Source: Gordonia asplenii (GTDB taxonomy: Bacteria > Actinomycetota > Actinomycetes > Mycobacteriales > Mycobacteriaceae). From it: DNA of 64,000 bases. Every line of letters starts with the position of its first letter. Positions within the stretch are counted from its first letter, which is position 1. The position numbers and the translations under genes were made by a program. The notes under the pieces were generated by a model. It was not told where the DNA came from. It did not search any database and was given only the letters and a program-made list of their open reading frames with translations. Shown here piece by piece: positions 1 through 64,000 of the stretch. The stretch lies in the NCBI RefSeq assembly GCF_012933505.1, contig NZ_JABBNB010000028.1:1-64000 (forward strand), given 5' to 3'.

Positions 1-120
1 TAGGCTCAACCGAGGCTCAACCAGCGCAGGGGGTACCGTCGGTTGATCCGGGCTCGGGGAGCGGTGGGGTGCGGTCGCGAAGGCTCGTTGCCTGGTTGGG
101 TTCTTCGGCTCACCAGACCC

Positions 121-282
121 CTCGTTACACCGAAGCTCGTGCCTCGCTTCGGCACTCGGGGAGCGGTGGGTGCGGTTACACCGAAGCTCGTGCCTCGCTT
201 CGGCACTCGGGGAGCGGTGTGCGGTTACACCGAAGCTCGTTCCTCGCTTCGGCACTCGGGGAGCGGTGGGGTGATTCGGCTG
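121..282. repeat. Three hairpin repeat units downstream of radA
   Basis: Three copies of a small hairpin at 130-152, 181-203 and 230-252, each CCGAAGC, a 9-base loop, then GCTTCGG, followed by CACTCGGGGAGCGGTG. The first two loops read TCGTGCCTC and the third TCGTTCCTC. The period is about 50 bases. The same unit, with a base-pair-preserving change, recurs near 22132 and in the array at 26468-27115. The repeats lie directly beyond the radA stop, so they could act in 3' end formation. The first 120 bases hold only GCTCAACC-type repeat fragments and no gene I can support. Confidence 0.75.
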
Positions 283-1707
283 TCAGAACGGTGCGTCCTG
301 CACCTCCTCGACCTTGGGTCGGCGCGTGTTCCGGCTGCCGAGGGCGGCGTCGACCGCCTCGGCGAGATGGCTCACTCGGCGGATCGAGATCCCTTTGGGC
401 ACTTCGTCGTTCGGCGTCCCAGCGGGGATGACCGCGTGGTGGAAGCCCAGGCGCTTCGCCTCGGCCAGCCGTTTGCCGATTCCGGCGACCCGACGTACCT
501 CGGCGGCGAGGCCCAGCTCGCCGATGATGACGGTGTGCGGGGAGATCATTCGCTTGCTGTGGTCGGATACGACGGCGAGGGCGATCGCCAGATCCGCCGC
601 CGGCTCGGTGACTCGCATGCCGCCGACGGTCGACGTGTAGACCTCGTGCTGGCTCAGCTCCTTGACTTGCAGCCGCGCTTGGATGACCGCCAAAACCATC
701 GCGACCCTTGATGAATCGAGACCCGACACCGCGCGGCGCGGGTTGTGCATATCGGTCTTGTTGACCAGCGCCTGCACCTCGCCGACGAGCGCGCGCTTGC
801 CGTCCATCGTCACCAGGGTCGCCGATCCCTCGGCCGAACGGTCGCGGTGCTGCACGAAGATCCCCGACGGGTCGGCGACCTCGTGGATGCCGTCCTCGCG
901 CTGCTCGAAACAGCCCACCTCGTCGGCAGCGCCGAATCGGTTCTTGATGCCGCGCACCATCCGCAGGCTCGAATGCTTATCACCCTCGAACGACAGCACG
1001 ACGTCGACGAGATGCTCCAGCGACCGCGGCCCGGCGACGTTGCCGTCCTTGGTGACGTGTCCGACGAGGATCACCGCGATGCCGTTGTTCTTCGCGAGGG
1101 ACACCAATGCCGTTGTGACGGCGCGGATCTGGGTCACGCCGCCGGTGACGCCGTCCACGTCGGCGGCGACCATCGTCTGCACGGAGTCGACGATGAGCAG
1201 CGTCGGCGACACTTCCAGGACGTGTCCGAGGACGGTGGACAGGTCGGATTCGGCTGCGAGAAAGACGTTTTCGTGTACCGCACCGGTACGCTCAGCGCGC
1301 AGCCGGACCTGCCCGGCAGACTCCTCACCGGTCACATATAGGGCCGTCTTGCCTTGCCGCGCCCACTGTTTGACCGCTTCGAGGAGCAGCGTCGACTTTC
1401 CGACGCCGGGCTCGCCCGCGAGCAGAATCACCGAACCGGGTACGACGCCGCGGCCGAGCACGCGGTCGAGTTCGCCGATTCCGGTCGGGAAGGCCGCCGA
1501 GGTCTGCGGATCGATCTCGGTGAGCCGTTTGGCCGGGCTCGACGGTGCGACGACGCCGGTCGAGCGGCCCTTGACCGCTGCGGTCGAGGCGACGACGCTC
1601 ACCTCGTCGACGGTGCCCCATTCGCCGCACTCGGTGCAGCGGCCCACCCATTTGGGCGGTTGGTTGCCGCAGGCGGTGCAGCGAAAGGTCGTCCGGGGTT
1701 TGGCCAT
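283..1707 (-). CDS. radA: DNA repair protein RadA (Sms)
   Basis: RadA is a RecA-like ATPase that processes recombination intermediates by driving branch migration. The 474-residue product starts MAKPRTTF and carries an N-terminal C4 zinc finger (CTACG and CTECG), a Walker A GEPGVGKST near residue 90, the RadA-specific KNRFG motif in the middle, and a Lon-protease-like C-terminal domain. Length is normal for the family. An upstream in-frame ATG would add ten residues, but the zinc finger normally begins right after MAK, so the shorter start is chosen. The neighbours lpqE and carD follow the mycobacterial order, which supports the call. Confidence 0.96.
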   Translation of the reverse strand: MAKPRTTFRCTACGNQPPKWVGRCTECGEWGTVDEVSVVASTAAVKGRSTGVVAPSSPAKRLTEIDPQTSAAFPTGIGELDRVLGRGVVPGSVILLAGEPGVGKSTLLLEAVKQWARQGKTALYVTGEESAGQVRLRAERTGAVHENVFLAAESDLSTVLGHVLEVSPTLLIVDSVQTMVAADVDGVTGGVTQIRAVTTALVSLAKNNGIAVILVGHVTKDGNVAGPRSLEHLVDVVLSFEGDKHSSLRMVRGIKNRFGAADEVGCFEQREDGIHEVADPSGIFVQHRDRSAEGSATLVTMDGKRALVGEVQALVNKTDMHNPRRAVSGLDSSRVAMVLAVIQARLQVKELSQHEVYTSTVGGMRVTEPAADLAIALAVVSDHSKRMISPHTVIIGELGLAAEVRRVAGIGKRLAEAKRLGFHHAVIPAGTPNDEVPKGISIRRVSHLAEAVDAALGSRNTRRPKVEEVQDAPF

Positions 1708-1778
1708 GTCCGACAGCGTAAGACGCCCCACCGACAAGACGTGTCGATGGGGCGTGACGACGCGGTGCGTCGGTTGCG

Positions 1779-2468
1779 CTAGTGGGTGTCCTCGGGCGCC
1801 TCGGCCTCTCGCGGAACGTCCTGACGTTCCAGGTAGGGACCGGCGTCGACGGGCGTGTCCACCGTGACGGTGTCGGTCAGCACACCGGCCACCTCGGCCT
1901 TGAAGGGGCCGAAGTCGTCCTTGTGGACCACCGAGGCCACCGAGAAGGTGAAGTGGAGCTTGGTCGTCAGGCCCGCGGCAACGGTCTTGCCCGCGTTGTC
2001 GAGGGTGACGACGAGGCGTTTGGGTGTGTTGGTGTCCTTGGTGCCGGTGGCCGTCTTGGCTTCGTCGGTGAGCAGTCCGACCGGAGAACCGGCCCGCAGC
2101 ACGCCGTTCGGTGCGACGATGCGGTCACCGATCGGGTTCACGATCGTGACGTCACCTTTGGGCGCGGTGATCTTGTCGAGGCGGTAGTAATTGTCCGGGC
2201 TGTTATTGCTGATCACGAAGACGATCGTGAACGGACCGCCGTTGCCGAAGACCTCACCGGCCTTCTTCTCGGGGTAGAGGATCTGCACGTCGCGCAGAGC
2301 GAGCGCGCCGAAGTTCATCGCGGCGCCGTTGACGGCGGCGGCCTGGTTCGCGCTCTGAGAAACCTGCCCGGCGCCGCATCCGGTGCTGCTCAGCGCAACT
2401 CCGATACCAACGGCCGCGATCGCGAACGCCGACGTGAGCCGACGCTTGGAGTGAGTATGCACGGACAC
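1779..2468 (-). CDS. lpqE: LpqE-like lipoprotein
   Basis: A predicted exported lipoprotein of 229 residues. The N-terminus has basic residues (HSKRR), a hydrophobic stretch and a lipobox ending SSTGC, then a mature domain rich in beta-type sequence. Its place between radA and carD matches M. tuberculosis LpqE (Rv3584), which is the basis for the symbol; the molecular function of LpqE is not known to me. Two GTG codons (2468 and 2462) follow a GGGAGGA ribosome-binding site; 2468 is preferred for spacing. It is divergent from carD across about 270 bases that hold two inverted repeats. Confidence 0.8.
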   Translation of the reverse strand: MSVHTHSKRRLTSAFAIAAVGIGVALSSTGCGAGQVSQSANQAAAVNGAAMNFGALALRDVQILYPEKKAGEVFGNGGPFTIVFVISNNSPDNYYRLDKITAPKGDVTIVNPIGDRIVAPNGVLRAGSPVGLLTDEAKTATGTKDTNTPKRLVVTLDNAGKTVAAGLTTKLHFTFSVASVVHKDDFGPFKAEVAGVLTDTVTVDTPVDAGPYLERQDVPREAEAPEDTH

Positions 2469-2510
2469 CGTTCCTCCCAGTGTGCGAAAAAAGTCTTGAT
2501 GACAACCTGC

Positions 2511-2525
2511 ACTACGCAGCGTAGT
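2511..2525. promoter_or_regulatory. Inverted repeat in lpqE-carD intergenic region (1)
   Basis: ACTACGCAGCGTAGT is a perfect dyad apart from its central base. It lies 42 bases upstream of the lpqE start, in a good position for an operator. A related dyad lies at 2613-2633. The protein that would bind is unknown. Confidence 0.45.
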
Positions 2526-2612
2526 GGGCGGTCCGGGCGTATGTCTGCCCGGGTCGCAAGATTGGTGATGCCAGCGGTGCGGACATGGCGGCCGTGGTGG
2601 CCTGCGCCACAG

Positions 2613-2633
2613 ACTACTACGATCCGTAGCAGT
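2613..2633. promoter_or_regulatory. Inverted repeat in lpqE-carD intergenic region (2)
   Basis: ACTACTACG, three bases, CGTAGCAGT: eight of nine arm positions pair. It shares the CTACG/CGTAG half-sites of the dyad at 2511-2525, so the two may be sites for one regulator of lpqE, carD or both. This is inference from sequence symmetry only. Confidence 0.4.
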
Positions 2634-2741
2634 GCCCTGGCCAGCGGCGAAGCCCCCAACTAGTCCTGTGACCTGCACCGTTGGTTCAGGGGAGTCAGAC
2701 GCCCGTGTTAGACTGGGTTTACTCGAAAGGGGCACGGAACA

Positions 2742-3230
2742 TTGAATTTCAAAGTTGGCGACACCGTTGTCTACCCGCATCACGGTGCTGCTCGGGTTGA
2801 GGACATCGTCACCCGGACCATCAAGGGTGAAGCTGTCGAATACCTCGTCCTGAAGGTTCAGGACGGTGACATGACTGTTCAGATCCCTTCGTCGAAGCTT
2901 GAATACGTCGGTGTTCGCGACGTCGTGGGCGAAGAAGGACTCGACCAGGTCTTCCAGGTTCTGCGGGCTCCGCATACCGAAGAGCCGACCAACTGGGCGC
3001 GCCGGTTCAAGGCCAACCAGGAGAAGTTGATGTCCGGCGACATCATCAAGGTTGCCGAGATCGTTCGCGACCTTTGGCGCCGTGACCAGGACCGCGGCCT
3101 GTCCGCGGGCGAGAAGCGCATGCTGACCCACGCGCGTCGGGTGCTCGTGGACGAGCTGTCACTTGCTCAGAACACCGACGACGAGAAGGCGACCATCATT
3201 CTCGACGAGGTGCTCGCCGCGGCGTCCTGA
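2742..3230 (+). CDS. carD: RNA polymerase-binding transcription factor CarD
   Basis: CarD binds the RNA polymerase beta subunit and stabilises open promoter complexes, notably at rRNA promoters. The 162-residue length equals the mycobacterial protein and the sequence is nearly collinear with what I recall of it: N-terminal Tudor-like RNAP-interaction domain beginning [14 protein letters not shown], and a helical DNA-binding C-terminal half containing [18 protein letters not shown]. The start is an unusual TTG, placed by homology to the family N-terminus; GAAAGG lies 11 bases upstream. The gene is divergent from lpqE and followed by a strong hairpin. Confidence 0.97.
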
Positions 3231-3279
3231 CGTCGGCGACAAACTTCACACGGCTTGCGGGCCTAGGGCTCTGGCCATC

Positions 3280-3319
3280 CCGCCCGGCGAAATAGGCGCA
3301 TGCGCTCCTCGCCGGGCGG
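3280..3319 (+). terminator. Strong hairpin downstream of carD
   Basis: CCGCCCGGCGA and TCGCCGGGCGG form a perfect 11-bp stem around an 18-base loop that itself holds GCGCATGCGC. It lies 50 bases after the carD stop and just before ispD. No T-run follows, so it may be an intrinsic-type terminator of the GC-rich actinobacterial kind, or an attenuator for ispD. Confidence 0.6.
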
Positions 3320-3337
3320 TCTGATGCAACGGGGGTT

Positions 3338-4153
3338 TTGCGCCGCGTGAACGTCCACTATCTGCCCGGTGTGCGGCGAGCTGATAACTCGGGCTCGACG
3401 GGAGCTCGTCCGTCGGGGGCTTTGAAGCCGACGGGACGTCCGTCGGGCCCCACCGCGGTCATCGTCGTCGCCGCGGGTTCCGGTCAACGACTCGGCGAGT
3501 CGGTGCCTAAGGCCTTCGTCAAGCTCGACGATCGCACAATTCTTCAACACGCTGTCGCGCGGACCGCGAAATTACCTGCTGTCGACGTCGTGGTGGTCGT
3601 GGTTCCCGCCGATCTGGTGGCGCGGGCGCGGCTGGATCTGATGTTCGCGCGGCCCCGCGTCTCGGTGACCGCGGGCGGCGCCGAGCGCACCGACTCGGTC
3701 CGGGCCGGCATCGACCACGTGCTCGCACTCGCCCCCGATGCCAAGGCCATACTCGTCCACGACGCCGCACGCCCACTCACTCCGGCGTCGGTATTCGATC
3801 GGATCATCGTGGCCGTATCCGGCGGCTGCGACGCCGTGGTGCCGGCGCTGCCGGTGGTCGACACCCTCAAGCGGGTCGCCACGGATGCCGGACAGACGAC
3901 CGTCGAGGCGACCGTCGATCGAGAAACGCTGCGGGCAATCCAGACACCGCAGGGTTTCAGCGTCGACGCACTGACACGCGCCTATCACGCCGCGTCGGGC
4001 CTCGCCACCGACGATGCCGGGCTGGTCGAACGATGCGGCATCCCGGTGCACGTCGTCGACGGTGACGCTCTCGCATTCAAGATCACGACACCGTGGGATC
4101 TGCGGATCGCGCGCGGCGTCGTCGCCGAATCAGGACCCGAGGAGCTGCCGTGA
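3338..4153 (+). CDS. ispD: 2-C-methyl-D-erythritol 4-phosphate cytidylyltransferase
   Basis: Catalyses MEP + CTP to CDP-ME in the non-mevalonate isoprenoid pathway. The nucleotide-binding signature [16 protein letters not shown], the [12 protein letters not shown] motif and the RAIQTPQGF motif are all present, as is [11 protein letters not shown] near the C-terminus. The start is unsettled: TTG 3338 gives an N-terminal extension of about 40 residues before the conserved VIVVAAGSG, and nearby GTG codons (for example 3347) are also possible. The stop overlaps the ispF start by four bases, so the two genes are translationally coupled. Confidence 0.92.
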
Positions 4154-4614
4154 GAGTCGGAATCGGAACCGATGCGCACCCGGTCGAAGCGGGTGCCGAC
4201 TGCTGGATGGTCGGGCTCTACTTCCCCGACGACGACGGTTGTGCGGGCCACTCGGACGGCGACGTCGGGGCGCATGCGCTGTGCGACGCCGTGCTCTCGG
4301 CCGCCGGACTCGGCGACGTCGGGGCAGTGTTCGGCACGGGACGTCCGGAATGGGCGGGCGTATCCGGCGTGGCGATGCTTCAACACGTCGCAGCGCTGGT
4401 GGCCGCGAAGGGGCTGACGGTGGCCAACGGCGCGGTGCAGGTCATCGGCAACCGACCGAAGATCGGGCCGCGTCGTATCGAAGCCCAGGAGGCGTTGTCG
4501 AAGGCGCTGGGTGCTCCGGTGTCGGTGTCGGCGACGACTACCGACGGACTCGGCATGACCGGTCGGGGCGAGGGGATCGCGGCGGTCGCGACCGCGCTCG
4601 TCGTCGACGGCTGA
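4150..4614 (+). CDS. ispF: 2-C-methyl-D-erythritol 2,4-cyclodiphosphate synthase
   Basis: Converts CDP-ME 2-phosphate to MEcPP with release of CMP, two steps after IspD. The 154-residue length is standard. The metal-binding DAH motif at residues 8-10, the [15 protein letters not shown] motif and the C-terminal [14 protein letters not shown] segment are intact. The GTG start lies inside the ispD stop (GTGA overlap). A longer in-frame reading from 4093 would overlap ispD by 61 bases and add a basic stretch foreign to the family, so it is rejected. Confidence 0.96.
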
Positions 4615-4673
4615 CTACCCGAATCGGTTCGACGCAAACGCGCCCAGTCGCCTGATCGGCGACCTCTGCCGGG

Positions 4674-4679
4674 TAACAT
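4674..4679 (+). promoter_or_regulatory. Possible -10 element of cysS
   Basis: TAACAT lies eight bases before the cysS GTG, which would place transcription start at or next to the start codon (a leaderless or near-leaderless mRNA). No convincing -35 box is visible, so this is tentative. Confidence 0.3.
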
Positions 4680-4687
4680 GGCACGTC

Positions 4688-6082
4688 GTGACCCTTCGCC
4701 TGTATGACACCGCAGCCCGTGAGGTGCGTGACTTCTCCCCGTTGCGCCCCGGCCACGTCTCGGTGTACCTATGCGGCGCAACGGTTCAGGGTGTTCCGCA
4801 TATCGGTCACGTCCGCAGCGGCATCGCCTTCGACGTGCTTCGACGCTGGCTGGCCTACCTCGGCAATGATGTGCTCTTCGTGCGCAACGTCACCGACATC
4901 GACGACAAGATCCTGCGCAAGGCGGCCGACGCCGGACGCCCCTGGTGGGAATGGGCGGCAACGCACGAGCGTGCGTTCAACTCCGCCTACGACGCGCTCG
5001 GCGTGCTGCCGCCGTCGGCGGAGCCCCGGGCCACCGGATTCGTCACGCAGATGGTCACCTACATGCAGCGGCTCATCGACCGTGGGCACGCCTACGCCGC
5101 CGACGGCAACGTCTACTTCGATGTGCTGAGCTTCCCCGACTACGGTCAACTGTCCGGGCACAAACTCGACGACGTCCACCAGGGCGAGAGCGCGGGTACC
5201 GGCAAGCGGGATCCGCGTGACTTCACCCTGTGGAAGGCGGCCAAACAAGGCGAGCCGTCCTGGCCGACGCCGTGGGGCGACGGTCGGCCCGGCTGGCATC
5301 TCGAATGCTCGGCGATGGCCACCGGCTTACTCGGTCCGGAGTTCGACATCCATTGCGGCGGAATGGATCTGGTGTTTCCGCACCATGAGAACGAGATCGC
5401 GCAGAGTGAAGCCGCCGGGGACCCGTTCGCGCGGTACTGGCTGCACAACGGCTGGGTCACCATGAGCGGCGAGAAGATGAGCAAATCGCTCGGCAACGTC
5501 GTGGCGATTCCGGAGATGCTCAAGCGGGTGCGGCCGGTCGAACTGCGGTACTACCTCGGCAGTGCGCACTACCGGTCGATGCTGGAGTATTCCGAAGCCG
5601 CCCTGCATGAAGCGGCCGCCGGCTATCGCCGCGTGGAATCCTTTGTGCAGCGAGTGAATTCGCGGGCCGGGGCGGTGATCGCCGGTGAGGTAACCGATGA
5701 GTTCGCCGCCGCCCTGAACGACGACCTCGGCGTGCCTGCCGCGCTCGCCGTCATCCATAACGTTGTGCGGCAAGGGAATTCGGCGCTGGAATCCGGGCAG
5801 GCCACCGAGGCCGTGCGCGCGGCGTCGGCGGTGCGGGCGATGATGGGAATCCTCGGCGTCGACCCCCTCGATCCACACTGGGGCGGCCACACCGCCCACG
5901 ATGAAGCCGCGACGCATGCGCTCGACGTCCTCGTCGGCGCGGAACTCGACCGTCGGACGCGTGCGCGTGCCGACAAAGACTGGCCCACCGCGGACGCCGT
6001 GCGAGATCGCTTGGCGAACGCGGGTATTGAGGTCACCGATACCCCCGACGGCGCCCAATGGGCGCTGAAGGGCAAGGAGTAG
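4688..6082 (+). CDS. cysS: Cysteinyl-tRNA synthetase
   Basis: Class I aminoacyl-tRNA synthetase charging tRNA-Cys. The 464-residue protein has the HIGH signature as PHIGHVRSG, the KMSKS signature as [10 protein letters not shown], and the zinc ligands expected of CysRS: CGATVQ near residue 30, the Cys of LECSAM, and PHHENE. The C-terminal helical anticodon-binding region is complete. The distinctive MshC family (its mycothiol paralogue) is excluded because the first conserved segments read as true CysRS and the gene sits in the ispF-cysS-rlmB order seen in mycobacteria. Confidence 0.96.
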
Positions 6083-6084
6083 AC

Positions 6085-7047
6085 ATGGCCGGAAATTCTC
6101 GGCGCAAGGGTGCGATCCGCAAGACGGGTACCAAGAAGGGACAGGTCGCCGGGTCCGGCGGCCAGCGTCGTCGCGGCCTCGAAGCACGCGGCGCGACACC
6201 GAAAGCCGTCGACCGCCCGTACCACGCCGCCCACAAGAAGGCGCGGGCGGCGGCGAAGTCCGCTGCCGGACGCCCGCAGCGGAACCGGCGCGACGACGAC
6301 GCCTTCGAGTATGTGCTCGGACGCAACCCCGTCGTCGAGTGTCTGAGGGCGAAAGTGCCTGCGACAGCACTGTATCTGGTGACGACCATCGAGCCCGACG
6401 AGCGCGTCACCGAGGCGGTGAAGATCGCGGGTGACCGCGGCATCGCCATTCTCGAGGTGTCCAAACCCGAGCTGGACCGGCAGTCGACGAATGGAATGCA
6501 CCAGGGCATCGCGCTGCAGGTGCCGCCGTACCAGTACGCACATCCCGAGGACGTGATGCGCGATGCCGTGGCGAGTGGCGAACCGCCGTTGCTCGTCGCG
6601 CTCGACAACATCACCGACCCCCGCAACCTGGGCGCGGTCATTCGCTCGGTCGCAGCGTTCGGCGGTCACGGCGTGCTGATCCCGCAGCGTCGAAGCGCGA
6701 GCGTCAGCGCCGTCGCTTGGCGGACCAGCGCGGGTGCCGCGGCCCGGCTGCCCGTCGCGCAGGCGCCGAATCTCACTCGGACACTGAAGGATTGGGCGGC
6801 CAACGGCACCCAGATCGTCGGTCTCGACGCCGGCGGCGACGTGACCCTCGACGACTACGACGGCACCGGTGGCACCGTGATCGTGGTCGGCTCGGAAGGT
6901 AAGGGACTATCGCGATTGGTCCGCGAGACCTGCGACTCGATCCTGTCGATTCCGATGGCGGGCGACTTCGAAAGCCTCAACGCATCGGTGGCCGCGGGTG
7001 TGGTGCTGGCGGAGTTCGCGCGGCAGCGGCGAGGCTGGGGAGCCTGA
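6085..7047 (+). CDS. rlmB: 23S rRNA 2'-O-methyltransferase of the SpoU/TrmH family
   Basis: A SPOUT-fold methyltransferase, most likely forming Gm2251 in 23S rRNA. All three SpoU motifs are present: [25 protein letters not shown] and [17 protein letters not shown]. The N-terminal 75 residues are a basic, low-complexity tail typical of actinobacterial members, followed by the RNA-binding domain beginning [12 protein letters not shown]. The ATG at 6085 follows GGAG within the end of cysS and comes two bases after its stop. The specific target base is inferred from family similarity. Confidence 0.88.
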
Positions 7048-7050
7048 GAG

Positions 7051-8025
7051 GTGGCTGACCCGGAGACCGAATTCTGGGTGTGGTGGACGCAGCGCGGACA
7101 GGCGGCGTCGCAAACAGCCCTGGCGACAGGGGATTTCGATGATCTGCTGCCGGAGCTCACCGCGCGGATCGAGCGGATCGATCGCGACTTGGCATGGGAG
7201 TTCGGGCCGGGCGACGATGCTGAGCACCGGCTGACGGTCACCGGTGGCGGACGGCCGCGGCCGCGAGCCGCCGCGCAGCGCTGGTTCGATTGTGCGCCGG
7301 AGTCATCGGCTTTCGAGTTCGCCCCGGCCAAGAGTGCCGACCCGTCGGCATTCGGGCACGAGTTGGCGATCGACGGTATAGCGGTGTCGTTGTCGCAGAG
7401 TCGTTTTCGTATCTTCGTCGACGAGGAGCACTGGCTGATCCAGGTCGGCGTCTACCATCCCGCGTTCAGGCGGCTCGACGGTGAACACGTGAACTCGGTG
7501 ACATTCTTGATGCTCGACTGGCTCCTCGGTGAGGACGGCGTCGAACGGTGGGTCGCGGGGGTGGAATCGTTGACCGACAACCCCACTGACGGCGTCGACG
7601 CCGCGTCGGTGGTCGAGATCGTGAACTCGCTGGCGGCTCGTGCCCCGGTGAATGAGTGGGTGCTGTTATCGGCTCAGACGCCGGACGGCCCGCTCGTGGT
7701 GAACGTGCGTCGACCGTTTTCGTGGTTGGACGACCCGTTGGCGACGCAGGCGGTCGTCGCCGTGCGTGACTACCCCGCGCGCGAGGACGGTCTGCCGGGC
7801 GACGGGGTATTCGAGCAGTTGGTCTCGGCTGAGGACGCATTGCAGGCACAGGTGCCGGATGACGCGTTTGTGGCATCGGTGACCGGGATGGCGCAACGGC
7901 GTCTGCACCTCTTTCTGCGGCCGGACGCCGACCTGTCGGCGATCGAGGCCTGGGCGCGTGCTTGCGGAGCACAGTTAGACATATTCGACGACCCCGGTTG
8001 GACGTGCGTGCGCGATTTCCGGTAG
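7051..8025 (+). CDS. Hypothetical protein, 324 residues
   Basis: I do not recognise this protein. It starts at a GTG three bases after the rlmB stop, with only GAGAG upstream, so it may be translationally coupled. It is acidic and soluble-looking, with many Trp (WVWW near residue 10), no signal peptide and no membrane span. Third-codon GC is high and even, so it is a genuine native gene. Interestingly, the same reading frame stays open for about 170 bases beyond its stop, into the remnant described next. It has no counterpart that I recall in the mycobacterial rlmB neighbourhood. Confidence 0.7.
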   Translation: MADPETEFWVWWTQRGQAASQTALATGDFDDLLPELTARIERIDRDLAWEFGPGDDAEHRLTVTGGGRPRPRAAAQRWFDCAPESSAFEFAPAKSADPSAFGHELAIDGIAVSLSQSRFRIFVDEEHWLIQVGVYHPAFRRLDGEHVNSVTFLMLDWLLGEDGVERWVAGVESLTDNPTDGVDAASVVEIVNSLAARAPVNEWVLLSAQTPDGPLVVNVRRPFSWLDDPLATQAVVAVRDYPAREDGLPGDGVFEQLVSAEDALQAQVPDDAFVASVTGMAQRRLHLFLRPDADLSAIEAWARACGAQLDIFDDPGWTCVRDFR

Positions 8026-8287
8026 GAGACCGGGCACACTTCGATCGGCGGGGCCTTCGACACCGGAGACGAGGACTATCTGGAGATTGATCGGTGTTCA
8101 GCGATCATTTCTGCCGTGGCAACCGTCGCTGCGCTGGTGCCCGGTGGACCGCCGGTCGATGAGTCGTACGGGCCGCAGACGTTGGGCGACGGGAACCGAA
8201 TGGTCGGATCTCTGGGACGAGGTCGACGGGCGCGTCGAGGCACTGACGACGTTGAAGCCGTTGATGCCAGCGCTGTCGGCGGAGTAG
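8026..8287 (+). pseudogene. Probable remnant of a degraded coding sequence
   Basis: Between the 324-residue gene and the membrane protein, two frames show coding-like third-position GC but neither is a whole gene. The frame continuing past the 8023 stop reads GGAFDTGDEDYLEID and stays plausible to about 8195; after that the adjacent frame takes over and ends WSDLWDEVDGRVEALTTLKP... with a stop at 8285-8287, every codon ending in G or C but two. That pattern fits an old gene with a stop and a frameshift. The family is unknown. The stretch 8288-8479 shows nothing further. Confidence 0.4.
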
Positions 8288-8479
8288 TCGCAGCTCGGCT
8301 GCTGCGGCCTGCGGTGATGAATCGCACCCTGCGGCCGATTTGTCGCACTGTGAACTCGGTATGCGGTCTAGTGGCCAGTCGGGTAACGCGTCCGCCGCGC
8401 GGTCGAAGTAGGAATGATGGCGTATATTACTGTGCGCGGGGGCGAGCGCCTTCGTGCTATATCTCGGGGAGGAACGAAG

Positions 8480-8977
8480 TTGACGGATCAATTACCGCAG
8501 ACCGGAGTACCGCAGGGGAAAACGCAGCAGGCTCCCAGCGGCGAGCAGGGCAATCCCTTCGCCGGATTCTCTATCGGTGCCGTTATCGCGCTCGTGGGTG
8601 CGATTCTTGCGCTGGCATCGTATCCGCTGGTATGGTATATAGCCAAAGACGACAACGACGCAACGATCAACGGGTTCGGATCGACGCATAGCACGGCCAG
8701 TACTGAGGTGACATTCGAGTCGTCGAAGATTCACTGGGCGGTATTGGCCGCGGGCATCGGGATGCTGATCGTAGTTGTCGCACGATTTATTGGTAGATAC
8801 AGCGCCGAGTGGGTACGTCCGACATTCATCATCCCGGTAATCGGTGTCGCAGGTGCAATTGTGAGTGCAGTGTTCGTTGACGGTGCTTTCAAGCTTGGTA
8901 TTGGAGTGTATCTCGCAATCGTCGGCTCTCTTCTGATGCTGGCTGGCGGCGTCATTATCGCATCGTTGAAGAAGTGA
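8480..8977 (+). CDS. Four-helix membrane protein of unknown function
   Basis: A 165-residue protein with a polar, Gln/Pro-rich N-terminal tail (about 27 residues) and four predicted membrane segments (about residues 30-52, 83-102, 113-132 and 140-162). A TTG start at 8480 is chosen because a clear GGGGAGGAACGAAG ribosome-binding site stands just upstream; an ATG at 8414 would lack one. A+T in third positions is higher than in flanking genes, a sign of acquired or weakly expressed DNA. It is followed after ten bases by a lipoprotein gene, and the pair probably forms one envelope-located unit. I do not recognise the family. Confidence 0.7.
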   Translation: MTDQLPQTGVPQGKTQQAPSGEQGNPFAGFSIGAVIALVGAILALASYPLVWYIAKDDNDATINGFGSTHSTASTEVTFESSKIHWAVLAAGIGMLIVVVARFIGRYSAEWVRPTFIIPVIGVAGAIVSAVFVDGAFKLGIGVYLAIVGSLLMLAGGVIIASLKK

Positions 8978-8987
8978 CGGTCGCATC

Positions 8988-9998
8988 ATGAACTCATATC
9001 GTGCGAGGTCGTTGATCGCAGCGGGCGCCGTCGTTGCTTGTGCGCTGGGACTATCGGGCTGTGGGGGCGGTGGAGACTCGGCCAAGACATCGACCGCGGC
9101 AGCCGGACTCACCGGCTCCGACTGTGCAATTGCACTGGGCTCAGGGATGGAGATCGCCGAACGTCTCGGCAACTATGCTGCCACCGGAAACGAATCTGAC
9201 TTGAAGATCCCTGCGGAAGATCTTGCAATGACAGTGACTCCGCATTACGGGAGTGCCGCCCTCGGGAAACTCGCCGCTGACTCCGAAACAGCAAATAAGG
9301 CCTGGAATTCGGCGATCGATTCGAAGAATTCTGCCGAGGAAAAGCGCTTGTTGGCGTCCCAGAAGACGACCTTCAAGTCGATGATCGACCTGTGCCGCGG
9401 TGTGGACAGCGGCACGCCGATAAGCACCTACGAATCCTACCTCTCGACGTTTGACAACGGCATAGTCAAACCCCAGAACCCGCTGGTCACTTCGTCGACC
9501 ACACCCAAGGCGATTGTCCTGACACCGGTCGGCACAGTTCTGAAGGTCGGCGACGCCGCGACTCTGGAGTTCGCCAACGGTGGTGAGACGGGTAAATTCA
9601 AATATACGGTCACGGCAATCGATCAAGCGAGTGCTTCCGACTTGACGGAATTCAACTCGGACGACCTGAAAAAGATCGGTCGGGTATTCCTGGTGCGCGC
9701 CGAAGTTCAGCCGGAATACACGGACATCACCACCGACATCGACAAGTATCCGGCAGTCGACTACATCGATCCTCAATACTTGGCGACGTCATCCGACGGA
9801 AGTGCGGCGAGCCAACTGATCACCTTCGGCTCAGTCAAGGCCTGCGGCAATGAGCCTGGCGCTGCCGACAAGCCGCGGAAGCTGTGTGCGCTCATCGGAA
9901 CGACCAGCAAGACGGCCGCGATTACCGAAGTCGGACTGCGTTCGCTCACCCCGGAGGGAACGCTCCCCGATACCGCGCTCTACTCCTGGAAGAAGTAG
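8988..9998 (+). CDS. Secreted lipoprotein of unknown function
   Basis: A 336-residue protein with a signal peptide and a lipobox ending LSGC at about residue 25, followed by a Gly-rich linker. The mature part has an N-terminal helical region with two Cys (SDCAIAL and DLCRGV) and a C-terminal half of beta character (VGDAATLEFANGG...) that loosely resembles the immunoglobulin-like DUF4352 type; that likeness is weak. It ends with two further Cys, giving possible disulphides. Third-position GC is lower than in neighbours. It pairs with the four-helix membrane protein upstream and is likely cotranscribed. Confidence 0.7.
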   Translation: MNSYRARSLIAAGAVVACALGLSGCGGGGDSAKTSTAAAGLTGSDCAIALGSGMEIAERLGNYAATGNESDLKIPAEDLAMTVTPHYGSAALGKLAADSETANKAWNSAIDSKNSAEEKRLLASQKTTFKSMIDLCRGVDSGTPISTYESYLSTFDNGIVKPQNPLVTSSTTPKAIVLTPVGTVLKVGDAATLEFANGGETGKFKYTVTAIDQASASDLTEFNSDDLKKIGRVFLVRAEVQPEYTDITTDIDKYPAVDYIDPQYLATSSDGSAASQLITFGSVKACGNEPGAADKPRKLCALIGTTSKTAAITEVGLRSLTPEGTLPDTALYSWKK

Positions 9999-10041
9999 CG
10001 CCCCAGTAGGCCTGCGGCGCTGGGGTAGACGACCCCAGACA

Positions 10042-10089
10042 CGACGCCCGCCCCGCGGTCACCCAACTCTGTGGCCGCGGGTGGCGTCG
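10042..10089. terminator. Hairpin between convergent genes
   Basis: CGACGCC and GGCGTCG close a stem that continues inside with CCGCGG pairing to CCGCGG. It lies between the lipoprotein gene (+) and pxpA (-), the place for a shared terminator. There is no T-run on either side. Confidence 0.5.
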
Positions 10090-10202
10090 GTTGATCGTCG
10101 CCGTCGGATGTTTGTTCGCGGCGGACGGCTGCAGTCAAGGGTGTCGGCAACGACGGCGATCACCGTCGCAGTCTCGGTGGATATGGTGCGGGCACTCGGG
10201 CG

Positions 10203-10952
10203 TCAGGCCTGGGCCGGCGCGCGAACTTCGACACCCGCGTCAGCGAGCGCGCGCCGCACCGCGTGTGCGTGCGCGACGGCGCCCGGTGTGTCGCCGTGCA
10301 GGCAGATCGATTGTGCCGCAACGTCTATCGTCGATCCGTCGACGGCGACGACGGTGCCGGTGGTGACCATCTGCACCACTCGTGCGGCGACGTCGGTGCT
10401 GTCGGTGACCAAGGCTCCCGGTTCGGTGCGCGCAACCAGCGTGCCGTCCGGGCGGTACCCGCGATCGGCGAACGCCTCGGTGATCGTCGGCAGGCCGGCG
10501 GCGGCGGCGTCGTGCAGGACCTGCGAGCCCGGCAGCCCCATGACCGCCAACCCGGCGTCGACGCTGCGCACCGCCTCGACGACGGCGGCTGCCTGTCGCT
10601 CGTGGTGGACCACGGTGTTGTAGAGGGCACCGTGCGGTTTGACGTAGGTCACCGCAGACCCGGCGGCGTGAGCGAGCGCAGACAGCGCACCGATCTGGTA
10701 GACGACGTCGGCGACGAGGTCGTCGAAGGCCATGTCGATGAAGCGTCGGCCGAAACCGGAACGGTCGGGATAGGAGACCTGGGCGCCGATGCGCACGCCG
10801 TTGGCGGCCGCGGCCCGGCACGTGGCGGCCAACACAGTCGGGTTGCCGGCGTGGAAGCCGCAAGCAATGTTCGCGCTGGTCACGACGGCCAACATCGCCG
10901 CGTCGTCGCCGATCTCCTCACCGAGGTCGGCATTGAGATCGATTACAGACAT
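10203..10952 (-). CDS. pxpA: 5-oxoprolinase subunit A (LamB/YcsF family)
   Basis: PxpA is the hydrolase subunit of the ATP-dependent PxpABC 5-oxoprolinase, which opens pyroglutamate to glutamate. The 249-residue product has the family's N-terminal DLNADLGE, the SANIACGFHAG motif, GAQVSYPDRSGFGRR, and KPHGALYN, plus ICLHGDTPGA near the end. The partners PxpB and PxpC are not in this window, so they must lie elsewhere or the enzyme works differently. The ATG at 10952 is preferred over ATGs three and four codons upstream because a TATGAT box lies seven bases before it, fitting a leaderless start. Confidence 0.9.
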   Translation of the reverse strand: MSVIDLNADLGEEIGDDAAMLAVVTSANIACGFHAGNPTVLAATCRAAAANGVRIGAQVSYPDRSGFGRRFIDMAFDDLVADVVYQIGALSALAHAAGSAVTYVKPHGALYNTVVHHERQAAAVVEAVRSVDAGLAVMGLPGSQVLHDAAAAGLPTITEAFADRGYRPDGTLVARTEPGALVTDSTDVAARVVQMVTTGTVVAVDGSTIDVAAQSICLHGDTPGAVAHAHAVRRALADAGVEVRAPAQA

Positions 10953-10959
10953 GCCGTTC

Positions 10960-10965
10960 ATCATA
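10960..10965 (-). promoter_or_regulatory. -10 box for pxpA
   Basis: On the minus strand TATGAT stands seven bases before the pxpA ATG, so transcription would begin at the start codon itself. The divergent carboxylesterase gene begins only 36 bases from the pxpA start, so the two promoters must overlap. The -35 region is not consensus. Confidence 0.4.
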
Positions 10966-10988
10966 GTTCTGGGCACTACCGGTGAGTT

Positions 10989-12557
10989 ATGTTGGTCGAT
11001 ATGACAGCCAACGATGTAAATGTCGTCACCAGCCAGGGCGTGGTGGCCGGCGTGCGCGGCAAACGGACCCGCGCGGGAAGCGTCAGCTGGAGGGGAATTC
11101 CGTTCGCCGCGCCGCCGGTGGCGCAGCGTCGATTCGGGGCTCCCGAGCCGGCCGCCAACTGGCCCGGAGTCCGGGCCGCCGACCGATACGGCAAAGCCGA
11201 GATTCAGCGCCGTGAGTTCACCGCCGTCGCGCCGGGAAAGTTCTGGCCGATGGGGGAAGACTGCCTGACTCTCAATGTGTTTGCGCCGCAACGCAGATCG
11301 TCGTCGCCACGACCGGTGATGCTGTTCATCCACGGTGGTGCCTATCTTCTCGGTACCGCTGCCACCCCGCTCTACGACGGTTCGCTGCTCGCCCGCGACG
11401 GCGACGTCATCGTCGTCACGGCGCAATACCGATTCGGGGCGTTCGGGTACCTCGATTTCAGCGCCTACTCGACGCCGGAACGCACGTTCACCAGCAACAA
11501 CGGCCTCCGCGACCAGGTGGCCGCACTCGAATGGGTGCGCGACAACATCGCCGCCTTCGGTGGTGACCCGACGAATGTGACGGTGTTCGGCGAGAGCGCG
11601 GGCGGATCGGCGGTCACCGCGCTGCTGACGGCCCCGGCCGCCGAGGGACTGTTCGCAAGGGCGATCAGCGAGAGCCCGGCACTGGGGCTCGTCGTCGACG
11701 CCGAGGAAGCGGCGGTGTTCGCCGACGAATTCCTTCGTCTGTTGGCCGACCCCGACCGTAAGTCGCGGACCATGGAACGTACCGAGGACCCGATCAGCCC
11801 GGAAAAGGCGCAGCAGTTGCTCACGCAGGCGTCGGGCCGGGAGATCCACGAGGCCAGCGAACGACTCTCGCGGTTCGCGGTGCGGGCGGGCGCCGATGCG
11901 TTCATCCCGTTCGGTCCGGTCATCGACGGCGACTACCTGCCCAAGCGGCCGGTTCACGCGGCCCTCGCCGGGCAGACGCACCGGGTGCCCCTGATCATCG
12001 GCACGAACAAGGACGAGGCGAACTTGTTCGCCAAGATGATGAGTGTGCTGCCGGGCGCCGACGAGGCGCTGCTCGGCGTCAAGGATCCCGAGCAGCGGGC
12101 CGCACTGATCGCGGTCTACAACGACGGTCACCCGCGGGCGAACATCCGGATGGCAGGCGACGCGATCTTCTGGGGTGCGATGATGCCGTTCGCGGAGGGG
12201 CACATGCAGCACTCGCCGACATTCGTCTACCGCTACGACTACGACCCCAAGGTGCTGCGCTGGGTGGGCCTGGGCGCCACCCACGCGACCGAGCTCTTCG
12301 CGGTGTTCGGCGCGTTCCGGATGGCGCTCGGCGTCGGGCTGGCCGCCGGTGAGTGGCGCAACACCGCCCGCATCACGCGGCAGGTGCAGCGGCATTGGTC
12401 GGTCTTCGCGCGGACCGGTACCCCGGAGAAGCAGTGGCCGCAGTACGACGACGCGTCGCGCAGCGTGATGGTGCTCGACGTGCCACCGCACGTCGAGCGG
12501 AATCCGCAGTCGGTGCGTCGCGAAGCGTGGCACAAGTTGCATCAGCTCGTCGGGTAG
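10989..12557 (+). CDS. Type-B carboxylesterase
   Basis: An alpha/beta-hydrolase ester hydrolase of 522 residues, the usual length for the carboxylesterase type-B family. The family opening GVVAGVRGKRTR...WRGIPFAAPP, EDCLTLNVFAP, the oxyanion-hole motif FIHGGAYLLG, and the nucleophile elbow FGESAGGSAV with catalytic Ser near residue 205 are present. No signal peptide is seen, so it is likely cytoplasmic. Substrate is not predictable from sequence. ATG 10989 gives MLVDMTAND; a second ATG four codons on is equally possible. It is divergent from pxpA. Confidence 0.92.
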   Translation: MLVDMTANDVNVVTSQGVVAGVRGKRTRAGSVSWRGIPFAAPPVAQRRFGAPEPAANWPGVRAADRYGKAEIQRREFTAVAPGKFWPMGEDCLTLNVFAPQRRSSSPRPVMLFIHGGAYLLGTAATPLYDGSLLARDGDVIVVTAQYRFGAFGYLDFSAYSTPERTFTSNNGLRDQVAALEWVRDNIAAFGGDPTNVTVFGESAGGSAVTALLTAPAAEGLFARAISESPALGLVVDAEEAAVFADEFLRLLADPDRKSRTMERTEDPISPEKAQQLLTQASGREIHEASERLSRFAVRAGADAFIPFGPVIDGDYLPKRPVHAALAGQTHRVPLIIGTNKDEANLFAKMMSVLPGADEALLGVKDPEQRAALIAVYNDGHPRANIRMAGDAIFWGAMMPFAEGHMQHSPTFVYRYDYDPKVLRWVGLGATHATELFAVFGAFRMALGVGLAAGEWRNTARITRQVQRHWSVFARTGTPEKQWPQYDDASRSVMVLDVPPHVERNPQSVRREAWHKLHQLVG

Positions 12558-12616
12558 GACGGTGCGCCGGACAGCTCCCCACGGCTCAACCTGGATCCGC
12601 CGGCCGAAGCGCCGCT

Positions 12617-12935
12617 CTGCTGGTTGAGCCGGTCCGAGCGCTGTGCTGAGCGAGGCGCTAGCCGAGTCGAAGTAGCGCTAGCCGAGTCCGTGTCGAAACC
12701 TCTCAGCCACAACGACTTTCGATGATGCGCGCCAATATCGGCGATGACACCCGGCAAGTGAGGCGTGTGCCCCCTACGGGTGCACGCGCCTCGATGTTTG
12801 ATACCATCACAGTTCGACACGTGCGCCACCATCAAATGCATTGTGGTACAGAGGTTTCGACACGCTCGTCACTTCGACTCGGCTAGCGCCTCGCTCAGTA
12901 CGGCGCGCTTACGCTCCTCGCTGCTCAACCAGCAG
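12617..12935. repeat. Intergenic inverted-arm repeat element, copy A
   Basis: A 319-bp element bounded by CTGCTGGTTGAGCC on the left and GGCTCAACCAGCAG-like sequence on the right. Arms of about 80 bases are inverted copies of each other (TGAGCGAGGCGCTAGCCGAG against CTCGGCTAGCGCCTCGCTCA) and end in GTCGAAACCTC / GAGGTTTCGAC. Inside is a core (about 12700-12850) running from CAGCCACAACGACTTTCG to CAAATGCATTGTGGTACA. The core matches copy D (same orientation) and copies B and C (opposite). No open reading frame is supported. It lies between convergent genes. The flanks 12558-12616 and 12936-13013 hold further GCTCAACC fragments only. Confidence 0.8.
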
Positions 12936-13013
12936 ATGCAGTGCCCGGACCGGTGAAACCAGGCTCAACCGAGGCTCAACCAGCGGAGGTGCCCGCCGTC
13001 GATCGATCGAGGC

Positions 13014-13547
13014 TCAATGGGCGGGGCCTTCCTCGGCCCCGCCGGGATTGCACCGCGCGGCGATCATCTGATCGCTGGTGACCACCGGGCGTGACGGCTC
13101 CAGATTCCAACTCGCCTTCGTCGGGTCGACGAGGCGGGCGAAAGTCCAGTGGCAGTCGAACTGGGCCTTCATCGTCGGCGTGTTCGCGGTCGGGGCCAGG
13201 ACGAGCACTTCATGCCACGCCTGCGCCATCGCGGTCTCCGCGCTCGCCTGGCGGCCCGCCGGGGTGGGATAGACCTGCAGGCTCGCGCCGACGTCGGTCT
13301 GGGCCCACTGCACATGGTCGATGTACGGCGGCGGCGGGTCCGGAGTGGTGGTCTCGGACGTCTCGGATGCCGGCGGCGTCTCGGGCGTCGGTGTGTCGGG
13401 GGACGTCGTCGAAGCCTGGCTGCCGGTCGTCGTGGGTGGCGACGTCGGGGACGTCGGCCCGGGGGAACCGCACGCGACTACCACGACGATCGTCGCGGCC
13501 AGGGCGAATGCGGCGCACGCGCGAGATGTTGTCTTTTCGAGTCGCAA
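13014..13547 (-). CDS. DUF2599-type lipoprotein
   Basis: A 177-residue exported protein. The N-terminal signal peptide ends in a lipobox VVACG near residue 26, followed by a Pro/Thr/Ser-rich linker of about 45 residues that probably spans the cell wall. The C-terminal domain ends with KASWNLEPSRPVV and AARCNPG, which I recognise as the DUF2599 pattern found in mycobacterial secreted proteins of unknown function; two Cys (FDCHWTF and ARCNPG) may form a disulphide. The stop codon abuts repeat debris, and a perfect hairpin is encoded by its last codons. Confidence 0.75.
   Translation of the reverse strand: MRLEKTTSRACAAFALAATIVVVVACGSPGPTSPTSPPTTTGSQASTTSPDTPTPETPPASETSETTTPDPPPPYIDHVQWAQTDVGASLQVYPTPAGRQASAETAMAQAWHEVLVLAPTANTPTMKAQFDCHWTFARLVDPTKASWNLEPSRPVVTSDQMIAARCNPGGAEEGPAH
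13020..13043 (-). terminator. Hairpin within the last codons of the DUF2599 gene
   Basis: GGCGGGGCC, a six-base loop, then GGCCCCGCC: a perfect 9-bp GC stem that overlaps the final coding triplets and ends four bases before the stop codon. It may act as a terminator or 3' end protector. Confidence 0.5.
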
Positions 13548-13592
13548 TCGTTCCCCTCAACCCGGTCGTCATTTGCGAGACTTGAGAACAGT

Positions 13593-14387
13593 ATGGACGC
13601 GAACACTGAAGAGACCGTCGACGGCGGTACCTACCTGACCCTGGGACACCGCCGGATCTGGCACTACGACGGAGGTGATCCCGCGGGCAATCCGGTTGTT
13701 CTGCTTCACGGCGCGTTCGCCTCGGCGGCGACGTGGGGTGCACAATTCGCCGACTTCGGGGCTGCCGGACTGCGAGTGCTGGCGCCCGAGCGCAGCGGTC
13801 ACGGCCACAGCCCCGACCACGTCGAACCCTTCAGCTACCTCGACATGGCAGCCGAGACCATCGACTACCTCGAAGCGGTATTGGACCGCCCCGCGCACCT
13901 CGTCGGCTGGAGCGACGGAGCCGTCGTCGGGCTGCTGGTCGCGATGACACGGCCGGAACTCGTCGGGCGGATGGTGCTCGTCGGGCAGTATTTCAACCGT
14001 TCCGGCGCCAAGGCGGACACGTGGTTCGACGCCGTGCTAGCCCGGGATCCGGCGACGATCAAGATGCTCCGCACCTACTACGACGTCGCGTCGCCCGACG
14101 GCCCGGAACATTTCGACACCGTTCTCGACAAGACGATGGCGTTGATCACCGCCGAGCCCGATCTGCCGCTCGACCAGCTCGCGCAGGTGCATAACCCGAC
14201 GCTGGTGATCCAGGCGGACAACGACGTCGTCGAGCTTGCGCACACGATCGACGTCGTGAACGCGCTGCCGAACGGCCGGTTGGCGGTGCTGCCGGGAACA
14301 CATATTCTGCCGCTGGAGGCGCCAGAGGTGTTCAATCCGCTGATATTGTCCTATCTTGCTGCGGAGCCGCCGGCGAAGTGGCCGTAG
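13593..14387 (+). CDS. Alpha/beta hydrolase
   Basis: A 264-residue alpha/beta-fold hydrolase. The oxyanion segment LLHGAFASAATW, nucleophile elbow VGWSDGAV (catalytic Ser near residue 106), acid residue in IQADNDVVE and His in LPGTHILPLE form a complete triad. No signal peptide is visible. Which ester, lactone or epoxide it acts on cannot be told. The ATG at 13593 is the first that fits the family N-terminus; a much longer in-frame reading upstream overlaps the divergent lipoprotein gene and is rejected. The two genes share a 45-base divergent gap. Confidence 0.85.
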   Translation: MDANTEETVDGGTYLTLGHRRIWHYDGGDPAGNPVVLLHGAFASAATWGAQFADFGAAGLRVLAPERSGHGHSPDHVEPFSYLDMAAETIDYLEAVLDRPAHLVGWSDGAVVGLLVAMTRPELVGRMVLVGQYFNRSGAKADTWFDAVLARDPATIKMLRTYYDVASPDGPEHFDTVLDKTMALITAEPDLPLDQLAQVHNPTLVIQADNDVVELAHTIDVVNALPNGRLAVLPGTHILPLEAPEVFNPLILSYLAAEPPAKWP

Positions 14388-14417
14388 GGTTGTCGCAATG
14401 TGGCAGGCATCGACCGC

Positions 14418-15299
14418 CTATTCCGCAGACTTCTGGAAAGAACGCTGAGTTCGGGTGCGGGCGCGATTGCCGAAGCGGCACACCAGGTAGATCACGAATG
14501 AAATGGTCGTCACGAACACCGACACCGGAAGTCCCGGCGCCAACGACAACACCAACCCGCCGACGGCCGCGACTTCGGCGAAGACGATCGAAAGTCCGGT
14601 CACCACAGCCGGATTGGAGCTCAACCGGCCGGCCGCGGCGCCCGGCGTGATCATCAACGACATCACCAGCAGCGCCCCGATGATCTGCACGCCCTGAGCG
14701 CAGGCCAAACCCATCAGCACCGCGAAGATCATCGACAGCGTCCGCATCGGCACGCCCGCGGCCTGAGCCACCCGCGGGTCGGAACTGGCGAAGAGCAGGG
14801 GACGGTAGATGATCGCCATGCCGACCAGCACGACGGCGGCGGTGATGGCGATGGCGGTCAGTCCGCCGGTCCCGACGCTGACGACCTGACCGGTCAACAG
14901 TGCGAACCCCGTACCGGTGCGCCCGTATAGCGACATGAACAGCACCGCGAGGCCCAGCCCGAAGGCCATCACCACACCGATCACCGAATCACGTTCGCGC
15001 GCACGGTTTCCCAGGAATCCGAACACGACGGCGGCGATCACCGCACCGATCACGCCCCCGACGTTGACGCTCACCCCGACGAACAGCGCGGCCGCAGCAC
15101 CGGTGATCGACAGTTCGCTGACGCCGTGCACCGCGAACGACATCTGCCGCGCGACGATGATCGGTCCCAGAATGCCGCCGAGCAGCCCGAGCAGCGCGAG
15201 CGCCAACATCGATTGCAGCACGAAATCCCGGGAGAGAAGATACGACGTCGCGTCGAGGTTGCCGAACTGACTGAAGTCGGCGGTTGCCAGAGTGGTCAT
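14418..15299 (-). CDS. znuB: Zinc ABC transporter permease
   Basis: Membrane subunit of a metal importer (ABC-3 family), 293 residues with about eight hydrophobic segments. The family features are visible: LGGILGPIIVARQMSFAVHG near the N-terminus and QIIGALLVMSLMITPGAAA in the C-terminal half. The ATG overlaps the stop of the ATPase gene (ATGA), so it is the last gene of a three-gene operon read leftwards. Zinc rather than manganese is inferred from the Zur/Fur-type box before znuA. Confidence 0.9.
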   Translation of the reverse strand: MTTLATADFSQFGNLDATSYLLSRDFVLQSMLALALLGLLGGILGPIIVARQMSFAVHGVSELSITGAAAALFVGVSVNVGGVIGAVIAAVVFGFLGNRARERDSVIGVVMAFGLGLAVLFMSLYGRTGTGFALLTGQVVSVGTGGLTAIAITAAVVLVGMAIIYRPLLFASSDPRVAQAAGVPMRTLSMIFAVLMGLACAQGVQIIGALLVMSLMITPGAAAGRLSSNPAVVTGLSIVFAEVAAVGGLVLSLAPGLPVSVFVTTISFVIYLVCRFGNRARTRTQRSFQKSAE

Positions 15300-16156
15300 C
15301 CGCGGCCGGCCCGATGTACGGCGCGCAGCAGCGTCGCCTGATTGTGCCCCGTCAACGGTTCGCCGGTCAGATCATCGCAGTGGTGCGAGTCTTCGCCGCC
15401 GATCACCAACAATCGGTCGCGCACTCGAACCACCTCGATCTCGCGCCCGTACAGCGCCGACAACGTCGCGCTCGTCATGACTTCGTCGGGCGGCCCGACG
15501 AGGAATCGCCCCGCCCCAGCGGCGGTGCCGCCGACGAGGTAGAGCACCCGATCGACGTAGGGGAGGATCGGATTGATCTCGTGTGTCACGAACACCACCG
15601 CGGTGTCGGCGGTCCGGCGTCGAGCATCGATCAACTCGACCACCAACTGCTGATTGGCGGGGTCCAGACTCGACAGCGGCTCGTCGCAGAGCAGAACTCG
15701 CGGATCGCGGGTCAACGCCTGCGCGACGCGCAGCCGCTGCTGCTCGCCGCCGGAGAGCAGGCCGAGCGGCGAGTCGGCGAAGTGTGCGGCCCCGACTTCG
15801 GCGAGTGCGGCGTCGACCAGTGTTCGACGCCGGGACCGTCCGCGCCAGCCGATACCCCAGGCGCCGCCGTCGACGCCGAAGCCGACGAGGTCGCGGCCGC
15901 GGATGGCCATCGGATCGGCGTCGTCGGCGTGTTGCTGCGGGATGTAGCCGACCGGCCCGACGATGTCGAGGTCACCCGCGGTGAGCGGAATCTGGCGCAG
16001 CAGCGCGCGCAGGAACGACGTCTTGCCGGACCCGTTGGGGCCGAGGACGGCGATGAACTCGCCCGGCGCGATGTCGAGGTCGAGCTGGTTCCAGAGCGTT
16101 CGGGCTCCGAAGGCCAACCGGCCGTTGCGAATTCTAACGGCTGGAGCGCCGGTCAC
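15296..16156 (-). CDS. znuC: Zinc ABC transporter ATP-binding protein
   Basis: The ATPase of the importer, 286 residues. Walker A GPNGSGKTSFL near residue 43, signature LLSGGEQQRLRVAQAL, Walker B VLLCDEPLSSLDP and the switch His in VFVTHEI are intact. The GTG start at 16156 overlaps the znuA stop by four bases; an upstream ATG at 16201 would run 49 bases into znuA and is rejected. Its stop overlaps the permease start. Confidence 0.92.
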   Translation of the reverse strand: MTGAPAVRIRNGRLAFGARTLWNQLDLDIAPGEFIAVLGPNGSGKTSFLRALLRQIPLTAGDLDIVGPVGYIPQQHADDADPMAIRGRDLVGFGVDGGAWGIGWRGRSRRRTLVDAALAEVGAAHFADSPLGLLSGGEQQRLRVAQALTRDPRVLLCDEPLSSLDPANQQLVVELIDARRRTADTAVVFVTHEINPILPYVDRVLYLVGGTAAGAGRFLVGPPDEVMTSATLSALYGREIEVVRVRDRLLVIGGEDSHHCDDLTGEPLTGHNQATLLRAVHRAGRG

Positions 16157-17049
16157 GCTCCAACCGCTTTGGCGATGGCGTCGATCTGCGCACTCTGCCA
16201 CGCGACATAGTCGGTGACTCCGTCGGGCAGGGTCTCGGTGAGTCTCACCACTGGCACATTAGCCTTCCCGGCGACGGCGAGGATCGCTTCGGTCACCGAA
16301 TCGACGGCCTGGGTGTTGTAGAGCAGCGCATGTACGGTGTGGCTGGTCAGCAAGTCCTCGAAAGTCGCGCGGTCGGCGGCCGACGGCGACTGCCCCTCCT
16401 CGACGGCCGAGGTGAAGCCGGTGGGCGCGGCGTCGATCAGCCCGGCGTCGGTGAGCAGGTACAGGGCCAGCGGTTCGGTCTGTGCGACTTTGGTTCCGTT
16501 GTGGCTCTTCTTGATTCCGGCGAGCCTGCTGCTCAGCCCGTCCAGGGCGGTGGTGAACTTCTGCGCGTTGGCGTGGTAGGCGGCGGCGTTGGCGGCGTCC
16601 TTGGCGGCCAGTGCGTCGGCGAGTTTGTCCGCGACGGTCCGCACCACGGTCAAGTTGTAGAAGACGTGCTCGTTGGCGCCTTTGGCGGTACGCACCGCTG
16701 CCGGCAACTGTTCGAAGGCGTTGATGACGGTGGCGCCGTTGCCGGTCGGGGCCGTCTCCAGATATTGGTCGTAATGCCCGCCGTTGAGCAGCACGATGCC
16801 GGCGTCGGCCACCTTGGCGGTATCGGTCGGCGACGGCTCGAACTCATGCGGGTCCGCGCCCGCGCCGGTGAACAGGGCGGTGACCGTCGCATGGTCGCCC
16901 GCCACGGCATGCGCCACCGACCCCCACACATTCGTCGAGGTGACGACGGAGACCTTGCCGTCGTTCGACGCTGATTCGCCGCTGCAAGCGGTGAGGGCGA
17001 CTGTCGTCGCAGCCAGCAGCCCGGTGATCGCCAAGAGTGTGCGCCGCAC
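16153..17049 (-). CDS. znuA: Zinc-binding lipoprotein of the ZnuA family
   Basis: Substrate-binding component of the importer, 298 residues. A signal peptide with lipobox LTACS near residue 22 anchors it outside the membrane. The cluster A-I fold is indicated by STNVWGSVAHAVAGD, GADPHEFEPSP (metal-ligand His), and a second ligand region near NEHVFYNL; the long His-rich loop of many Gram-negative ZnuA proteins is missing, as is common in actinobacteria. Start is GTG at 17049, behind a GGAGG site. First gene of znuACB, under a Fur/Zur-type box 23 bases upstream. Confidence 0.92.
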   Translation of the reverse strand: MRRTLLAITGLLAATTVALTACSGESASNDGKVSVVTSTNVWGSVAHAVAGDHATVTALFTGAGADPHEFEPSPTDTAKVADAGIVLLNGGHYDQYLETAPTGNGATVINAFEQLPAAVRTAKGANEHVFYNLTVVRTVADKLADALAAKDAANAAAYHANAQKFTTALDGLSSRLAGIKKSHNGTKVAQTEPLALYLLTDAGLIDAAPTGFTSAVEEGQSPSAADRATFEDLLTSHTVHALLYNTQAVDSVTEAILAVAGKANVPVVRLTETLPDGVTDYVAWQSAQIDAIAKAVGA

Positions 17050-17071
17050 AAGTGCCTCCGTCGGTTGATGC

Positions 17072-17086
17072 TAATGATAATCGTTA
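17072..17086 (-). promoter_or_regulatory. Zur/Fur-family operator before znuA
   Basis: TAATGATAATCGTTA is a dyad with six of seven paired arm positions matching apart from one, in the AT-rich TGATAATCNTT style recognised by Fur-family repressors. It lies 23-37 bases before the znuA start, so Zur bound with zinc would block transcription. The repressor gene is not in this window. Confidence 0.65.
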
Positions 17087-17132
17087 CCGACAACTCTAGA
17101 GGAACTCCGGGACGGCACAAATCGTCGCGGAC

Positions 17133-17681
17133 TTATATGACCGGCAGCACGAATCTGCGCAGCAGCTGCTCCTCCACCTGTGGCGACTCCGCGGGTCGCG
17201 CGAGCAGTGACACGATCACCCGGACGAGCCATTGCGCGCGCAATGCGGCGGAGTCGTCGGGCGAGCTCGACGATCCACGCAGAAACTGCACGACGATCCG
17301 TTCGATCGTCGGCGACAACAACGCGAGGTCGGTGGCAGTGCCCGCGACGTCCGGGGTGAACCACGCCGACAGCGCGGGGTTGGCACGTACCCCGGCCAGG
17401 GCCGTGGTGATGCCGACCAGGATGGGATCGTCGGCGTCGCCGACGGCCGCGATCACCGCCCGCGCGACCTGTCCCGACGCACGCTCCACATACGCGGCGT
17501 GCAGCGCTTCGCGGCTCGGGAAATAGCGATACAGCGTCGCGCGCGAGCAGCCCGCCACGCCGGCGACCTGCCGCATCGTCACTGCGCCGACGCCGTCGCT
17601 GACGAAGAGTTGTTCGGCGACGTCGAGGATCCGGTTGGCGGCGAGTTCGGCACGCCCGCCGATCCAGTCGGGTGCGGTCAT
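17133..17681 (-). CDS. TetR-family transcriptional regulator
   Basis: A 182-residue TetR-type repressor. The N-terminal helix-turn-helix lies at about residues 28-60 and includes VTMRQVAGVAGCSRATLYRYFPSR in pieces typical of the family; the remaining two thirds form a variable ligand-binding domain. The ATG overlaps the stop of the P450 gene (ATGA), so it is cotranscribed with the P450 and most likely controls it from the inverted repeat at 18951-18970. The ligand is unknown, probably the P450 substrate or product. Confidence 0.9.
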   Translation of the reverse strand: MTAPDWIGGRAELAANRILDVAEQLFVSDGVGAVTMRQVAGVAGCSRATLYRYFPSREALHAAYVERASGQVARAVIAAVGDADDPILVGITTALAGVRANPALSAWFTPDVAGTATDLALLSPTIERIVVQFLRGSSSSPDDSAALRAQWLVRVIVSLLARPAESPQVEEQLLRRFVLPVI

Positions 17682-18937
17682 CGCGGATCGGGGACGGGGT
17701 AGAACGGGACGTGGGCGGGGCGTCGAACGTAGTTCCCGTCGGCCCACTCGATGCCGGCGGCGTCGACGGCGAAGTCGGGGTAGCGGGAGAGCAATTCGGT
17801 CAGCGCGACCCGCGCCTGCATGCGGGCGGCCGCGGCGCCGAGGCAGTGATGGTTGCCGTGGCTGAAGGTCATGATGTTGCGTGGACGCCGGGTGACGTCG
17901 AGGTGCGCGGCGTCGTCGCCGAACCACGCTTCGTCGCGGTTGGCCGAGCCGTAACAGAGCAATACTCTGCTGCCGGCGGGGATCGTCACGGTCCCGGCCG
18001 GGGTGTTGCGGTACTCGACGTCGCGGGTGGTGGTGCGCGCGAGGCCCTGAACGGGGGACGTCAGGCGCAGGAGTTCGTCGACGGCGTCGGGGATGAGGTC
18101 CGGGTCGTCGACCAATGCCCGACGCTGCTCGGGATGGGCGTGCAGCAATTCGACGCTGCCGCCGAGCATGCCGGTGGTGGTGTCGTTGCCGCCCGCGACC
18201 ATGGTGAACGTGAACGCCAGGATCGACAGCAGTCCCGACGGGTCGGCGGGATCGTCGGCGAGGCCGGCGGAGACGAGCTGGGAGACGGTGTCGTCGCCGG
18301 GCTCGGTTTTGCGGAGACTGATGAGTTCGGTGAAGTAGGTCAGCAGCTGCATCGTCGCATCGCCGGCCGACGTGATGGCCGCGGCCATGCCACCGGTGCC
18401 CGACGTCGCGCCGACGATGGACTGCGTCCAGGCATCGAAGCGACCCCAATCTTGTTCTGGCACACCGAGGTAGTGTGCGACGACCATCGACGGCAGTGGC
18501 TTGAACAGTTCTCCGACGATGTCGACGGGGCCGTCGTGCGGCAGGGCGTCGAGGTGTTCGACGACGAAGGCTCGGACTTTCGGTTCGATCTCACCGACCT
18601 GCCGCGGGGTGAAGCCGCGGGCGACGAGTTTGCGGAACTGAGTGTGTCGGGGCGGGTCGAGCATCACCATCGGCGGGTTGTCGGCCATGCCGATCGCCTC
18701 GATCTCGCCGCGGGTGACGGTCAGACCCTGCGCGGAGGAGAAGGTCGCCGGGTCGTCAGCGGCGGCGAGGACGTCGGCGTGGCGGGTGAGGACCCAGAAA
18801 TCGTCTTGCTCGGGGGTTGCTGCCACGTGATGTACCGGGTCGTGAGCTCGCAGTGCGGCGTACATCGGGTAGGGATCGCGCCACGTCTGCGCGGATCGGA
18901 GGGTGTATCCGACGTCGTGCAACAGATCAGAGGTCAT
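17678..18937 (-). CDS. Cytochrome P450
   Basis: A soluble bacterial haem mono-oxygenase of 419 residues. The I-helix oxygen-activation motif AGGNDTT, the K-helix ExxR within DELLRLTSP, and the haem loop FSHGNHHCLG with the thiolate Cys at about residue 365 are all intact. Substrate is unknown; no ferredoxin gene is adjacent, so electron partners must come from elsewhere. ATG 18937 is preferred over a GTG six codons upstream because that GTG lies inside the operator; the mRNA would then be leaderless or nearly so. Confidence 0.93.
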   Translation of the reverse strand: MTSDLLHDVGYTLRSAQTWRDPYPMYAALRAHDPVHHVAATPEQDDFWVLTRHADVLAAADDPATFSSAQGLTVTRGEIEAIGMADNPPMVMLDPPRHTQFRKLVARGFTPRQVGEIEPKVRAFVVEHLDALPHDGPVDIVGELFKPLPSMVVAHYLGVPEQDWGRFDAWTQSIVGATSGTGGMAAAITSAGDATMQLLTYFTELISLRKTEPGDDTVSQLVSAGLADDPADPSGLLSILAFTFTMVAGGNDTTTGMLGGSVELLHAHPEQRRALVDDPDLIPDAVDELLRLTSPVQGLARTTTRDVEYRNTPAGTVTIPAGSRVLLCYGSANRDEAWFGDDAAHLDVTRRPRNIMTFSHGNHHCLGAAAARMQARVALTELLSRYPDFAVDAAGIEWADGNYVRRPAHVPFYPVPDPR

Positions 18938-18950
18938 GTATGGATAATGA

Positions 18951-18970
18951 GACACTTCTGTTGAAGTGTC
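18951..18970 (-). promoter_or_regulatory. Operator of the P450-TetR operon
   Basis: GACACTTC, four bases, GAAGTGTC: a perfect 8-bp inverted repeat, 14 bases before the P450 ATG. Size and placement fit a TetR-family operator covering the core promoter, and the cotranscribed TetR gene is the obvious binder. Confidence 0.7.
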
Positions 18971-19025
18971 AATGCTCGGTCGGATGCGGTCACCACGATG
19001 ATCCGTTGCTGACTAATCTGGACTC

Positions 19026-20354
19026 ATGTCCTTTCCCGCTCGGCCGCGTCGCGTCGCACTGATCTCGGTGCATACCTCTCCGCTGGCGCAGCCGGGCATC
19101 GGCGACGCGGGCGGGATGAACGTCTACGTGGCGCAGACCGCGCAACGTCTGGCGCGGCGCGGCATCGAAGTGGAGATCTTCACCCGCGCGACGTCGTCGG
19201 CCCAGCCGCAGATCGAACGTCCGCTGCCCGGGGTGACTGTGCGCAACATCGCGGCCGGCCCGTACGAGGGGCTGGACAAGCGTGATCTGCCCGCTCAATT
19301 GTGTGCGTTCACCGCGGGGGTGCAACGCGCCGAGGCCACGCAGCGCCCCGGCTACTACGACCTGGTGCATTCGCACTACTGGCTGTCGGGTCAGGTGGGG
19401 TGGCTGGTCAGCGACCGCTGGGGCGTTCCCCTGGTGCACACCGCGCACACTCTCGCGGCGGTGAAGAATGCGTCGCTCGCCGAAGGTGACACCGCGGAAC
19501 CGATGCTGCGGGTGATCGGCGAGCAGCAGGTCATCGACGAGGCCGACCGGCTCGTCGCCAACACCGATACCGAAGCGGCGCAACTGGTTTCGATGTACAA
19601 CGCCGACCCGGCCCGCATCGACGTGGTGACCCCCGGGGCCGACCTCGACTGCTATTCACCAGGATCGCGCGCGGCGGCCCGCGCCGAGCTGGGCGTCGCC
19701 GACGATGAGACGGTGGTGACCTTCGTCGGGCGCATTCAGCCGTTGAAGGCGCCCGACGTGCTGATCGCAGCCGCCGCGCCGATCATCGCCGCCGCCGACC
19801 GCGGCGAACGCTCCAAGGTACGCGTCCTCGTCGTCGGCGGACCGTCGGGCAGCGGCCTCGACCGACCGACCGCGCTGATAGATCTCGCGGCGCAGCTGGG
19901 TATCTCCGACGCCGTGACCTTCCTGCCGCCGCAGCCGCCGTCGAAGCTGACGCAGGTCTACCGGGCGTCGGACATCGTCGCCGTCCCGAGCTACTCGGAG
20001 AGTTTCGGGCTCGTCGCCATCGAGGCGCAGGCCTGCGGCATCCCGGTGATCGCCGCCGACGTCGGGGGGCTGGGGGTGGCCGTCGACAACGGGCGGACCG
20101 GTCTGTTGGTGGCGGGCCATGCGATCGGAGACTGGACCAACGCACTGGAGAAGCTGATCGATCAGCCCGCGGAGCGTGCGGGGATGGGTCGCGCGGCCAG
20201 CGCGCACGCCCAACAGTTCTCCTGGGAGCACACCGCGGACCAACTGCTGGAGAGTTACTCGCGGGCCCTGCGCAGCTTCACCGCGTCGGTAGGCTCGGGC
20301 GAGCGCGGGCATCGCAGGTGGCGACGACGTCGGCTCAGCCGGGCCGGCGTGTGA
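19026..20354 (+). CDS. mshA: D-inositol-3-phosphate glycosyltransferase MshA
   Basis: First enzyme of mycothiol synthesis: transfers GlcNAc from UDP-GlcNAc to 1L-myo-inositol-1-phosphate. A GT4 glycosyltransferase of 442 residues with the MshA N-terminal pattern [11 protein letters not shown]...[20 protein letters not shown], and the sugar-nucleotide site [17 protein letters not shown]. The C-terminus ends in a basic tail ([10 protein letters not shown]) of doubtful importance. Followed by a YbjN-family gene, the same order as in M. tuberculosis (Rv0486-Rv0487). Mycothiol itself marks the organism as an actinomycete. Confidence 0.95.
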
Positions 20355-20390
20355 CCATGGTCGACGAATCTGATTGGGAGACAAGGTGAT

Positions 20391-20936
20391 ATGACGTCGA
20401 CGATTGAGACCGTGATCGCGATACTCGATGAGCGGGAGATCGAGTACACGCGCAAAGGATCGGGCGGCGGCAAGGCCGAGCACGTGGTGCTCGAATTGCC
20501 GGGCGAACGAAAACTGTCCACGACCGTGCTGCTGACCGGCGGCGCGCACGGGGTGCGCGTCGAGGCGTTCGTCTGCCGTCATCCCGACGAGAACTTCGAA
20601 GGCGTCTTCCGCTACCTGCTCAAACGCAACCGGCGGCTGTACGGGGTGGCCTACACCGTCGACAACATCGGCGACATCTACCTCGTCGGGCAGATCTCCG
20701 ACGATACCCTGAGCGGCAACGAGCTCGACCGGGTGCTCGGACAGGTCCTCGAAGCCGCCGACGGCGACTTCAATCCGCTGCTGGAGTTGGGTTTTCACAC
20801 CTCCATCCAACGCGAATGGGCGTGGCGCTCGTCGCGCGGCGAGCCGCTGCACAATCTGCTTGCCTTCGAGCACCTCATCGACAAGGAGTCGATGCCCGCT
20901 GAAGGTGAGCCGGTGCCCGAGCGGTACCGATCGTGA
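20391..20936 (+). CDS. YbjN-domain protein
   Basis: A 181-residue cytoplasmic protein of the YbjN family, which shares a fold with type III secretion chaperones; its role in actinobacteria is not defined. Recognised by its place after mshA (as Rv0487) and by segments such as FVCRHPDENFEGVFRYLLKRN and DIYLVGQI. The ATG at 20391 follows GGGAGACAAGGTG at normal spacing. The gap after it (20937-21041) holds two TCTGCAGA/CTGCAGA motifs and no gene. Confidence 0.85.
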   Translation: MTSTIETVIAILDEREIEYTRKGSGGGKAEHVVLELPGERKLSTTVLLTGGAHGVRVEAFVCRHPDENFEGVFRYLLKRNRRLYGVAYTVDNIGDIYLVGQISDDTLSGNELDRVLGQVLEAADGDFNPLLELGFHTSIQREWAWRSSRGEPLHNLLAFEHLIDKESMPAEGEPVPERYRS

Positions 20937-21041
20937 CCGCTGGATGTGCCGGCCGTGGGGGCCGCGCCTCAGCGGAAATCTGCAGAATAGTGGGTTTTGA
21001 GAGCGGGCTGCTTTAACTGCAGACTTCTGCGAAACCGTGGA

Positions 21042-21878
21042 TCACGGTGCCTGCTCGTATTCGACGACGGCGATCGGACTGTTCGCGCGCCGCTGCATCG
21101 CCCGCGCAACCGAACTGATCCACCGAGTTCGACTGTGCCGCAGTCGTGGCCGGGTCACCACCTGCAACGACGCGTCGGGCACGGCGTCGGCCAGTGTGCG
21201 ATGCGGTTCGCCGGGGATGAGTTGCAGGGTGGTCGGGCAATCTGGATATCGCCTGCGCCACGGGGTGAGCAGGGCATCGGCGCGGGCATAGGTGGATTCG
21301 ACGTCGGCGAGCGACAGGTCATCGGGTATCGCGCAGACCACCGCGACGGCGCGGTGGGTGAGTTCGGCGCGATCGAATGCCACCTCGAAGGCCCGCTGCG
21401 ACGGCGCGTCGACGTCGATCGCCAATGCGATGGGACCGTGCGGTGTTACATGTCCGAACGGTACGGTCACCACTGGGCAGTGTGAGAGCCCCGACAGTGT
21501 GCAGCTGATCGAAGTGCTGGTCAGCCGCTCCGCCCAGCCGGGGCGGTGGTGGCCGAGGATCAGTGCATCGACTTCGGTGGAGACTTTGACGAGGAGCGGC
21601 ACCGCGGGGTCTGACGAGAGCAGTGTCGAAAGATGCAGATCGGGGAAGGTGAGGCGCAAATCGTCGGCGAGCGATTCGACGCGGCGGCGGGCGACGTCGT
21701 GCGCGACGTCGAGACGGTAGCCGGGCAGGGAACCGACGAACAGCGGCGGCGCAAAACCGTGGACCAGGATCATCGGCCAGCCGTGGTGCTCGGCCATCGT
21801 CGCCGCCCAGCGTGCAGCCGCGGCGGATTCGTCGGAATAGTCGATTCCGACGGCGATAGTCAAAGGGCCAGAACGCAT
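21042..21878 (-). CDS. Universal stress protein, two tandem domains
   Basis: A 278-residue protein with two USP domains (about 1-140 and 145-278). Domain one begins TIAVGIDYSDES; the ATP-binding GxxGxxx(S/T) region is degenerate (LILGHHRPGWAERLTSTSIS), and the second domain is more divergent, so nucleotide binding is uncertain. ATG 21878 is chosen for the AAGGGG site seven bases upstream; an earlier in-frame ATG adds 22 residues without one. Role in stress or dormancy is inferred from the family. Confidence 0.8.
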   Translation of the reverse strand: MRSGPLTIAVGIDYSDESAAAARWAATMAEHHGWPMILVHGFAPPLFVGSLPGYRLDVAHDVARRRVESLADDLRLTFPDLHLSTLLSSDPAVPLLVKVSTEVDALILGHHRPGWAERLTSTSISCTLSGLSHCPVVTVPFGHVTPHGPIALAIDVDAPSQRAFEVAFDRAELTHRAVAVVCAIPDDLSLADVESTYARADALLTPWRRRYPDCPTTLQLIPGEPHRTLADAVPDASLQVVTRPRLRHSRTRWISSVARAMQRRANSPIAVVEYEQAP

Positions 21879-21930
21879 TTGATGTCCCCTTCGAGGTGGG
21901 GCGGGTCTCTTGTCGATTGTAAGCCGATAT

Positions 21931-21945
21931 GTTGCGTTGTGCAAC
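21931..21945 (-). promoter_or_regulatory. Small inverted repeat upstream of the stress protein
   Basis: GTTGC, five bases, GCAAC, 53 bases before the universal stress protein start. Possible operator; no further support. Confidence 0.25.
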
Positions 21946-22039
21946 TAATGCGTGTATGGGCGAGTGCTGCTCGACGTCGGGGCCGATGGCAATGTGGCGA
22001 AGCTTCGTGGTGGGAGGGGGATGACTCGGTCCGATTGTG

Positions 22040-22225
22040 AAAGCCGCACGCCTGCAGGGTGTCTCGGGTCGAGTCCTGCAGGGTGTCTCGGGTTGAGTAG
22101 GGTTCTTCGTCTCGCCTAACCCCTCGTTACACCGAAGCTCGTGCCTCGCTTCGGCACTCGGGGAGCGGGGTGGAGTTCGTGCCTCGCTTTGGTATGTCGG
22201 GGAGCGGATGGTTACGTCGAGTCGC
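22040..22225. repeat. Direct repeats and hairpin repeat between two minus-strand genes
   Basis: CCTGCAGGGTGTCTCGGGTY is present twice, 25 bases apart (about 22051 and 22076). Then comes one full hairpin unit at 22132-22154 (CCGAAGC, TCGTGCCTC loop, GCTTCGG) followed by CACTCGGGGAGCG, and a decayed partner around 22174-22205. The arrangement places the hairpins directly beyond the MarR gene's stop. No gene is seen in 21879-22225 apart from the upstream region of the stress protein. Confidence 0.65.
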
Positions 22226-22654
22226 CTACACCTCGTCCGCGGCGAGTTTCTGGAGCAAGCGGGTCAGTGTTCGGATTTCGTCGGGATCCCATCGGGTCAG
22301 TCGATCGCGCCACTCGGCCAGCGCCGACGTCGCCACGGTCGCCATCCGTTCGTGGCCGTGGTCGGTCAGCGTGACCAGCCGCACCCGACCGTCGTCGGGG
22401 GCGATCTGCCGTTCGACCAGGCCGAGTCGGACCACGGCGTCGATCTGTCGGGTCAGCGTGGACTTCTCGATGTCGAGCTTGGCGACCATCTCCGACATCG
22501 ACAGTTTGTCGTGGGTGGTCAGCACGATTAGGAGCGGGTAGCAGGCCGGATCGAGCTTGGGATCGATCGCGTGGGCACGATTGCGCATACGTGCGCGGCC
22601 GCGGCGCCAGATGTCGGCGAGTTCGGCTTCGAGTTCGGCGATCGGATCGTCCAT
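22226..22654 (-). CDS. MarR-family transcriptional regulator
   Basis: A 142-residue winged-helix regulator. The recognition region KLSMSEMVAKLDIEKSTLTRQ and the wing LVERQIAPDDGRVRLVTLTDHG are typical MarR features. It probably acts as a dimer controlling its own or neighbouring genes; ligand unknown. The ATG at 22654 is the first in-frame start after the divergent gpmA gene; a much longer reading into gpmA is rejected. The 66-base gap to gpmA would hold both promoters. Confidence 0.85.
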   Translation of the reverse strand: MDDPIAELEAELADIWRRGRARMRNRAHAIDPKLDPACYPLLIVLTTHDKLSMSEMVAKLDIEKSTLTRQIDAVVRLGLVERQIAPDDGRVRLVTLTDHGHERMATVATSALAEWRDRLTRWDPDEIRTLTRLLQKLAADEV

Positions 22655-22720
22655 GGATCCATTGTGGCCAAGCCCGGTGTCCGGGCGCGATGAGACCCGC
22701 CGTGTGAGAAACTCGTCCCC

Positions 22721-23467
22721 ATGACCAACGGCACTTTGATCCTCATGCGGCACGGCGAAAGCGAATGGAATGCGTCGAATCAGTTCACCGGCTGGGTGGA
22801 TGTCGCGCTGACCGACAAAGGTAAGGCCGAAGCGGTCCGGGCGGGCGAGTTGCTCGTCGAGCACGATCTGCTGCCCGACGTCCTCTACACCTCGCTGCTG
22901 CGGCGCGCGATCTCGACGGCTCAGATCGCGCTCGACACCGCTGACCGACACTGGATCCCGGTCGTCCGCGACTGGCGGCTCAACGAGCGTCACTACGGCG
23001 CGCTGCAGGGACTCAACAAGGCCGAGACCAAGCAGAAGTACGGCAACGAGCAGTTCATGTTGTGGCGCCGCAGCTACGACACTCCGCCGCCCCCAATCGA
23101 TCCCGCCGGTGAGTACAGCCAGACCGACGACCCGCGCTATGCGGATCTGCCCGAGGTTCCGTTGACGGAATGTCTCAAAGACGTTGTGACGCGGCTCATT
23201 CCGTACTTCGAATCCGACATCGCCGCAGATCTGCGCGCTGGCAAGACGGTTCTCGTTGCGGCACATGGTAATTCGCTGCGTGCGTTAGTGAAGTACCTGG
23301 ACGGGATCTCCGACGCCGACATCGCCGAACTCAATATCCCCACCGGAAACCCGTTGCGCTACGACCTCGACGACGATCTCAAGCCGCTCAATCCCGGCGG
23401 CACCTACCTCGACCCGGAAGCGGCGGCCGAGGGTGCGGCCGCGGTGGCAGCGCAGGGCGGGAAATAG
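22721..23467 (+). CDS. gpmA: 2,3-bisphosphoglycerate-dependent phosphoglycerate mutase
   Basis: Interconverts 3- and 2-phosphoglycerate in glycolysis. The 248-residue protein has the catalytic phospho-His in [12 protein letters not shown] (His 11), the GpmA-specific [26 protein letters not shown] and the second His in [17 protein letters not shown]. Gene order gpm-...-senX3-regX3 equals that of M. tuberculosis (Rv0489-Rv0491). The extra C-terminal Ala-rich tail is common in actinobacteria. Confidence 0.96.
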
Positions 23468-23519
23468 TCTCGCCCGTTCTCGCCGGTACTTTTCGTGTGA
23501 CGCGCGCTACTCTGAATAC

Positions 23520-23843
23520 ATGGCAGAGATCGGGACTTTGCACGTCAAGCATTCACCTGGGCAAGAGCGGTACGAGGCTTACTTCGTCGATGAAGACGGC
23601 CTGCCGACCGATGAGCGGGTCGGCTATGTCGACTATGTCGCCGAGGTCGAACAGGTGGTGTTGACCCACACTGTCGTTCCGGAGCGATACGCCGGTCGCG
23701 GCATTGCGGGGCAGCTCGTGAAATTCGTCCTCGACGACGTTCGGGCTTCCGGCAAGAAGGTTGTTCCGGTGTGTTCTTACGTACGTAACTACATCGCGCG
23801 GCATCCGGAGTACGCCGACCTCGCGGCGCCCGTTCCGCAGTGA
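23520..23843 (+). CDS. Small GNAT-type N-acetyltransferase (YidJ/GTL3B-like)
   Basis: A 107-residue protein made of little more than the acetyl-CoA-binding core: VVPERYAGRGIAGQLVKFVLD carries the pyrophosphate-binding loop, and CSYVRNYIARHPEYADL is the hallmark end of the small GNAT group often annotated as N-acetyltransferase (COG2388). The acceptor is unknown. ATG 23520 follows the gpmA stop by 52 bases. The 148-base gap after it contains the senX3 promoter region. Confidence 0.85.
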   Translation: MAEIGTLHVKHSPGQERYEAYFVDEDGLPTDERVGYVDYVAEVEQVVLTHTVVPERYAGRGIAGQLVKFVLDDVRASGKKVVPVCSYVRNYIARHPEYADLAAPVPQ

Positions 23844-23921
23844 AGCGGCTCGTCGTAGCTCGGTGACCTGGGGAAATGCTTACCAGGAATTCGCCGGGTC
23901 GACGTCGACGCCGGCGGAACA

Positions 23922-23943
23922 GTTTGTGAACACTCGCCGAACA
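23922..23943 (-). promoter_or_regulatory. Candidate RegX3 (Pho-type) box before senX3
   Basis: On the minus strand TGTTCGGCGAG is followed directly by TGTTCACAAAC: two 11-base direct repeats beginning TGTTC, the layout of actinobacterial PHO boxes bound by PhoP/RegX3-type regulators. It lies 49-70 bases before the senX3 start, which suits autoregulation. Confidence 0.4.
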
Positions 23944-23991
23944 ACGCTGCGAGCGGCGCTTGCCGCGGTGAACGGGCCGTAAGCTGCACTA

Positions 23992-25353
23992 GTGACCGTT
24001 GCTTGGGTGATTGCGGCGATCGCACCGGCTTTGTTGTTTGGTGTGCTCATCGGGTGGATGTTGTTCGGCCGCTCGCGTGGTGTTTCGGAGGTTGGCGTCG
24101 ACACGGTGTCCGTGGCGACGAGTCCAGAGTCCGAGGCCGGTTCGGAATCGCCGACCTCGGTTCGTCAGTCCGCTGACACGATCGTCACCGAAACGGCCGA
24201 CGGCCGCATGACTCGCGCCGCGATGCTGAATCTGATCGTCGCCGAGTCCGAGACGGCCGTCGCCGTCGTCGACGAATTCCGCGACGTCGTATTGCACAAC
24301 GACCGTGCCGGCGACCTGGGGCTCGTGACCGACCATCTGCTCGCCGACGCGGTGTGGGAGTACGCCGAGCAAGTGGTGCGCACCGGTGAGGACGCGCGGT
24401 TCGAGTTCACGCCGCCACTGCTCAGCGGTGGTTTCGTCGCGACCGGCCGCGCACCCGGACGTCCGGTGGAAGCCGTGCGCTGCCTGATTCGGCTCGTCGA
24501 ACAGAACACCGAACGCTACGCGGTGGTCTACGGCGCCGACGACTCGGAGAATCTGCGGGTGGAGGCGACCCGACGGGATTTCGTCGCGAATGTGTCCCAT
24601 GAACTCAAAACGCCGGTCGGTGCCATCGGGCTGCTGACCGAGGCGCTGTTGGAGTCGGCCGACGACCCCGAGACCGTCGTGCACTTCGGTCGGCGGGTGG
24701 GAGCCGAGGCCACGCGCCTGGGCAATATGGTCACCGAGCTCATCGCATTGTCGCGGCTGCAGGGCGGCGAGACGTCGGCGTTCGAGTCGGTCGACGTCGA
24801 CACGCTCGTCTCCGACGCCCTGGCCAGCGCGCAGATCAGCGCCGAAGCCGTCGGCATCACCCTGAGCACCGACGGGCCGTCGGAGCTGAGTGTGATCGGC
24901 GACCGGATGCTGCTGTTGACCGCGCTGAACAATCTGATCGCCAATGCGATCGCCTACTCGTCGCCGAACACCACGGTGTCCGTCAGCAGGCGGGTGACCT
25001 CGACGAATGACCGTCCGATGGTGGCGATCGCGGTCACCGACCGCGGCATCGGCATCGCGCCGGCAGACCAGCAGCGAGTCTTCGAGCGGTTCTTCCGCGT
25101 CGACAAGGCCCGCTCCCGGGTTACCGGCGGCACCGGCCTGGGCCTGGCGATCGTCAAACATGTCGCGGCCAACCACAACGGATCCATCGCTCTGTGGAGC
25201 AAACCGGGCACAGGTTCGACATTCACCTTGTCGGTGCCCCAAGACCTCGCCGGAACCACCGGCGGCCCGGACCCCTCCGGTGCGGAGGTCGGCGTCGAAC
25301 GCCGATACGTTTCGGGATCCTCGCACGCACAAACAAAGGAACTCACTCGGTGA
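23992..25353 (+). CDS. senX3: Sensor histidine kinase SenX3
   Basis: Membrane sensor of the phosphate-responsive SenX3-RegX3 pair. The 453-residue protein has one N-terminal membrane helix (about residues 5-25), a PAS-like region (about 80-180), the dimerisation/phosphoacceptor box FVANVSHELKTPVG with His 203, an N box LNNLIANAIAYS, G boxes DRGIGIAP and GGTGLGLAIV. Two membrane helices are usual in M. tuberculosis SenX3; only one hydrophobic span is obvious here. GTG start at 23992; overlaps regX3 by four bases. Confidence 0.95.
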   Translation: MTVAWVIAAIAPALLFGVLIGWMLFGRSRGVSEVGVDTVSVATSPESEAGSESPTSVRQSADTIVTETADGRMTRAAMLNLIVAESETAVAVVDEFRDVVLHNDRAGDLGLVTDHLLADAVWEYAEQVVRTGEDARFEFTPPLLSGGFVATGRAPGRPVEAVRCLIRLVEQNTERYAVVYGADDSENLRVEATRRDFVANVSHELKTPVGAIGLLTEALLESADDPETVVHFGRRVGAEATRLGNMVTELIALSRLQGGETSAFESVDVDTLVSDALASAQISAEAVGITLSTDGPSELSVIGDRMLLLTALNNLIANAIAYSSPNTTVSVSRRVTSTNDRPMVAIAVTDRGIGIAPADQQRVFERFFRVDKARSRVTGGTGLGLAIVKHVAANHNGSIALWSKPGTGSTFTLSVPQDLAGTTGGPDPSGAEVGVERRYVSGSSHAQTKELTR

Positions 25354-26039
25354 CCCACGTTCTGATCGTCGAAGATGAGGAATCACTGGCCGATCCGCTG
25401 GCCTTCCTGCTGCGCAAGGAAGGTTTCGAGGCGAGCATCGTCAACGACGGTGGCCAGGCGCTGACGGCTTTCGACCGCATCAACCCCGACATCGTGTTGC
25501 TCGACCTGATGCTGCCCGGGATGTCGGGCACCGAGGTGTGCAAAGCGCTGCGGCAGCGGTCGTCGGTACCGGTCATCATGGTGACCGCCCGCGACACCGA
25601 GATAGACAAGGTGGTCGGGCTCGAACTCGGCGCCGACGACTACGTCACCAAACCGTATTCGGCCCGCGAGCTGATCGCCCGCATCCGCGCGGTACTGCGT
25701 CGCGGGGCCGACGCCGGGTTCGACGAAGACCTGTCGATCGGCGTGCTCGACGCCGGGCCGGTGCGGATGGATGTGGAGCGGCATACCGTGGTCGTCAACG
25801 GTGAGTCGATCACGTTGCCGCTCAAGGAATTCGACCTGCTCGAGTACCTCATGCGCAATGCGGGACGAGTCCTCACGCGCGGCCAGTTGATCGACCGCGT
25901 GTGGGGTGCCGACTACGTCGGCGACACCAAGACGCTCGACGTGCACGTCAAACGGCTGCGGTCGAAGATCGAGCCCGACCCGGGCAATCCGAAGCACCTC
26001 GTCACGGTGCGCGGGCTGGGGTACAAGCTGGAGGGGTAG
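25350..26039 (+). CDS. regX3: Response regulator RegX3
   Basis: OmpR/PhoB-family regulator of phosphate starvation genes. 229 residues: receiver domain with acidic pocket VEDEE and phosphoacceptor Asp 52 (LLDLMLPG), conserved Lys 101 (VTKPYS), and a C-terminal winged helix with LTRGQLIDRVWGADYVGDT. The GTG start overlaps the senX3 stop (GTGA) and has AAAGGA nine bases upstream; a longer in-frame reading inside senX3 is rejected. The gene is followed by a long repeat region. Confidence 0.96.
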   Translation: MTHVLIVEDEESLADPLAFLLRKEGFEASIVNDGGQALTAFDRINPDIVLLDLMLPGMSGTEVCKALRQRSSVPVIMVTARDTEIDKVVGLELGADDYVTKPYSARELIARIRAVLRRGADAGFDEDLSIGVLDAGPVRMDVERHTVVVNGESITLPLKEFDLLEYLMRNAGRVLTRGQLIDRVWGADYVGDTKTLDVHVKRLRSKIEPDPGNPKHLVTVRGLGYKLEG

Positions 26040-26065
26040 TCGGGTTGGGGCGAGTCGCACTCCAT

Positions 26066-26392
26066 CTGCTGGTTGAGCCGTGAGGAGCGCTAGCGCGCGC
26101 TAGCGCGCCGTGCTGAGCGAGGCGCTAGCCGAGTCGAAGTGACGAGCGAGTCGAAACCCCTGTACCACAATGCATTTGATGGTAGCGCACTTGTCGAACT
26201 GTGATGCAATCGAACATCGAGGCGCGTGCATCCGAAGGGGCACACGCGTCACTTGCCGGGTGTCATCGTCGATGTTGGCGCGGACCGTCGAAAGTCGTTG
26301 TGGCTGAGAGGTTTCGACACGGACTCGGCTAGCGCTACTTCGACTCGGCTAGCGTCTCGCTCAGCACGGCGCTCGTCCGGCTCAACCAGCAG
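26066..26392. repeat. Intergenic inverted-arm repeat element, copy B
   Basis: A 327-bp copy of the element seen at 12617, with the core in the opposite orientation (TGTACCACAATGCATTTGATGG ... CGAAAGTCGTTGTGGCTG, split here at natural points). Bounded by CTGCTGGTTGAGCC and GGCTCAACCAGCAG. The core holds a hairpin around GTGCATCC-GAA-GGGGCAC. Positioned downstream of regX3, whose 3' neighbour is convergent. Confidence 0.8.
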
Positions 26393-26459
26393 AGCGGCGC
26401 TTCGGCCGGTGGATCCAGGCGCAATCGACGCTCAATCAGCGGTCTGGGTTGCGAGCCCC

Positions 26460-27180
26460 TCGTTACACCGACGCTCGTGCCTCACGTCGGCACTCGGGGA
26501 GCGGGGTGGGGCGGTCAGTTCCGGCGTAATCAGCGCGGGGTGGGGCGCTTGGTCCGGCTCGATCAGCGGGGTGCGTGCCCCTCGTTGCACCGACGCTCGT
26601 GCCTCGCGTCGGCACTCGGGGAGCGGGGTGGGGCGGTGAGTTCCGGCGTAATCAGCGCGGGGTGGGGCGCTGAGTTCCAGCTCAACCAGCGGGTTGCGTG
26701 GCCCCTCGTTACACCGGCGCTCGTGCCTCGCGTCGGCACTCGGGGAGCGGGGTGGGGCGCTTGGTCCGGCTCGATCGGCGGGGTGGGCGCTGAGTTCCGG
26801 CGTAATCAGCGGTATGGGGTGCGTGGCCCCTCGTTACACCGACGCTCGTGCCTCGCGTCGGCACTCGGGGAGCGGGGTGGGGCGCTCGGTCCGGCGTAAT
26901 CAGCGCGGGGTGGGCGCTGAGTTCCGGCGTAATCAGCGGTATGGGTTGCGTGCCCCTCGTTACACCGACGCTCGTGCCTCGCGTCGGCACTCGGGGAGCG
27001 GGGTGGGGCGCTGAGTTCCGGCTCGATCAGCGCGGGGTGGGGCGCTCGGTCCGGCGCAATCGGCGGTCTGGGTTGCGTGGCCCCTCGTTACACCGACGCT
27101 CGTGCCTCGCGTCGGCATTCGGGGAGCGGGGCCGGGATGGGGTTCTCGCGCCAGCACTCGGGGAGCGGGGTGGTCGCTGC
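26460..27180. repeat. Tandem array of six hairpin units, about 125-bp period
   Basis: Hairpins at 26468-26490, 26590-26612, 26714-26736, 26839-26861, 26965-26987 and 27093-27115, spaced 122-128 bases, each CCGACGC, loop TCGTGCCTC, GCGTCGG with small changes, preceded by CCCCTCGTTACA or a close variant (TTGCA at the second) and followed by CACTCGGGGAGCGGGG (CATTCGGGG at the sixth); the outer CCCC and GGGG can also pair. Compared with the units at 130 and 22132 (CCGAAGC/GCTTCGG) the fifth base pair is C-G instead of A-T on both arms. Spacers carry GGCGTAATCAGCG fragments. A partial seventh copy ends near 27170. Repetitive open frames across it (RYTDARASRRHSGSG) are not genes. Confidence 0.85.
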
Positions 27181-27190
27181 GTCCTGACTC

Positions 27191-27646
27191 CTACAATGTT
27201 TTGCGAAACCACAACTCCGCGTAGGGGTTGTCGTTGTACGGCGTCGTCTCGGCGTATCCGCACGAGCGGTACAGGGCGATCGCCTCGACGAGGCTCGCGT
27301 GAGTGTCGAGCACCACCGCCGTTCGGCCCGACGTCGCGATGAAATCTTCTGCGACACCGAGCAATCGGCGGGCCAGGCCGAGACCGCGAGCGGTCGGGTC
27401 GACCCACATCCGTTTGATTTCGGCGGTGCCGGCGTCGAGGAACCGGACCCCGACGATCCCGCGGGCCACCGCGTCGACGTAGGCGACGAACAGTTGTCCG
27501 TGCGGCGGCGTCAGGTCGGTCGGTGACACATTGGTGTCGAATCCGCCTGGAAAGCGTTGGCGCAGTTCGGCGATATACGACGCCAGGCAGACGCGGGCGT
27601 CGGCGTCGTCGACACTGCGGACGTCGACGACGATCTGCGCGGCCAT
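27191..27646 (-). CDS. GNAT-family N-acetyltransferase
   Basis: A 151-residue GNAT enzyme using acetyl-CoA on an unknown acceptor. The central segment EIKRMWVDPTARGLGLARRLL contains the Q/RxxGxG/A-type pyrophosphate loop (RGLGLA), and the C-terminal ALYRSCGYAETTPY is the usual beta-bulge end. ATG 27646 overlaps the stop of the upstream gene (ATGA), so the two are cotranscribed; a longer in-frame reading would overlap that gene heavily. Confidence 0.88.
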   Translation of the reverse strand: MAAQIVVDVRSVDDADARVCLASYIAELRQRFPGGFDTNVSPTDLTPPHGQLFVAYVDAVARGIVGVRFLDAGTAEIKRMWVDPTARGLGLARRLLGVAEDFIATSGRTAVVLDTHASLVEAIALYRSCGYAETTPYNDNPYAELWFRKTL

Positions 27647-28539
27647 CAGTTGCCGTCCTCGGTGATCAACTCGTATTTGCCGTCGACGCTCGCGTGGCTG
27701 CCCGCGGCGGCGGTAGCCGGATGAACGGCGATGAGTCCCAAGCCGTTTCGGCGTCGGCATGCCTTCGCCAGGACGTCGTAGGCCTTCTTGCCGATCAGCT
27801 CGGTCAACTCGGGGCCGTAAGACTCCCACACCTGCTTCGCGCCGACGTGCGCGTCCGGCGAACCGGAGCAGTACCAGGTGAGGTCATGGCCGCCCTCACC
27901 CCAGCCGCGGCGGTCGTATTCGGTGATGGTGGTCTGCAATACCTCGGTGCCGTCGGGGCGTTCGATCCACGCCTGCTCGCGGCGGACCGGAAGTTGCCAG
28001 CACACATCGGGTTTCACCGTCAGCGGTTCGAGACCCTTCCGCAGCGCCATCGAATGCAATGAGCAGCCCGGGCCGCCGGCGAAACCGGGTCGGTTGAGAA
28101 AGATGCAGGCGCCCTTGTGTTTTCGCGTCTTCAGCGCGGGCTCGTCGTCGAGGGCATCCTCGGTGAGGTAACCGCGCTTGCCGACCGGGTCTGCGCCGCT
28201 GCCCTTTTCGAAGAACTGCCAGTCGTCGGGCGTCAGCTGCGCGACGGCCGCGGCGAGCCGTTCGCGGTCCTCGGCGTCGGAGAGATAGGCGCCGTGGCTG
28301 CAGCAGCCGTCGTCGGGGCGGTCGCCGAGAATGCCCTGGCATGCCGGCGTGCCGAACACGCATGTCCAATGCGATAGCAGCCACGTGAGATCGGCGCGGA
28401 TGATGTGTTCGTCGTTCGTCGGATCGGTGAACTCATACCACTCGCGCGGAAAGTCGAGGGGCACTTCGGCGCTGGGGGCGGAGCGGGGCACATCGACAAC
28501 GGTAGACCGGGCATGCTGGATCGGTGAATCGGCAGCCAA
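27646..28539 (-). CDS. Conserved Cys-rich protein (Rv0495c-like)
   Basis: A 297-residue cytoplasmic protein matching in length and position M. tuberculosis Rv0495c, which has no defined function. It is rich in spaced Cys: [10 protein letters not shown] (about 60-68), [10 protein letters not shown] (about 79), [11 protein letters not shown] and GPGCSLH (about 144-160), KPDVCWQLP and LTWYCSGS. This pattern resembles the putative zinc- or iron-chelating DUF3109/YkgJ group, suggesting a metal or Fe-S centre; that is inference. Conserved next to ppx across the group and here cotranscribed with an acetyltransferase. Confidence 0.8.
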
Positions 28540-28590
28540 TTTCCGATACCGCGTAACGTGAGATTGCCATCACGCACTAAGTTTGTATTC

Positions 28591-29541
28591 GTGCGAATTG
28601 GAGTGCTCGACGTGGGCAGCAACACCGTTCATCTGTTGGTCGTCGACGCTCATCGCGGCGGACACCCCACCCCGATGTCGTCGACCAAGTCGGTGCTCCG
28701 GCTGGCCGAACACATCGACGCCGACGGTCGGCTGTCCGACGCCGCGGCCGCGCGGCTCGTCGAATCGGTGGGGGAGTTCACCCACATCGCGCGTACGTCG
28801 GGCTGCGAAGAGGTGACCGCGTTCGCGACCTCGGCGGTGCGCGATGCGACCAATAGCGATGCGGTGCTGGCCGCCGTGGCCGCCGAGACCGGCGTCGACA
28901 TCGAGGTCCTCACCGGAACCGACGAGGCACGACTGACCTCGCTGGCCGTGCGCCGGTGGTACGGGTGGAGCGCCGGGCGGATCCTCGCCCTCGACATCGG
29001 CGGCGGCTCGCTGGAGATGTCCAACGGCGTCGACGAAGAGCCCGACGTCGCGCTGAGCCTGCCGCTCGGCGCCGGTCGGTTGACCCGTGAATGGCTGCCC
29101 GGCGATCCGCCGGATCGTCGTCGGATCGCGGTCTTGCGCGACTGGCTCGACGCCGAGCTCAAACCCGCGGCCAAACAACTCTCCGACCCGGGCGTGCCGG
29201 ACCTGGCCGTCGGGTCGTCGAAGACCTTCCGCAGCCTGGCCCGGCTGACCGGAGCGGCGCCGTCGAACGCCGGGCCGCGAGTCAAGCGCAAGCTGACCGC
29301 GAGCGGTCTGCGTCAGCTGATCGCGTTCATCTCCCGAATGACCCGGGCCGACCGCGCCGACCTCGAAGGCGTCAGCTCCGACCGCGCCGGGCAACTCGTG
29401 GCGGGCGCGCTGGTTGCGGAGGCGGCCATGCGGGCCCTCGATGTCGATACACTGGAGGTCTGCCCATGGGCGCTTCGGGAGGGCGTCATCCTCCGTCGAC
29501 TCGACCAGCAGCCGGTACTCGCGAATGGAGACACAGCTTAA
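28591..29541 (+). CDS. ppx: Exopolyphosphatase/guanosine pentaphosphatase family (Ppx)
   Basis: An actin-fold phosphatase of the GppA/Ppx family that removes terminal phosphate from polyphosphate or pppGpp. The ATP-binding phosphate-1 motif VLDVGSNTVHLLVVD, catalytic Glu region, phosphate-2 motif LALDIGGGSLEMS and the end LEVCPWALREGVILRRLD are intact. The 316-residue single-domain length equals the short actinobacterial Ppx1 (Rv0496). GTG 28591 begins right at the conserved RIGVLDVGS; a GTG 33 bases upstream is possible. Its stop overlaps the next start (TAATG). Confidence 0.92.
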   Translation: MRIGVLDVGSNTVHLLVVDAHRGGHPTPMSSTKSVLRLAEHIDADGRLSDAAAARLVESVGEFTHIARTSGCEEVTAFATSAVRDATNSDAVLAAVAAETGVDIEVLTGTDEARLTSLAVRRWYGWSAGRILALDIGGGSLEMSNGVDEEPDVALSLPLGAGRLTREWLPGDPPDRRRIAVLRDWLDAELKPAAKQLSDPGVPDLAVGSSKTFRSLARLTGAAPSNAGPRVKRKLTASGLRQLIAFISRMTRADRADLEGVSSDRAGQLVAGALVAEAAMRALDVDTLEVCPWALREGVILRRLDQQPVLANGDTA

Positions 29542-30992
29542 TGGCCCAGGATCCAGAATCACGACCGATCTCCGTGTCCGAACTCTTGGCGCGCAGCCGC
29601 CAGGAATCGGGTGAGGACACCTCGACGGCGCCGGAGTCGAGTTCGTTCGCAGCGCAGGGGCGACGCCGCAGCGGCCGCGACGGATCCATGTCGGTGGCCG
29701 AGCTGACCGGCGAGATCCCCAAGGTGACCGGGGCGGAGCCGTCCCCCGCCGCGGCCACGTCGACGGACGGCACCACCGGCGGCGCGCCGCGTTCGTCGAA
29801 TCCGAGCGTCACCCGCAGCGAGTCGGCGTTCCCGCGGTCGTCGTCGCCCGCTCCGTCGTCGAGCGGCTCGGGACGCACCGCGAGCGGCATGCCCGGGATG
29901 GTCTCGCGAGCGGAACCCGCACTGGTGTCCCGGGAGCCCGCCGACGTCGCCGACGCGCAGACCGAGACGACGCTGCCGACCGTCGATGCCCCGGCGACCG
30001 CCGACTTCAACTCCACCGCCATCACCGGCATCATCCCCGTCGTCGAAGACGCGCCCGACGACGATGACCTCGACTTCGAGGCGTACCGCAACTTCGCCGA
30101 CTACGAGACCGATGAACCCGGCGCGGGCACGGCGAAGAAAGACAAGCCCCGCAAGGAGCGGCGCGGACTGTTCGGTCGTAAGAAGGCCGATCGCAGTCGT
30201 GCATCCGTGGGCAAGGGACTCGACGCCGCACCTGTACCGAACGAGATCACCGCGCCGGAACCCGTCGTCGACGATGCGCCGAGCGATCCGCCGCCCGCGA
30301 TCGCGCCCAGCGTCGTCGCGACCGACCCGACTCCGGCGATCGTGCCGAGCGTGCGTCGATCGGCGATTCCGGCGTCGCCGCAGGCAGATGACGCGGACAC
30401 CGGCCCGGCGATAACCCCGCACGTCGTCGCACGTACTCCCGACGTCGCGCCGCACCGCCCGGAATCGTCGATCGAGGACACCGCGGAGATCAGCGTCGTG
30501 ACGTCGGAACCGATGGTCCGGCCCGCCGTCACGCCGTCGGCGCCGGTGGAGCCCGCGGTGCCCGAACACGTCGTCGAACACGACAACGACGATTTCCAGG
30601 TCATCGACGACGCGCCCGCTGCGCCCGAACCGTCGCACGGCGTTCGTACGACGCTGCGCAAGGCGATCGTCGACGACACCGAAGCAGGCGACGTCCCCGA
30701 CGAAGCGCCGCTGGCCGCGAAGCACTCACCGGTGATGCAATGGCTGCTGCTGATCGGTCAGACGATCGTCGGGCTGGCGGTCGGAGCCGCGCTGTTCTGG
30801 GGCTTCACCGAGCTGTGGAAATGGAATGTGATCTTCGCGCTGGTGCTCGCCGCGGTTGTGATCTTCGGCATCGTGACGCTCGTTCACGTGGTCCGACGCA
30901 GGCACGATCTGATCAGCACGCTGCTGGCGCTGGGCGTCGGACTGATCGTGACGATCGGTCCGCTGGTCTTACTGGCATCATCTTCTTCGTGA
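29541..30992 (+). CDS. Conserved membrane protein with long disordered tail (Rv0497-like)
   Basis: A 483-residue protein: about 400 residues of low-complexity, acidic, Pro/Ala/Ser-rich sequence, then two to three membrane helices at the C-terminus (about 405-430, 432-452 and 460-480). The tail contains loose repeats of the form PAIxPSV / PAITPHV near residues 255-300 and a basic patch KKDKPRKERRGLFGRKK. The M. tuberculosis relative Rv0497 is about 310 residues, so this tail is much longer. Overlaps ppx by one base and the next gene by four. Function unknown; the tail would lie in the cytoplasm if the number of helices is odd and the C-terminus outside. Confidence 0.82.
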   Translation: MAQDPESRPISVSELLARSRQESGEDTSTAPESSSFAAQGRRRSGRDGSMSVAELTGEIPKVTGAEPSPAAATSTDGTTGGAPRSSNPSVTRSESAFPRSSSPAPSSSGSGRTASGMPGMVSRAEPALVSREPADVADAQTETTLPTVDAPATADFNSTAITGIIPVVEDAPDDDDLDFEAYRNFADYETDEPGAGTAKKDKPRKERRGLFGRKKADRSRASVGKGLDAAPVPNEITAPEPVVDDAPSDPPPAIAPSVVATDPTPAIVPSVRRSAIPASPQADDADTGPAITPHVVARTPDVAPHRPESSIEDTAEISVVTSEPMVRPAVTPSAPVEPAVPEHVVEHDNDDFQVIDDAPAAPEPSHGVRTTLRKAIVDDTEAGDVPDEAPLAAKHSPVMQWLLLIGQTIVGLAVGAALFWGFTELWKWNVIFALVLAAVVIFGIVTLVHVVRRRHDLISTLLALGVGLIVTIGPLVLLASSSS

Positions 30993-31861
30993 CGCCGCGC
31001 GCAGAGATCCCCATCGGGCTGTCCACGGCTTCGGTGTACCCGCAGAACACCGAAGCGGCCTTCGCTTATGCAGCCGAACTCGGCTACGACGGCGTCGAAC
31101 TGATGGTCTGGGGAGAAGCCGTCAGTCAGGACATCGCCCACGTCGAATACTTGTCGCAGCGCTATCAGGTACCGGTCCTCTCGGTGCATGCGCCGTGTCT
31201 GCTGATCTCCCAGCGAGTGTGGGGCCGCGACCCGGTGGTCAAACTGGCGCGTGCGGTGGCCGCGGCGGAAGATCTCGGCGCGCCGACCGTCGTCGTGCAT
31301 CCGCCGTTTCGTTGGCAGCGCAATTACGTCGCGGCGTTCGACGACCTGGTACGCGAGCTCGAATCCGACAGCGGCATCGCCGTCGCCGTCGAGAACATGT
31401 TCCCGATGCGCGCCGACCGGCTCTTCGGCGCAGGCGCCCAGTCGGTGAAACGGCTCAACGCGCGCGGCGGGGGGCCGGGTGCGAGTGCTTCGGCGTTCGG
31501 TAAGTCGATCGACCCGACCGACGAAGGCTACGACAACTACACGCTGGATCTGTCGCACACGGCGACCGCGGGCGCCGACGCACTCGCGATGCTCGGCCGG
31601 ATGGGCAGCGGTATGCAGCACCTTCATCTCACCGACGGGCACGGCGCCGCCACCGACGAACATCTCATCCCCGGCGACGGCAGTCAGCCGGTCGCCGAGG
31701 TCTGCCGCCGTCTCGCCGAGAGCGATTTCGACGGTGCCGTGGTGCTCGAAGTGACCACCAGCTCGGCGCGAACCAAACCAGAACGCGCCGAAATGCTCGC
31801 CCGGGCACTCGACTATGCGCGCACCCACCTGCGCCGCGAGCCGGCCGCGCAAATTCTCTGA
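30989..31861 (+). CDS. Sugar phosphate isomerase/epimerase-like TIM barrel (Rv0498-like)
   Basis: A 290-residue AP-endonuclease-2-like TIM barrel (xylose isomerase-like family). Metal-ligand candidates are seen in VVVHPPFRW, VAVENMFP, LDLSHTAT and HLHLTDGHG, and VLEVTTSS closes the barrel. The reaction is unknown. The GTG start overlaps the stop of the upstream membrane protein gene. Conserved in position with Rv0498 between Rv0497 and proC. Confidence 0.82.
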   Translation: MTPRAEIPIGLSTASVYPQNTEAAFAYAAELGYDGVELMVWGEAVSQDIAHVEYLSQRYQVPVLSVHAPCLLISQRVWGRDPVVKLARAVAAAEDLGAPTVVVHPPFRWQRNYVAAFDDLVRELESDSGIAVAVENMFPMRADRLFGAGAQSVKRLNARGGGPGASASAFGKSIDPTDEGYDNYTLDLSHTATAGADALAMLGRMGSGMQHLHLTDGHGAATDEHLIPGDGSQPVAEVCRRLAESDFDGAVVLEVTTSSARTKPERAEMLARALDYARTHLRREPAAQIL

Positions 31862-31892
31862 ACTGATCCGAACCCCGAAAAGGCAGGACCCG

Positions 31893-32729
31893 ATGGCAAC
31901 GCTGTTGTCCGCAATGCTCGATCTGGCTCGAGTCGACGCCCCCGACGGCGACGACACGACCGTGTACCGCACGACCGTCGACCCCACCTTCACCATCGGT
32001 CCCAAGGTGCACGGCGGCACGTTGCAGATGATCTCCGGGCGGGCCGCCTACCAGGCGTTCGTCGACGGCGGCGGTGACGCCGAGGTGCATCCGCTCGCGA
32101 TCACCAGCGACTACCTCTACGCACCGGATCCCGCCGACGTCGAGCTGGTCACCCGTATCCGCAAGCGCGGTCGTACGGTGTCGGTCGTCGACGTCGAAGT
32201 TCGGCAGAACGACCGGATCGTCGTCACCAACTCGGTGGTGCTCGGACGCCTCGACCACGGTGAACCACGCTATTCGACGCCGACCCTGCCGCTGCGTGAT
32301 CTGCCCGTCGAACCACCGTCGACCGGGGTCGTCGTGGGGCAATCGCCGATGGCCGACATCGTGCACGTGGCGAATGCCATCGAGTTCGTCATCGATCCGT
32401 CGACCTTCGGTCCGGCCGGCGGCGACACCTCGCGCCCGGTGATCTCCGGGTGGGTCCGCCCGCTCGACGGCGACCCCGACCTCGACTTCCTCACCCTCGT
32501 CTGCGACGTGTCGCCGCCCGTCGTGTTCAACCTCGGGCTCTTCGGCTGGGCGCCGACGGTCCAGTTGAGTACCTACCTGCGACGTCGACCGGCGCCCGGC
32601 TGGGTTCGCTTCCAGTCGTCGTCGACCGAGGTGGGGCAGGGCATGTTCGAGGAGGATCACCTCGTCATCGACTCGACCGGGGTCGTCGTGGCGCAGTCGC
32701 GGCAACTGGCACTGATCCCCAACGGCTGA
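31893..32729 (+). CDS. Acyl-CoA thioesterase-like protein, double hotdog (Rv0499-like)
   Basis: A 278-residue protein of the TesB-like thioesterase superfamily: N-terminal hotdog with KVHGGTLQMISGRAAYQAF (a helix that normally carries the substrate-tunnel residues), HPLAITSDYLYAPDP, and a second hotdog with GWAPTVQLSTYLRRRPAPGW ending ESS-like VVVAQSRQLALI. It would hydrolyse acyl-CoA thioesters; chain length is unknown. ATG 31893 has AGGCAGGA upstream. Corresponds in position to Rv0499, just before proC. Confidence 0.8.
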   Translation: MATLLSAMLDLARVDAPDGDDTTVYRTTVDPTFTIGPKVHGGTLQMISGRAAYQAFVDGGGDAEVHPLAITSDYLYAPDPADVELVTRIRKRGRTVSVVDVEVRQNDRIVVTNSVVLGRLDHGEPRYSTPTLPLRDLPVEPPSTGVVVGQSPMADIVHVANAIEFVIDPSTFGPAGGDTSRPVISGWVRPLDGDPDLDFLTLVCDVSPPVVFNLGLFGWAPTVQLSTYLRRRPAPGWVRFQSSSTEVGQGMFEEDHLVIDSTGVVVAQSRQLALIPNG

Positions 32730-32776
32730 ACCACAACACTCGAAGCACCTCACCGACCAACGAAAGGCCTACTGAC

Positions 32777-33622
32777 ATGACCGAACGCGTAGCGATCATC
32801 GGCGGAGGAAAGATCGGCGAGGCCCTGCTGGCCGGGCTGGTGTCCTCCGGCAAGCCGGTGAAAGATCTCGTCGTTTCCGAGCGCAACGCCAAACGCGGTG
32901 ACGAGATCGCGCAGGAATACGGTGTGCTGGTCACCGATGTGCGCGCGGCCGCCGAGTCGGCCACCGTCGTCGTGATCGCGGTGAAGCCAGATGCCGTCGA
33001 CGGCGTTCTGCGCGAGATCAGCCGCGCGAGCGACGACGGCGACAGCGAGCGAGTGACGGTGACCTTGGTCGCGGGTCTGCCGACCGCGGTGTACGAGGCC
33101 GCGCTGCCCGCGGGTTCACCGGTCATCCGGGTGATGCCGAACACCGCGATGCTGGTGAACGAGTCGATGTCGGTGCTGTCGCCGGGACGCTATGTCACCG
33201 ACGAACAGGTCGAGAAGGTGAGTGACCTGCTGGGTGCCGTCGGCAAGGTGTCGGTGCTGCCGGAGAAGTTGATGGACGCCGTCACCGCGATCTCCGGTTC
33301 GGGGCCGGCATACGTGTTCTTGATGGCCGAGGCGATGATCGACGCCGGCGTCGGGCTGGGGCTGACTCGCGTACAGGCCGCCGAACTCGCCGTACAGACG
33401 ATCCGTGGCGCGGGCATGCTGCTGTCGGAGTCCGGACTGTCGCCGGTCGACCTGCGAGCAGCGGTGACGTCGCCCGGTGGTACAACCGCCGAGGCGATCC
33501 GGGAATTCGAGGCGAACGGATTCCGGCATGCCTTCTACCAGGCAACTCGCGCGTGCGCGGCCGCCAGCGCCGTCCATAGCCGTCGAGTAGACCTTGAGGG
33601 TTCCTCACAACCGAACAATTAG
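32777..33622 (+). CDS. proC: Pyrroline-5-carboxylate reductase
   Basis: Last step of proline synthesis: reduces pyrroline-5-carboxylate with NAD(P)H. 281 residues; Rossmann motif IIGGGKIGEALLAGL, the VIRVMPNTAMLVNESM segment, and the P5CR signature region AISGSGPAYVFLMAEAMIDAGV...RAAVTSPGGTTAEAI are intact. ATG 32777 follows AAAGG at normal distance; upstream reading frames into the thioesterase gene are rejected. Followed by a 216-base promoter region for the next gene. Confidence 0.96.
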   Translation: MTERVAIIGGGKIGEALLAGLVSSGKPVKDLVVSERNAKRGDEIAQEYGVLVTDVRAAAESATVVVIAVKPDAVDGVLREISRASDDGDSERVTVTLVAGLPTAVYEAALPAGSPVIRVMPNTAMLVNESMSVLSPGRYVTDEQVEKVSDLLGAVGKVSVLPEKLMDAVTAISGSGPAYVFLMAEAMIDAGVGLGLTRVQAAELAVQTIRGAGMLLSESGLSPVDLRAAVTSPGGTTAEAIREFEANGFRHAFYQATRACAAASAVHSRRVDLEGSSQPNN

Positions 33623-33633
33623 ACGTTGACAAG

Positions 33634-33661
33634 TTGACGGTCCGCGGCCCCTCGCTATCGT
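33634..33661 (+). promoter_or_regulatory. Possible SigA-type promoter after proC
   Basis: TTGACG, a 16-base spacer, TATCGT. A second TTGACA sits eight bases upstream. It would drive the small HTH gene at 33839 with a leader of about 170 bases. The rest of 33623-33838 shows no gene. Confidence 0.35.
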
Positions 33662-33838
33662 CGCAGGTAGGCGGGTAGATATCGGGCGAATCCCGCCACT
33701 TGCGGCAACGCCGCATCACAACTCACGTCGCTTTATTCACAACTGCCACGCTAAGCTCCAGGAAGCACGTGCGTGTCTAATGTTCGTAGGAGGGGAAGCC
33801 TACGGCCACGATGCGTGCTCGAAAGAGGTATCGATTTC

Positions 33839-34069
33839 ATGGCTGCAGAGAAGTCTGGTGAGAGAAGCAGCACAGTGGGCAACGCGGCCAACGGCACGCA
33901 GTTCCTCACCGTCGCTGAAGTCGCATCGCTCATGCGTGTGTCGAAAATGACCGTGTACCGACTGGTGCACAGCGGCGAACTGCCCGCGGTGCGCGTCGGA
34001 CGGTCGTTCCGCGTACACGCTAAGGCCGTGCACGACTACCTGGAGACGTCGTACTTCGACGTCGGGTAG
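33839..34069 (+). CDS. Excisionase-type helix-turn-helix protein (Rv0500A-like)
   Basis: A 76-residue DNA-binding protein of the MerR/Xis-like (helix_turn_helix_17) type: FLTVAEVASLMRVSKMTVYRLVHSGELPAVRVGRSFRV forms the HTH and wing. Despite the excisionase label, its fixed position after proC (as Rv0500A in M. tuberculosis) argues for a chromosomal regulator rather than a phage gene. The ATG at 33839 has AGAGG upstream; a TTG/GTG-started extension of 22 residues is possible but not needed. Confidence 0.88.
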   Translation: MAAEKSGERSSTVGNAANGTQFLTVAEVASLMRVSKMTVYRLVHSGELPAVRVGRSFRVHAKAVHDYLETSYFDVG

Positions 34070-34082
34070 TGATGACGTAGTC

Positions 34083-34113
34083 GTGCCCGACGGTGAGCAT
34101 CACCGTCGGGCAC
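34083..34113. terminator. Perfect 14-bp hairpin between convergent genes
   Basis: GTGCCCGACGGTGA, loop GCA, TCACCGTCGGGCAC. It lies 14 bases after the HTH gene and 21 bases after the ridA stop on the other strand, so it can end transcripts from both sides. No T-run. Confidence 0.75.
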
Positions 34114-34133
34114 TGAGACCGTTCTAACGCCGG

Positions 34134-34538
34134 TCAGTCGAGTACGGCCAGCGCGTCGATCTCGACGAGCATGACCTCATGCGGAAGGTCGGCGAAAATC
34201 GTGGTGCGGCAGGGGAGGGCGGCACCGTCGGCGACATTGGCTGCGATGAACTCGCCGTACACCTCGTTCATCGGGGCGAAGTCCTCCCGTTTGGTGAGGT
34301 AGACGCGGAACATCAGCACATCGCCCACGCCGGCGCCGCCGGCCTCCAGAATTGCTTTGACATTCTCCAACGTGCGTCGCGTCTGCTCTTTCACGTCTCC
34401 CGCGGCGATGTATTGGTTGGTGTAGGGGTCCATCGGACCTTGACCGGACACCTGCAGCAGGTTGCCGCGGCGCACGCCCTGGCTGAAGAAATGCGCGGGC
34501 GCGGGGGCGTCGGGGGTGGAAACGGCGGTAGCCGACAT
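34134..34538 (-). CDS. ridA: RidA-family enamine/imine deaminase
   Basis: RidA proteins hydrolyse reactive enamine/imine intermediates released by PLP-dependent dehydratases. The 134-residue product has the trimer-forming fold markers SGQGPMDP, NVKAILEAGGAG, and the active-site Arg in PCRTTIF with the downstream VEIDALAV. ATG follows GAGGAGAG. Its place downstream of kinase and IclR genes, opposite a PLP-dependent deaminase gene, suggests it speeds release of ammonia in the same pathway. Confidence 0.9.
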   Translation of the reverse strand: MSATAVSTPDAPAPAHFFSQGVRRGNLLQVSGQGPMDPYTNQYIAAGDVKEQTRRTLENVKAILEAGGAGVGDVLMFRVYLTKREDFAPMNEVYGEFIAANVADGAALPCRTTIFADLPHEVMLVEIDALAVLD

Positions 34539-34601
34539 GAATTTTCTCTCCTCTATGTGGGGTGGGTTCTATGTGGGGTTTGGGTATGCGCGGGGTATGG
34601 G

Positions 34602-35348
34602 TCAGCGCGGCTCGTAGCCGCAGTCCGCGGAGATCGCCGCGCACACCGTGCGCAGCGGATCGAGCAGTTCGAGTAGTTGGTCGTAGGGCAATACGAACTC
34701 CGGCACCGAGACCGACACCGCTGCGATCACGTCGCCGCCTGCGGCGCGTACCGGTGCGCCGATGCAGTTGATCGACGGTTCGTTCTCCTCGCGGTCGGCC
34801 GCCCAATCCTGCTCGCGGATCTTTGCCAGCTCAGCCAGGTACGTCTTCGCGTCGGTGATGGTGTTGTCGGTTCGTCGGCTGAAGTCCATCTCGGCGACGA
34901 TCGGTCGAAGTTCGACGTCGGGCAGGCTCGCGAGCAGCAGTTTTCCGACGGCCGACGAGTTCAGGTTGGCCTGCATGCCGACCCGCGAATACATCCGGAT
35001 CAGATCGCGTGACTCGAGTTTGTCGATGTAGACCACCGCGTCGCCCTCGCGGGCCGCGAGATGCGTGGTGCGTCCGTATTCGCGATTGAACGCGATCAGA
35101 TGTGGCGAGGCGATGTCTCGGATGCCGCGCTGCTCAGCGGCCCGGGCGGCGAGGTCGAACACGCGTGAGCCCAGATGGTAGCGGTGCTGCGGGTCCCGGT
35201 AGGCGTATCGCGCGTCGACCAGCGGGCGCAGCAGCCGCAACACCGTGGTCTTATGGACGGTCAACTCGTCGGCGAGGTCGTCGAGGGACGCGGGTCCCTC
35301 ACCGAGCCGGGCCAGGATCTCCAGGGCGCGCGACAGGGACTGGCTCAT
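34602..35348 (-). CDS. IclR-family transcriptional regulator
   Basis: A 248-residue regulator with an N-terminal winged helix (LSRALEILARLGEGPASLDDLADELTVHKTTVLRLL region, residues 3-40) and a C-terminal IclR effector domain (TTHLAAREGDAVVYID, NLNSSAVGKLLLAS, INCIGAPVRA). Its start overlaps the kinase stop (ATGA). It most likely controls the divergent kinase and deaminase promoters through the GTTGCGT-type sites at 36448-36511, with a pathway sugar acid such as KDG as ligand. The 63-base gap to ridA holds an imperfect direct repeat of ATGTGGGGT. Confidence 0.9.
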   Translation of the reverse strand: MSQSLSRALEILARLGEGPASLDDLADELTVHKTTVLRLLRPLVDARYAYRDPQHRYHLGSRVFDLAARAAEQRGIRDIASPHLIAFNREYGRTTHLAAREGDAVVYIDKLESRDLIRMYSRVGMQANLNSSAVGKLLLASLPDVELRPIVAEMDFSRRTDNTITDAKTYLAELAKIREQDWAADREENEPSINCIGAPVRAAGGDVIAAVSVSVPEFVLPYDQLLELLDPLRTVCAAISADCGYEPR

Positions 35349-36385
35349 GCGCCCTCCCGGATCTCCACTTCAACCGCTGCGGGGTAGTCGATGCCACCGA
35401 CTCGGACGCCGTCGGGGCTGATCCGGGCCGCTGACCAGGTCTCATCGTCGGCGTCGAGCAACGCGGCGACGGCGTCGTCGGGCATGCGGGCGAGATCGCC
35501 GCGCACGGTGAGTGTCGCGGCGGCGCCGATGTGACCGCGCCGAAGGCAGGTGCGCACCGGTTCGCCGAGCGCGAGGCCGTGCAGGAATCCTGCCGCGAAC
35601 GAATCGCCCGCACCGACCGGCTCGACGACGACTACCGATAGCGCATCGGCGCTGACCCGACTGCCGTCACGGCTGACCGCAATCGCTTTGACGGCTCCGT
35701 CTTTGATGATCAGCAACTCGGGGTCGGGGAGCAGTGCGCGCAGCTCGGCCGGGTCGTCGGTGCCGAAAACCCGCTCGGCTTCGTCGGCTCCGACGAGGGT
35801 GACGTCGGCGGCGTCGGCCAGCGGCAGCAGTGGCGCGGGGTCGGCGTCGGGCCACAGTTGCTCGCGCCAGTTCACGTCGAACGTCACCCGCCCGACGACG
35901 CCGGTGCGTCGGATCATCAACTCCGACAACAGGTCCGCGCAGGTCGTCGACAGTGGCGGGGTGATCCCCGACAGATGCACGATCCGAGCCCCGGCCAGCG
36001 CGGCGGCCACCGCCGGATCGCGCAGCATGTCCGTACCCATCGCCGACGCCGCGGATCCGGCCCGACGGTAGGTGCTGGAGGTGACCGGCTCGCCGCCATC
36101 GTCGACGCCCTCGGTCTTCGCATACCGACCGGTCGGCAGGTGTGCATCCACCTCGACCGCCCCGACGTCGACGCCGTAGGAGCGCAGATGGTTCAGCACG
36201 GCGGTGCCCTGCGGGTCGGCGCCGACACGGCTGATGTATCCGGTGGGGACGTCGAGCGCGGCCAGCGCGGTTGCGACATTGGCCTCCGCGCCGCCGACCT
36301 TCATCGCGGCGTCGGGGACGTCGAGGTCGTCGGCGGCGACGAGGGCAAGGGGTTCACCCAGGCAAACGACCAGCGGTCCGCTCAA
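35345..36385 (-). CDS. PfkB-family sugar kinase, probable 2-keto-3-deoxygluconate kinase
   Basis: A 346-residue ribokinase-family kinase. Substrate-side motif VGGAEANVATALAALD, DVNWREQLWP (typical of KDG kinases), and the catalytic GAGDSFAAGFLHG with the base Asp are present. The assignment to KDG comes from the adjacent KDPG aldolase gene: kinase plus aldolase turn KDG into pyruvate and glyceraldehyde-3-phosphate. TTG start at 36385 with a strong GGAGG site eight bases upstream. The C-terminal 35 residues beyond the kinase fold are unusual. Confidence 0.85.
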   Translation of the reverse strand: MSGPLVVCLGEPLALVAADDLDVPDAAMKVGGAEANVATALAALDVPTGYISRVGADPQGTAVLNHLRSYGVDVGAVEVDAHLPTGRYAKTEGVDDGGEPVTSSTYRRAGSAASAMGTDMLRDPAVAAALAGARIVHLSGITPPLSTTCADLLSELMIRRTGVVGRVTFDVNWREQLWPDADPAPLLPLADAADVTLVGADEAERVFGTDDPAELRALLPDPELLIIKDGAVKAIAVSRDGSRVSADALSVVVVEPVGAGDSFAAGFLHGLALGEPVRTCLRRGHIGAAATLTVRGDLARMPDDAVAALLDADDETWSAARISPDGVRVGGIDYPAAVEVEIREGA

Positions 36386-36447
36386 CTTTCGTGCCTCCGT
36401 TCTCCAGGTGGCGGCCCCGACGTCGGGTGTGGGAATTCGTTGCCGCA

Positions 36448-36511
36448 GTTGCGTATCGAATGTTAGCCTCTGTGAGACAAATCACGCAACGTGAATTGCA
36501 TTATACGCAAC
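36448..36511. promoter_or_regulatory. Divergent operator region, IclR-type sites
   Basis: GTTGCGTAT at 36448-36456 and its exact reverse complement ATACGCAAC at 36503-36511 form a 9-bp inverted repeat 46 bases apart; a third site, TCACGCAAC, lies at 36482-36490. TTGCATTATACGCAA (36496-36510) is itself a loose dyad. All lie in the 146-base gap between the divergent kinase and deaminase genes, the natural operator of the cluster regulator. Confidence 0.5.
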
Positions 36512-36531
36512 CTTGCAGATAGAGGTGCCAA

Positions 36532-37785
36532 TTGATCGACCGGATCGACGGCCGACCGGCTCTGCTGAGTGTGACCGATAAATCCGTTCCACCGTGGGCG
36601 AATCAGCTTTCGTCCACCGAATTCCTCGCGCGCGAACCTCGGCTGGCTGATCTGGGGACCCCGCTGCTGGTGCTCGACGAAGAGATCGTGGCCGCCAACC
36701 TCGCCGAATTCGCCCGGTGGACCGCAGCGCACGGGTTCGATCTGGAACCGCACGGCAAGACGACGATGGCGCCGATCCTGTGGCAACGACAGCTCGACGC
36801 GGGCGCTACTGCGATCACCGTCGCGAACTACCCGCAGCTGCGGGTCGCGGTGGCGGCCGGGGTGCCGCACGTGCACGTCGCCAACGTCGTCGCCGACCCC
36901 GCCGCCCTCGCGTGGCTGGCGGGAGCCCTGGCCGACGACGCCGACCTGCAGGTCACGCTGTGGGCCGACGGTCTCGGCGCCGTCGACGCCTACGAAGCGG
37001 GCCTCGCGGGCGCGAGCCGCGGTCCGAACGTTCTGGTCGAGCTGGGCGGGCCCGGTGGTCGCACCGGCGCGCGATCGATCGAGGACGCCGTCGTCGTCGG
37101 CGAGCGGATCGCGGCGTCGAGCGTTCTCCGACTGGGCGGCGTCACCGGGTATGAGGGCGCGTTCGCCCACCACGACGACCCGGCGTCGCTGGCCGTCGTC
37201 GACGGCTACCTGGAGAACCTGCTCGAGCTGCACCGACGCCTGCGCCCGCACTACGACGACGGTCGGATCGTCGTCTCGGCCGGTGGCAGCGCCTACTTCG
37301 ATCGGGTCGCCGCGGTACTCGGCGGCGTCGACAATGCGCGGGTCGTCGTGCGCTCGGGCGCCTACATCATCCACGACGACGGGTTCTATCGCGGTATCAC
37401 GCCGACCGGGCGGATGGCCGACGCACCCGCGCTGCGCTCCGCGATGCACGTGTGGGCGCGTGTCATCTCCCGCCCCGAACCCGGCTTGGTGCTGCTCGAC
37501 GTCGGCAAGCGCGACGTCTCGTTCGACGAAGGACTGCCCGAACCGCAACTCGCCGCCCCGACGCTGGGCGGCCCGAGTCGCCCGCTGACCGGCGAGATCA
37601 CCGCCGTCAACGACCAGCACGCGTTTCTGCGGATCGCCGACGACACACCGCTGGCCGTCGGCGACGTGGTGCGGCTGGGCCTCAGTCATCCGTGCACGGT
37701 TCTCGACAAATGGCGCACCGTGGTCACCGTCGCCGACGGCTCCGACAATCCGCGGGTCGTCGACCTGCTGGCCACCTACTTCTAG
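36532..37785 (+). CDS. PLP-dependent D-serine dehydratase/D-threonine aldolase family enzyme; probable D-glucosaminate deaminase
   Basis: A fold-type III (alanine racemase-like) PLP enzyme of 417 residues. The PLP Lys lies in EPHGKTTMAP (Lys 76), and the C-terminal LSHPCTVLDKW carries the His and Cys that bind the catalytic metal in D-serine dehydratases. The family performs dehydration-deamination of beta-hydroxy D-amino acids. With a KDG kinase, KDPG aldolase and deacylase beside it, D-glucosaminate is the best candidate substrate, giving KDG and ammonia; D-serine or D-threonine remain possible. TTG start behind AGAGG. Confidence 0.8.
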   Translation: MIDRIDGRPALLSVTDKSVPPWANQLSSTEFLAREPRLADLGTPLLVLDEEIVAANLAEFARWTAAHGFDLEPHGKTTMAPILWQRQLDAGATAITVANYPQLRVAVAAGVPHVHVANVVADPAALAWLAGALADDADLQVTLWADGLGAVDAYEAGLAGASRGPNVLVELGGPGGRTGARSIEDAVVVGERIAASSVLRLGGVTGYEGAFAHHDDPASLAVVDGYLENLLELHRRLRPHYDDGRIVVSAGGSAYFDRVAAVLGGVDNARVVVRSGAYIIHDDGFYRGITPTGRMADAPALRSAMHVWARVISRPEPGLVLLDVGKRDVSFDEGLPEPQLAAPTLGGPSRPLTGEITAVNDQHAFLRIADDTPLAVGDVVRLGLSHPCTVLDKWRTVVTVADGSDNPRVVDLLATYF

Positions 37786-37793
37786 GGCCGTCG

Positions 37794-39392
37794 ATGCACG
37801 ACATCGCGATCCGCGACGCCACGGTGATCGACGGTACGGAGGGTCCGCGGCTGCACGCGGACGTGGCGATCGACGGTGACACGATCACCGCGATCGGAAC
37901 CGACGTCGGACGCGCGCATCGTACGATCGACGCCGCCGGGCGAGTCCTGAGTCCCGGCTTCATCGACATGCATGCCCATTCCGACCTGCAGGTCTTCCTC
38001 AATCCGACGCATCCGTCACGGATCACCCAGGGCGTCACCTGCGAGGTGGTCGGACAGGACGGACTGAGCTACGCCCCCGTCGACGACGACACCCTGGCCG
38101 CGGTAAGGCCGCTGATCGCGGGCTGGAACAGCGACCCGGCCGACTTCCCGTTCCCGTGGCGCAGCGTCGGGGAATACCTCGACCACATCGACACCGGCGT
38201 CGCGACCAACCTCGCCTACCTGGTGCCGCACGGACTGCTGCGTGCGCTGGCACGCGGCTTCGACGAGGGGCCGGCCAGCCCCGCGGAGATCGCCCGCATG
38301 CAGGAGATCCTCGCCCAGGGCCTACGCGAGGGCGCCGTCGGGCTGTCCACCGGACTGACGTACACGCCGGCGATGTACGCCGACGACGCCGAGCTGAGCG
38401 CGTTGTGCCGGACAACCGGCGAGCTGGGCGGCTACTTCTCGCCGCACCATCACAGTTACGGCGCGGGCGCGATGGAGGCCTACGCGACCATGATCGAGCT
38501 GTGCCGGCGCACCCGCTGTCCGTTGCACCTGGCGCACGCCACCCTCAACTTCGCGCCCAACGAAGGTCGGGCGCCGGAGTTGCTGGCCATGCTCGACGCC
38601 GAGTTGGCGGCCGGCGGCGACATCTCCCTGGACACCTACCCGTATCTGCCGGGGGCGACGACGCTGCACGCGATCCTGCCGAGCTGGACGGCGTCGGGCG
38701 GCGCCGAGGCGACCCTGGCACGATTGCACGACCCCGATGACCTCGCGCGGATCCGCGAGCACCTCGAAGTGGCCGGATCCGACGGCTGCCACGGCGTGAC
38801 CGCGGACTGGGCGACCGTGGAGATCAGCGGCGTCGGCAATCCCGCGTTGAGCGGCTACGTCGGGCGCACGATCGCGCAGATCGCCGCCGACACCGGGCGC
38901 GATCCGTTCGACGTGTGCGTCGGCATCCTCGTCGAGGACCGGCTCGCCACCGGGATCCTGCAGCACGTCGGGCACGAGGAGAACGTGCGAGCCATCATGG
39001 CCCACCGCGTGCACACCGCGGGCAGCGACGGCCTGCTCGTCGGAGGCAAGCCGCATCCGCGCGCCTGGGGGACATTCGCCCGCTACCTGGGCCACTACAG
39101 CCGCGACCTCGGGCTGATGAGCCTGGAGGAATGCGTCGGACACCTCAGCGGCCGCCCGGCGCGGCGTCTCAAGCTGCGCAACCGCGGGCTGGTCCGGGTG
39201 GGCTACGCCGCCGACCTGGTGCTCTTCGACCCCGACACCGTGATCGACCGTGCCACCTTCGACGCGCCGCGCACCCCGGCCGACGGCTTCTCCCACGTAT
39301 TCGTGCGCGGCGTCGCGGCCCTCGACGACGGCGAGCTCACCGGAGCACTCGCCGGACGAGCCCTTCGACTGACCGACCAAGGAGTTCAGTAG
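37794..39392 (+). CDS. N-acyl-D-amino-acid deacylase family amidohydrolase
   Basis: A 532-residue D-aminoacylase-type amidohydrolase. Family metal ligands are all visible: HAH at residues 60-62, Cys 83 in GVTCEVVGQDG, His in FSPHHHSYG and LHLAHATL, and Asp in HTAGSDGLLVGG. In this cluster it would remove the acetyl group from N-acetyl-D-glucosaminate before deamination; N-acyl-D-amino acids are the alternative substrate. No signal peptide, so cytoplasmic. Starts nine bases after the deaminase stop and ends five bases before the aldolase start, so one operon. Confidence 0.85.
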   Translation: MHDIAIRDATVIDGTEGPRLHADVAIDGDTITAIGTDVGRAHRTIDAAGRVLSPGFIDMHAHSDLQVFLNPTHPSRITQGVTCEVVGQDGLSYAPVDDDTLAAVRPLIAGWNSDPADFPFPWRSVGEYLDHIDTGVATNLAYLVPHGLLRALARGFDEGPASPAEIARMQEILAQGLREGAVGLSTGLTYTPAMYADDAELSALCRTTGELGGYFSPHHHSYGAGAMEAYATMIELCRRTRCPLHLAHATLNFAPNEGRAPELLAMLDAELAAGGDISLDTYPYLPGATTLHAILPSWTASGGAEATLARLHDPDDLARIREHLEVAGSDGCHGVTADWATVEISGVGNPALSGYVGRTIAQIAADTGRDPFDVCVGILVEDRLATGILQHVGHEENVRAIMAHRVHTAGSDGLLVGGKPHPRAWGTFARYLGHYSRDLGLMSLEECVGHLSGRPARRLKLRNRGLVRVGYAADLVLFDPDTVIDRATFDAPRTPADGFSHVFVRGVAALDDGELTGALAGRALRLTDQGVQ

Positions 39393-39396
39393 CGCC

Positions 39397-40023
39397 ATGA
39401 CCGACAATCCCATTCTCGACGACCTGCGCGCCGACCGCGCGCTGACCGTGGTCCGCGCGCCGTCGCTGCCCGACTCTGCGGCGCTGTGCCGGGCCCTCGC
39501 CGAGGGCGGAATCCGCACCGTCGAACTCACGTTCACCACCCCCGATGTGCTAACCCATCTCGAGCGCGCCGCCGACGTCGAGGGCACGTGCCTCGGCGTC
39601 GGGACCGTCCGGACCGCCGCGCAGGCGCGCGACGCCGTGCGCGCGGGAGCGAAGTTCCTGGTCACCCCCGACGTCAACGAGGAGGTCGCCGATGCCGCGC
39701 GCGACGTCGGCGTGCCGGTCTTCCTCGGCGCCCTGACCCCGACCGAGGTCGCCCGCGCGGCGAGCCTCGGGTCGGCGGTGGTGAAGATCTTCCCGGCCAA
39801 GGCCTTCGGGCCGGGATACCTCAAAGACCTGCACGGTCCGTTCCCGGGCCTGCCGTTGCTGCCGTCGGGCGGGGTCAGTGAGGCGAATGCGGGCGAATTC
39901 CTCGCCGCCGGTGCCGTCGCGGTGTGCGCTGGTACCTCAGTCGTTCCGCCCGCCACCGTTGCCATCGGTGACTGGGCGGACATCACCAGCCGCGCCGCCC
40001 GCTTCGTGGCCGCGCTCGGATAG
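39397..40023 (+). CDS. KDPG/KHG aldolase
   Basis: Splits 2-keto-3-deoxy-6-phosphogluconate into pyruvate and glyceraldehyde-3-phosphate. A 208-residue class I aldolase: general-base Glu 43 in RTVELTFTTP, phosphate-binding LGVGTVRT, Schiff-base Lys 130 in AVVKIFPAKAFGPGYLK, and LLPSGGVS. Length is normal. It follows the deacylase after four bases. There is no edd gene (6-phosphogluconate dehydratase) here, so KDPG must come from the kinase, not from the classical Entner-Doudoroff route. Confidence 0.92.
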   Translation: MTDNPILDDLRADRALTVVRAPSLPDSAALCRALAEGGIRTVELTFTTPDVLTHLERAADVEGTCLGVGTVRTAAQARDAVRAGAKFLVTPDVNEEVADAARDVGVPVFLGALTPTEVARAASLGSAVVKIFPAKAFGPGYLKDLHGPFPGLPLLPSGGVSEANAGEFLAAGAVAVCAGTSVVPPATVAIGDWADITSRAARFVAALG

Positions 40024-40034
40024 AAGGAATCCTC

Positions 40035-41422
40035 ATGTCCATCCATTGGCTGCAGCACGAGACGGGCGGCCTGCTGACGCTGGCCGCCATCTCCATCGCG
40101 GTGCTGCTGTTCCTCATCATCAAGGTGAAACTGGAACCCTTCACGCCCTGATCGTGGTGTCGGTGGGCTTGGCCCTCGTCGCGGGAGTCTCGGTGGAGAA
40201 GCTCGTCGGCTCACCGCAGAAGGGGGCCGCGCAATCGATTCTGGAACTCGGTTTCGCGGGGATCCTCGGACATATCGCGCCGATCATCGGTCTCGGCACG
40301 GTGCTCGGCGCGATCCTGGAGCGCTCGGGTGGCGCGGACGTCCTGACGAGTTGGCTGCTGAAGGTCTTCGGACCTAAGGGCGCGCCGCTGGCGATGGGAT
40401 GCACCGGCCTGATCCTGGGTATCCCGGTGTTCTTCGACATCGGCATCTTCATCCTCGCGCCGCTGGTCTACGTCACCGCGAAGCGCGGCGGCAAATCGCT
40501 CGTCATGTACGCGCTGCCGCTGCTCGCGGGCCTGTCGATGACCCACGCGTTCCTTCCGCCGCACCCCGGTCCGGTCACCGCGGCCGGCCTGCTGCACACC
40601 TCGCTCGGCTGGCTGATCGTGATGGGCCTCGCCTGCGGCATCCCCGCCTGGTTCGCCTCCGGTGTGCTGTGGGGCACGTGGATCGGCAAACGCGTGTGGG
40701 TCGACGTGCCCGAGGACTTCATCCCCGAGGAAGAATTCGCCAGCAAGAACCCGCCGGGGCTCGGACTGATCGCGTTCATCATCCTGGTGCCGATGATTCT
40801 GATCCTGGGCGCCACGTTCGGATCGATCACGCTGACGGTCGGCTCGAAGCCGTACTCGGTGCTGGTCTTCCTCGGCACCCCGGTGGTCGCATTGACGATC
40901 GCGGTGCTGTTCGCGTTCTATCTGCTGGGTATCCGACGCGGTATCACCGCGAAGGAGCTGGGCGAGATGACCGGCGCGGCACTCAAGCCCATCGGCATGA
41001 TCCTGCTGGTGGTCGGCGCGGGTGCACTGTTCGGCCTGGTGCTGCAGAAGACCGGCGTCGCCACCGCGCTGAGCGACTCGATGAAGAGCATGGGCCTGCC
41101 GCTGATCCTGTCGGTGTACCTGGTGTCCGCCGCGCTGCGAATCGCGCAGGGCTCGGCGACCGTGGCGATCACGACCACGGCCAGCATCTTCGGTGAGGCG
41201 GTCGCCAAGGGCGGCTTCTCGCAGCCGCAGATCGCGTTGCTGGTCATCGCAGTGTCGGCCGGCTCGATCATCCTCAGCCACGTCAACGACGGCGGGTTCT
41301 GGATCGTGTCGAAGTACTTCAACATGACGGTCAAGCAGACACTGATGACCTGGACGGTGCTGGAGACCATCCTGTCCCTGGTCGGTTTCGCGATGGTGCT
41401 CATCCTGTGGGCGTTCGTCTGA
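40035..41422 (+). pseudogene. GntP-family gluconate-type permease, frameshifted near its start
   Basis: The ATG at 40035 has an AAGGA site and codes MSIHWLQHETGG and a first membrane helix up to LIIKVKLEPF, then meets a stop at 40149. The rest of a normal GntP permease (HALIVVSVGLALVAG ... to the end at 41422, about 10-12 helices, ending MVLILWAFV) continues in the next frame. Adding one C at about 40142 would restore LEPFHALIV. Either this copy is broken, the assembly has a one-base error, or frame is recovered in translation; no classic slippery heptamer is seen. The product would import sugar acids for the cluster. Confidence 0.85.
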
Positions 41423-41566
41423 CCCGTCGTCGGCAAGGGAGGTCGTCGGACCCGATTTCGTCGTCTGACGTCCTGCCCGGTAGGCTGGTCGGGTTAGCCT
41501 CGACCGGTGGGGTCTGTCCGCCGGTCACATTGAGTCTTTAGCAACAAGTGGTTAGGAAGCACCCCA

Positions 41567-41668
41567 ATGGGTTCAGTGATCAAGAAGCGTCGCAAGCGCA
41601 TGTCGAAGAAGAAGCACCGCAAACTGCTTCGTCGTACCCGAGTGCAGCGTCGCAAACTCGGCAAATAG
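41567..41668 (+). CDS. Small basic ribosomal protein bS22 (AURKAIP1/COX24 type)
   Basis: A 33-residue protein, [20 protein letters not shown] followed by [13 protein letters not shown]: over half Lys/Arg. It matches the mycobacterial 30S subunit protein bS22 (Rv0500B) found near the decoding centre. Start is fixed by AGGAAG eight bases upstream. In M. tuberculosis it follows Rv0500A directly; here the seven-gene sugar-acid cluster stands between them. The gap 41423-41566 before it should hold its promoter. Confidence 0.95.
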
Positions 41669-41711
41669 GCATGTCGTCTCGCGCGTATCGGTCGCTGTAG
41701 AGACGAACACA

Positions 41712-41758
41712 GAACCCGCTCGGGTCACCGGATGCGTTCGGCGGCGTCGGGCGGGTTC
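41712..41758 (+). terminator. Rho-independent terminator after bS22
   Basis: GAACCCGC and GCGGGTTC pair as an 8-bp stem closing a structured loop, followed by TCGCTTTTCTCGTT, one of the few T-rich tails in this window. It ends transcription before the epimerase gene. Confidence 0.7.
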
Positions 41759-41800
41759 TCGCTTTTCTCGTTACCGTTAGAGCCGTGAGTGAGTTGAATC

Positions 41801-42856
41801 ATGACTGAGCAGTCGACTACGCCTTCGATGCCGCGTTCGGTGCTGGTGACCGGCGCGTCGACGTTCCTCGGTGGATACCTCGTCGCCCGGCTGGCCGCCA
41901 ATCCGGCGATCGAGACCATCGTCGCCGTCGATTCGCGTGTCCCGACCAAGGCGCTGTTGCGCCGGATGGGCCGCGCGGAGTTCGTGCGGCTCGACATCCG
42001 ACGCCCGACGATCGCCAAGACCATCGCGAACTACGACGTCGACACCGTCGTGCACGCGGCGACGTCGATCATGGACGACGCCCCGCACTCGGCGGCGATC
42101 AAGGAGTTCAACGTCGTCGGAGCGATGCAGGTGGTCGCGGCGTGTCAGCGCAGTCCGTCGGTCAAGCGGCTCATCTTGCGTTCGACCGCGATGGTCTACG
42201 GTGCGAGCAGCAAAGATCCGTCGCATTTCACCGAGGGCGACGCCCCGCGCCGCGAACCGTCGGGGTACGGTCGCGACCTGCTCGACATCGAGGGCTACTG
42301 CCGTGGGCTGTCGCGGCGACGCTCCGACGTCGACGTGACGATCCTGCGCTACCAGGCGATGCTGGGGCCGCGGATCCGGACGCGTATGGGGTCGTATCTG
42401 TCGCTGCCGGTGGTCCCGACGGCGCTCGGGTTCTCCGCGCGTATGCAGTTCCTGCACGAGGAAGACGCACTGTCGGCGCTCGAACACGCGACGCTCGCGG
42501 GCAAGGCCGGGACGTTCAACATCGCCGGTGACGGGGTGATCAGTCTGTCGCAGGCGATTCGCCGGGCGGGCCATCTGGAGATGCCGGTTCCGAAGGGGCT
42601 GTTGGCTCCGGTGTCGGCGGCGCTGCAGGACGTGCGGTCGGTGAAGCTGCGCTCGAGCCAGACCGACTGGCTGACCTACGGTCGGGTCCTCGACACCACC
42701 CGGATGCGCGTCGACCTCGGGTTCGTCCCGCGGTACACCACCGCGGCGACCGTCGACGACTTCATCGAGCGTGGTGGCAGCAAGCCGGTGATCTCGCCGG
42801 ACAAGTGGCACGACATCGAACGTTCGGTGGTCTCGGCAGCTCATCAACTGGTGTGA
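41801..42856 (+). CDS. NAD-dependent epimerase/dehydratase (SDR family, Rv0501-like)
   Basis: A 351-residue extended short-chain dehydrogenase. The nucleotide loop VLVTGASTFLGGYL, the Asp of VAVDSRVP, and LRSTAMVYGASSKDP are visible; the classical YxxxK active site reads GYGRDLLDIE, in which the Lys is replaced by Leu (YGRDL), so true epimerase chemistry is doubtful. M. tuberculosis Rv0501 (called galE2) is the positional relative. It may bind a sugar nucleotide without catalysis or act on another substrate. Confidence 0.82.
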   Translation: MTEQSTTPSMPRSVLVTGASTFLGGYLVARLAANPAIETIVAVDSRVPTKALLRRMGRAEFVRLDIRRPTIAKTIANYDVDTVVHAATSIMDDAPHSAAIKEFNVVGAMQVVAACQRSPSVKRLILRSTAMVYGASSKDPSHFTEGDAPRREPSGYGRDLLDIEGYCRGLSRRRSDVDVTILRYQAMLGPRIRTRMGSYLSLPVVPTALGFSARMQFLHEEDALSALEHATLAGKAGTFNIAGDGVISLSQAIRRAGHLEMPVPKGLLAPVSAALQDVRSVKLRSSQTDWLTYGRVLDTTRMRVDLGFVPRYTTAATVDDFIERGGSKPVISPDKWHDIERSVVSAAHQLV

Positions 42857-42933
42857 CGTGTGTTGCGTGAGTCACGAGTAACCGAGTTTCGCCGAATGTA
42901 AGAGATTCGTGAATATAACGGCTATGATGCTGC

Positions 42934-42999
42934 GCACCTATAGGTGCCATCGTAGGATTGATAGACAGATGTAATCAGTTCGTATCGAAGCCGATACGA
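42934..42999 (+). promoter_or_regulatory. Two palindromes upstream of the acyltransferase gene
   Basis: GCACCTATAGGTGC (42934-42947) is a perfect 14-bp palindrome; TCGTATCG-AAGC-CGATACGA (42980-42999) is a perfect 8-bp stem-loop 32 bases before the ATG. The surrounding DNA is unusually AT-rich (GAATATAACGGCTATGATG), as for a regulated promoter with TATGAT at 42923. The first looks like an operator, the second like an mRNA leader hairpin or second operator. Confidence 0.5.
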
Positions 43000-43031
43000 C
43001 ATCACAACCTGGGAATTTGGGGGTGTACACC

Positions 43032-44216
43032 ATGGCTGGTAGCGGCGCATCGGATGCACGCACGGCTAAGGTGATCCAGCTCTACGCGACGCCCGGATCA
43101 GGACCCGCCGGATACTCGGCGAATCGTGAGCTGGGTCGGGACAAGGGCAAGCGGCGGCATCCGTCGCAGCAGCCCGGACTCACTCGAGAACCGCCGCGCG
43201 GCGTGCAGGTCCGCGACGGAGTGCTCGGGCATCCCAACACCGATGGTTTCGGCAAGCCGCCGGCCGAGGTGACCCCGATCAACGACGACGTTCAGCTCGA
43301 TCACGCGCCGCTCGGCGTCGAACACACCGGACCGGCCAAGTCGAGTCCGCTGTTCAGTCTCGGTGGTCTGCGCGGCGCAGTCGCCGATTCGCTGACCGCG
43401 ACCGCCAGTTACATCCGCGAGCGGATGACCGGCGAATACGACGTCGACGACTTCGGTTTCGACCCGCACTTCACCGAATCGGTGTGGTTCCCGGCGATCC
43501 GTCAGGTGTATGAGAAGTGGTTCCGCGTCGAGGTGACCGGTATCGAGAATCTCCCGCGCGAAGGCGGCGCGCTGCTCGTCGCCAACCATGCCGGCGCGAT
43601 TCCCATCGATGCGCTGATGACGTCGGTGGCCGTTCACGACAATCACCCCGACGGGCGCTATCTGCGATTGCTCGCCGCTGACATGGCGTTCGAGACGCCC
43701 GCCGTCGGCGAGTTGGCCCGCAAGGTCGGCGCGACGCTGGCGTGCAACAGCGACGCCGAGCGACTGCTGCGTGCGGGTGAACTGACCGCCGTGTGGCCGG
43801 AGGGCTACAAGGGGATCGGCAAGCTGTACAAGGATCGCTACAAGCTGCAGCGGTTCGGCCGCGGCGGCTTCGTGACGACGGCGCTGCGCACCGCGGCGCC
43901 GATCATTCCGGTGTCGATCGTCGGGTCAGAGGAGATCTACCCGATGATCAGCGACCTCAAGCCGGTCGCGAAAGTCCTTGGGCTGCCATATGTTCCGATC
44001 ACGCCGCTGTTCCCGTGGCTCGGCCCGCTCGGCCTGATCCCGCTCCCGTCGAAGTGGCACATCCACTTCGGCAAGCCCATCGAGACCGACTCCTACGACG
44101 AGTCGGCCGCCGACGATCCGATGGTCGTATTCGACCTCACCGACCATGTGCGCGAAGAGATTCAGCAGACCTTGTTCCGGATGCTGAGTCGTCGCGGGAG
44201 TGTGTACTTCGGGTAG
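43032..44216 (+). CDS. Lysophospholipid acyltransferase-family protein (Rv0502-like)
   Basis: A PlsC-like acyltransferase of 394 residues. The first 130 residues are a polar, Pro/Gly-rich extension without known domain; the catalytic part follows with LLVANHAGAIPIDALM (the NHx-D catalytic motif in a spaced form), LAADMAFETPAVGELARKVGA, the glycine motif VWPEGYKGIGK, and PIIPVSIVGSEEIYP. It likely acylates a glycerolipid or cell-wall lipid precursor. Conserved in place with Rv0502. ATG 43032 has a GGGGG site upstream; GTG 43023 is an alternative. Confidence 0.85.
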   Translation: MAGSGASDARTAKVIQLYATPGSGPAGYSANRELGRDKGKRRHPSQQPGLTREPPRGVQVRDGVLGHPNTDGFGKPPAEVTPINDDVQLDHAPLGVEHTGPAKSSPLFSLGGLRGAVADSLTATASYIRERMTGEYDVDDFGFDPHFTESVWFPAIRQVYEKWFRVEVTGIENLPREGGALLVANHAGAIPIDALMTSVAVHDNHPDGRYLRLLAADMAFETPAVGELARKVGATLACNSDAERLLRAGELTAVWPEGYKGIGKLYKDRYKLQRFGRGGFVTTALRTAAPIIPVSIVGSEEIYPMISDLKPVAKVLGLPYVPITPLFPWLGPLGLIPLPSKWHIHFGKPIETDSYDESAADDPMVVFDLTDHVREEIQQTLFRMLSRRGSVYFG

Positions 44217-44310
44217 TCGGTCGGCGGTCCGCGGGTGATCGGCGTCGTTGCCGAGGTCGTTGGCGGCGTTGGGTCAACGGGGTCGGCGTTGGGTTCTGCC
44301 TGCGCTGGTC

Positions 44311-44326
44311 TTCTCACTGCGGTAGT
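44311..44326 (+). other. Single CTGCGGTAGT box
   Basis: TTCTCACTGCGGTAGT matches the 16-bp unit repeated seven times at 54752-54897. A weaker likeness (TTCTGCCTGCGCTGGT) lies 17 bases upstream. Both are intergenic, about 100 bases after the acyltransferase gene. Nothing else is seen in 44217-44380. Confidence 0.5.
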
Positions 44327-44380
44327 TGTGTCGCACTTAATGGCATTGCCATCTTGCGCGCACCCGCTTCGCCGCATCCT

Positions 44381-44481
44381 GCTGGTTGAGCGAGGCGAAG
44401 CCGAGTCGAAACCACTGTGACGCTGCGGATTTCGTCATTGCCCAGCCGGTGGGGTTTCGACTCGCGCCGCCCGGCTCAACC
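44381..44481. repeat. Small inverted-end repeat module next to copy C
   Basis: GCTGGTTGAGCGAGGCGAAG ... GTCGAAACCAC on the left and GTGGGGTTTCGAC ... GGCTCAACC on the right bracket about 35 bases (TGTGACGCTGCGGATTTCGT...). The same module, with its upstream lead (ATCTTGCGCGCACCC), recurs at 54178-54276 beside copy D. It therefore travels together with the larger element. Confidence 0.7.
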
Positions 44482-44543
44482 TGGATCCACCGATGGCAGG
44501 CCCTCCGCTGGTTGAGCCTGAATTCACCGACGGTAGGCCCCAT

Positions 44544-44822
44544 CTGCTGGTTGAGCCGCGAGGAGCGCTAGCGACGAGCGTGTCGAAACCTCTGTACCAC
44601 AATGCATTTGATGGCAGCGTACTTGTCGAACTGTGATGGAATCGAACATCGAGGCTGTGCACCCGTAGGGTGCACACGCGACACTTGCCGGGTGACATCG
44701 CGATATTGGCGCGGACCGTCGAAAGTCGTTGTGGCTAAGAGGTTTCGACACGTACTCGGCTAGCGCTACTTCGACTCGGTAGCGCCTCGCTCAGCACGGC
44801 GCTCGTCCGGCTCAACCAGCAG
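44544..44822. repeat. Intergenic inverted-arm repeat element, copy C
   Basis: A 279-bp copy with core oriented as copy B. GTCGAAACCTC / GAGGTTTCGAC flank the core, and TGTGCACCC-GTA-GGGTGCACA is a perfect 9-bp hairpin within it. Bounded by CTGCTGGTTGAGCC and GGCTCAACCAGCAG. It lies between convergent genes. The stretch 44823-45016 after it holds the 12-bp palindrome GAACTCGAGTTC (44909) and no gene. Confidence 0.8.
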
Positions 44823-45016
44823 AGCGGCGCTTCTAGCACAGCGGGAGTTCGGTTAGTGACCCTGGCTACCTTCGAAACCCGCCGCCTCCTTACCGCCCAG
44901 GCCTTTCGGAACTCGAGTTCTCCGTACGTAGCGTGAAAGACGTTGGGTGCGTGAGGCTTTCAGGTCGAAAAGTAGCGGTTGCGTCGACGAGTGCGGGTCA
45001 CCGGCCCCTCGTTACA

Positions 45017-45042
45017 CCGACGCCTCGCAAGCTCGTCGTCGG
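45017..45042. repeat. Variant hairpin unit
   Basis: CCGACG, a 14-base loop, CGTCGG, preceded by CCCCTCGTTACA and followed by CACTCGGGGA: a variant of the unit in the 26468-27115 array with a longer loop. Confidence 0.65.
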
Positions 45043-45096
45043 CACTCGGGGACCGGGGATGCGAGCCCCCGCCGATGCTGAGTGAGTGCGATCGCC

Positions 45097-45138
45097 GCAC
45101 CCAGCACCCAGCACCCAGCACCCAGCACCCAGCACCCC
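45097..45138. repeat. Heptanucleotide tandem repeat (GCACCCA)x6
   Basis: Six head-to-tail copies of GCACCCA, the last ending in C. It lies 11 bases beyond the stop of the HAD phosphatase gene (minus strand). Such tracts vary in copy number by slippage; here it would alter a 3' untranslated region, not a protein. Confidence 0.9.
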
Positions 45139-45148
45139 GGGAAGCGAC

Positions 45149-46405
45149 CTACTTCCGGAAGTGCCGGACGGTCGCCACCGCGCCGCTGGTCGCGGCACCG
45201 GCGGCGCCGAGCACGATCGCTGTGCGCAGGCTGTATTTCGCGGCCTTGCGCGCGGTGCGGAAGTCGTAGATCTCCCAGCCGCGGACTTTGGCGACGTCCT
45301 TGAGGTCGGAGTCGGGGTTGATCGCAACAGCGGTGCCCACGAGCGACAGCATCGGGACGTCGTTGTGGGAGTCGGAGTATGCGGTGCAGCGTTTGAGGTT
45401 CAGGCCTTCGCGAATGGCCAGCGACCGTACCGCGTGCGCCTTGCCGGGACCGTGCAAGATGTCGCCGACGAGGCGCCCGGTGAACACGCCGTCGACGCTC
45501 TCGGCGACGGTACCCAAAGCGCCGGTCAAGCCGAGACGAGTGGCGATGGTCTGCGCCAGCTCGACCGGCGTCGCGGTCACCAGCCACACTTGCTGCCCGG
45601 CGTCGAGGTGCTTCTGGGTGAGCGCCCGGGTGCCGGCCCACAGCTTGTCGGCGATGAACTCGTCGTAGATCTCCTCGCCGAGTTCGACGAGCTCGCTGGT
45701 TTCCCGTCCGGCGATGAAGGACAGTGCCTTCTCGCGGCCCTCGGCGACGTCGTCGGCGTTCTCCCGGCCGGTGATGCGGAACTTGGCTTGGCTCCACGCG
45801 AACTGCATGATGTCGCCGTAGGAGAAGTATTTGCGGGCGGCCAGCCCCCGCGCGAAGTGCACGATCGACGCACCCTGCACCAGGGTGTTGTCGACGTCGA
45901 AGAACGCCGCCGCGGTCAGGTCGACGGGGATCGGGGGTGCGTCGTCGACGTCGAGCAGCTTGTCGACGGCACGCTGCTCGGGTGTGCGCGCCTCCGCGAG
46001 GGCGGCGGCCACCCGGCGTCGTTCGCGAAGCGTCTCGAATGCCTGCCGCGCACTGGCCTCACCGGCGAGCGACTGACGCAACTCGGCGGCTGTCTGGCGG
46101 AAGCGACCGCCCGCGGCCGAGGCGCGCGACGCCAGCCAGGCGGCGACGCGGTTCGGGTCGTCGAGGTCGAGCTGATCGACGGGGATCCCGGAAACAGTTG
46201 TGGGGGAAGATGTTTCGTCGCCAACCGTATCGTCGAGGTCTGCGTCGTCGTCGACGTCACCACCGTGCACCGCACTCGGCGTGACCGCCGCGGCGTGTGC
46301 CTCCCAGTCAGAACCCTCATCGTCGACGGCCTCGACTTCCGGTGTGACCGGGGCGGCCGCGTCGTCGGTGGACTCGTCCTGCGGCGAGCGAGGATCGTCA
46401 GACAC
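45149..46405 (-). CDS. HAD-IB family phosphatase (Rv0505c/SerB1-like)
   Basis: A 418-residue HAD-superfamily hydrolase. N-terminal ~170 residues are acidic and disordered; the HAD domain follows with motif [12 protein letters not shown], motif [11 protein letters not shown], and motif [18 protein letters not shown]-terminal membrane helix ([19 protein letters not shown]) may anchor it. Related proteins are annotated phosphoserine phosphatase SerB1, but membrane-tailed members may instead act on lipid phosphates (CicA-like); the substrate is open. GTG 46405 is chosen for its GGAGG site; an ATG at 46633 would overlap the divergent thioredoxin-fold gene. Confidence 0.85.
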
Positions 46406-46496
46406 GTGGGTGACCTCCAATGGCGGCGCCGTGGCGCCGGGAAAAAGCGAGCGGATCGAGCTACCCCAGCCTAATGGCAAATGGCAGAGTATAAAC

Positions 46497-46760
46497 GTGA
46501 CGATCGTCCTGTTGACCCGCTCCGGCTGTGCGGCGTGCCTCACCGCGCGCACGACGTTGGCCAGGATTTGCGCCGACGTCAACCTGGAATTCACCGAAAC
46601 CGACGTCGACGACGCCGCGCGGTCCGGCGACAAGACACTGCGGGCCGAGTACGGTGACCGGCTGCCGGTGGTTCTGCTCGACGACGTCGAGCACAGCTAC
46701 TGGGAAGTAGACGAACCGCGACTGCGCGACGACCTCGCGAGACGTCAGGGGCGCAAGTGA
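46497..46760 (+). CDS. Glutaredoxin-like protein (DUF836 type, Rv0508-like)
   Basis: An 87-residue thioredoxin-fold protein with a CAAC redox motif (SGCAACLTA, about residues 10-15) and the cis-Pro in [10 protein letters not shown]. Probably a small thiol-disulphide oxidoreductase working with mycothiol or thioredoxin reductase; this is inference. Conserved directly upstream of the hem operon as Rv0508. Its stop codon lies inside the Rex operator. Confidence 0.88.
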
Positions 46761-46771
46761 ACGAATTCACA
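46756..46771 (+). promoter_or_regulatory. Rex operator (ROP) before rex-hemACDB
   Basis: AGTGAACGAATTCACA differs at three of 16 positions from the Streptomyces Rex site TGTGAACGCGTTCACA as I recall it. It overlaps the place of a -35 box for a TATCCT -10 at 46780, whose start site would fall at about 46792, three bases from the rex ATG. Rex would therefore repress its own operon at low NADH/NAD+. Confidence 0.75.
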
Positions 46772-46794
46772 AGCTCCGTTATCCTCTCTTGACA

Positions 46795-47553
46795 ATGACA
46801 GCCTTGCCCGACGACAGCGCACCGACCCGAATTCCAGGGCCGGCGGTGGCCCGTCTGGCGCTATACCTGCACGTTCTGCGCAACTACAGCCTTCGTGGAA
46901 TCGCCGTCGTGTCGAGCCCGCAGCTGGCGACGGCGGCCGGGGTCAATCCCGCGATTCTGCGCAAAGACCTCTCCTACGTCGGCGCCAACGGCGTGCGCGG
47001 CGTCGGCTACGACGTCGCCAAGCTCATCGGCCGCGTCTCGATGGCGCTGCACACCGACGACACTCACACCGTCGCGCTCGCGGGCACCGGCCGGTTGGGG
47101 CAGGCGCTGCTGGCGCATACCGGGATCGGGCGTGGCTTCACCGTCGCCGCGCTCTTCGACGACGACCCGACCCTGATCGGCACCACCCTGTCCGACGGTG
47201 GGCCGGTGGTCGCTCCGCTCGACGCCATCGCCGTCGCCGGGCACTGGGACATCGGAGTGATCGCGACCGGCGACGAGCGGGCCCAGCAGGCCTGCGACGC
47301 GTTCGTCGCGGCGGGCGTGCGGCAACTGCTCAACGTGACGGCGACAACTCTGCACATCCCCGATCAGACACCGGGCGTGGTGATCCGACAGGTTGATCTA
47401 GCCTTGGAGCTGCAGGTGTTGTCGTTCCAGGCCATGCACGCCCCCGATCGATTGGGCGTCGGGAACGATGCCGGCACCGGAAGCGAAGTGAATGGGTCGA
47501 AGCCGCCGCGCCGGGCGGCGGCGACCCGGTACAGGGAGACGATGACGTCGTGA
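46795..47553 (+). CDS. rex: Redox-sensing transcriptional repressor Rex
   Basis: Rex binds DNA unless the NADH/NAD+ ratio is high, linking gene control to respiration. 252 residues: N-terminal winged helix with [25 protein letters not shown] (residues 39-63) and Rossmann fold with [13 protein letters not shown] (Gly 97). The C-terminal 30 residues are extra. ATG 46795 is preferred to a TTG two codons earlier; no ribosome-binding site is seen, fitting a leaderless transcript. The stop overlaps hemA (GTGA). I do not recall rex in this place in M. tuberculosis; rex-hemACD order is known from Streptomyces. Confidence 0.93.
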
Positions 47554-48905
47554 GTGTTTTGTTGTTCGGTGTGTCGCACCGCAGTGCGCCGGTTGACGTG
47601 CTCGAACGCCTGGCCGTATCCGACCACGATCGCCCGAAGATCGTGGACAAACTGCTCGCCGGGCGGGCGGTGTCGGAGGCGATGGTCGTGTCGACCTGCA
47701 ACCGTGTCGAGGTGTACGCGGTGGTCGACGCCTTCCACCCGGCCCTGGAGGCGGTGGGCGAAGTACTCGGGCAGCATTCCGGCATGACGATCAACGAGAT
47801 GACCACCTACGCCTACGTGCGCTATTCCGAGGCCGCCGCCGAGCATCTGTTCAGCGTCGCGGCGGGGCTGGATTCGATGGTGGTCGGCGAACAGCAGATC
47901 CTCGGCCAGATCCGCAACGCCTACAGCAGCGCCGACGCCAACAAGAGTGCCGGGCGCGTGCTGCACGAGCTCGCCCAGCAGGCGCTGCGGGTCGGCAAAC
48001 GCGTGCATTCGGAGACCGGCATCGACCGCGCCGGCGCCTCGGTGGTCTCGGTCGCCCTGCATCGCGGGCGGGCGATCGCCGGTCTCGACTACTCCTCGGC
48101 GGTCGTGCTCGGCGCGGGCGCGATGGGCGGGCTCGCGGCGGCCAACCTCGCCCGGGAGGGCATCGGAGATCTCACCGTCGTCAACCGCACCGTCGAAAAG
48201 GCGTCGCATCTCGCCGACAACGTGCGCACCAACCACGGCGTGCAAGCACGTGGGGTCGGCCTCGACGGACTCACCGAGGCGATGTCCGACGCCGACGTCG
48301 TGGTCACCTGCTCCGGATCGATCGGCGCTGTCGTCGGCGTCGGCGACGTGCACAAGGCGCTGGCGCGGCGCACCAAGTCGACGCCGCTGATCCTGTGCGA
48401 TCTCGGCCTGCCGCGCAACATCGACCCGGCCGCCGCGCGACTGCCCGGCGTGCACGTCGTCGACATCGAGTCGCTGCGCGGCGACACCGAGACCCAGGCC
48501 GCCGAGAAGGACACCGAGGCGGCGCGGACCATCGTCGCGACCGAACTCGCCGACTACCTCACGAGCCAGCGTCAGGCCGAGGTGACGCCGACCGTCGCGG
48601 CCTTGCGCCAGCGCGCGGCCGACGTCGTCGAGGCGGAGATTCTGCGCCTCAATTCACGCCTGCCCGACCTCGACGACCCGCAGCGCGACGAGGTCGCAAA
48701 AGCTGTGCGGCGCGTCGTCGACAAGCTGCTGCATGCGCCGACGGTACGTGTCAAACAACTCGCCTCGACGCCGAACGGTGACCACTACGCAGAAGCGCTG
48801 CGTGAACTTTTTGAACTGAAACCCGGTGCGGCAGAATCGGTTTCGACCGCACCGACGACGACGCGGGAGCGGGCTCAATCGAGCGCCGCAGGGAGCAACG
48901 AGTAG
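47550..48905 (+). CDS. hemA: Glutamyl-tRNA reductase
   Basis: First committed step of C5 haem synthesis: reduces Glu-tRNA to glutamate-1-semialdehyde with NADPH. 451 residues; catalytic Cys 50 in [13 protein letters not shown], the [15 protein letters not shown] loop, NADPH motif [12 protein letters not shown], and the C-terminal dimerisation helix are intact. The last 30 residues are a disordered Thr/Ala tail. GTG start overlaps rex; the stop overlaps hemC by one base. Confidence 0.97.
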
Positions 48906-49828
48906 TGATTCGGATTGGAACGCGCGGGTCGCTGTTGGCGACCACGCAGGCGGGGACCATCGCCAAGGCACTGACCGACGCCGGGCATCCGGCCGAGTTG
49001 GTGATCATCAAAACCGACGGCGACGCATCGGCCGCGCCGGTCGCCGAGATCGGCGTCGGAGTGTTCACGACGGCCATCCGCGTCGCGCTGCGCAACCGCG
49101 AAGTCGACGTCGCGGTGCACTCTTACAAAGACCTCCCGACGGCACCCGAACCGGACCTGGTGATCGCCGCCGTACCGCCGCGCGCCGACTCCCGGGATGC
49201 GCTGGTCAGCCGGGGCAACAAGGTCCTCGGCGAGCTGCCGCCGGGCTCGACCGTCGGAACCTCGGCGCCCCGGCGGATCGCACAGCTTAAAGCATTGGGT
49301 CTCGGTTTGGAAATCCGCCCCCTAAGAGGCAACCTAGATTCCAGGTTAGGCAAAGTCGCCAGCGGTGAACTCGACGCAGTCGTGGTTGCCAGGGCCGGTT
49401 TGGAGCGAATCGGGCGGACCGACGAGGTCGCCGAGGCGTTCGACCCGGTAGTTCTGCTACCGGCGCCGGCGCAGGGAGCTCTGGCCGTGGAGTGCCGCGG
49501 AGACGATGCCGAACTGGTGAGCATTCTCGCCACGTTGGACGACCCGTCCACCAGGGCGGCGATCGACGCCGAACGTGCAGTGCTGTCAGCCCTCGAGGCC
49601 GGCTGTACCGCACCCATCGGAGCGATCGCCGAGGTGGTCGAGTCACTCGACGACGATGGACGCATCTTCACCGAATTGTCGCTGATAGCGGCAGTCGCGG
49701 CGGAGGACGGGTCAGATGTGATCCGTCAGTCGCGGGTGGGGCCCGTCGATCAGCCGAGGCAACTGGGTGAGGCGCTCGCCGCGGAATTACTTGAGCTGGG
49801 AGCTGGAGAGCTCATCGGCGACAGGTAG
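48905..49828 (+). CDS. hemC: Porphobilinogen deaminase (hydroxymethylbilane synthase)
   Basis: Joins four porphobilinogens to hydroxymethylbilane. 307 residues; [10 protein letters not shown] start, [20 protein letters not shown] (cofactor-binding Arg) and dipyrromethane-cofactor Cys 234 in [13 protein letters not shown] start shares one base with the hemA stop. Oddity: codons 128-150 include CTT, CTA, AGA, CTA, AGG and TTA, a run of rare codons unlike the rest of the gene. Confidence 0.96.
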
Positions 49829-49902
49829 CGGAACAGGGCTCGGCGGCGATGCCGGGCGAGCCCGAATACGGTAGCCCCGCGCGGGGCAGGAGAGTGCGAC
49901 TC

Positions 49903-51543
49903 ATGAGCCGGACGAAGAAGGCCACACCGGGACGGATTCTGTTCGTTGGTGCCGGGCCGGGGGATCCCGAGTTGCTGACCGTGCGTGCACGCGACGTCAT
50001 CGCACACGCGACTGTGGCATTCATCGACCCCGATGTACCAGCGCCCGTCGTCGATCTGATCGGATCGGCCTACCGGCCGGATCCGGCGGAGAACCGTCGT
50101 GGCACCCGCAGGACCGATACCCGCAAGGGCGACGCCGCCGACGAGGCGACCGAATCCGACGTCGAGGAACCCGCATACACCGTGCACCCGGCGCTGGGGG
50201 ACCCCGCCGAGGTCGCCAAGACCCTGGTCACCGCGGCCCGCAACGGCGACGACGTGGTGCGAGTGGTCGCCGGTGACCCGCTGACCACCAACTCGGTCCT
50301 CGCCGAGGTCACCGCGGTGACCCGGACGTCGGTCGTCTTCGAAGTCCTGCCCGGACTGCCCGCCGGATCGGTCGTCCCGAGCTATGCGGGCATGCCGCTG
50401 GGATCGGGCTACACCGTCGCCGACGTCCGCGGCGAGGTCGACTGGGCCGCTCTGGCAGCTGCTCCCGGCCCGCTGGTGCTGCACGCGACGTCGGGGCATC
50501 TTGCCGAGACCGCGAGCGCGCTGACCGAGCACGGCCTCGCTCCGCAGACGCCGGTCGCCATCACCATCAACGGCACCACCTGCGCACAACGCACCATCGA
50601 GGCGACGCTGGCCACCCTCAACGAGCAGGGCAACGCGATCTCCGGCCCGATGGTGCTCACCATCGGCAAGGTCGTCGGGCAGCGCGGAAAGATGTCGTGG
50701 TGGGAGTCGCGCGCCCTGTACGGCTGGACGGTGCTGGTGCCGCGCACCAAGGATCAGGCCGCCGACATGAGCGAACGCCTGGTGACCCACGGCGCGATTC
50801 CGAAGGAAGTCCCCACCATCGCCGTCGAGCCGCCGCGCTCGCCCGCACAGATGGAACGCGCCGTCAAGGGACTCGTCGACGGCCGCTACCAGTGGGTCGT
50901 GTTCACCTCGACCAACGCGGTGCGCGCCGTGTGGGAGAAGTTCGCCGAGTTCGGCCTCGACGCCCGCGCGTTCTCCGGCGTGAAGATCGCCTGCGTCGGT
51001 GAAGCCACGGCGGACAAGGTGCGCTCGTTCGGCATCAACCCCGAACTGGTCCCGTCCGGCGAACAGTCGTCGCTCGGCCTGCTGGAAGACTTCCCGCCCT
51101 ACGACGAGGTCTTCGACCCGGTCAACCGAGTCCTGTTGCCGCGCGCCGACATCGCCACCGAAACGCTGTCGGAGGGCCTGCGCGACCGCGGCTGGGAGAT
51201 CGACGACGTCACCGCCTACCGCACCGTGCGGGCGGCCCCGCCACCGGCCGAGACCCGCGAGATGATCAAGACCGGCGGATTCGACGCCGTCTGCTTCACC
51301 TCGTCGTCGACGGTCCGCAACCTCGTCGGTATCGCCGGAAAGCCGCACGCGCGCACCATCGTTGCGTGTATCGGCCCGAAGACCGCGGAAACCGCAACGG
51401 AATTCGGGCTGCGCGTCGACGTGCGCCCGGAGACCGCGTCGGTCCCCGACCTCGTGGAAGCCCTTGCGGCACATGCGGCCCGGCTCCGCGCCGAGGGAGC
51501 ACTGCCTCCTCCGCGCAAGAAGTCGCGTCGGTCGCGGTCGTAG
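49903..51543 (+). CDS. hemD: Bifunctional uroporphyrinogen-III methyltransferase/uroporphyrinogen-III synthase
   Basis: A 546-residue fusion. N-terminal SUMT-like domain (about 1-260) begins [20 protein letters not shown], the SAM-binding motif, and contains [15 protein letters not shown]-terminal HemD domain (about 265-535) includes [31 protein letters not shown] and [12 protein letters not shown]. HemD closes hydroxymethylbilane to uroporphyrinogen III; the SUMT part makes precorrin-2 for siroheme or cobalamin. An acidic insert near residue 65-85 ([16 protein letters not shown]) is unusual, and could impair methyltransferase function. A basic tail KKSRRSRS ends it. ATG 49903; GTG 49894 possible. 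Confidence 0.92.
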
Positions 51544-51545
51544 TC

Positions 51546-52538
<993 letters not shown>

Positions 52539-52737
52539 GCTGGGCCACCCGCGCGCCGACGTCGCCCGCCACGCACCGACGTCAGCCTGCGTTCGTTGTG
52601 TAACCCACCGCGAGCCGAATAGGACCAAACGGGAACTCTCTCGTCCCGCAGCACCATCGACAGATCGTTAAAAATTTTCTCGACGAATTGCCGAAATGTC
52701 GATCACGCGACGTGGTGTCCTGGGTCACAATGCGTGA

Positions 52738-54120
52738 ATGACATCGGACCACATCACGCCTAGCGACGTCGTCAGCGCGCCCGCCGACGGTTCTCCAACG
52801 GTTACCCAGCCCCATCTCAAGCGCGTTCTCACGCTCCCGTCGCTCGTCCTCTTCGGCATCGTGTACATGGTTCCGTTGACGGTGTTCAGCACCTACGGCA
52901 TCGTCACGCAGGAGACCGGCGGCCGGCTGCCGCTGGCGTATCTCGTGACGCTGGTGGTCATGTCGTTCACCGCGTGGTCCTACGGTGCGATGTCGCGCGA
53001 GTACCCGGTCGCCGGCTCCGCATACGCGTACGCGACCAACACCTTCGGCGGCAACGTCGGATTCGCGTCCGGGTGGTCGCTGCTGATGGACTACATGTTC
53101 CTGCCGATGATCAACTACCTGATCATCGGCATCTATTTGCACGCCGAGTTCGAAGCGATTCCCGCCTGGGTCTTCGTCCTCGTATCGATCGCGCTGGTCA
53201 CCGTCCTCAACGTGGTCGGCATCACCAGCGTCGACCGCGTGAGCAAACTGATAGTCCTGGTCCAGTCGGTGTTCATTGTCGTCTTCGTGGTGATGTCGGT
53301 CAAAACCATCGCCGGCGGCCCTGCCCCGAATGTCATGGCGCCGTTCACCGGCGACCACGGCGGCATCGCGCCGATCCTCGCGGGCTCCGCCGTACTGTGT
53401 CTGTCCTTCCTCGGATTCGACGCCGTGTCTACGCTCTCCGAGGAGGCCAAACACCCCAAGCGCGACGTCCCGCGCGCAATCGTGCTCACGACACTCGCCG
53501 CGGGCATCATCTTCATCGGACTGTCTTACCTCGCGCACCTCGACTTCCCGAGCCACAAGTTCGCCGACCCCGATTCCGGTGCACTCGACGTCATGACCGC
53601 GGCCGGCGGCAACTTCCTCGCCAACTTCTTCACCGCCGCCGCCATCGCCGGGGCACTCGGCTCGGCGCTCACTTCTCAAGCATCGGTCTCCCGCATCCTC
53701 TACTCCATGGGCCGCGACAACGTGTTGCCACGCAAGGTCTTCGGCATGCTGTCGCCGCGATTCCTGACACCCGTCAACGCCGTCCTCATCGTCTCCGTGG
53801 TGTCGCTGCTCGCCGTCGTACTGGATCTGACGACCCTGGCGTCGATGATCAGCTTCGGGGCGCTGGTCGCCTTCTCCGTAGTCAACCTGGCGGTCATCAA
53901 GCACTACATCTTCGACAGCGGGCGCCGCGACCCGATGTCGATGGTGGTCTACGGGCTCGTACCGCTCATCGGCTTCGGCCTGACCATCTGGCTGTGGACC
54001 AGCCTGTCGCCGACGGCACTCATCGTCGGACTGGTGTGGCTCGGCGTCGGAATCACCTACCTCGCCGTTCTGACCCGCGGCTTCCGTCGTCCGCCGCCGA
54101 GCATGGAGGTCGATCACTAG
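52738..54120 (+). CDS. APC-family amino acid/amine permease
   Basis: A secondary transporter of 460 residues with about 12 membrane helices. The first helix carries the unwound motif VLFGIVYMVPLTVF..., and SEEAKHPKRDVPRAI is the conserved cytoplasmic loop of the APC family; YPVAGSAYAYA is also typical. Closest by eye to the putrescine/amino-acid importer group (PuuP/YeeF-like); substrate not certain. Preceded by a 199-base gap with an AT-rich patch (GTTAAAAATTTTC) that should hold the promoter, and followed by repeats. Confidence 0.88.
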   Translation: MTSDHITPSDVVSAPADGSPTVTQPHLKRVLTLPSLVLFGIVYMVPLTVFSTYGIVTQETGGRLPLAYLVTLVVMSFTAWSYGAMSREYPVAGSAYAYATNTFGGNVGFASGWSLLMDYMFLPMINYLIIGIYLHAEFEAIPAWVFVLVSIALVTVLNVVGITSVDRVSKLIVLVQSVFIVVFVVMSVKTIAGGPAPNVMAPFTGDHGGIAPILAGSAVLCLSFLGFDAVSTLSEEAKHPKRDVPRAIVLTTLAAGIIFIGLSYLAHLDFPSHKFADPDSGALDVMTAAGGNFLANFFTAAAIAGALGSALTSQASVSRILYSMGRDNVLPRKVFGMLSPRFLTPVNAVLIVSVVSLLAVVLDLTTLASMISFGALVAFSVVNLAVIKHYIFDSGRRDPMSMVVYGLVPLIGFGLTIWLWTSLSPTALIVGLVWLGVGITYLAVLTRGFRRPPPSMEVDH

Positions 54121-54177
54121 GGATTGTCGCGGCTAACGGTATTGATATCTTGCGCGCACCCTGCTTCGCCGCATCCT

Positions 54178-54276
54178 ACTGGTTGAGCGAGGCGAAGCCG
54201 AGTCGAAGCCACTGTGACGCTGCGGGTTGCGTCATTGCCGGCCGGTGGGGTTTCGACTCGCTCCGCTCGCTCAACC
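54178..54276. repeat. Small inverted-end repeat module next to copy D
   Basis: Same module as at 44381-44481: ACTGGTTGAGCGAGGCGAAG ... GTCGAAGCCAC, a short middle (TGTGACGCTGCGGGTTGCGT...), then GTGGGGTTTCGAC ... GCTCAACC. The preceding bases (ATATCTTGCGCGCACCCTGC) also match those before the other copy. Confidence 0.7.
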
Positions 54277-54303
54277 TGGATTCACCGATGGAGAACTCAT
54301 CTC

Positions 54304-54560
54304 GCTGGTTGAGCCGGACGAGCGCCGTGCTGAGCGAGGCGCTAGCCGAGTCCGTGTCGAAACCTCTCAGCCACAACGACTTTCGACGGTCCGCGCCAAT
54401 ATCGCGATGTCACCCGGCAAGTGTCGCGTGTGCACCCTTCGGATGCACACGCCTCGATGTTCGATTCCATCGCAGTTCGACAAGTGCGCTGCAATCAAAT
54501 GCATTGTGGTACAGGGGTTTCGACGCGCTCGTCGCTAGCGCTCCTCGCGGCTCAACCAGC
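54304..54560. repeat. Intergenic inverted-arm repeat element, copy D
   Basis: A 257-bp copy, core in the orientation of copy A. GTCGAAACCTC and its complement-like GGGGTTTCGAC flank the core; CGTGTGCACCC-TTC-GGATGCACACG is a hairpin inside it. Unlike copies A-C the next gene downstream reads the same way as the gene upstream, though it is 840 bases off. Confidence 0.8.
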
Positions 54561-54751
54561 GGAGAGGGCCCACCATCGGCGGATCAAGGCTCAACCGGCA
54601 GAGGAACGCAACGTCGTATCGGGGCACCGTTGGCGGTCTTGCCAGGGCAAGGTTGATGGACTCGTGTCTCTTGCGCACCAGTGGTATCAACGAATCGTTC
54701 TACCCCCGGACCAGGGTGTCGACTCGCGTCTGGGGCCGCGCCACGGCCGAG

Positions 54752-54897
54752 TTCGCGCTGCGGTAGTGCGTTCACGCTGCGGTAGTCGAACTGCCGCTGT
54801 GGTAACTCGTTTCCGCGGACGTAACCACCGCAGCGGGAGGAGATTACGGTGGCGCGAATTCGGTTACCGCAGTGTGAATTTGCTACCGCAGTGGGAA
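54752..54897. repeat. Array of seven CTGCGGTA boxes in mirrored orientation
   Basis: Sixteen-base units, best form TTCACGCTGCGGTAGT. Forward units start at 54752, 54771 and 54791; reverse units occupy 54824-54839, 54843-54858, 54863-54878 and 54882-54897. Steps within each set are 19 or 20 bases, close to two helical turns, so all boxes of a set face the same side of DNA. The two sets mirror about CCGCGG (54813-54818). Units 3 and 5 are the most divergent. No gene is supported across it. This looks like an arrayed protein-binding site; the binder is unknown. Confidence 0.8.
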
Positions 54898-55397
54898 CGA
54901 CTCGCCCACGAACAATCCTGCTGCGGTGCCCCAGCAGCGTCGCGGCGGCAGTGTCCGACGCAAGCCGGGCCGCCGAGGTCCCCAATCACCCCCCCGGTTC
55001 CAGGGACTTTGCAACTGACACCGCGCGGTCGGCGCGACGCCGACTCCCGCGCCGAACACTCACATGACAACCCCGACTTGCAGCAGTCACACAACCCCCA
55101 TCCGACCCAGCAGCGGCATCTTAGCTACGCGCACAATCCGTTCGGAGCATTGTGAAGCAGCTCGATTCTGCCCTTGGTGATCTGCTATTTCTGCAGACTT
55201 CTGACGCCGGTTATGGGTGTGGTGCGCTGGCATCGTCGGGTTGCGTTGGTTTCGACACGGGGCTTCGCTAGCGCTCCGACCCGGCTCAACCAGCGGAGTG
55301 CACGACCCGCACTCGCTCACCTCGCTCGACGACCCACCAGCCCCGCCCGACCAACCGACCCGGCAACCCGGCGCGGCGACCCACTACCCTGGTCACT
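54898..55397. other. Long intergenic stretch without a supported gene
   Basis: After the box array, 500 bases contain no reading frame with convincing codon use. Seen are a CTGCAGACTTCTG motif at 55190 (also at 21017), a half repeat element near 55246-55295 (GGTTTCGACACG ... GGCTCAACCAGC), and a C-rich run before the next start. The promoter for the downstream membrane genes must lie here. Confidence 0.6.
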
Positions 55398-56045
55398 ATG
55401 TCTTCACCGCTCTACCCGGCGTCGCCGCCGCCGGGGTTCGTTCCGGCGCCCGCACAACCGCCGAAACGGCCCAAGTTGGTCGAGTCGATGGCCATCGCCA
55501 CCGAGCTGTGGTTGGTGGTGATCGTCGCGCGGGTCGTGGCCGAAATCGGCCAGGTATCGGCGGTCAAGGCGATGTTCGCCGACCAGATCGCCAACGCACC
55601 GAAGGACACTCCAAAGGAAACTCTGGATGTGTGGCAGACGATGTCGAGCACGGGCTTCGTCGTCGCGATGCTCATCGTGGGTGCGGTGATCGTCGGTACC
55701 CTCACCCTGCTGCTGATGTGGTTCGCGCGCAAGGGCTACAACATCGCACGACTGCTGTTGGCCGGTGCCAGCATGTACGTCGTCGTGTCGATGATCTGGG
55801 AGCTGTTGATCCTCGGCGTGCAACCGCGGTGGGTAGCAGTGCCGCTGATCGTCGCGGGAGTCGCCGGCGGTGGGGCGCTCGTCGCGTTGATGCGCCGCGA
55901 CACCGAGACCTGGTGCGCGGATATGGCGTTGTTCCGTCGACAGTCCAAAGTGATCGCGGCGATGCCCGCCGCGCCGATGTGGCCGCCGATGCCCGCCACA
56001 CCGCCCGCCCGCAACGAACAGGAGTACGACCAACGTGACCGGTGA
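55398..56045 (+). CDS. Membrane protein, four helices (possibly Rv0513-like)
   Basis: A 215-residue protein with a Pro-rich N-terminus (YPASPPPGFVPAPAQPPKRP), four membrane segments (about 33-52, 88-110, 120-140 and 146-165) and a Pro/Met-rich C-terminal tail. First of three overlapping genes downstream of hemB; the position resembles Rv0513-Rv0514 of M. tuberculosis, which are also small membrane proteins of unknown function. ATG 55398. The stop is 11 bases inside the next gene. Confidence 0.78.
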   Translation: MSSPLYPASPPPGFVPAPAQPPKRPKLVESMAIATELWLVVIVARVVAEIGQVSAVKAMFADQIANAPKDTPKETLDVWQTMSSTGFVVAMLIVGAVIVGTLTLLLMWFARKGYNIARLLLAGASMYVVVSMIWELLILGVQPRWVAVPLIVAGVAGGGALVALMRRDTETWCADMALFRRQSKVIAAMPAAPMWPPMPATPPARNEQEYDQRDR

Positions 56046-56442
56046 ACAAGAGTCGACGCGCCCGACGCAGGTGCTCTGGGCACTACGACTATGGGTCACG
56101 TCGGGGACGGTCCTCGCCGCGCTCGGCCTGGTGACGCTGGTGGCCGGGGCGATCAAGGTGTTCGGTGAGACGATCGCCATCGGCGTGATCCTCACCCTCA
56201 TCGGGGCGGGATACTGCGTGGCCGCGCGCAAACTCGCGATCGCGCACGACCTACGCGTTCGGTCGTCGCTGGCGGTCACCTCGCTGGTGGTCGTCGTCCT
56301 GCTGCTGATGGCATCGCTGCTGATCCACGGTGCCGCGTTGTTCCCCATCGCGCTGGTCGTCGCACTGATCGGCCTATTCGGCTCACTGCTGGCCTATCGA
56401 CCCGAATCCGAGGCATGGTTCGCGCAGGAGGACGGCAAATGA
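56035..56442 (+). CDS. Small membrane protein, four helices
   Basis: A 135-residue protein that is almost wholly hydrophobic (four segments at about 22-42, 46-66, 78-98 and 100-120). GTG start inside the end of the upstream gene, stop overlapping the next ATG, so tightly coupled. No motif that I recognise; the three genes likely encode parts of one membrane assembly. Confidence 0.75.
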   Translation: MTGEQESTRPTQVLWALRLWVTSGTVLAALGLVTLVAGAIKVFGETIAIGVILTLIGAGYCVAARKLAIAHDLRVRSSLAVTSLVVVVLLLMASLLIHGAALFPIALVVALIGLFGSLLAYRPESEAWFAQEDGK

Positions 56443-57059
56443 CCGCGGGGGAGGAGCGCGACGACGCCGACGTCGACTCGACGACGAGCCAGCCCGACGT
56501 CGACTCGACGACGAGCCGGCCCGACGTCGAGCAGTCGTCGGACGAGAACGACGCCGACGTCGAGGCCGCAGCAGTGCCCGACGAACCCGTCGACCCGGGC
56601 GAGACCCTCTTCCACGAATCCGGGGGAAGCTGGCTGGCCGTGCTGGTCGGCCCGGTGCTCGTGATCGTGGTGCTGATCTTGGAGATCACCGGTCCCGGGC
56701 AGGTGCACTGGCCGATCCTGGCGATCTTCTTCGTGATCCTCGGCGGATTCGGCTGGATCCAGCGGTTCGCCGCGCAGCAGCACACCAGTGTGACGCTCAC
56801 CGAGCGGACGCTGCGACAGGGCACCCAGACCATCGACCTCGCCGACATCGCGAAGATCTACCCGGCCAACAACTCCGCCGAGCCCAAGGATTGGGAATCG
56901 GCGCCGGCGCTGGGTGAGCTGTCCGGCGTCCCCCGACGCCGCAAGGGCATCGGCGTGAAGCTGGCGGACGGGCGGCTCAAACAGGCGTGGGCGCGCAACG
57001 ACGAGGTGTTCCGCTCAGAACTGACCCAGGCGTGGCAGGCGGTGAAGATGGGGCTGTGA
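56439..57059 (+). CDS. Membrane protein with acidic repeat tail and PH-like domain
   Basis: A 206-residue protein: an acidic N-terminal tail containing two and a half copies of DVDSTTSxP encoded by a 27-bp tandem repeat (56470-56530), two membrane helices (about 65-85 and 90-108), and a soluble C-terminal domain (SVTLTERTLRQGTQTIDLADIAKIYP ... GVKLADGRLKQAW) that resembles bacterial PH-like domains. Third gene of the set; ATG behind GGAGG. Function unknown. Confidence 0.75.
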   Translation: MTAGEERDDADVDSTTSQPDVDSTTSRPDVEQSSDENDADVEAAAVPDEPVDPGETLFHESGGSWLAVLVGPVLVIVVLILEITGPGQVHWPILAIFFVILGGFGWIQRFAAQQHTSVTLTERTLRQGTQTIDLADIAKIYPANNSAEPKDWESAPALGELSGVPRRRKGIGVKLADGRLKQAWARNDEVFRSELTQAWQAVKMGL

Positions 57060-57108
57060 CGCGCCCCATCTCCCCATCCGTGCTGCAGCCTCTATCCGCT
57101 CTCCAGCC

Positions 57109-59115
57109 CTATCCGTGCTCCAGCATCGGGGCCGTCAACAGCGCTTCGGGAATGCCGAACGCGTCCACCAGCGTCTGTGCGTGTGGCCGCAGATCGGCGC
57201 ACAGCTCGTTGACGCCGCGTCGAATCGCCTTGGCCCGCTCCGTGGACACATGCCGGTGCATCAAGAACCACGACAGATCCTCTTCCAGCGCCGAGTAGAC
57301 GAACAGATCGCAGACCTTGTCGAGCAGCTCGGCGGCCGAGCGGGAATCGCATTCGGCGATGGCGCCGATGAACGACTCCAGCACGATCCGCTCGACATGC
57401 GCCTGCCCGACTTTGAGCAGGTGATCCTGGGCGTTGTTGAACACGTCGAACGGGTCGGACTCATCGTCGTTCGCCCGGCGCAGCCGTTGGGCGCAGGTCC
57501 GCACGAGGTGGTCCTCGCGGTTGCGGAACAGCCGCAGCTGCGTGCCGCGATGACTCAGCGCGGAGTCTTCGGGGTCCTCGTCGGAGTCGTCGAGGATGGT
57601 CTGAATCACTTGTCGCGCAGCGGTTTTCTCCGCGACGACGTCGCGCGCCATGCCCGCGACGAAGCGTACCCAGCCGGTCGCCGACAGACCGCGCACGTCG
57701 TCGCCGTACGACGTCAACAGTTCCTTGCCGACGAGTTGGGTGAGGACGGTGTTGTCGCCCTCGAAGGTGGTGAAGACGTCGATGTCGCCGCGCATCAACG
57801 ACAGCTGGTTCTCGTCGAGATAGCCTGCGCCGCCGCATGCTTCGCGGCTGACGTTGATGGCGTGACTGGCGTGCCAGGTGGAGTACGCCTTGAGTCCGGC
57901 GGCCCAACTCTCCAGGCGCCGTTGACGTTTGGCGTCTTTGCGGTTCGGCTCGCCGCTGCCCAGGTTGAGCGACCCGACGTCGTGCAGTTCTGCCGTGAGG
58001 TCGTTCTGGGCGAAGGCGATCGCATACGACTTCGCGATCAGCGGCAGCAGCTTGCGCTGATGTGCTCGGTAGTCCATGATCGTCACCTCCTCCTGCTCAC
58101 CGGGGGCGTCGAACTGCTTGCGCAGCAACGCATACCGCGTCGCCAGGGTCAGTGCCTTGCGGGCGGTCGCGCCGCCCGTCGCGCCCACGCTCACCCGCCC
58201 GCGGATCAGCGTGCCCAGCATCGTGAAGAAGCGTCGATTGGTGTTCTCGATCGGCGACGAATACGTTCCGTCGGCTGCGACGTCGCCGTACTTGTTGAGC
58301 AGATTCTCCGCGGGGATGCGGACCGAATCGAACATGATGCGACCGTTGTCGACGGCGCGCAGTCCGCCTTTGTAGCCGCAATCGCCGGTGGTGATACCCG
58401 GTAGGTCGGCGCCGGCGTCGTCGCGGATCGGCACGATGAAGCAGTGCACGCCGCGCCCGGTCGGCTCCTCACCCGGGCCGCCGGTGATCAGCTGCGCGAA
58501 AACCGCTGCGACGCGGGCATGTTCGGCCGCACCGCCGATATAGTCTTTGCGCGCCGACGGCGTGGGCGAGTGGATGACGAACTCGCCGGTCGCCGCGTCA
58601 TAGGTCGCGGTGGTCTCCAGTGCCTGCACGTTGGAGCCGTGACCGGTCTCGGTCATGGCGAAACAGCCCAGCAGGTCCAGGTTGATCAGGTCGGCGACGT
58701 AGCGGTCGTGATGGCGTTTGGTGCCCAGATTCTCGACGGCCCCGCCGAACAGACCCCACTGCACCCCCGACTTCACCATCAACGACAGATCCGCGTACCC
58801 GATCATCTCGATCGCCGAGATCGACGCCCCGACGTCGCCGGTACCGCCGTGCTCGGTGCGAAACCCCGCCGCCGCGAAGTTCAACGACGACAGTTCACGC
58901 ATCTCCCGAAGGATGTTCGCCCTCGCCTCTTCGAGCGTCCGCGACGGGTCGGGCAGCAGATCGGCCCGGTCGAGCCCGGCGCGCAGCTCATCGCGGGTGG
59001 CTCGCCAGCGGCCGTCGAGCGCGGCCCGCAGACCCTCGCCGACGACGCCGGACTCGGCGGCCGGACTGGTGGTGGAAGTGATGGTCGACGATCCTGCGGA
59101 GTCTGCGGAAGCCAT
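57109..59115 (-). CDS. Acyl-CoA oxidase/dehydrogenase family flavoprotein
   Basis: A 668-residue FAD enzyme. The length and two-part C-terminus fit acyl-CoA oxidases or the long FadE group rather than the usual 380-residue dehydrogenases. FAD-binding LGCFAMTETGHGSNVQALET and the catalytic Glu in FTTFEGDNTVLTQLVGKELL are conserved. It would introduce a 2,3-double bond into acyl-CoA, with oxygen or ETF as acceptor unclear. ATG 59115; the longer in-frame reading to 59466 overlaps the divergent gene and is rejected. Confidence 0.88.
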   Translation of the reverse strand: MASADSAGSSTITSTTSPAAESGVVGEGLRAALDGRWRATRDELRAGLDRADLLPDPSRTLEEARANILREMRELSSLNFAAAGFRTEHGGTGDVGASISAIEMIGYADLSLMVKSGVQWGLFGGAVENLGTKRHHDRYVADLINLDLLGCFAMTETGHGSNVQALETTATYDAATGEFVIHSPTPSARKDYIGGAAEHARVAAVFAQLITGGPGEEPTGRGVHCFIVPIRDDAGADLPGITTGDCGYKGGLRAVDNGRIMFDSVRIPAENLLNKYGDVAADGTYSSPIENTNRRFFTMLGTLIRGRVSVGATGGATARKALTLATRYALLRKQFDAPGEQEEVTIMDYRAHQRKLLPLIAKSYAIAFAQNDLTAELHDVGSLNLGSGEPNRKDAKRQRRLESWAAGLKAYSTWHASHAINVSREACGGAGYLDENQLSLMRGDIDVFTTFEGDNTVLTQLVGKELLTSYGDDVRGLSATGWVRFVAGMARDVVAEKTAARQVIQTILDDSDEDPEDSALSHRGTQLRLFRNREDHLVRTCAQRLRRANDDESDPFDVFNNAQDHLLKVGQAHVERIVLESFIGAIAECDSRSAAELLDKVCDLFVYSALEEDLSWFLMHRHVSTERAKAIRRGVNELCADLRPHAQTLVDAFGIPEALLTAPMLEHG

Positions 59116-59326
59116 GGCTGTAACCGTACGCAACGTCGGCGTCGAGAGGGTGCACCCCGCGAAATGGGGAAGTCGAAAATCACCTGGAACCGAATCGACC
59201 CCCGCTGCGTCCAATAGTGGTCGGAACTGACTCCGACGCCTAGAGATGACCCTGACGGTCGGGACGGGCACGTGCCAATAGAGGGGTTGGCATGAGCCCG
59301 CTCCGATCGTCGGTACCGTGCAAGGC

Positions 59327-60241
59327 ATGCGCAGACTTCTGATCGCGGCGGTGGCGGTCGCCGCCCTGACGATCGGTGGGTGCGCGCCCGGCACCGGGCC
59401 GGGCCCGTCGTCGAGCAGGCAGACAGCGCCGACAACCTCGGCGCAGACAACGCCGGCCGAGCCCACGTCCGCCGCCTACGTCCACCTCGGCGACAGTTAC
59501 GCCGCGGGATCGGGGGTCACCCCGCTCGTCGAAGACTCCGACCTGCTGTGCCTGCGGTCACAACGAAACTTCGGGGAAATCATTGCGGCACAACGTCACT
59601 CGCAGTACCCGACGTTCCGCGACGTCGCCTGCGCGGGTGCGACGACGGCCGATCTGTCCGCGTCGCAGCATCCCGGCGTCGCGCCGCAACTCGACGCCCT
59701 CGGCCCCGACACGCGACTCGTCACGCTGATGCTCGGCGGCAACGACGGCGGCACCTTCGGCTCCGCGGTCGCCGACTGTTCGGGCGTCGTCGCCGACGAC
59801 CCCGCCGGATCGCCCTGCCGCAGCCGATACGGCTCGCGGTTCGCCGACTACGTCACGACGACGACCCGTCCCGCCCTGGTGCGAGCGCTCGCGGCCATCC
59901 GGGGCAGGGCGCCGTCGGCGCGGGTGGTGATCGTCGGCTACCCGTGGCTGCTCCCGCCGACGTCGGGCTGCTACCCGACGATGCGGATCGCGACGGGCGA
60001 CGTCGGCTACCTGCGGACGCTGCAGGCCACGCTCGACGACGCCGCGCGTGCCGCGGCCGCGCAGACCGGCGCGACCTTCGTGAGCATGGCGACGGTATCG
60101 GAAGGCCACGATGCCTGCGCCGGCGCGCAGCGCCGCTGGGTGGAGCCGATGGTCGGAGCCACCACGACGGTGACGCTGCACCCCAATGCGGCGGGTCAGC
60201 GGGCGCTAGCAGCTGCGACGCTCGCGGCGCTGGGGTCCTGA
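59327..60241 (+). CDS. Secreted SGNH/GDSL hydrolase lipoprotein
   Basis: A 304-residue esterase/lipase-like protein. Signal peptide with lipobox IGGCA near residue 20, a Thr/Ser/Pro linker, then block [12 protein letters not shown] with the nucleophile Ser, block III LGGNDGG, and block V LHPNAAGQ with the catalytic His. Several Cys suggest disulphides outside the cell. Similar in type and place to M. tuberculosis Rv0518. ATG 59327 chosen; a GTG nine bases earlier is possible. Confidence 0.88.
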
Positions 60242-60288
60242 CCAGGTCGAATTGGGTGTTCCGGCGTCGATTTGGAACACTGGAGGCC

Positions 60289-61620
60289 GTGACTCAACCC
60301 CCCGCTGCCACCGAGCGTTCCGCCGAACTCTTCTCTCGCGCCGCAGCGGCGATTCCCGGTGGGGTGAATTCTCCGGTTCGGGCGTTCTCCGCGGTCGGCG
60401 GGACTCCGCGGTTCATCAGCTCCGCCAGCGGCTGCCGACTCGTCGACGCCGACGGCAACTCCTATGTCGACCTCGTCAGTTCTTGGGGGCCGATGATCCT
60501 CGGCCACGCCCATCCCGCCGTCGTCGACGCCGTGCAGCGTGCTGCGACCACCGGGCTGTCCTTCGGGGCGCCGACCGAGGCCGAGGTGGAGCTCGCCGAA
60601 GAGATCATCGCCCGCGTCGACCCGGTCGAACGCGTCCGGCTGGTCAACTCCGGTACTGAAGCCACCATGTCGGCGGTGCGGCTGGCCCGCGGATTCACCG
60701 GCCGTTCCAAGATCATCAAGTTCTCCGGCTGCTATCACGGGCACGTCGACGCACTGCTCGCCGACGCCGGGTCGGGCGTCGCGACGCTGGGCCTGCCGAC
60801 GTCGCCGGGCGTGACCGGCGCGGCCGCGCACGACACGATCGTGTTGCCCTACAACGACATTCAAGCCGTCACCGCGGCCTTCGCCGAGCACGGCGACGAG
60901 ATCGCCGCGGTCATCACCGAGGCGGCGGCGGGCAACATGGGCGCCATCGCCCCGGTGAGGGGCTTCAACGCGGCACTGCGCGGACTCACCGCCCGCCACG
61001 GTGCATTGCTGATCATCGACGAGGTGATGACCGGCTTCCGAGTCAGCCCGGCCGGCTGGTTCGGCCTCGAAGGCGTCAGCGGCGACCTCTACACCTTCGG
61101 CAAGGTGATGAGCGGTGGCCTGCCCGCCGCGGCATTCGGTGGCCGGGCCGAGATCATGGCCTCCCTCGCGCCCACCGGCCCGGTCTATCAGGCCGGCACC
61201 CTGTCGGGAAACCCCGTCGCCGTCGCGGCCGGCCTCGCGACGCTGCGCCACGCCGACGCCGACACCTACCTGACCCTCGACCGGAATGCTGAACGCATCG
61301 GCACGATGATCGGTGACGCGCTCACCGCCGCGGGTGTCAGCCACCGCGTCCAGTACGCGGGCAACCTGTTCAGCGTCTTCTTCACCGACGACCCGGACAC
61401 CGCCATCGTCGACTACGCCGGCGTCAAGGCCACCCAGACCTGGCGGTTCGCGCCGTTCTTCCACGCACTGCTCGACGCCGGGGTGTACCCGCCGCCGAGT
61501 GCTTTCGAAGCATGGTTCGTCAACGCGGCACTCGACGACGCCGCGTTCGACGCCATCGCCGCAGCACTGCCACGCGCTGCGCAAGCCGCAGCGGCCGCAA
61601 CCGGAGGGGAACCGAAGTGA
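60289..61620 (+). CDS. hemL: Glutamate-1-semialdehyde 2,1-aminomutase
   Basis: Converts the HemA product to 5-aminolevulinate. A class III PLP aminotransferase of 443 residues: [48 protein letters not shown] and PLP Lys in [16 protein letters not shown] 60289 is only two bases from GGAGG, so the start is not fully settled, but the family N-terminus begins just after. In-frame sequence upstream belongs to the SGNH gene in another frame. The stop overlaps the next GTG. Confidence 0.96.
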
Positions 61621-62246
61621 CGAAAACCATCGTGCACATGATGCGACACGGTGAGGTGTTCAATCCCGACGGCATCCTCTACGGGCGCCTGCCGGGATTC
61701 CGTCTGTCCGACAAGGGCCGCGCGCAGGCGAAGCTGGTCGCCGATTCGCTCGCCGACCATGACATCGCCGCCGTCTTCGCCTCGCCGCTGCAGCGCGCGC
61801 AGGAGACCGCCACCCCGATCGCGGCCGCGCACGGCCTCGACATCATCACCAACGACGATCTCATCGAAGCCGACAACGTCTTCGAGGGACTCAAGGTGTC
61901 CGTCGGCGACGGCGCGCTGTCCAAGCCCCGACACTGGCCCAAACTGCGCGACCCGTTCACGCCGTCGTGGGGCGAGCCCTATATCCAGCTCGCGCACCGC
62001 ATGCTCGCCGCGGCCAGCAAGGCCCGCGACACCGCACGCGGCCACGAAGTGGTGTGCGTCAGCCATCAGCTGCCGGTGTACACCCTGCGTCGCTTCCTCG
62101 AAGGACAGCGGCTCTGGCACGACCCACGGCGTCGGCAATGCTCGCTGGCCTCGCTGACCAGCCTGATCTACGACGACGACGCCCTGATCGACATCATCTA
62201 CTCGGAGCCGGCCGGCACGTCTGACCCGCTGGTCATGGGAGCGTGA
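61617..62246 (+). CDS. Histidine phosphatase family protein (Rv0525-like)
   Basis: A 209-residue phosphoglycerate-mutase-like phosphatase. RHG motif in [13 protein letters not shown] with the phospho-His at about residue 9, [16 protein letters not shown], and the second His in [15 protein letters not shown]. Substrate unknown. GTG overlaps the hemL stop. The order hemL - phosphatase - resA - ccdA - resB is that of Rv0524-Rv0528, so it belongs with haem and cytochrome c maturation by context. Confidence 0.88.
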
Positions 62247-62255
62247 GCGGTTCTC

Positions 62256-62867
62256 GTGGTCTGGCCTAAACCTCTGGTGACACGTGCGGTGGTGCTCGCG
62301 TTGCTCGCCGCCGCGGTGCTGCTGCTAGCCACCACCGGCTGCTCGACCGGCAAAGACGCCGTGGCGCAGGGCGATACCTTCCAGTTCGTGTCGCCGGGTG
62401 GCAAGACCGTGATCGACTACGCCGCCGCCGACCGCAAGACCATCGCCCCACTGTCCGGCCGCGACCTGGTCACCGACAAGAAGATCTCGCTGACCGACTT
62501 CGCGGGCAAAGTGGTCGTGATCAACGTGTGGGGTTCCTGGTGCGGGCCATGCCGCGGCGAGGCCGACGGACTGCAGCGGGTGTACTCGCAGACGAAAGAC
62601 TCCGGCGTCGCGTTCCTGGGCATCAACTTCCGCGACGACCGCTCGTCGGCGCAGGATTTCGTCACCGACCGGCACATCACCTATCCGTCGATCTTCGACT
62701 ACGGCGGCGCGACGCTGGCGTCGTTGACCACTCCGACGTCGGTGGTCCCGACCACGATCGTGCTCGACCGCAAGCATCGTCCGGCCGTCGTCTATCTCAC
62801 CTCGATATCCGGTGAGGAACTGCGGGCGACGGTGAATCGACTTGTCGCCGAACCGGTTTCGCAATGA
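62256..62867 (+). CDS. Thiol-disulphide oxidoreductase ResA/TlpA family lipoprotein
   Basis: A 203-residue exported thioredoxin-fold protein. Signal helix and lipobox TTGC (Cys 29) followed by a redox domain with WCGPC (Cys 96 and Cys 99) and cis-Pro in TSVVPTTIV. It reduces apocytochrome c for haem ligation, receiving electrons from CcdA. Start GTG 62256; GTG 62280 would still leave a full signal peptide. Its stop overlaps the ccdA ATG. Confidence 0.92.
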
Positions 62868-63652
62868 GCGGCCTCGGGCAGACATTCGCCGACACGGTGA
62901 CCTCCGGGCCACTGCTGCTGGCGCTCGCCGCGTGCGCGCTGGCCGGCTTCGTGTCGTTCGCGTCGCCCTGCGTCGTGCCGCTGGTGCCCGGCTATCTGTC
63001 GTACCTGGCCGGTGTCGTCGGGGCCGAGGCGCCCGCGGTGACACCCGACGAACCGAAGAGCAAGGGACGCACGCGGGTTGCCGGCGCCGCGCTGCTGTTC
63101 GTGCTGGGGTTCACCGTCGTATTCGTGCTGGCGACCGCCACCGTGCTCGGTATCACCAGTACGTTCATCGTGAATCGTGAACTGCTGCAACGTATCGGTG
63201 GCGTCGTCACCATCCTGATGGGTCTGGTGTTCGTCGGGTTGGTGCCGGTCATGCAGCGTGAGCACCGCTTCGCGCCGCGGCGGATCTCCAACATCGTCGG
63301 GGCGCCGCTGCTCGGCGCCGTATTCGCGCTGGGCTGGACGCCGTGCCTCGGGCCGACCCTGGCCGCCGTCATCGCGACGGCCAGCGGGACCCAGGGGGCA
63401 ACCGCCGCCAAGGGCATCCTGCTGATCACCGCCTACTGCCTGGGGTTGGGCATTCCCTTTGTGGTGCTTGCCTTCTCATCGGCGTGGGCGCTGCGCTCGC
63501 TGGGCTGGATCCGGCGCCACGCGCGCTCAATTCAGGTCTTCGGCGGGGTCATGTTGGTCGCCGTCGGCATCGCGCTGGTGACCGGCGCGTGGGATCAATT
63601 CATCATGTGGGTGCGCGAGGCGTTCATCACCGACACGGAGTTACCGGTTTGA
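62864..63652 (+). CDS. ccdA: Cytochrome c biogenesis protein CcdA
   Basis: Membrane electron carrier passing reductant from cytoplasmic thioredoxin to ResA. 262 residues, six to seven helices, with the two conserved redox Cys in [17 protein letters not shown] and [14 protein letters not shown] hydrophilic loop ([12 protein letters not shown]) lies after the first helix. ATG inside the resA stop (ATGA); stop overlaps the resB TTG. Confidence 0.95.
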
Positions 63653-64000
63653 GTTCGGGTACAGCACAGAGCAGTTCGGGTACAGCAGCGGCAGCGTCGG
63701 ACACGATGCCGTCGGGACCCGTCGGCCCGCACTGGGCGAAGCGCTACGTGCTGTGGCCCGCGCGTAATCTCTGGCGGTCGCTGACGTCGATGCGGACCGC
63801 GCTGGCACTGTTGTTCCTGCTCGCGCTCGCAGCCATTCCGGGCGCGCTGCTGCCACAGCGGCCGCTCAACGAGCAGAAGACCCAGGCCTACATCGACAAC
63901 CACGGCTGGCTGGGTCGCGCGATGGATCGGCTGCAACTGTTCGACGTCTTCGCGAGTGCCTGGTTCACCGCGATCTACGTGCTGTTGTTCGTGTCGCTGG
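63649..64000 (+). CDS. resB: Cytochrome c biogenesis protein ResB (5' part, cut by window end)
   Basis: System II haem-ligation protein ResB/Ccs1. The first 117 codons are here: a polar tail with a 21-bp duplication ([14 protein letters not shown]), then the family start [31 protein letters not shown] (first helix and the PGALLPQ motif, given in part) and [20 protein letters not shown], the second helix. TTG 63649 overlaps the ccdA stop; ATG 63706 is the alternative. The remainder and probably ccsA lie beyond the window. Confidence 0.9.

Follow-up and report, generated by a model that had tools for sequence, protein, structure and literature searches.

Jiang et al. (2022, PMC9537276) described the closest known system, the ong pathway, in Pseudoalteromonas prydzensis and other Gammaproteobacteria, and their main text provides published precedent for each of the pathway steps proposed here. 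It is the Pseudoalteromonas gene set to which a preliminary description of the present DNA had drawn a parallel. The source named in the text of PMC12017989 for N-acetyl-aldonates, such as N-acetyl-D-glucosaminate (GlcNAc1A), is LPMO-oxidised chitin. The deaminase OngC is described as accepting D-Ser and D-Thr too (PMC9537276), and the deacylase OngB shares a metal Cys and a Lys with the D-aminoacylases, of which AfDam carries Thr at the Ser292 position (PMC12017989). The main texts of both ong papers mention neither Actinobacteria nor Streptomyces, and the literature searched contained no described route by which actinomycetes use LPMO-oxidised ends.

The 64,000-nucleotide stretch of Gordonia asplenii DNA analysed here (the window) harbors a seven-gene set, previously described as two divergent operons. 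The order (RidA-IclR-KdgK<>PLP-Dac-Eda-GntP, Dac being the deacylase) and the coordinates hold, and Pfam detects all seven families: Ribonuc_L-PSP (RidA), HTH_IclR/IclR_C, PfkB, D-ser_dehydrat, Amidohydro_3, KDPG/KHG aldolase, and GntP, the last scanned on the second piece of its gene alone. The exception to the earlier account is gntP, which is a split frame rather than a single open reading frame. The features are as follows.

34070..41800, no strand: island between a xis-like gene (33773-34069) and galE (41801-42856)
34134..34538, minus strand: RidA-family protein, 134 aa (Pfam PF01042, 98.7 bits)
34602..35348, minus strand: IclR-family regulator, 248 aa (Pfam)
35345..36385, minus strand: PfkB kinase, KDG kinase-like, 346 aa (PF00294; solved relative 1v19)
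36486..36511, plus strand: candidate operator GCAAC-N5-TTGC-N7-GCAAC in the divergent kdgK<>PLP promoter
36532..37785, plus strand: fold-type III PLP enzyme, 417 aa from TTG, start uncertain (PF14031)
37794..39392, plus strand: amidohydrolase, 532 aa, start ATG 37794 (PF07969; D-aminoacylase/OngB relatives in PDB)
39397..40023, plus strand: KDPG/KHG aldolase, 208 aa (PF01081; TIGR01182)
40035..41422, plus strand: GntP sugar-acid permease gene, frame-split near 40,143 (tblastn; TIGR00791)

The best explanation of the locus is a catabolic island under IclR control that serves an N-acetylated 2-amino-2-deoxy-aldonic acid, in all likelihood GlcNAc1A; we consider this reading probable. GlcNAc1A, the C1-oxidised chitin end, would be imported as the free acid by GntP. 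The amidohydrolase, a putative N-acetyl-aldonate deacetylase, would remove the acetate, and the PLP enzyme, a putative OngC-like 2-amino-aldonate deaminase, would eliminate ammonia to give 2-keto-3-deoxygluconate (KDG), with RidA expected to clear the reactive enamine or imine so released in the manner of OngD. The PfkB kinase would convert KDG to KDPG, and the aldolase would split KDPG into pyruvate and glyceraldehyde-3-phosphate. The operator at 36486-36511 is the proposed binding site of the IclR protein, which may hold both operons there until it is itself bound by a pathway compound. All of these substrates are predicted, as is the working of the pathway in a strain with a frame-split gntP. 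The absence of edd was noted earlier for the window, and none was found genome-wide, which counts in favour of this reading; the two ILVD_EDD proteins (IlvD and a PRK06131-type dehydratase) score 242 and 172 bits, far under the edd cut-off of 708.

The seven-gene set is regarded as an island because the distance from xis to galE, 7.7 kb here, is 322-690 bp in all 29 of the other loci examined in the genus. The base composition of the island (0.687) resembles that of the rest of the window (0.667) and thus gives no sign of its origin. Rfam and tRNA scans gave no matches. Related clusters are found in many Actinomycetota genera; several share the arrangement given above while others display variants, and this recurrence indicates that the set is more than a chance assembly. 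Of the 394 class genomes sampled, 74 carry the deacylase clade (E <= 1e-100). One of the genera in the analysis looks Streptomyces-like, judged by gene order. Among 52 loci fetched from genomes of the class and the family, 11 lack the PLP gene, some of the 11 sitting on short contigs and all having a deacylase identity of at most 53%; this weighs against the proposed reading. The set is probably one copy of a widespread actinobacterial system for the oxidised amino-sugar ends of chitin, and the route, demonstrated to date in Vibrio-like bacteria alone, probably runs here with a different first enzyme.

The operator pattern is seen in 94 of 135 loci, and exact matches in the whole genome number two. 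Among the named loci, kept as the best 80 out of 537 that a search with the deacylase half from Microbacterium retrieved, the operator occurs at 59 of the 61 with an IclR gene and at 0 of the 19 without, such that gene and operator are concordant in 78 of 80; the gene finder used was crude, the presence of a gene was scored from tblastn hits, and loci L081 and L131 stem from one record. A tighter pattern is found in 44 of 45 genomes hand-picked among the deacylase holders, and its reversed control gives 0 hits. Fifteen sites lie outside the cluster. Ten precede eda, one lies ~42 bp ahead of a gene resembling KDG kinases in a genome with no kinase visible at its cluster locus, and four have no known pathway gene. 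Counted over 44 genomes (the G346 neighbourhood was left out), the distant eda has a second operator upstream in 10 of the 24 whose fetched cluster lacks an aldolase gene, none being found in the other 14, and the distant kdgK has one in 1 of the 7 whose fetched cluster lacks a kinase, none being found in the other 6. The genomes without such a site and the four sites without a pathway gene count against the proposed reading. These extra operators stand ~26-96 bp upstream of the distant genes, with starts extrapolated from tblastn. KDPG aldolase models fit best for the three of the ten distant-operator aldolases that were scanned, and the open frames scanned, a part of those beside the extra sites, included no recognisable gene for an LPMO or a chitinase. 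The operators before distant eda or kdgK tie the kinase and aldolase to the pathway.

A second line of evidence comes from GH20, which is present in 20 of the 80 named loci. In Microbacterium-type loci, 13 of 15 encode a Pfam-supported fusion of the deacylase with a GH20 hexosaminidase; the other two (L133 and L137) are not open from the match start and so are not counted as fusions. Such fusions are over-represented among the named loci because the Microbacterium deacylase half was the query and the best 80 matches were kept. The linkage and fusion indicate that the deacylase works with an enzyme cleaving beta-HexNAc oligosaccharides and, along with the distant operators, support the step logic set out in the preliminary description (deacylase, PLP deaminase, KDG kinase, KDPG aldolase).

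A chitin-oxidising lifestyle is not indicated for this organism. An AA10 search of its genome returned 0 matches at E <= 0.001, and GH20 and GH18 searches gave no match, so it would scavenge the oxidised ends. Across the class, AA10 LPMOs occur in 120 of 394 genomes sampled, with a match in 58 of 74 deacylase-bearing genomes versus 62 of 320 others. Fifty of those 58 belong to two genera (38 and 12), and counted by genus the figures are 9 of 21 with the deacylase versus 31 of 116 without (p 0.19). LPMO co-occurrence was dropped as support because two genera drive it and the comparison by genus is not significant.

The aldolase passes TIGR01182 (173 bits, cut-off 156). The best solved relative of the kinase is the KDG kinase 1v19 (E 5e-36), and the window kinase scores 122 bits against the curated NCBIfam KDG kinase equivalog, short of the cut-off of 400; the putative name rests on similarity to 1v19 and on context. 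For the IclR protein, the best NCBIfam equivalogs are KdgR (154 bits) and BhcR (152 bits), neither of which reaches its cut-off. RidA is 90% identical to a Tsukamurella protein and 32% to OngD of P. shioyasakiensis. The PLP enzyme is 33.5-34.6% identical to two OngC proteins, has the HGKTTM and SHPC motifs common to OngC, and is closest among solved structures to 3gwq (E 2.4e-52). In a tree, it shares a group with OngC and 3gwq that excludes D-threonine aldolase and BhcC, and this position together with the motifs places it in the OngC/3gwq-type subfamily; "D-serine deaminase" is the depositors' name for 3gwq, which joins OngC and a Cupriavidus relative.

Two further readings concern the substrate. 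The same pathway may act on another stereoisomer or acyl group, such as N-acetyl-galactosaminate or another 2-acylamino-aldonate (or lactone), through KDGal/KDPGal-type kinase and aldolase activities. GH20 enzymes act on beta-GalNAc as well, the substrate-contact residues of the deacylase are altered, the top two NCBIfam models for the kinase describe bifunctional KDG/KDGal kinases (under cut-off), and the annotation of an ong-like cluster in Klebsiella names a KDGal kinase and a KDPGal aldolase. This variant is nonetheless unlikely given the TIGR01182 match of the window aldolase, the model fits of the three scanned distant-operator aldolases, and the naming of oxidised chitin as the source of such acids in the text of PMC12017989. 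The step logic of an N-acetylated 2-amino-aldonate pathway is supported, and GlcNAc1A as its substrate, in preference to an epimer, is inferred. Catabolism of N-acyl-D-amino acids by a D-aminoacylase and a D-serine/D-threonine dehydratase, with kinase, aldolase, and GntP incidental, would agree with the Tsukamurella annotations (D-aminoacylase and alanine racemase), the acceptance of D-Ser and D-Thr by OngC, and a match of the window GntP to the NCBI DsdX D-serine transporter model, under cut-off. Plain D-serine/D-threonine catabolism would need neither kinase nor aldolase, so the distant operators count against it, as do the GH20 fusion and the absence from the deacylase of the Cys and Lys that D-aminoacylases and OngB share. 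It is highly unlikely, and was rejected as the main role on the operators and the fusion.

Compatible with any of these is that the copy in this strain is decaying or no longer works, a once-functional import now losing its transporter; we regard this as possible but somewhat doubtful. In tblastn with the intact Tsukamurella GntP (464 residues), one frame (40038-40142) aligns with residues 4-38 and another (40145-41419) with residues 40-464, both pieces being 84-86% identical and the second scoring 351 bits with TIGR00791. The gene is either broken in this strain or split by an assembly error, and the latter would speak against decay. The deacylase has His220 where 249 of 254 clade rows have Arg, but a metagenome relative of 88% identity shares the His. 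A close relative of the PLP gene is present in 1 of 41 same-genus genomes searched, whereas the remaining six genes of the island are open.

By its residues, the deacylase of the proposed GlcNAc1A island is no OngB, which in this point goes against the parallel with Pseudoalteromonas drawn earlier. Like PpOngB (PDB 9kb1, 9kb3; described in PMC12017989), it belongs to the amidohydrolase fold family and keeps counterparts of HxH, two metal His, the catalytic Asp, Tyr194, Tyr285, and Arg379. It differs at Cys97 (Asp), Lys254 (Thr), Glu226 (Tyr), and Ser290-292 (Gly-Ala-Thr), and by an insertion of ~42 residues. All 254 of 254 clade rows (cut at 430 bits, near-identical rows included) have an Asp, Asp89 in the window enzyme, where OngB has its metal Cys, leaving Asp/His/His at the positions of the subtype V Cys/His/His site with the Asp as a putative ligand; position 292 is Thr in 252 of 254, and the insertion prevents assigning the other OngB specificity residue, Gln298. 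OngB membership was rejected because of these residues. By score, the best solved relative is AfDam (PDB 1m7j, E 1.6e-77), which likewise has Thr at the Ser292 position; unlike AfDam and BbDam, the window enzyme lacks the subtype V metal-site Cys and the carboxylate-binding Lys. Clade members, where a source names them, are mostly called N-acyl-D-amino-acid deacylase or D-aminoacylase. The AlphaFold model has a mean pLDDT of 69.7, with several active-site stretches below 50.

If the substrate is confirmed, this enzyme would add a second means of deacetylating GlcNAc1A, one whose metal site differs, and the proposed route would allow actinomycetes, which commonly bear AA10, to use oxidised ends. 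The operator can be used to track the system, and the fusion protein links deacylase with hexosaminidase. A broader proposal, on which we are evenly divided, is a class-wide actinomycete IclR-operator regulon for oxidised chitin ends with an origin apart from gammaproteobacterial ong, its deacetylase being a new Asp-for-Cys subfamily that acquired GlcNAc1A independently and was fused in Microbacterium to the hexosaminidase releasing its substrate.

Compared with ong, both systems combine genes for a D-aminoacylase-fold deacylase, a fold-III PLP deaminase, a sugar kinase, and RidA; the ong clusters of Vibrio, Klebsiella, and Serratia contain kdgA, as the island contains an aldolase gene, and the ong cluster includes a beta-hexosaminidase, as do some of the actinobacterial relatives. 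Sequence identity to the ong proteins is low (deacylase 30-35%, PLP enzyme 34%, kinase 27%), which counts against the proposed reading. Jiang et al. ask for at least 4 homologues above 30% identity (PMC9537276); with P. shioyasakiensis as stand-in, the comparison advised in the preliminary description places the PLP enzyme (34.6%) and RidA (31.7%) above that line and the deacylase (29.9%) and kinase (26.9%) below it, and the AA10 gene expected in an ong-type genome has no match. The window set has an IclR regulator with its own operator rather than MurR/RpiR, GntP rather than an SSS transporter, no visible TonB receptor gene, and a deacylase from another subfamily, which in Microbacterium-type loci is fused to GH20.

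A catabolic island for N-acetyl-D-glucosaminate (GlcNAc1A), in which a deacylase, a PLP enzyme, a KDG kinase and a KDPG aldolase act in turn, had been proposed in the preliminary description. Its seven genes are found at 34134-41422, in two divergent groups and with the families claimed:

Genes of the cluster at 34134-41422
Minus strand: RidA, IclR regulator and PfkB kinase (kdgK)
Plus strand: PLP enzyme of the D-serine dehydratase fold, Amidohydro_3 deacylase, KDPG/KHG aldolase (eda) and GntP permease

The aldolase scores above the cut-off of the curated model TIGR01182 (173 versus 156 bits) and the second piece of GntP above that of TIGR00791 (351 versus 293 bits), while the kinase and IclR reach no equivalog cut-off among the curated models. 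In the present assembly gntP (40035-41422) falls into two reading frames: judged against the intact 464-residue Tsukamurella protein, one covers residues 4-38 and runs up to 40142, and the other covers residues 40-464 from 40145. A true interruption of the gene and a fault in the assembly are both conceivable.

The cluster is an island between an xis-like gene (33773-34069) and galE (41801-42856). These markers lie 7.7 kb apart in the window and 322-690 bp apart in all 29 loci returned from 40 other same-genus genomes. Each of the 41 same-genus genomes searched has galE; a close PLP gene (E under 1e-60) occurs in one, the window's own, and three others hold distant PLP genes only (38-40% identity). 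The nearest clusters with gene context, in Tsukamurella and genomes of the same genus group, have the same seven genes in identical order, with deacylases at 78-83% identity, and GntP is intact in the Tsukamurella record. A metagenome deacylase (P0002), known without gene context, is 88% identical, and shares with the window a His at residue 220 (window 38451-38453), where 249 of 254 clade rows have Arg.

The divergent kdgK-PLP region contains the operator pattern GCAAY-N5-TTGC-N7-GCAAY, which recurs, as a single copy each time, in 94 of 135 loci; shuffling the window 20 times produced no match. Of the best 80 of 537 loci, 61 have an IclR gene and 59 of these contain the pattern; none of the 19 without IclR does. 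The window's genome has two exact matches, one at 36486-36511 and the second on a different contig; tolerating one mismatch gives eight matches, as many as in the control. A tighter pattern was found in 44 of 45 further genomes, picked for holding the deacylase, with no control matches; the sole genome lacking it also lacks IclR at its fetched locus.

Away from the cluster, these 45 deacylase-bearing genomes have fifteen further sites. Ten precede a KDPG aldolase gene by about 26-96 bp (eight genomes of g52, a genus called Streptomyces-like from gene order, Streptomyces olivaceus and S. tendae), and in each of these genomes the aldolase is absent from the fetched cluster. Another precedes a KDG-kinase-like gene of Microbacterium azadirachtae by about 42 bp, and at the cluster locus of that genome (L150) no kinase was seen. 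A relocated operator mostly sits before eda or kdgK; the other four sites have as neighbours a lactonase gene, a GntR regulator gene, an ABC permease region and an IclR/ABC region. Since eda is missing from the cluster in 24 and kdgK in seven of 44 genomes with a fetched neighbourhood, distant operators explain 10 of 24 and one of seven cases, not all. They are nevertheless the strongest evidence for a 2-keto-3-deoxy hexonate as the deaminated product. The lactonase gene (PF10282; 1597-2823 of L230, a g52 locus) has a twin-arginine-like start, lies beside a second operator copy, and would suit C1-oxidised chitin ends in their lactone form.

A GH20 match occurs in 20 of the same best 80 of 537 loci; because sampling went by relatedness to the fusion protein, this proportion should not be read as a frequency.

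Placement of GH20 relative to the deacylase cluster
Directly behind the deacylase: 15 Microbacterium-type loci (14 named Microbacterium, one Microbacteriaceae)
On the opposite strand, neighbouring the PLP, deacylase and aldolase genes from behind: four loci
7 kb away: one Arthrobacter locus

Thirteen of the 15 Microbacterium-type loci encode deacylase and GH20 in a single open frame, 1087-1124 residues long and with a GGDE motif. Pfam scans bear out the two domains in L081 and L054, and GH20 in L146, L158 and L192; two ROK-family genes follow the fused gene in L081. This linkage connects the deacylase with a beta-HexNAc oligosaccharide.

Members of the deacylase clade (E <= 1e-100) occur in 74 of 394 class genomes, spread over 21 of the 137 genera. 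For 52 loci taken by position from class and family genomes, a PLP gene of the window enzyme's family lies nearby in 41; in the 11 where none was found, deacylase identity is at most 53% and some contigs are short. The best 80 of 537 loci, from genera including Streptomyces, Kitasatospora, Nocardia, Rhodococcus, Kribbella, Saccharopolyspora, Arthrobacter and Microbacterium, match RidA in 78, PLP in 77, IclR in 61, KdgK in 53, and Eda and GntP in 41 each. Five loci of family f19 (L047, L053, L066, L072, L077) have RidA divergent from the deacylase and, in two, a kinase match behind RidA. A PLP enzyme was not detected in their vicinity, and a different deaminase may stand in. PLP, RidA and deacylase genes occur together in small-genome actinobacteria of 1.3-1.5 Mb (L068, L075, L079), L079 additionally carrying an SDR and a solute-binding protein. 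The deacylase gene of L085 (genome G230, genus g23) is seemingly interrupted, with two tblastn pieces ~2.8 kb apart.

A chitin-oxidising lifestyle is not indicated for this strain. The search for AA10 LPMOs that had been proposed found none in the 6.64-Mb genome, nor was GH20 or GH18 matched, so the strain would have to scavenge free acid made by other organisms, unless its substrate comes from elsewhere. Class-wide, AA10 LPMOs accompany the deacylase (58 of 74 genomes versus 62 of 320 others), but this co-occurrence is driven by two genera: by genus the figures are nine of 21 versus 31 of 116 (p 0.19). The strain's genome also encodes, on another contig (L096, 1216-3066), a PRK06131-type IlvD/EDD protein, possibly a sugar-acid dehydratase. 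The core pathway idea is nevertheless likely right, given the distant eda and kdgK operators and the GH20 fusion, and we consider GlcNAc1A or a close isomer its probable substrate.

The PLP enzyme is 34.6% (P. shioyasakiensis) and 33.5% (Klebsiella) identical to OngC, the deaminase of the known ong pathway, its best solved relative being 3gwq. A 31-row tree places it with Tsukamurella (97/97), inside a 29-row group (100/100) that holds the fusion-loci enzymes, OngC, 3gwq and others and leaves D-threonine aldolase and BhcC outside. A 98/98 branch separates 16 of these rows (Streptomyces and Saccharopolyspora cluster enzymes, OngC, 3gwq and others) from the window, fusion-loci and other actinobacterial rows, placing the window enzyme in OngC's subfamily but not as its sister. 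OngC also accepts D-serine and D-threonine, as PMC9537276 reports, so the same activity here would not alone refute the GlcNAc1A reading.

The deacylase matches the ong enzyme only in part. PpOngB is described in PMC12017989 as having zinc ligands Cys97, His222 and His252, using Asp368, and contacting GlcNAc1A through Tyr194, Glu226, Lys254, Tyr285, Ser290-292, Gln298 and Arg379. All 254 clade rows retain the HxH, the two His, and counterparts of Asp368, Tyr194, Tyr285 and Arg379. In contrast, Asp replaces Cys97 and Tyr replaces Glu226 in all 254, Thr replaces Lys254 in 230 and Ser292 in 252, Gly replaces Ser290 in 248, and the Ser291 position has Ala in 191 rows and Ser in 39. Three of the four sugar-hydroxyl-binding residues are thus changed, and the Gln298 position, at an insertion, is not assignable; five ong-like proteobacterial rows of the same alignment keep the OngB residues. 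The altered metal ligand and substrate contacts rule out the window deacylase as an OngB. By score it is nearer AfDam (264 bits) than PpOngB (225 bits); Klebsiella OngB is closer to both (469 and 549 bits). A Klebsiella plasmid (L033, 8571-15835) carries an ong-like cluster with kinase and aldolase annotated as KDGal-type, its deacylase matching PDB 9g5m ('Amidohydrolase family protein') over the full length.

The complete ong pathway is reported from Gammaproteobacteria and one Betaproteobacterium (Jiang et al. 2022, PMC9537276), and the main texts of that paper and PMC12017989 do not mention Actinobacteria or Streptomyces. No actinobacterial version came up among the titles and opening abstract lines of the open-licence papers searched, which does not prove its absence. 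For haloarchaea, PMC12343721 proposes a different route via phosphorylated glucosaminate, and in Aeromonas, according to PMC11653859, ong genes were looked for and the route could not be confirmed. What is new is a regulon defined by its operator, the placing of that operator before eda and kdgK genes far from the cluster, the deacylase-GH20 fusion, and a divergent deacylase, which, if the clade does deacetylate GlcNAc1A, would use a different metal site and a different pocket from those of OngB.
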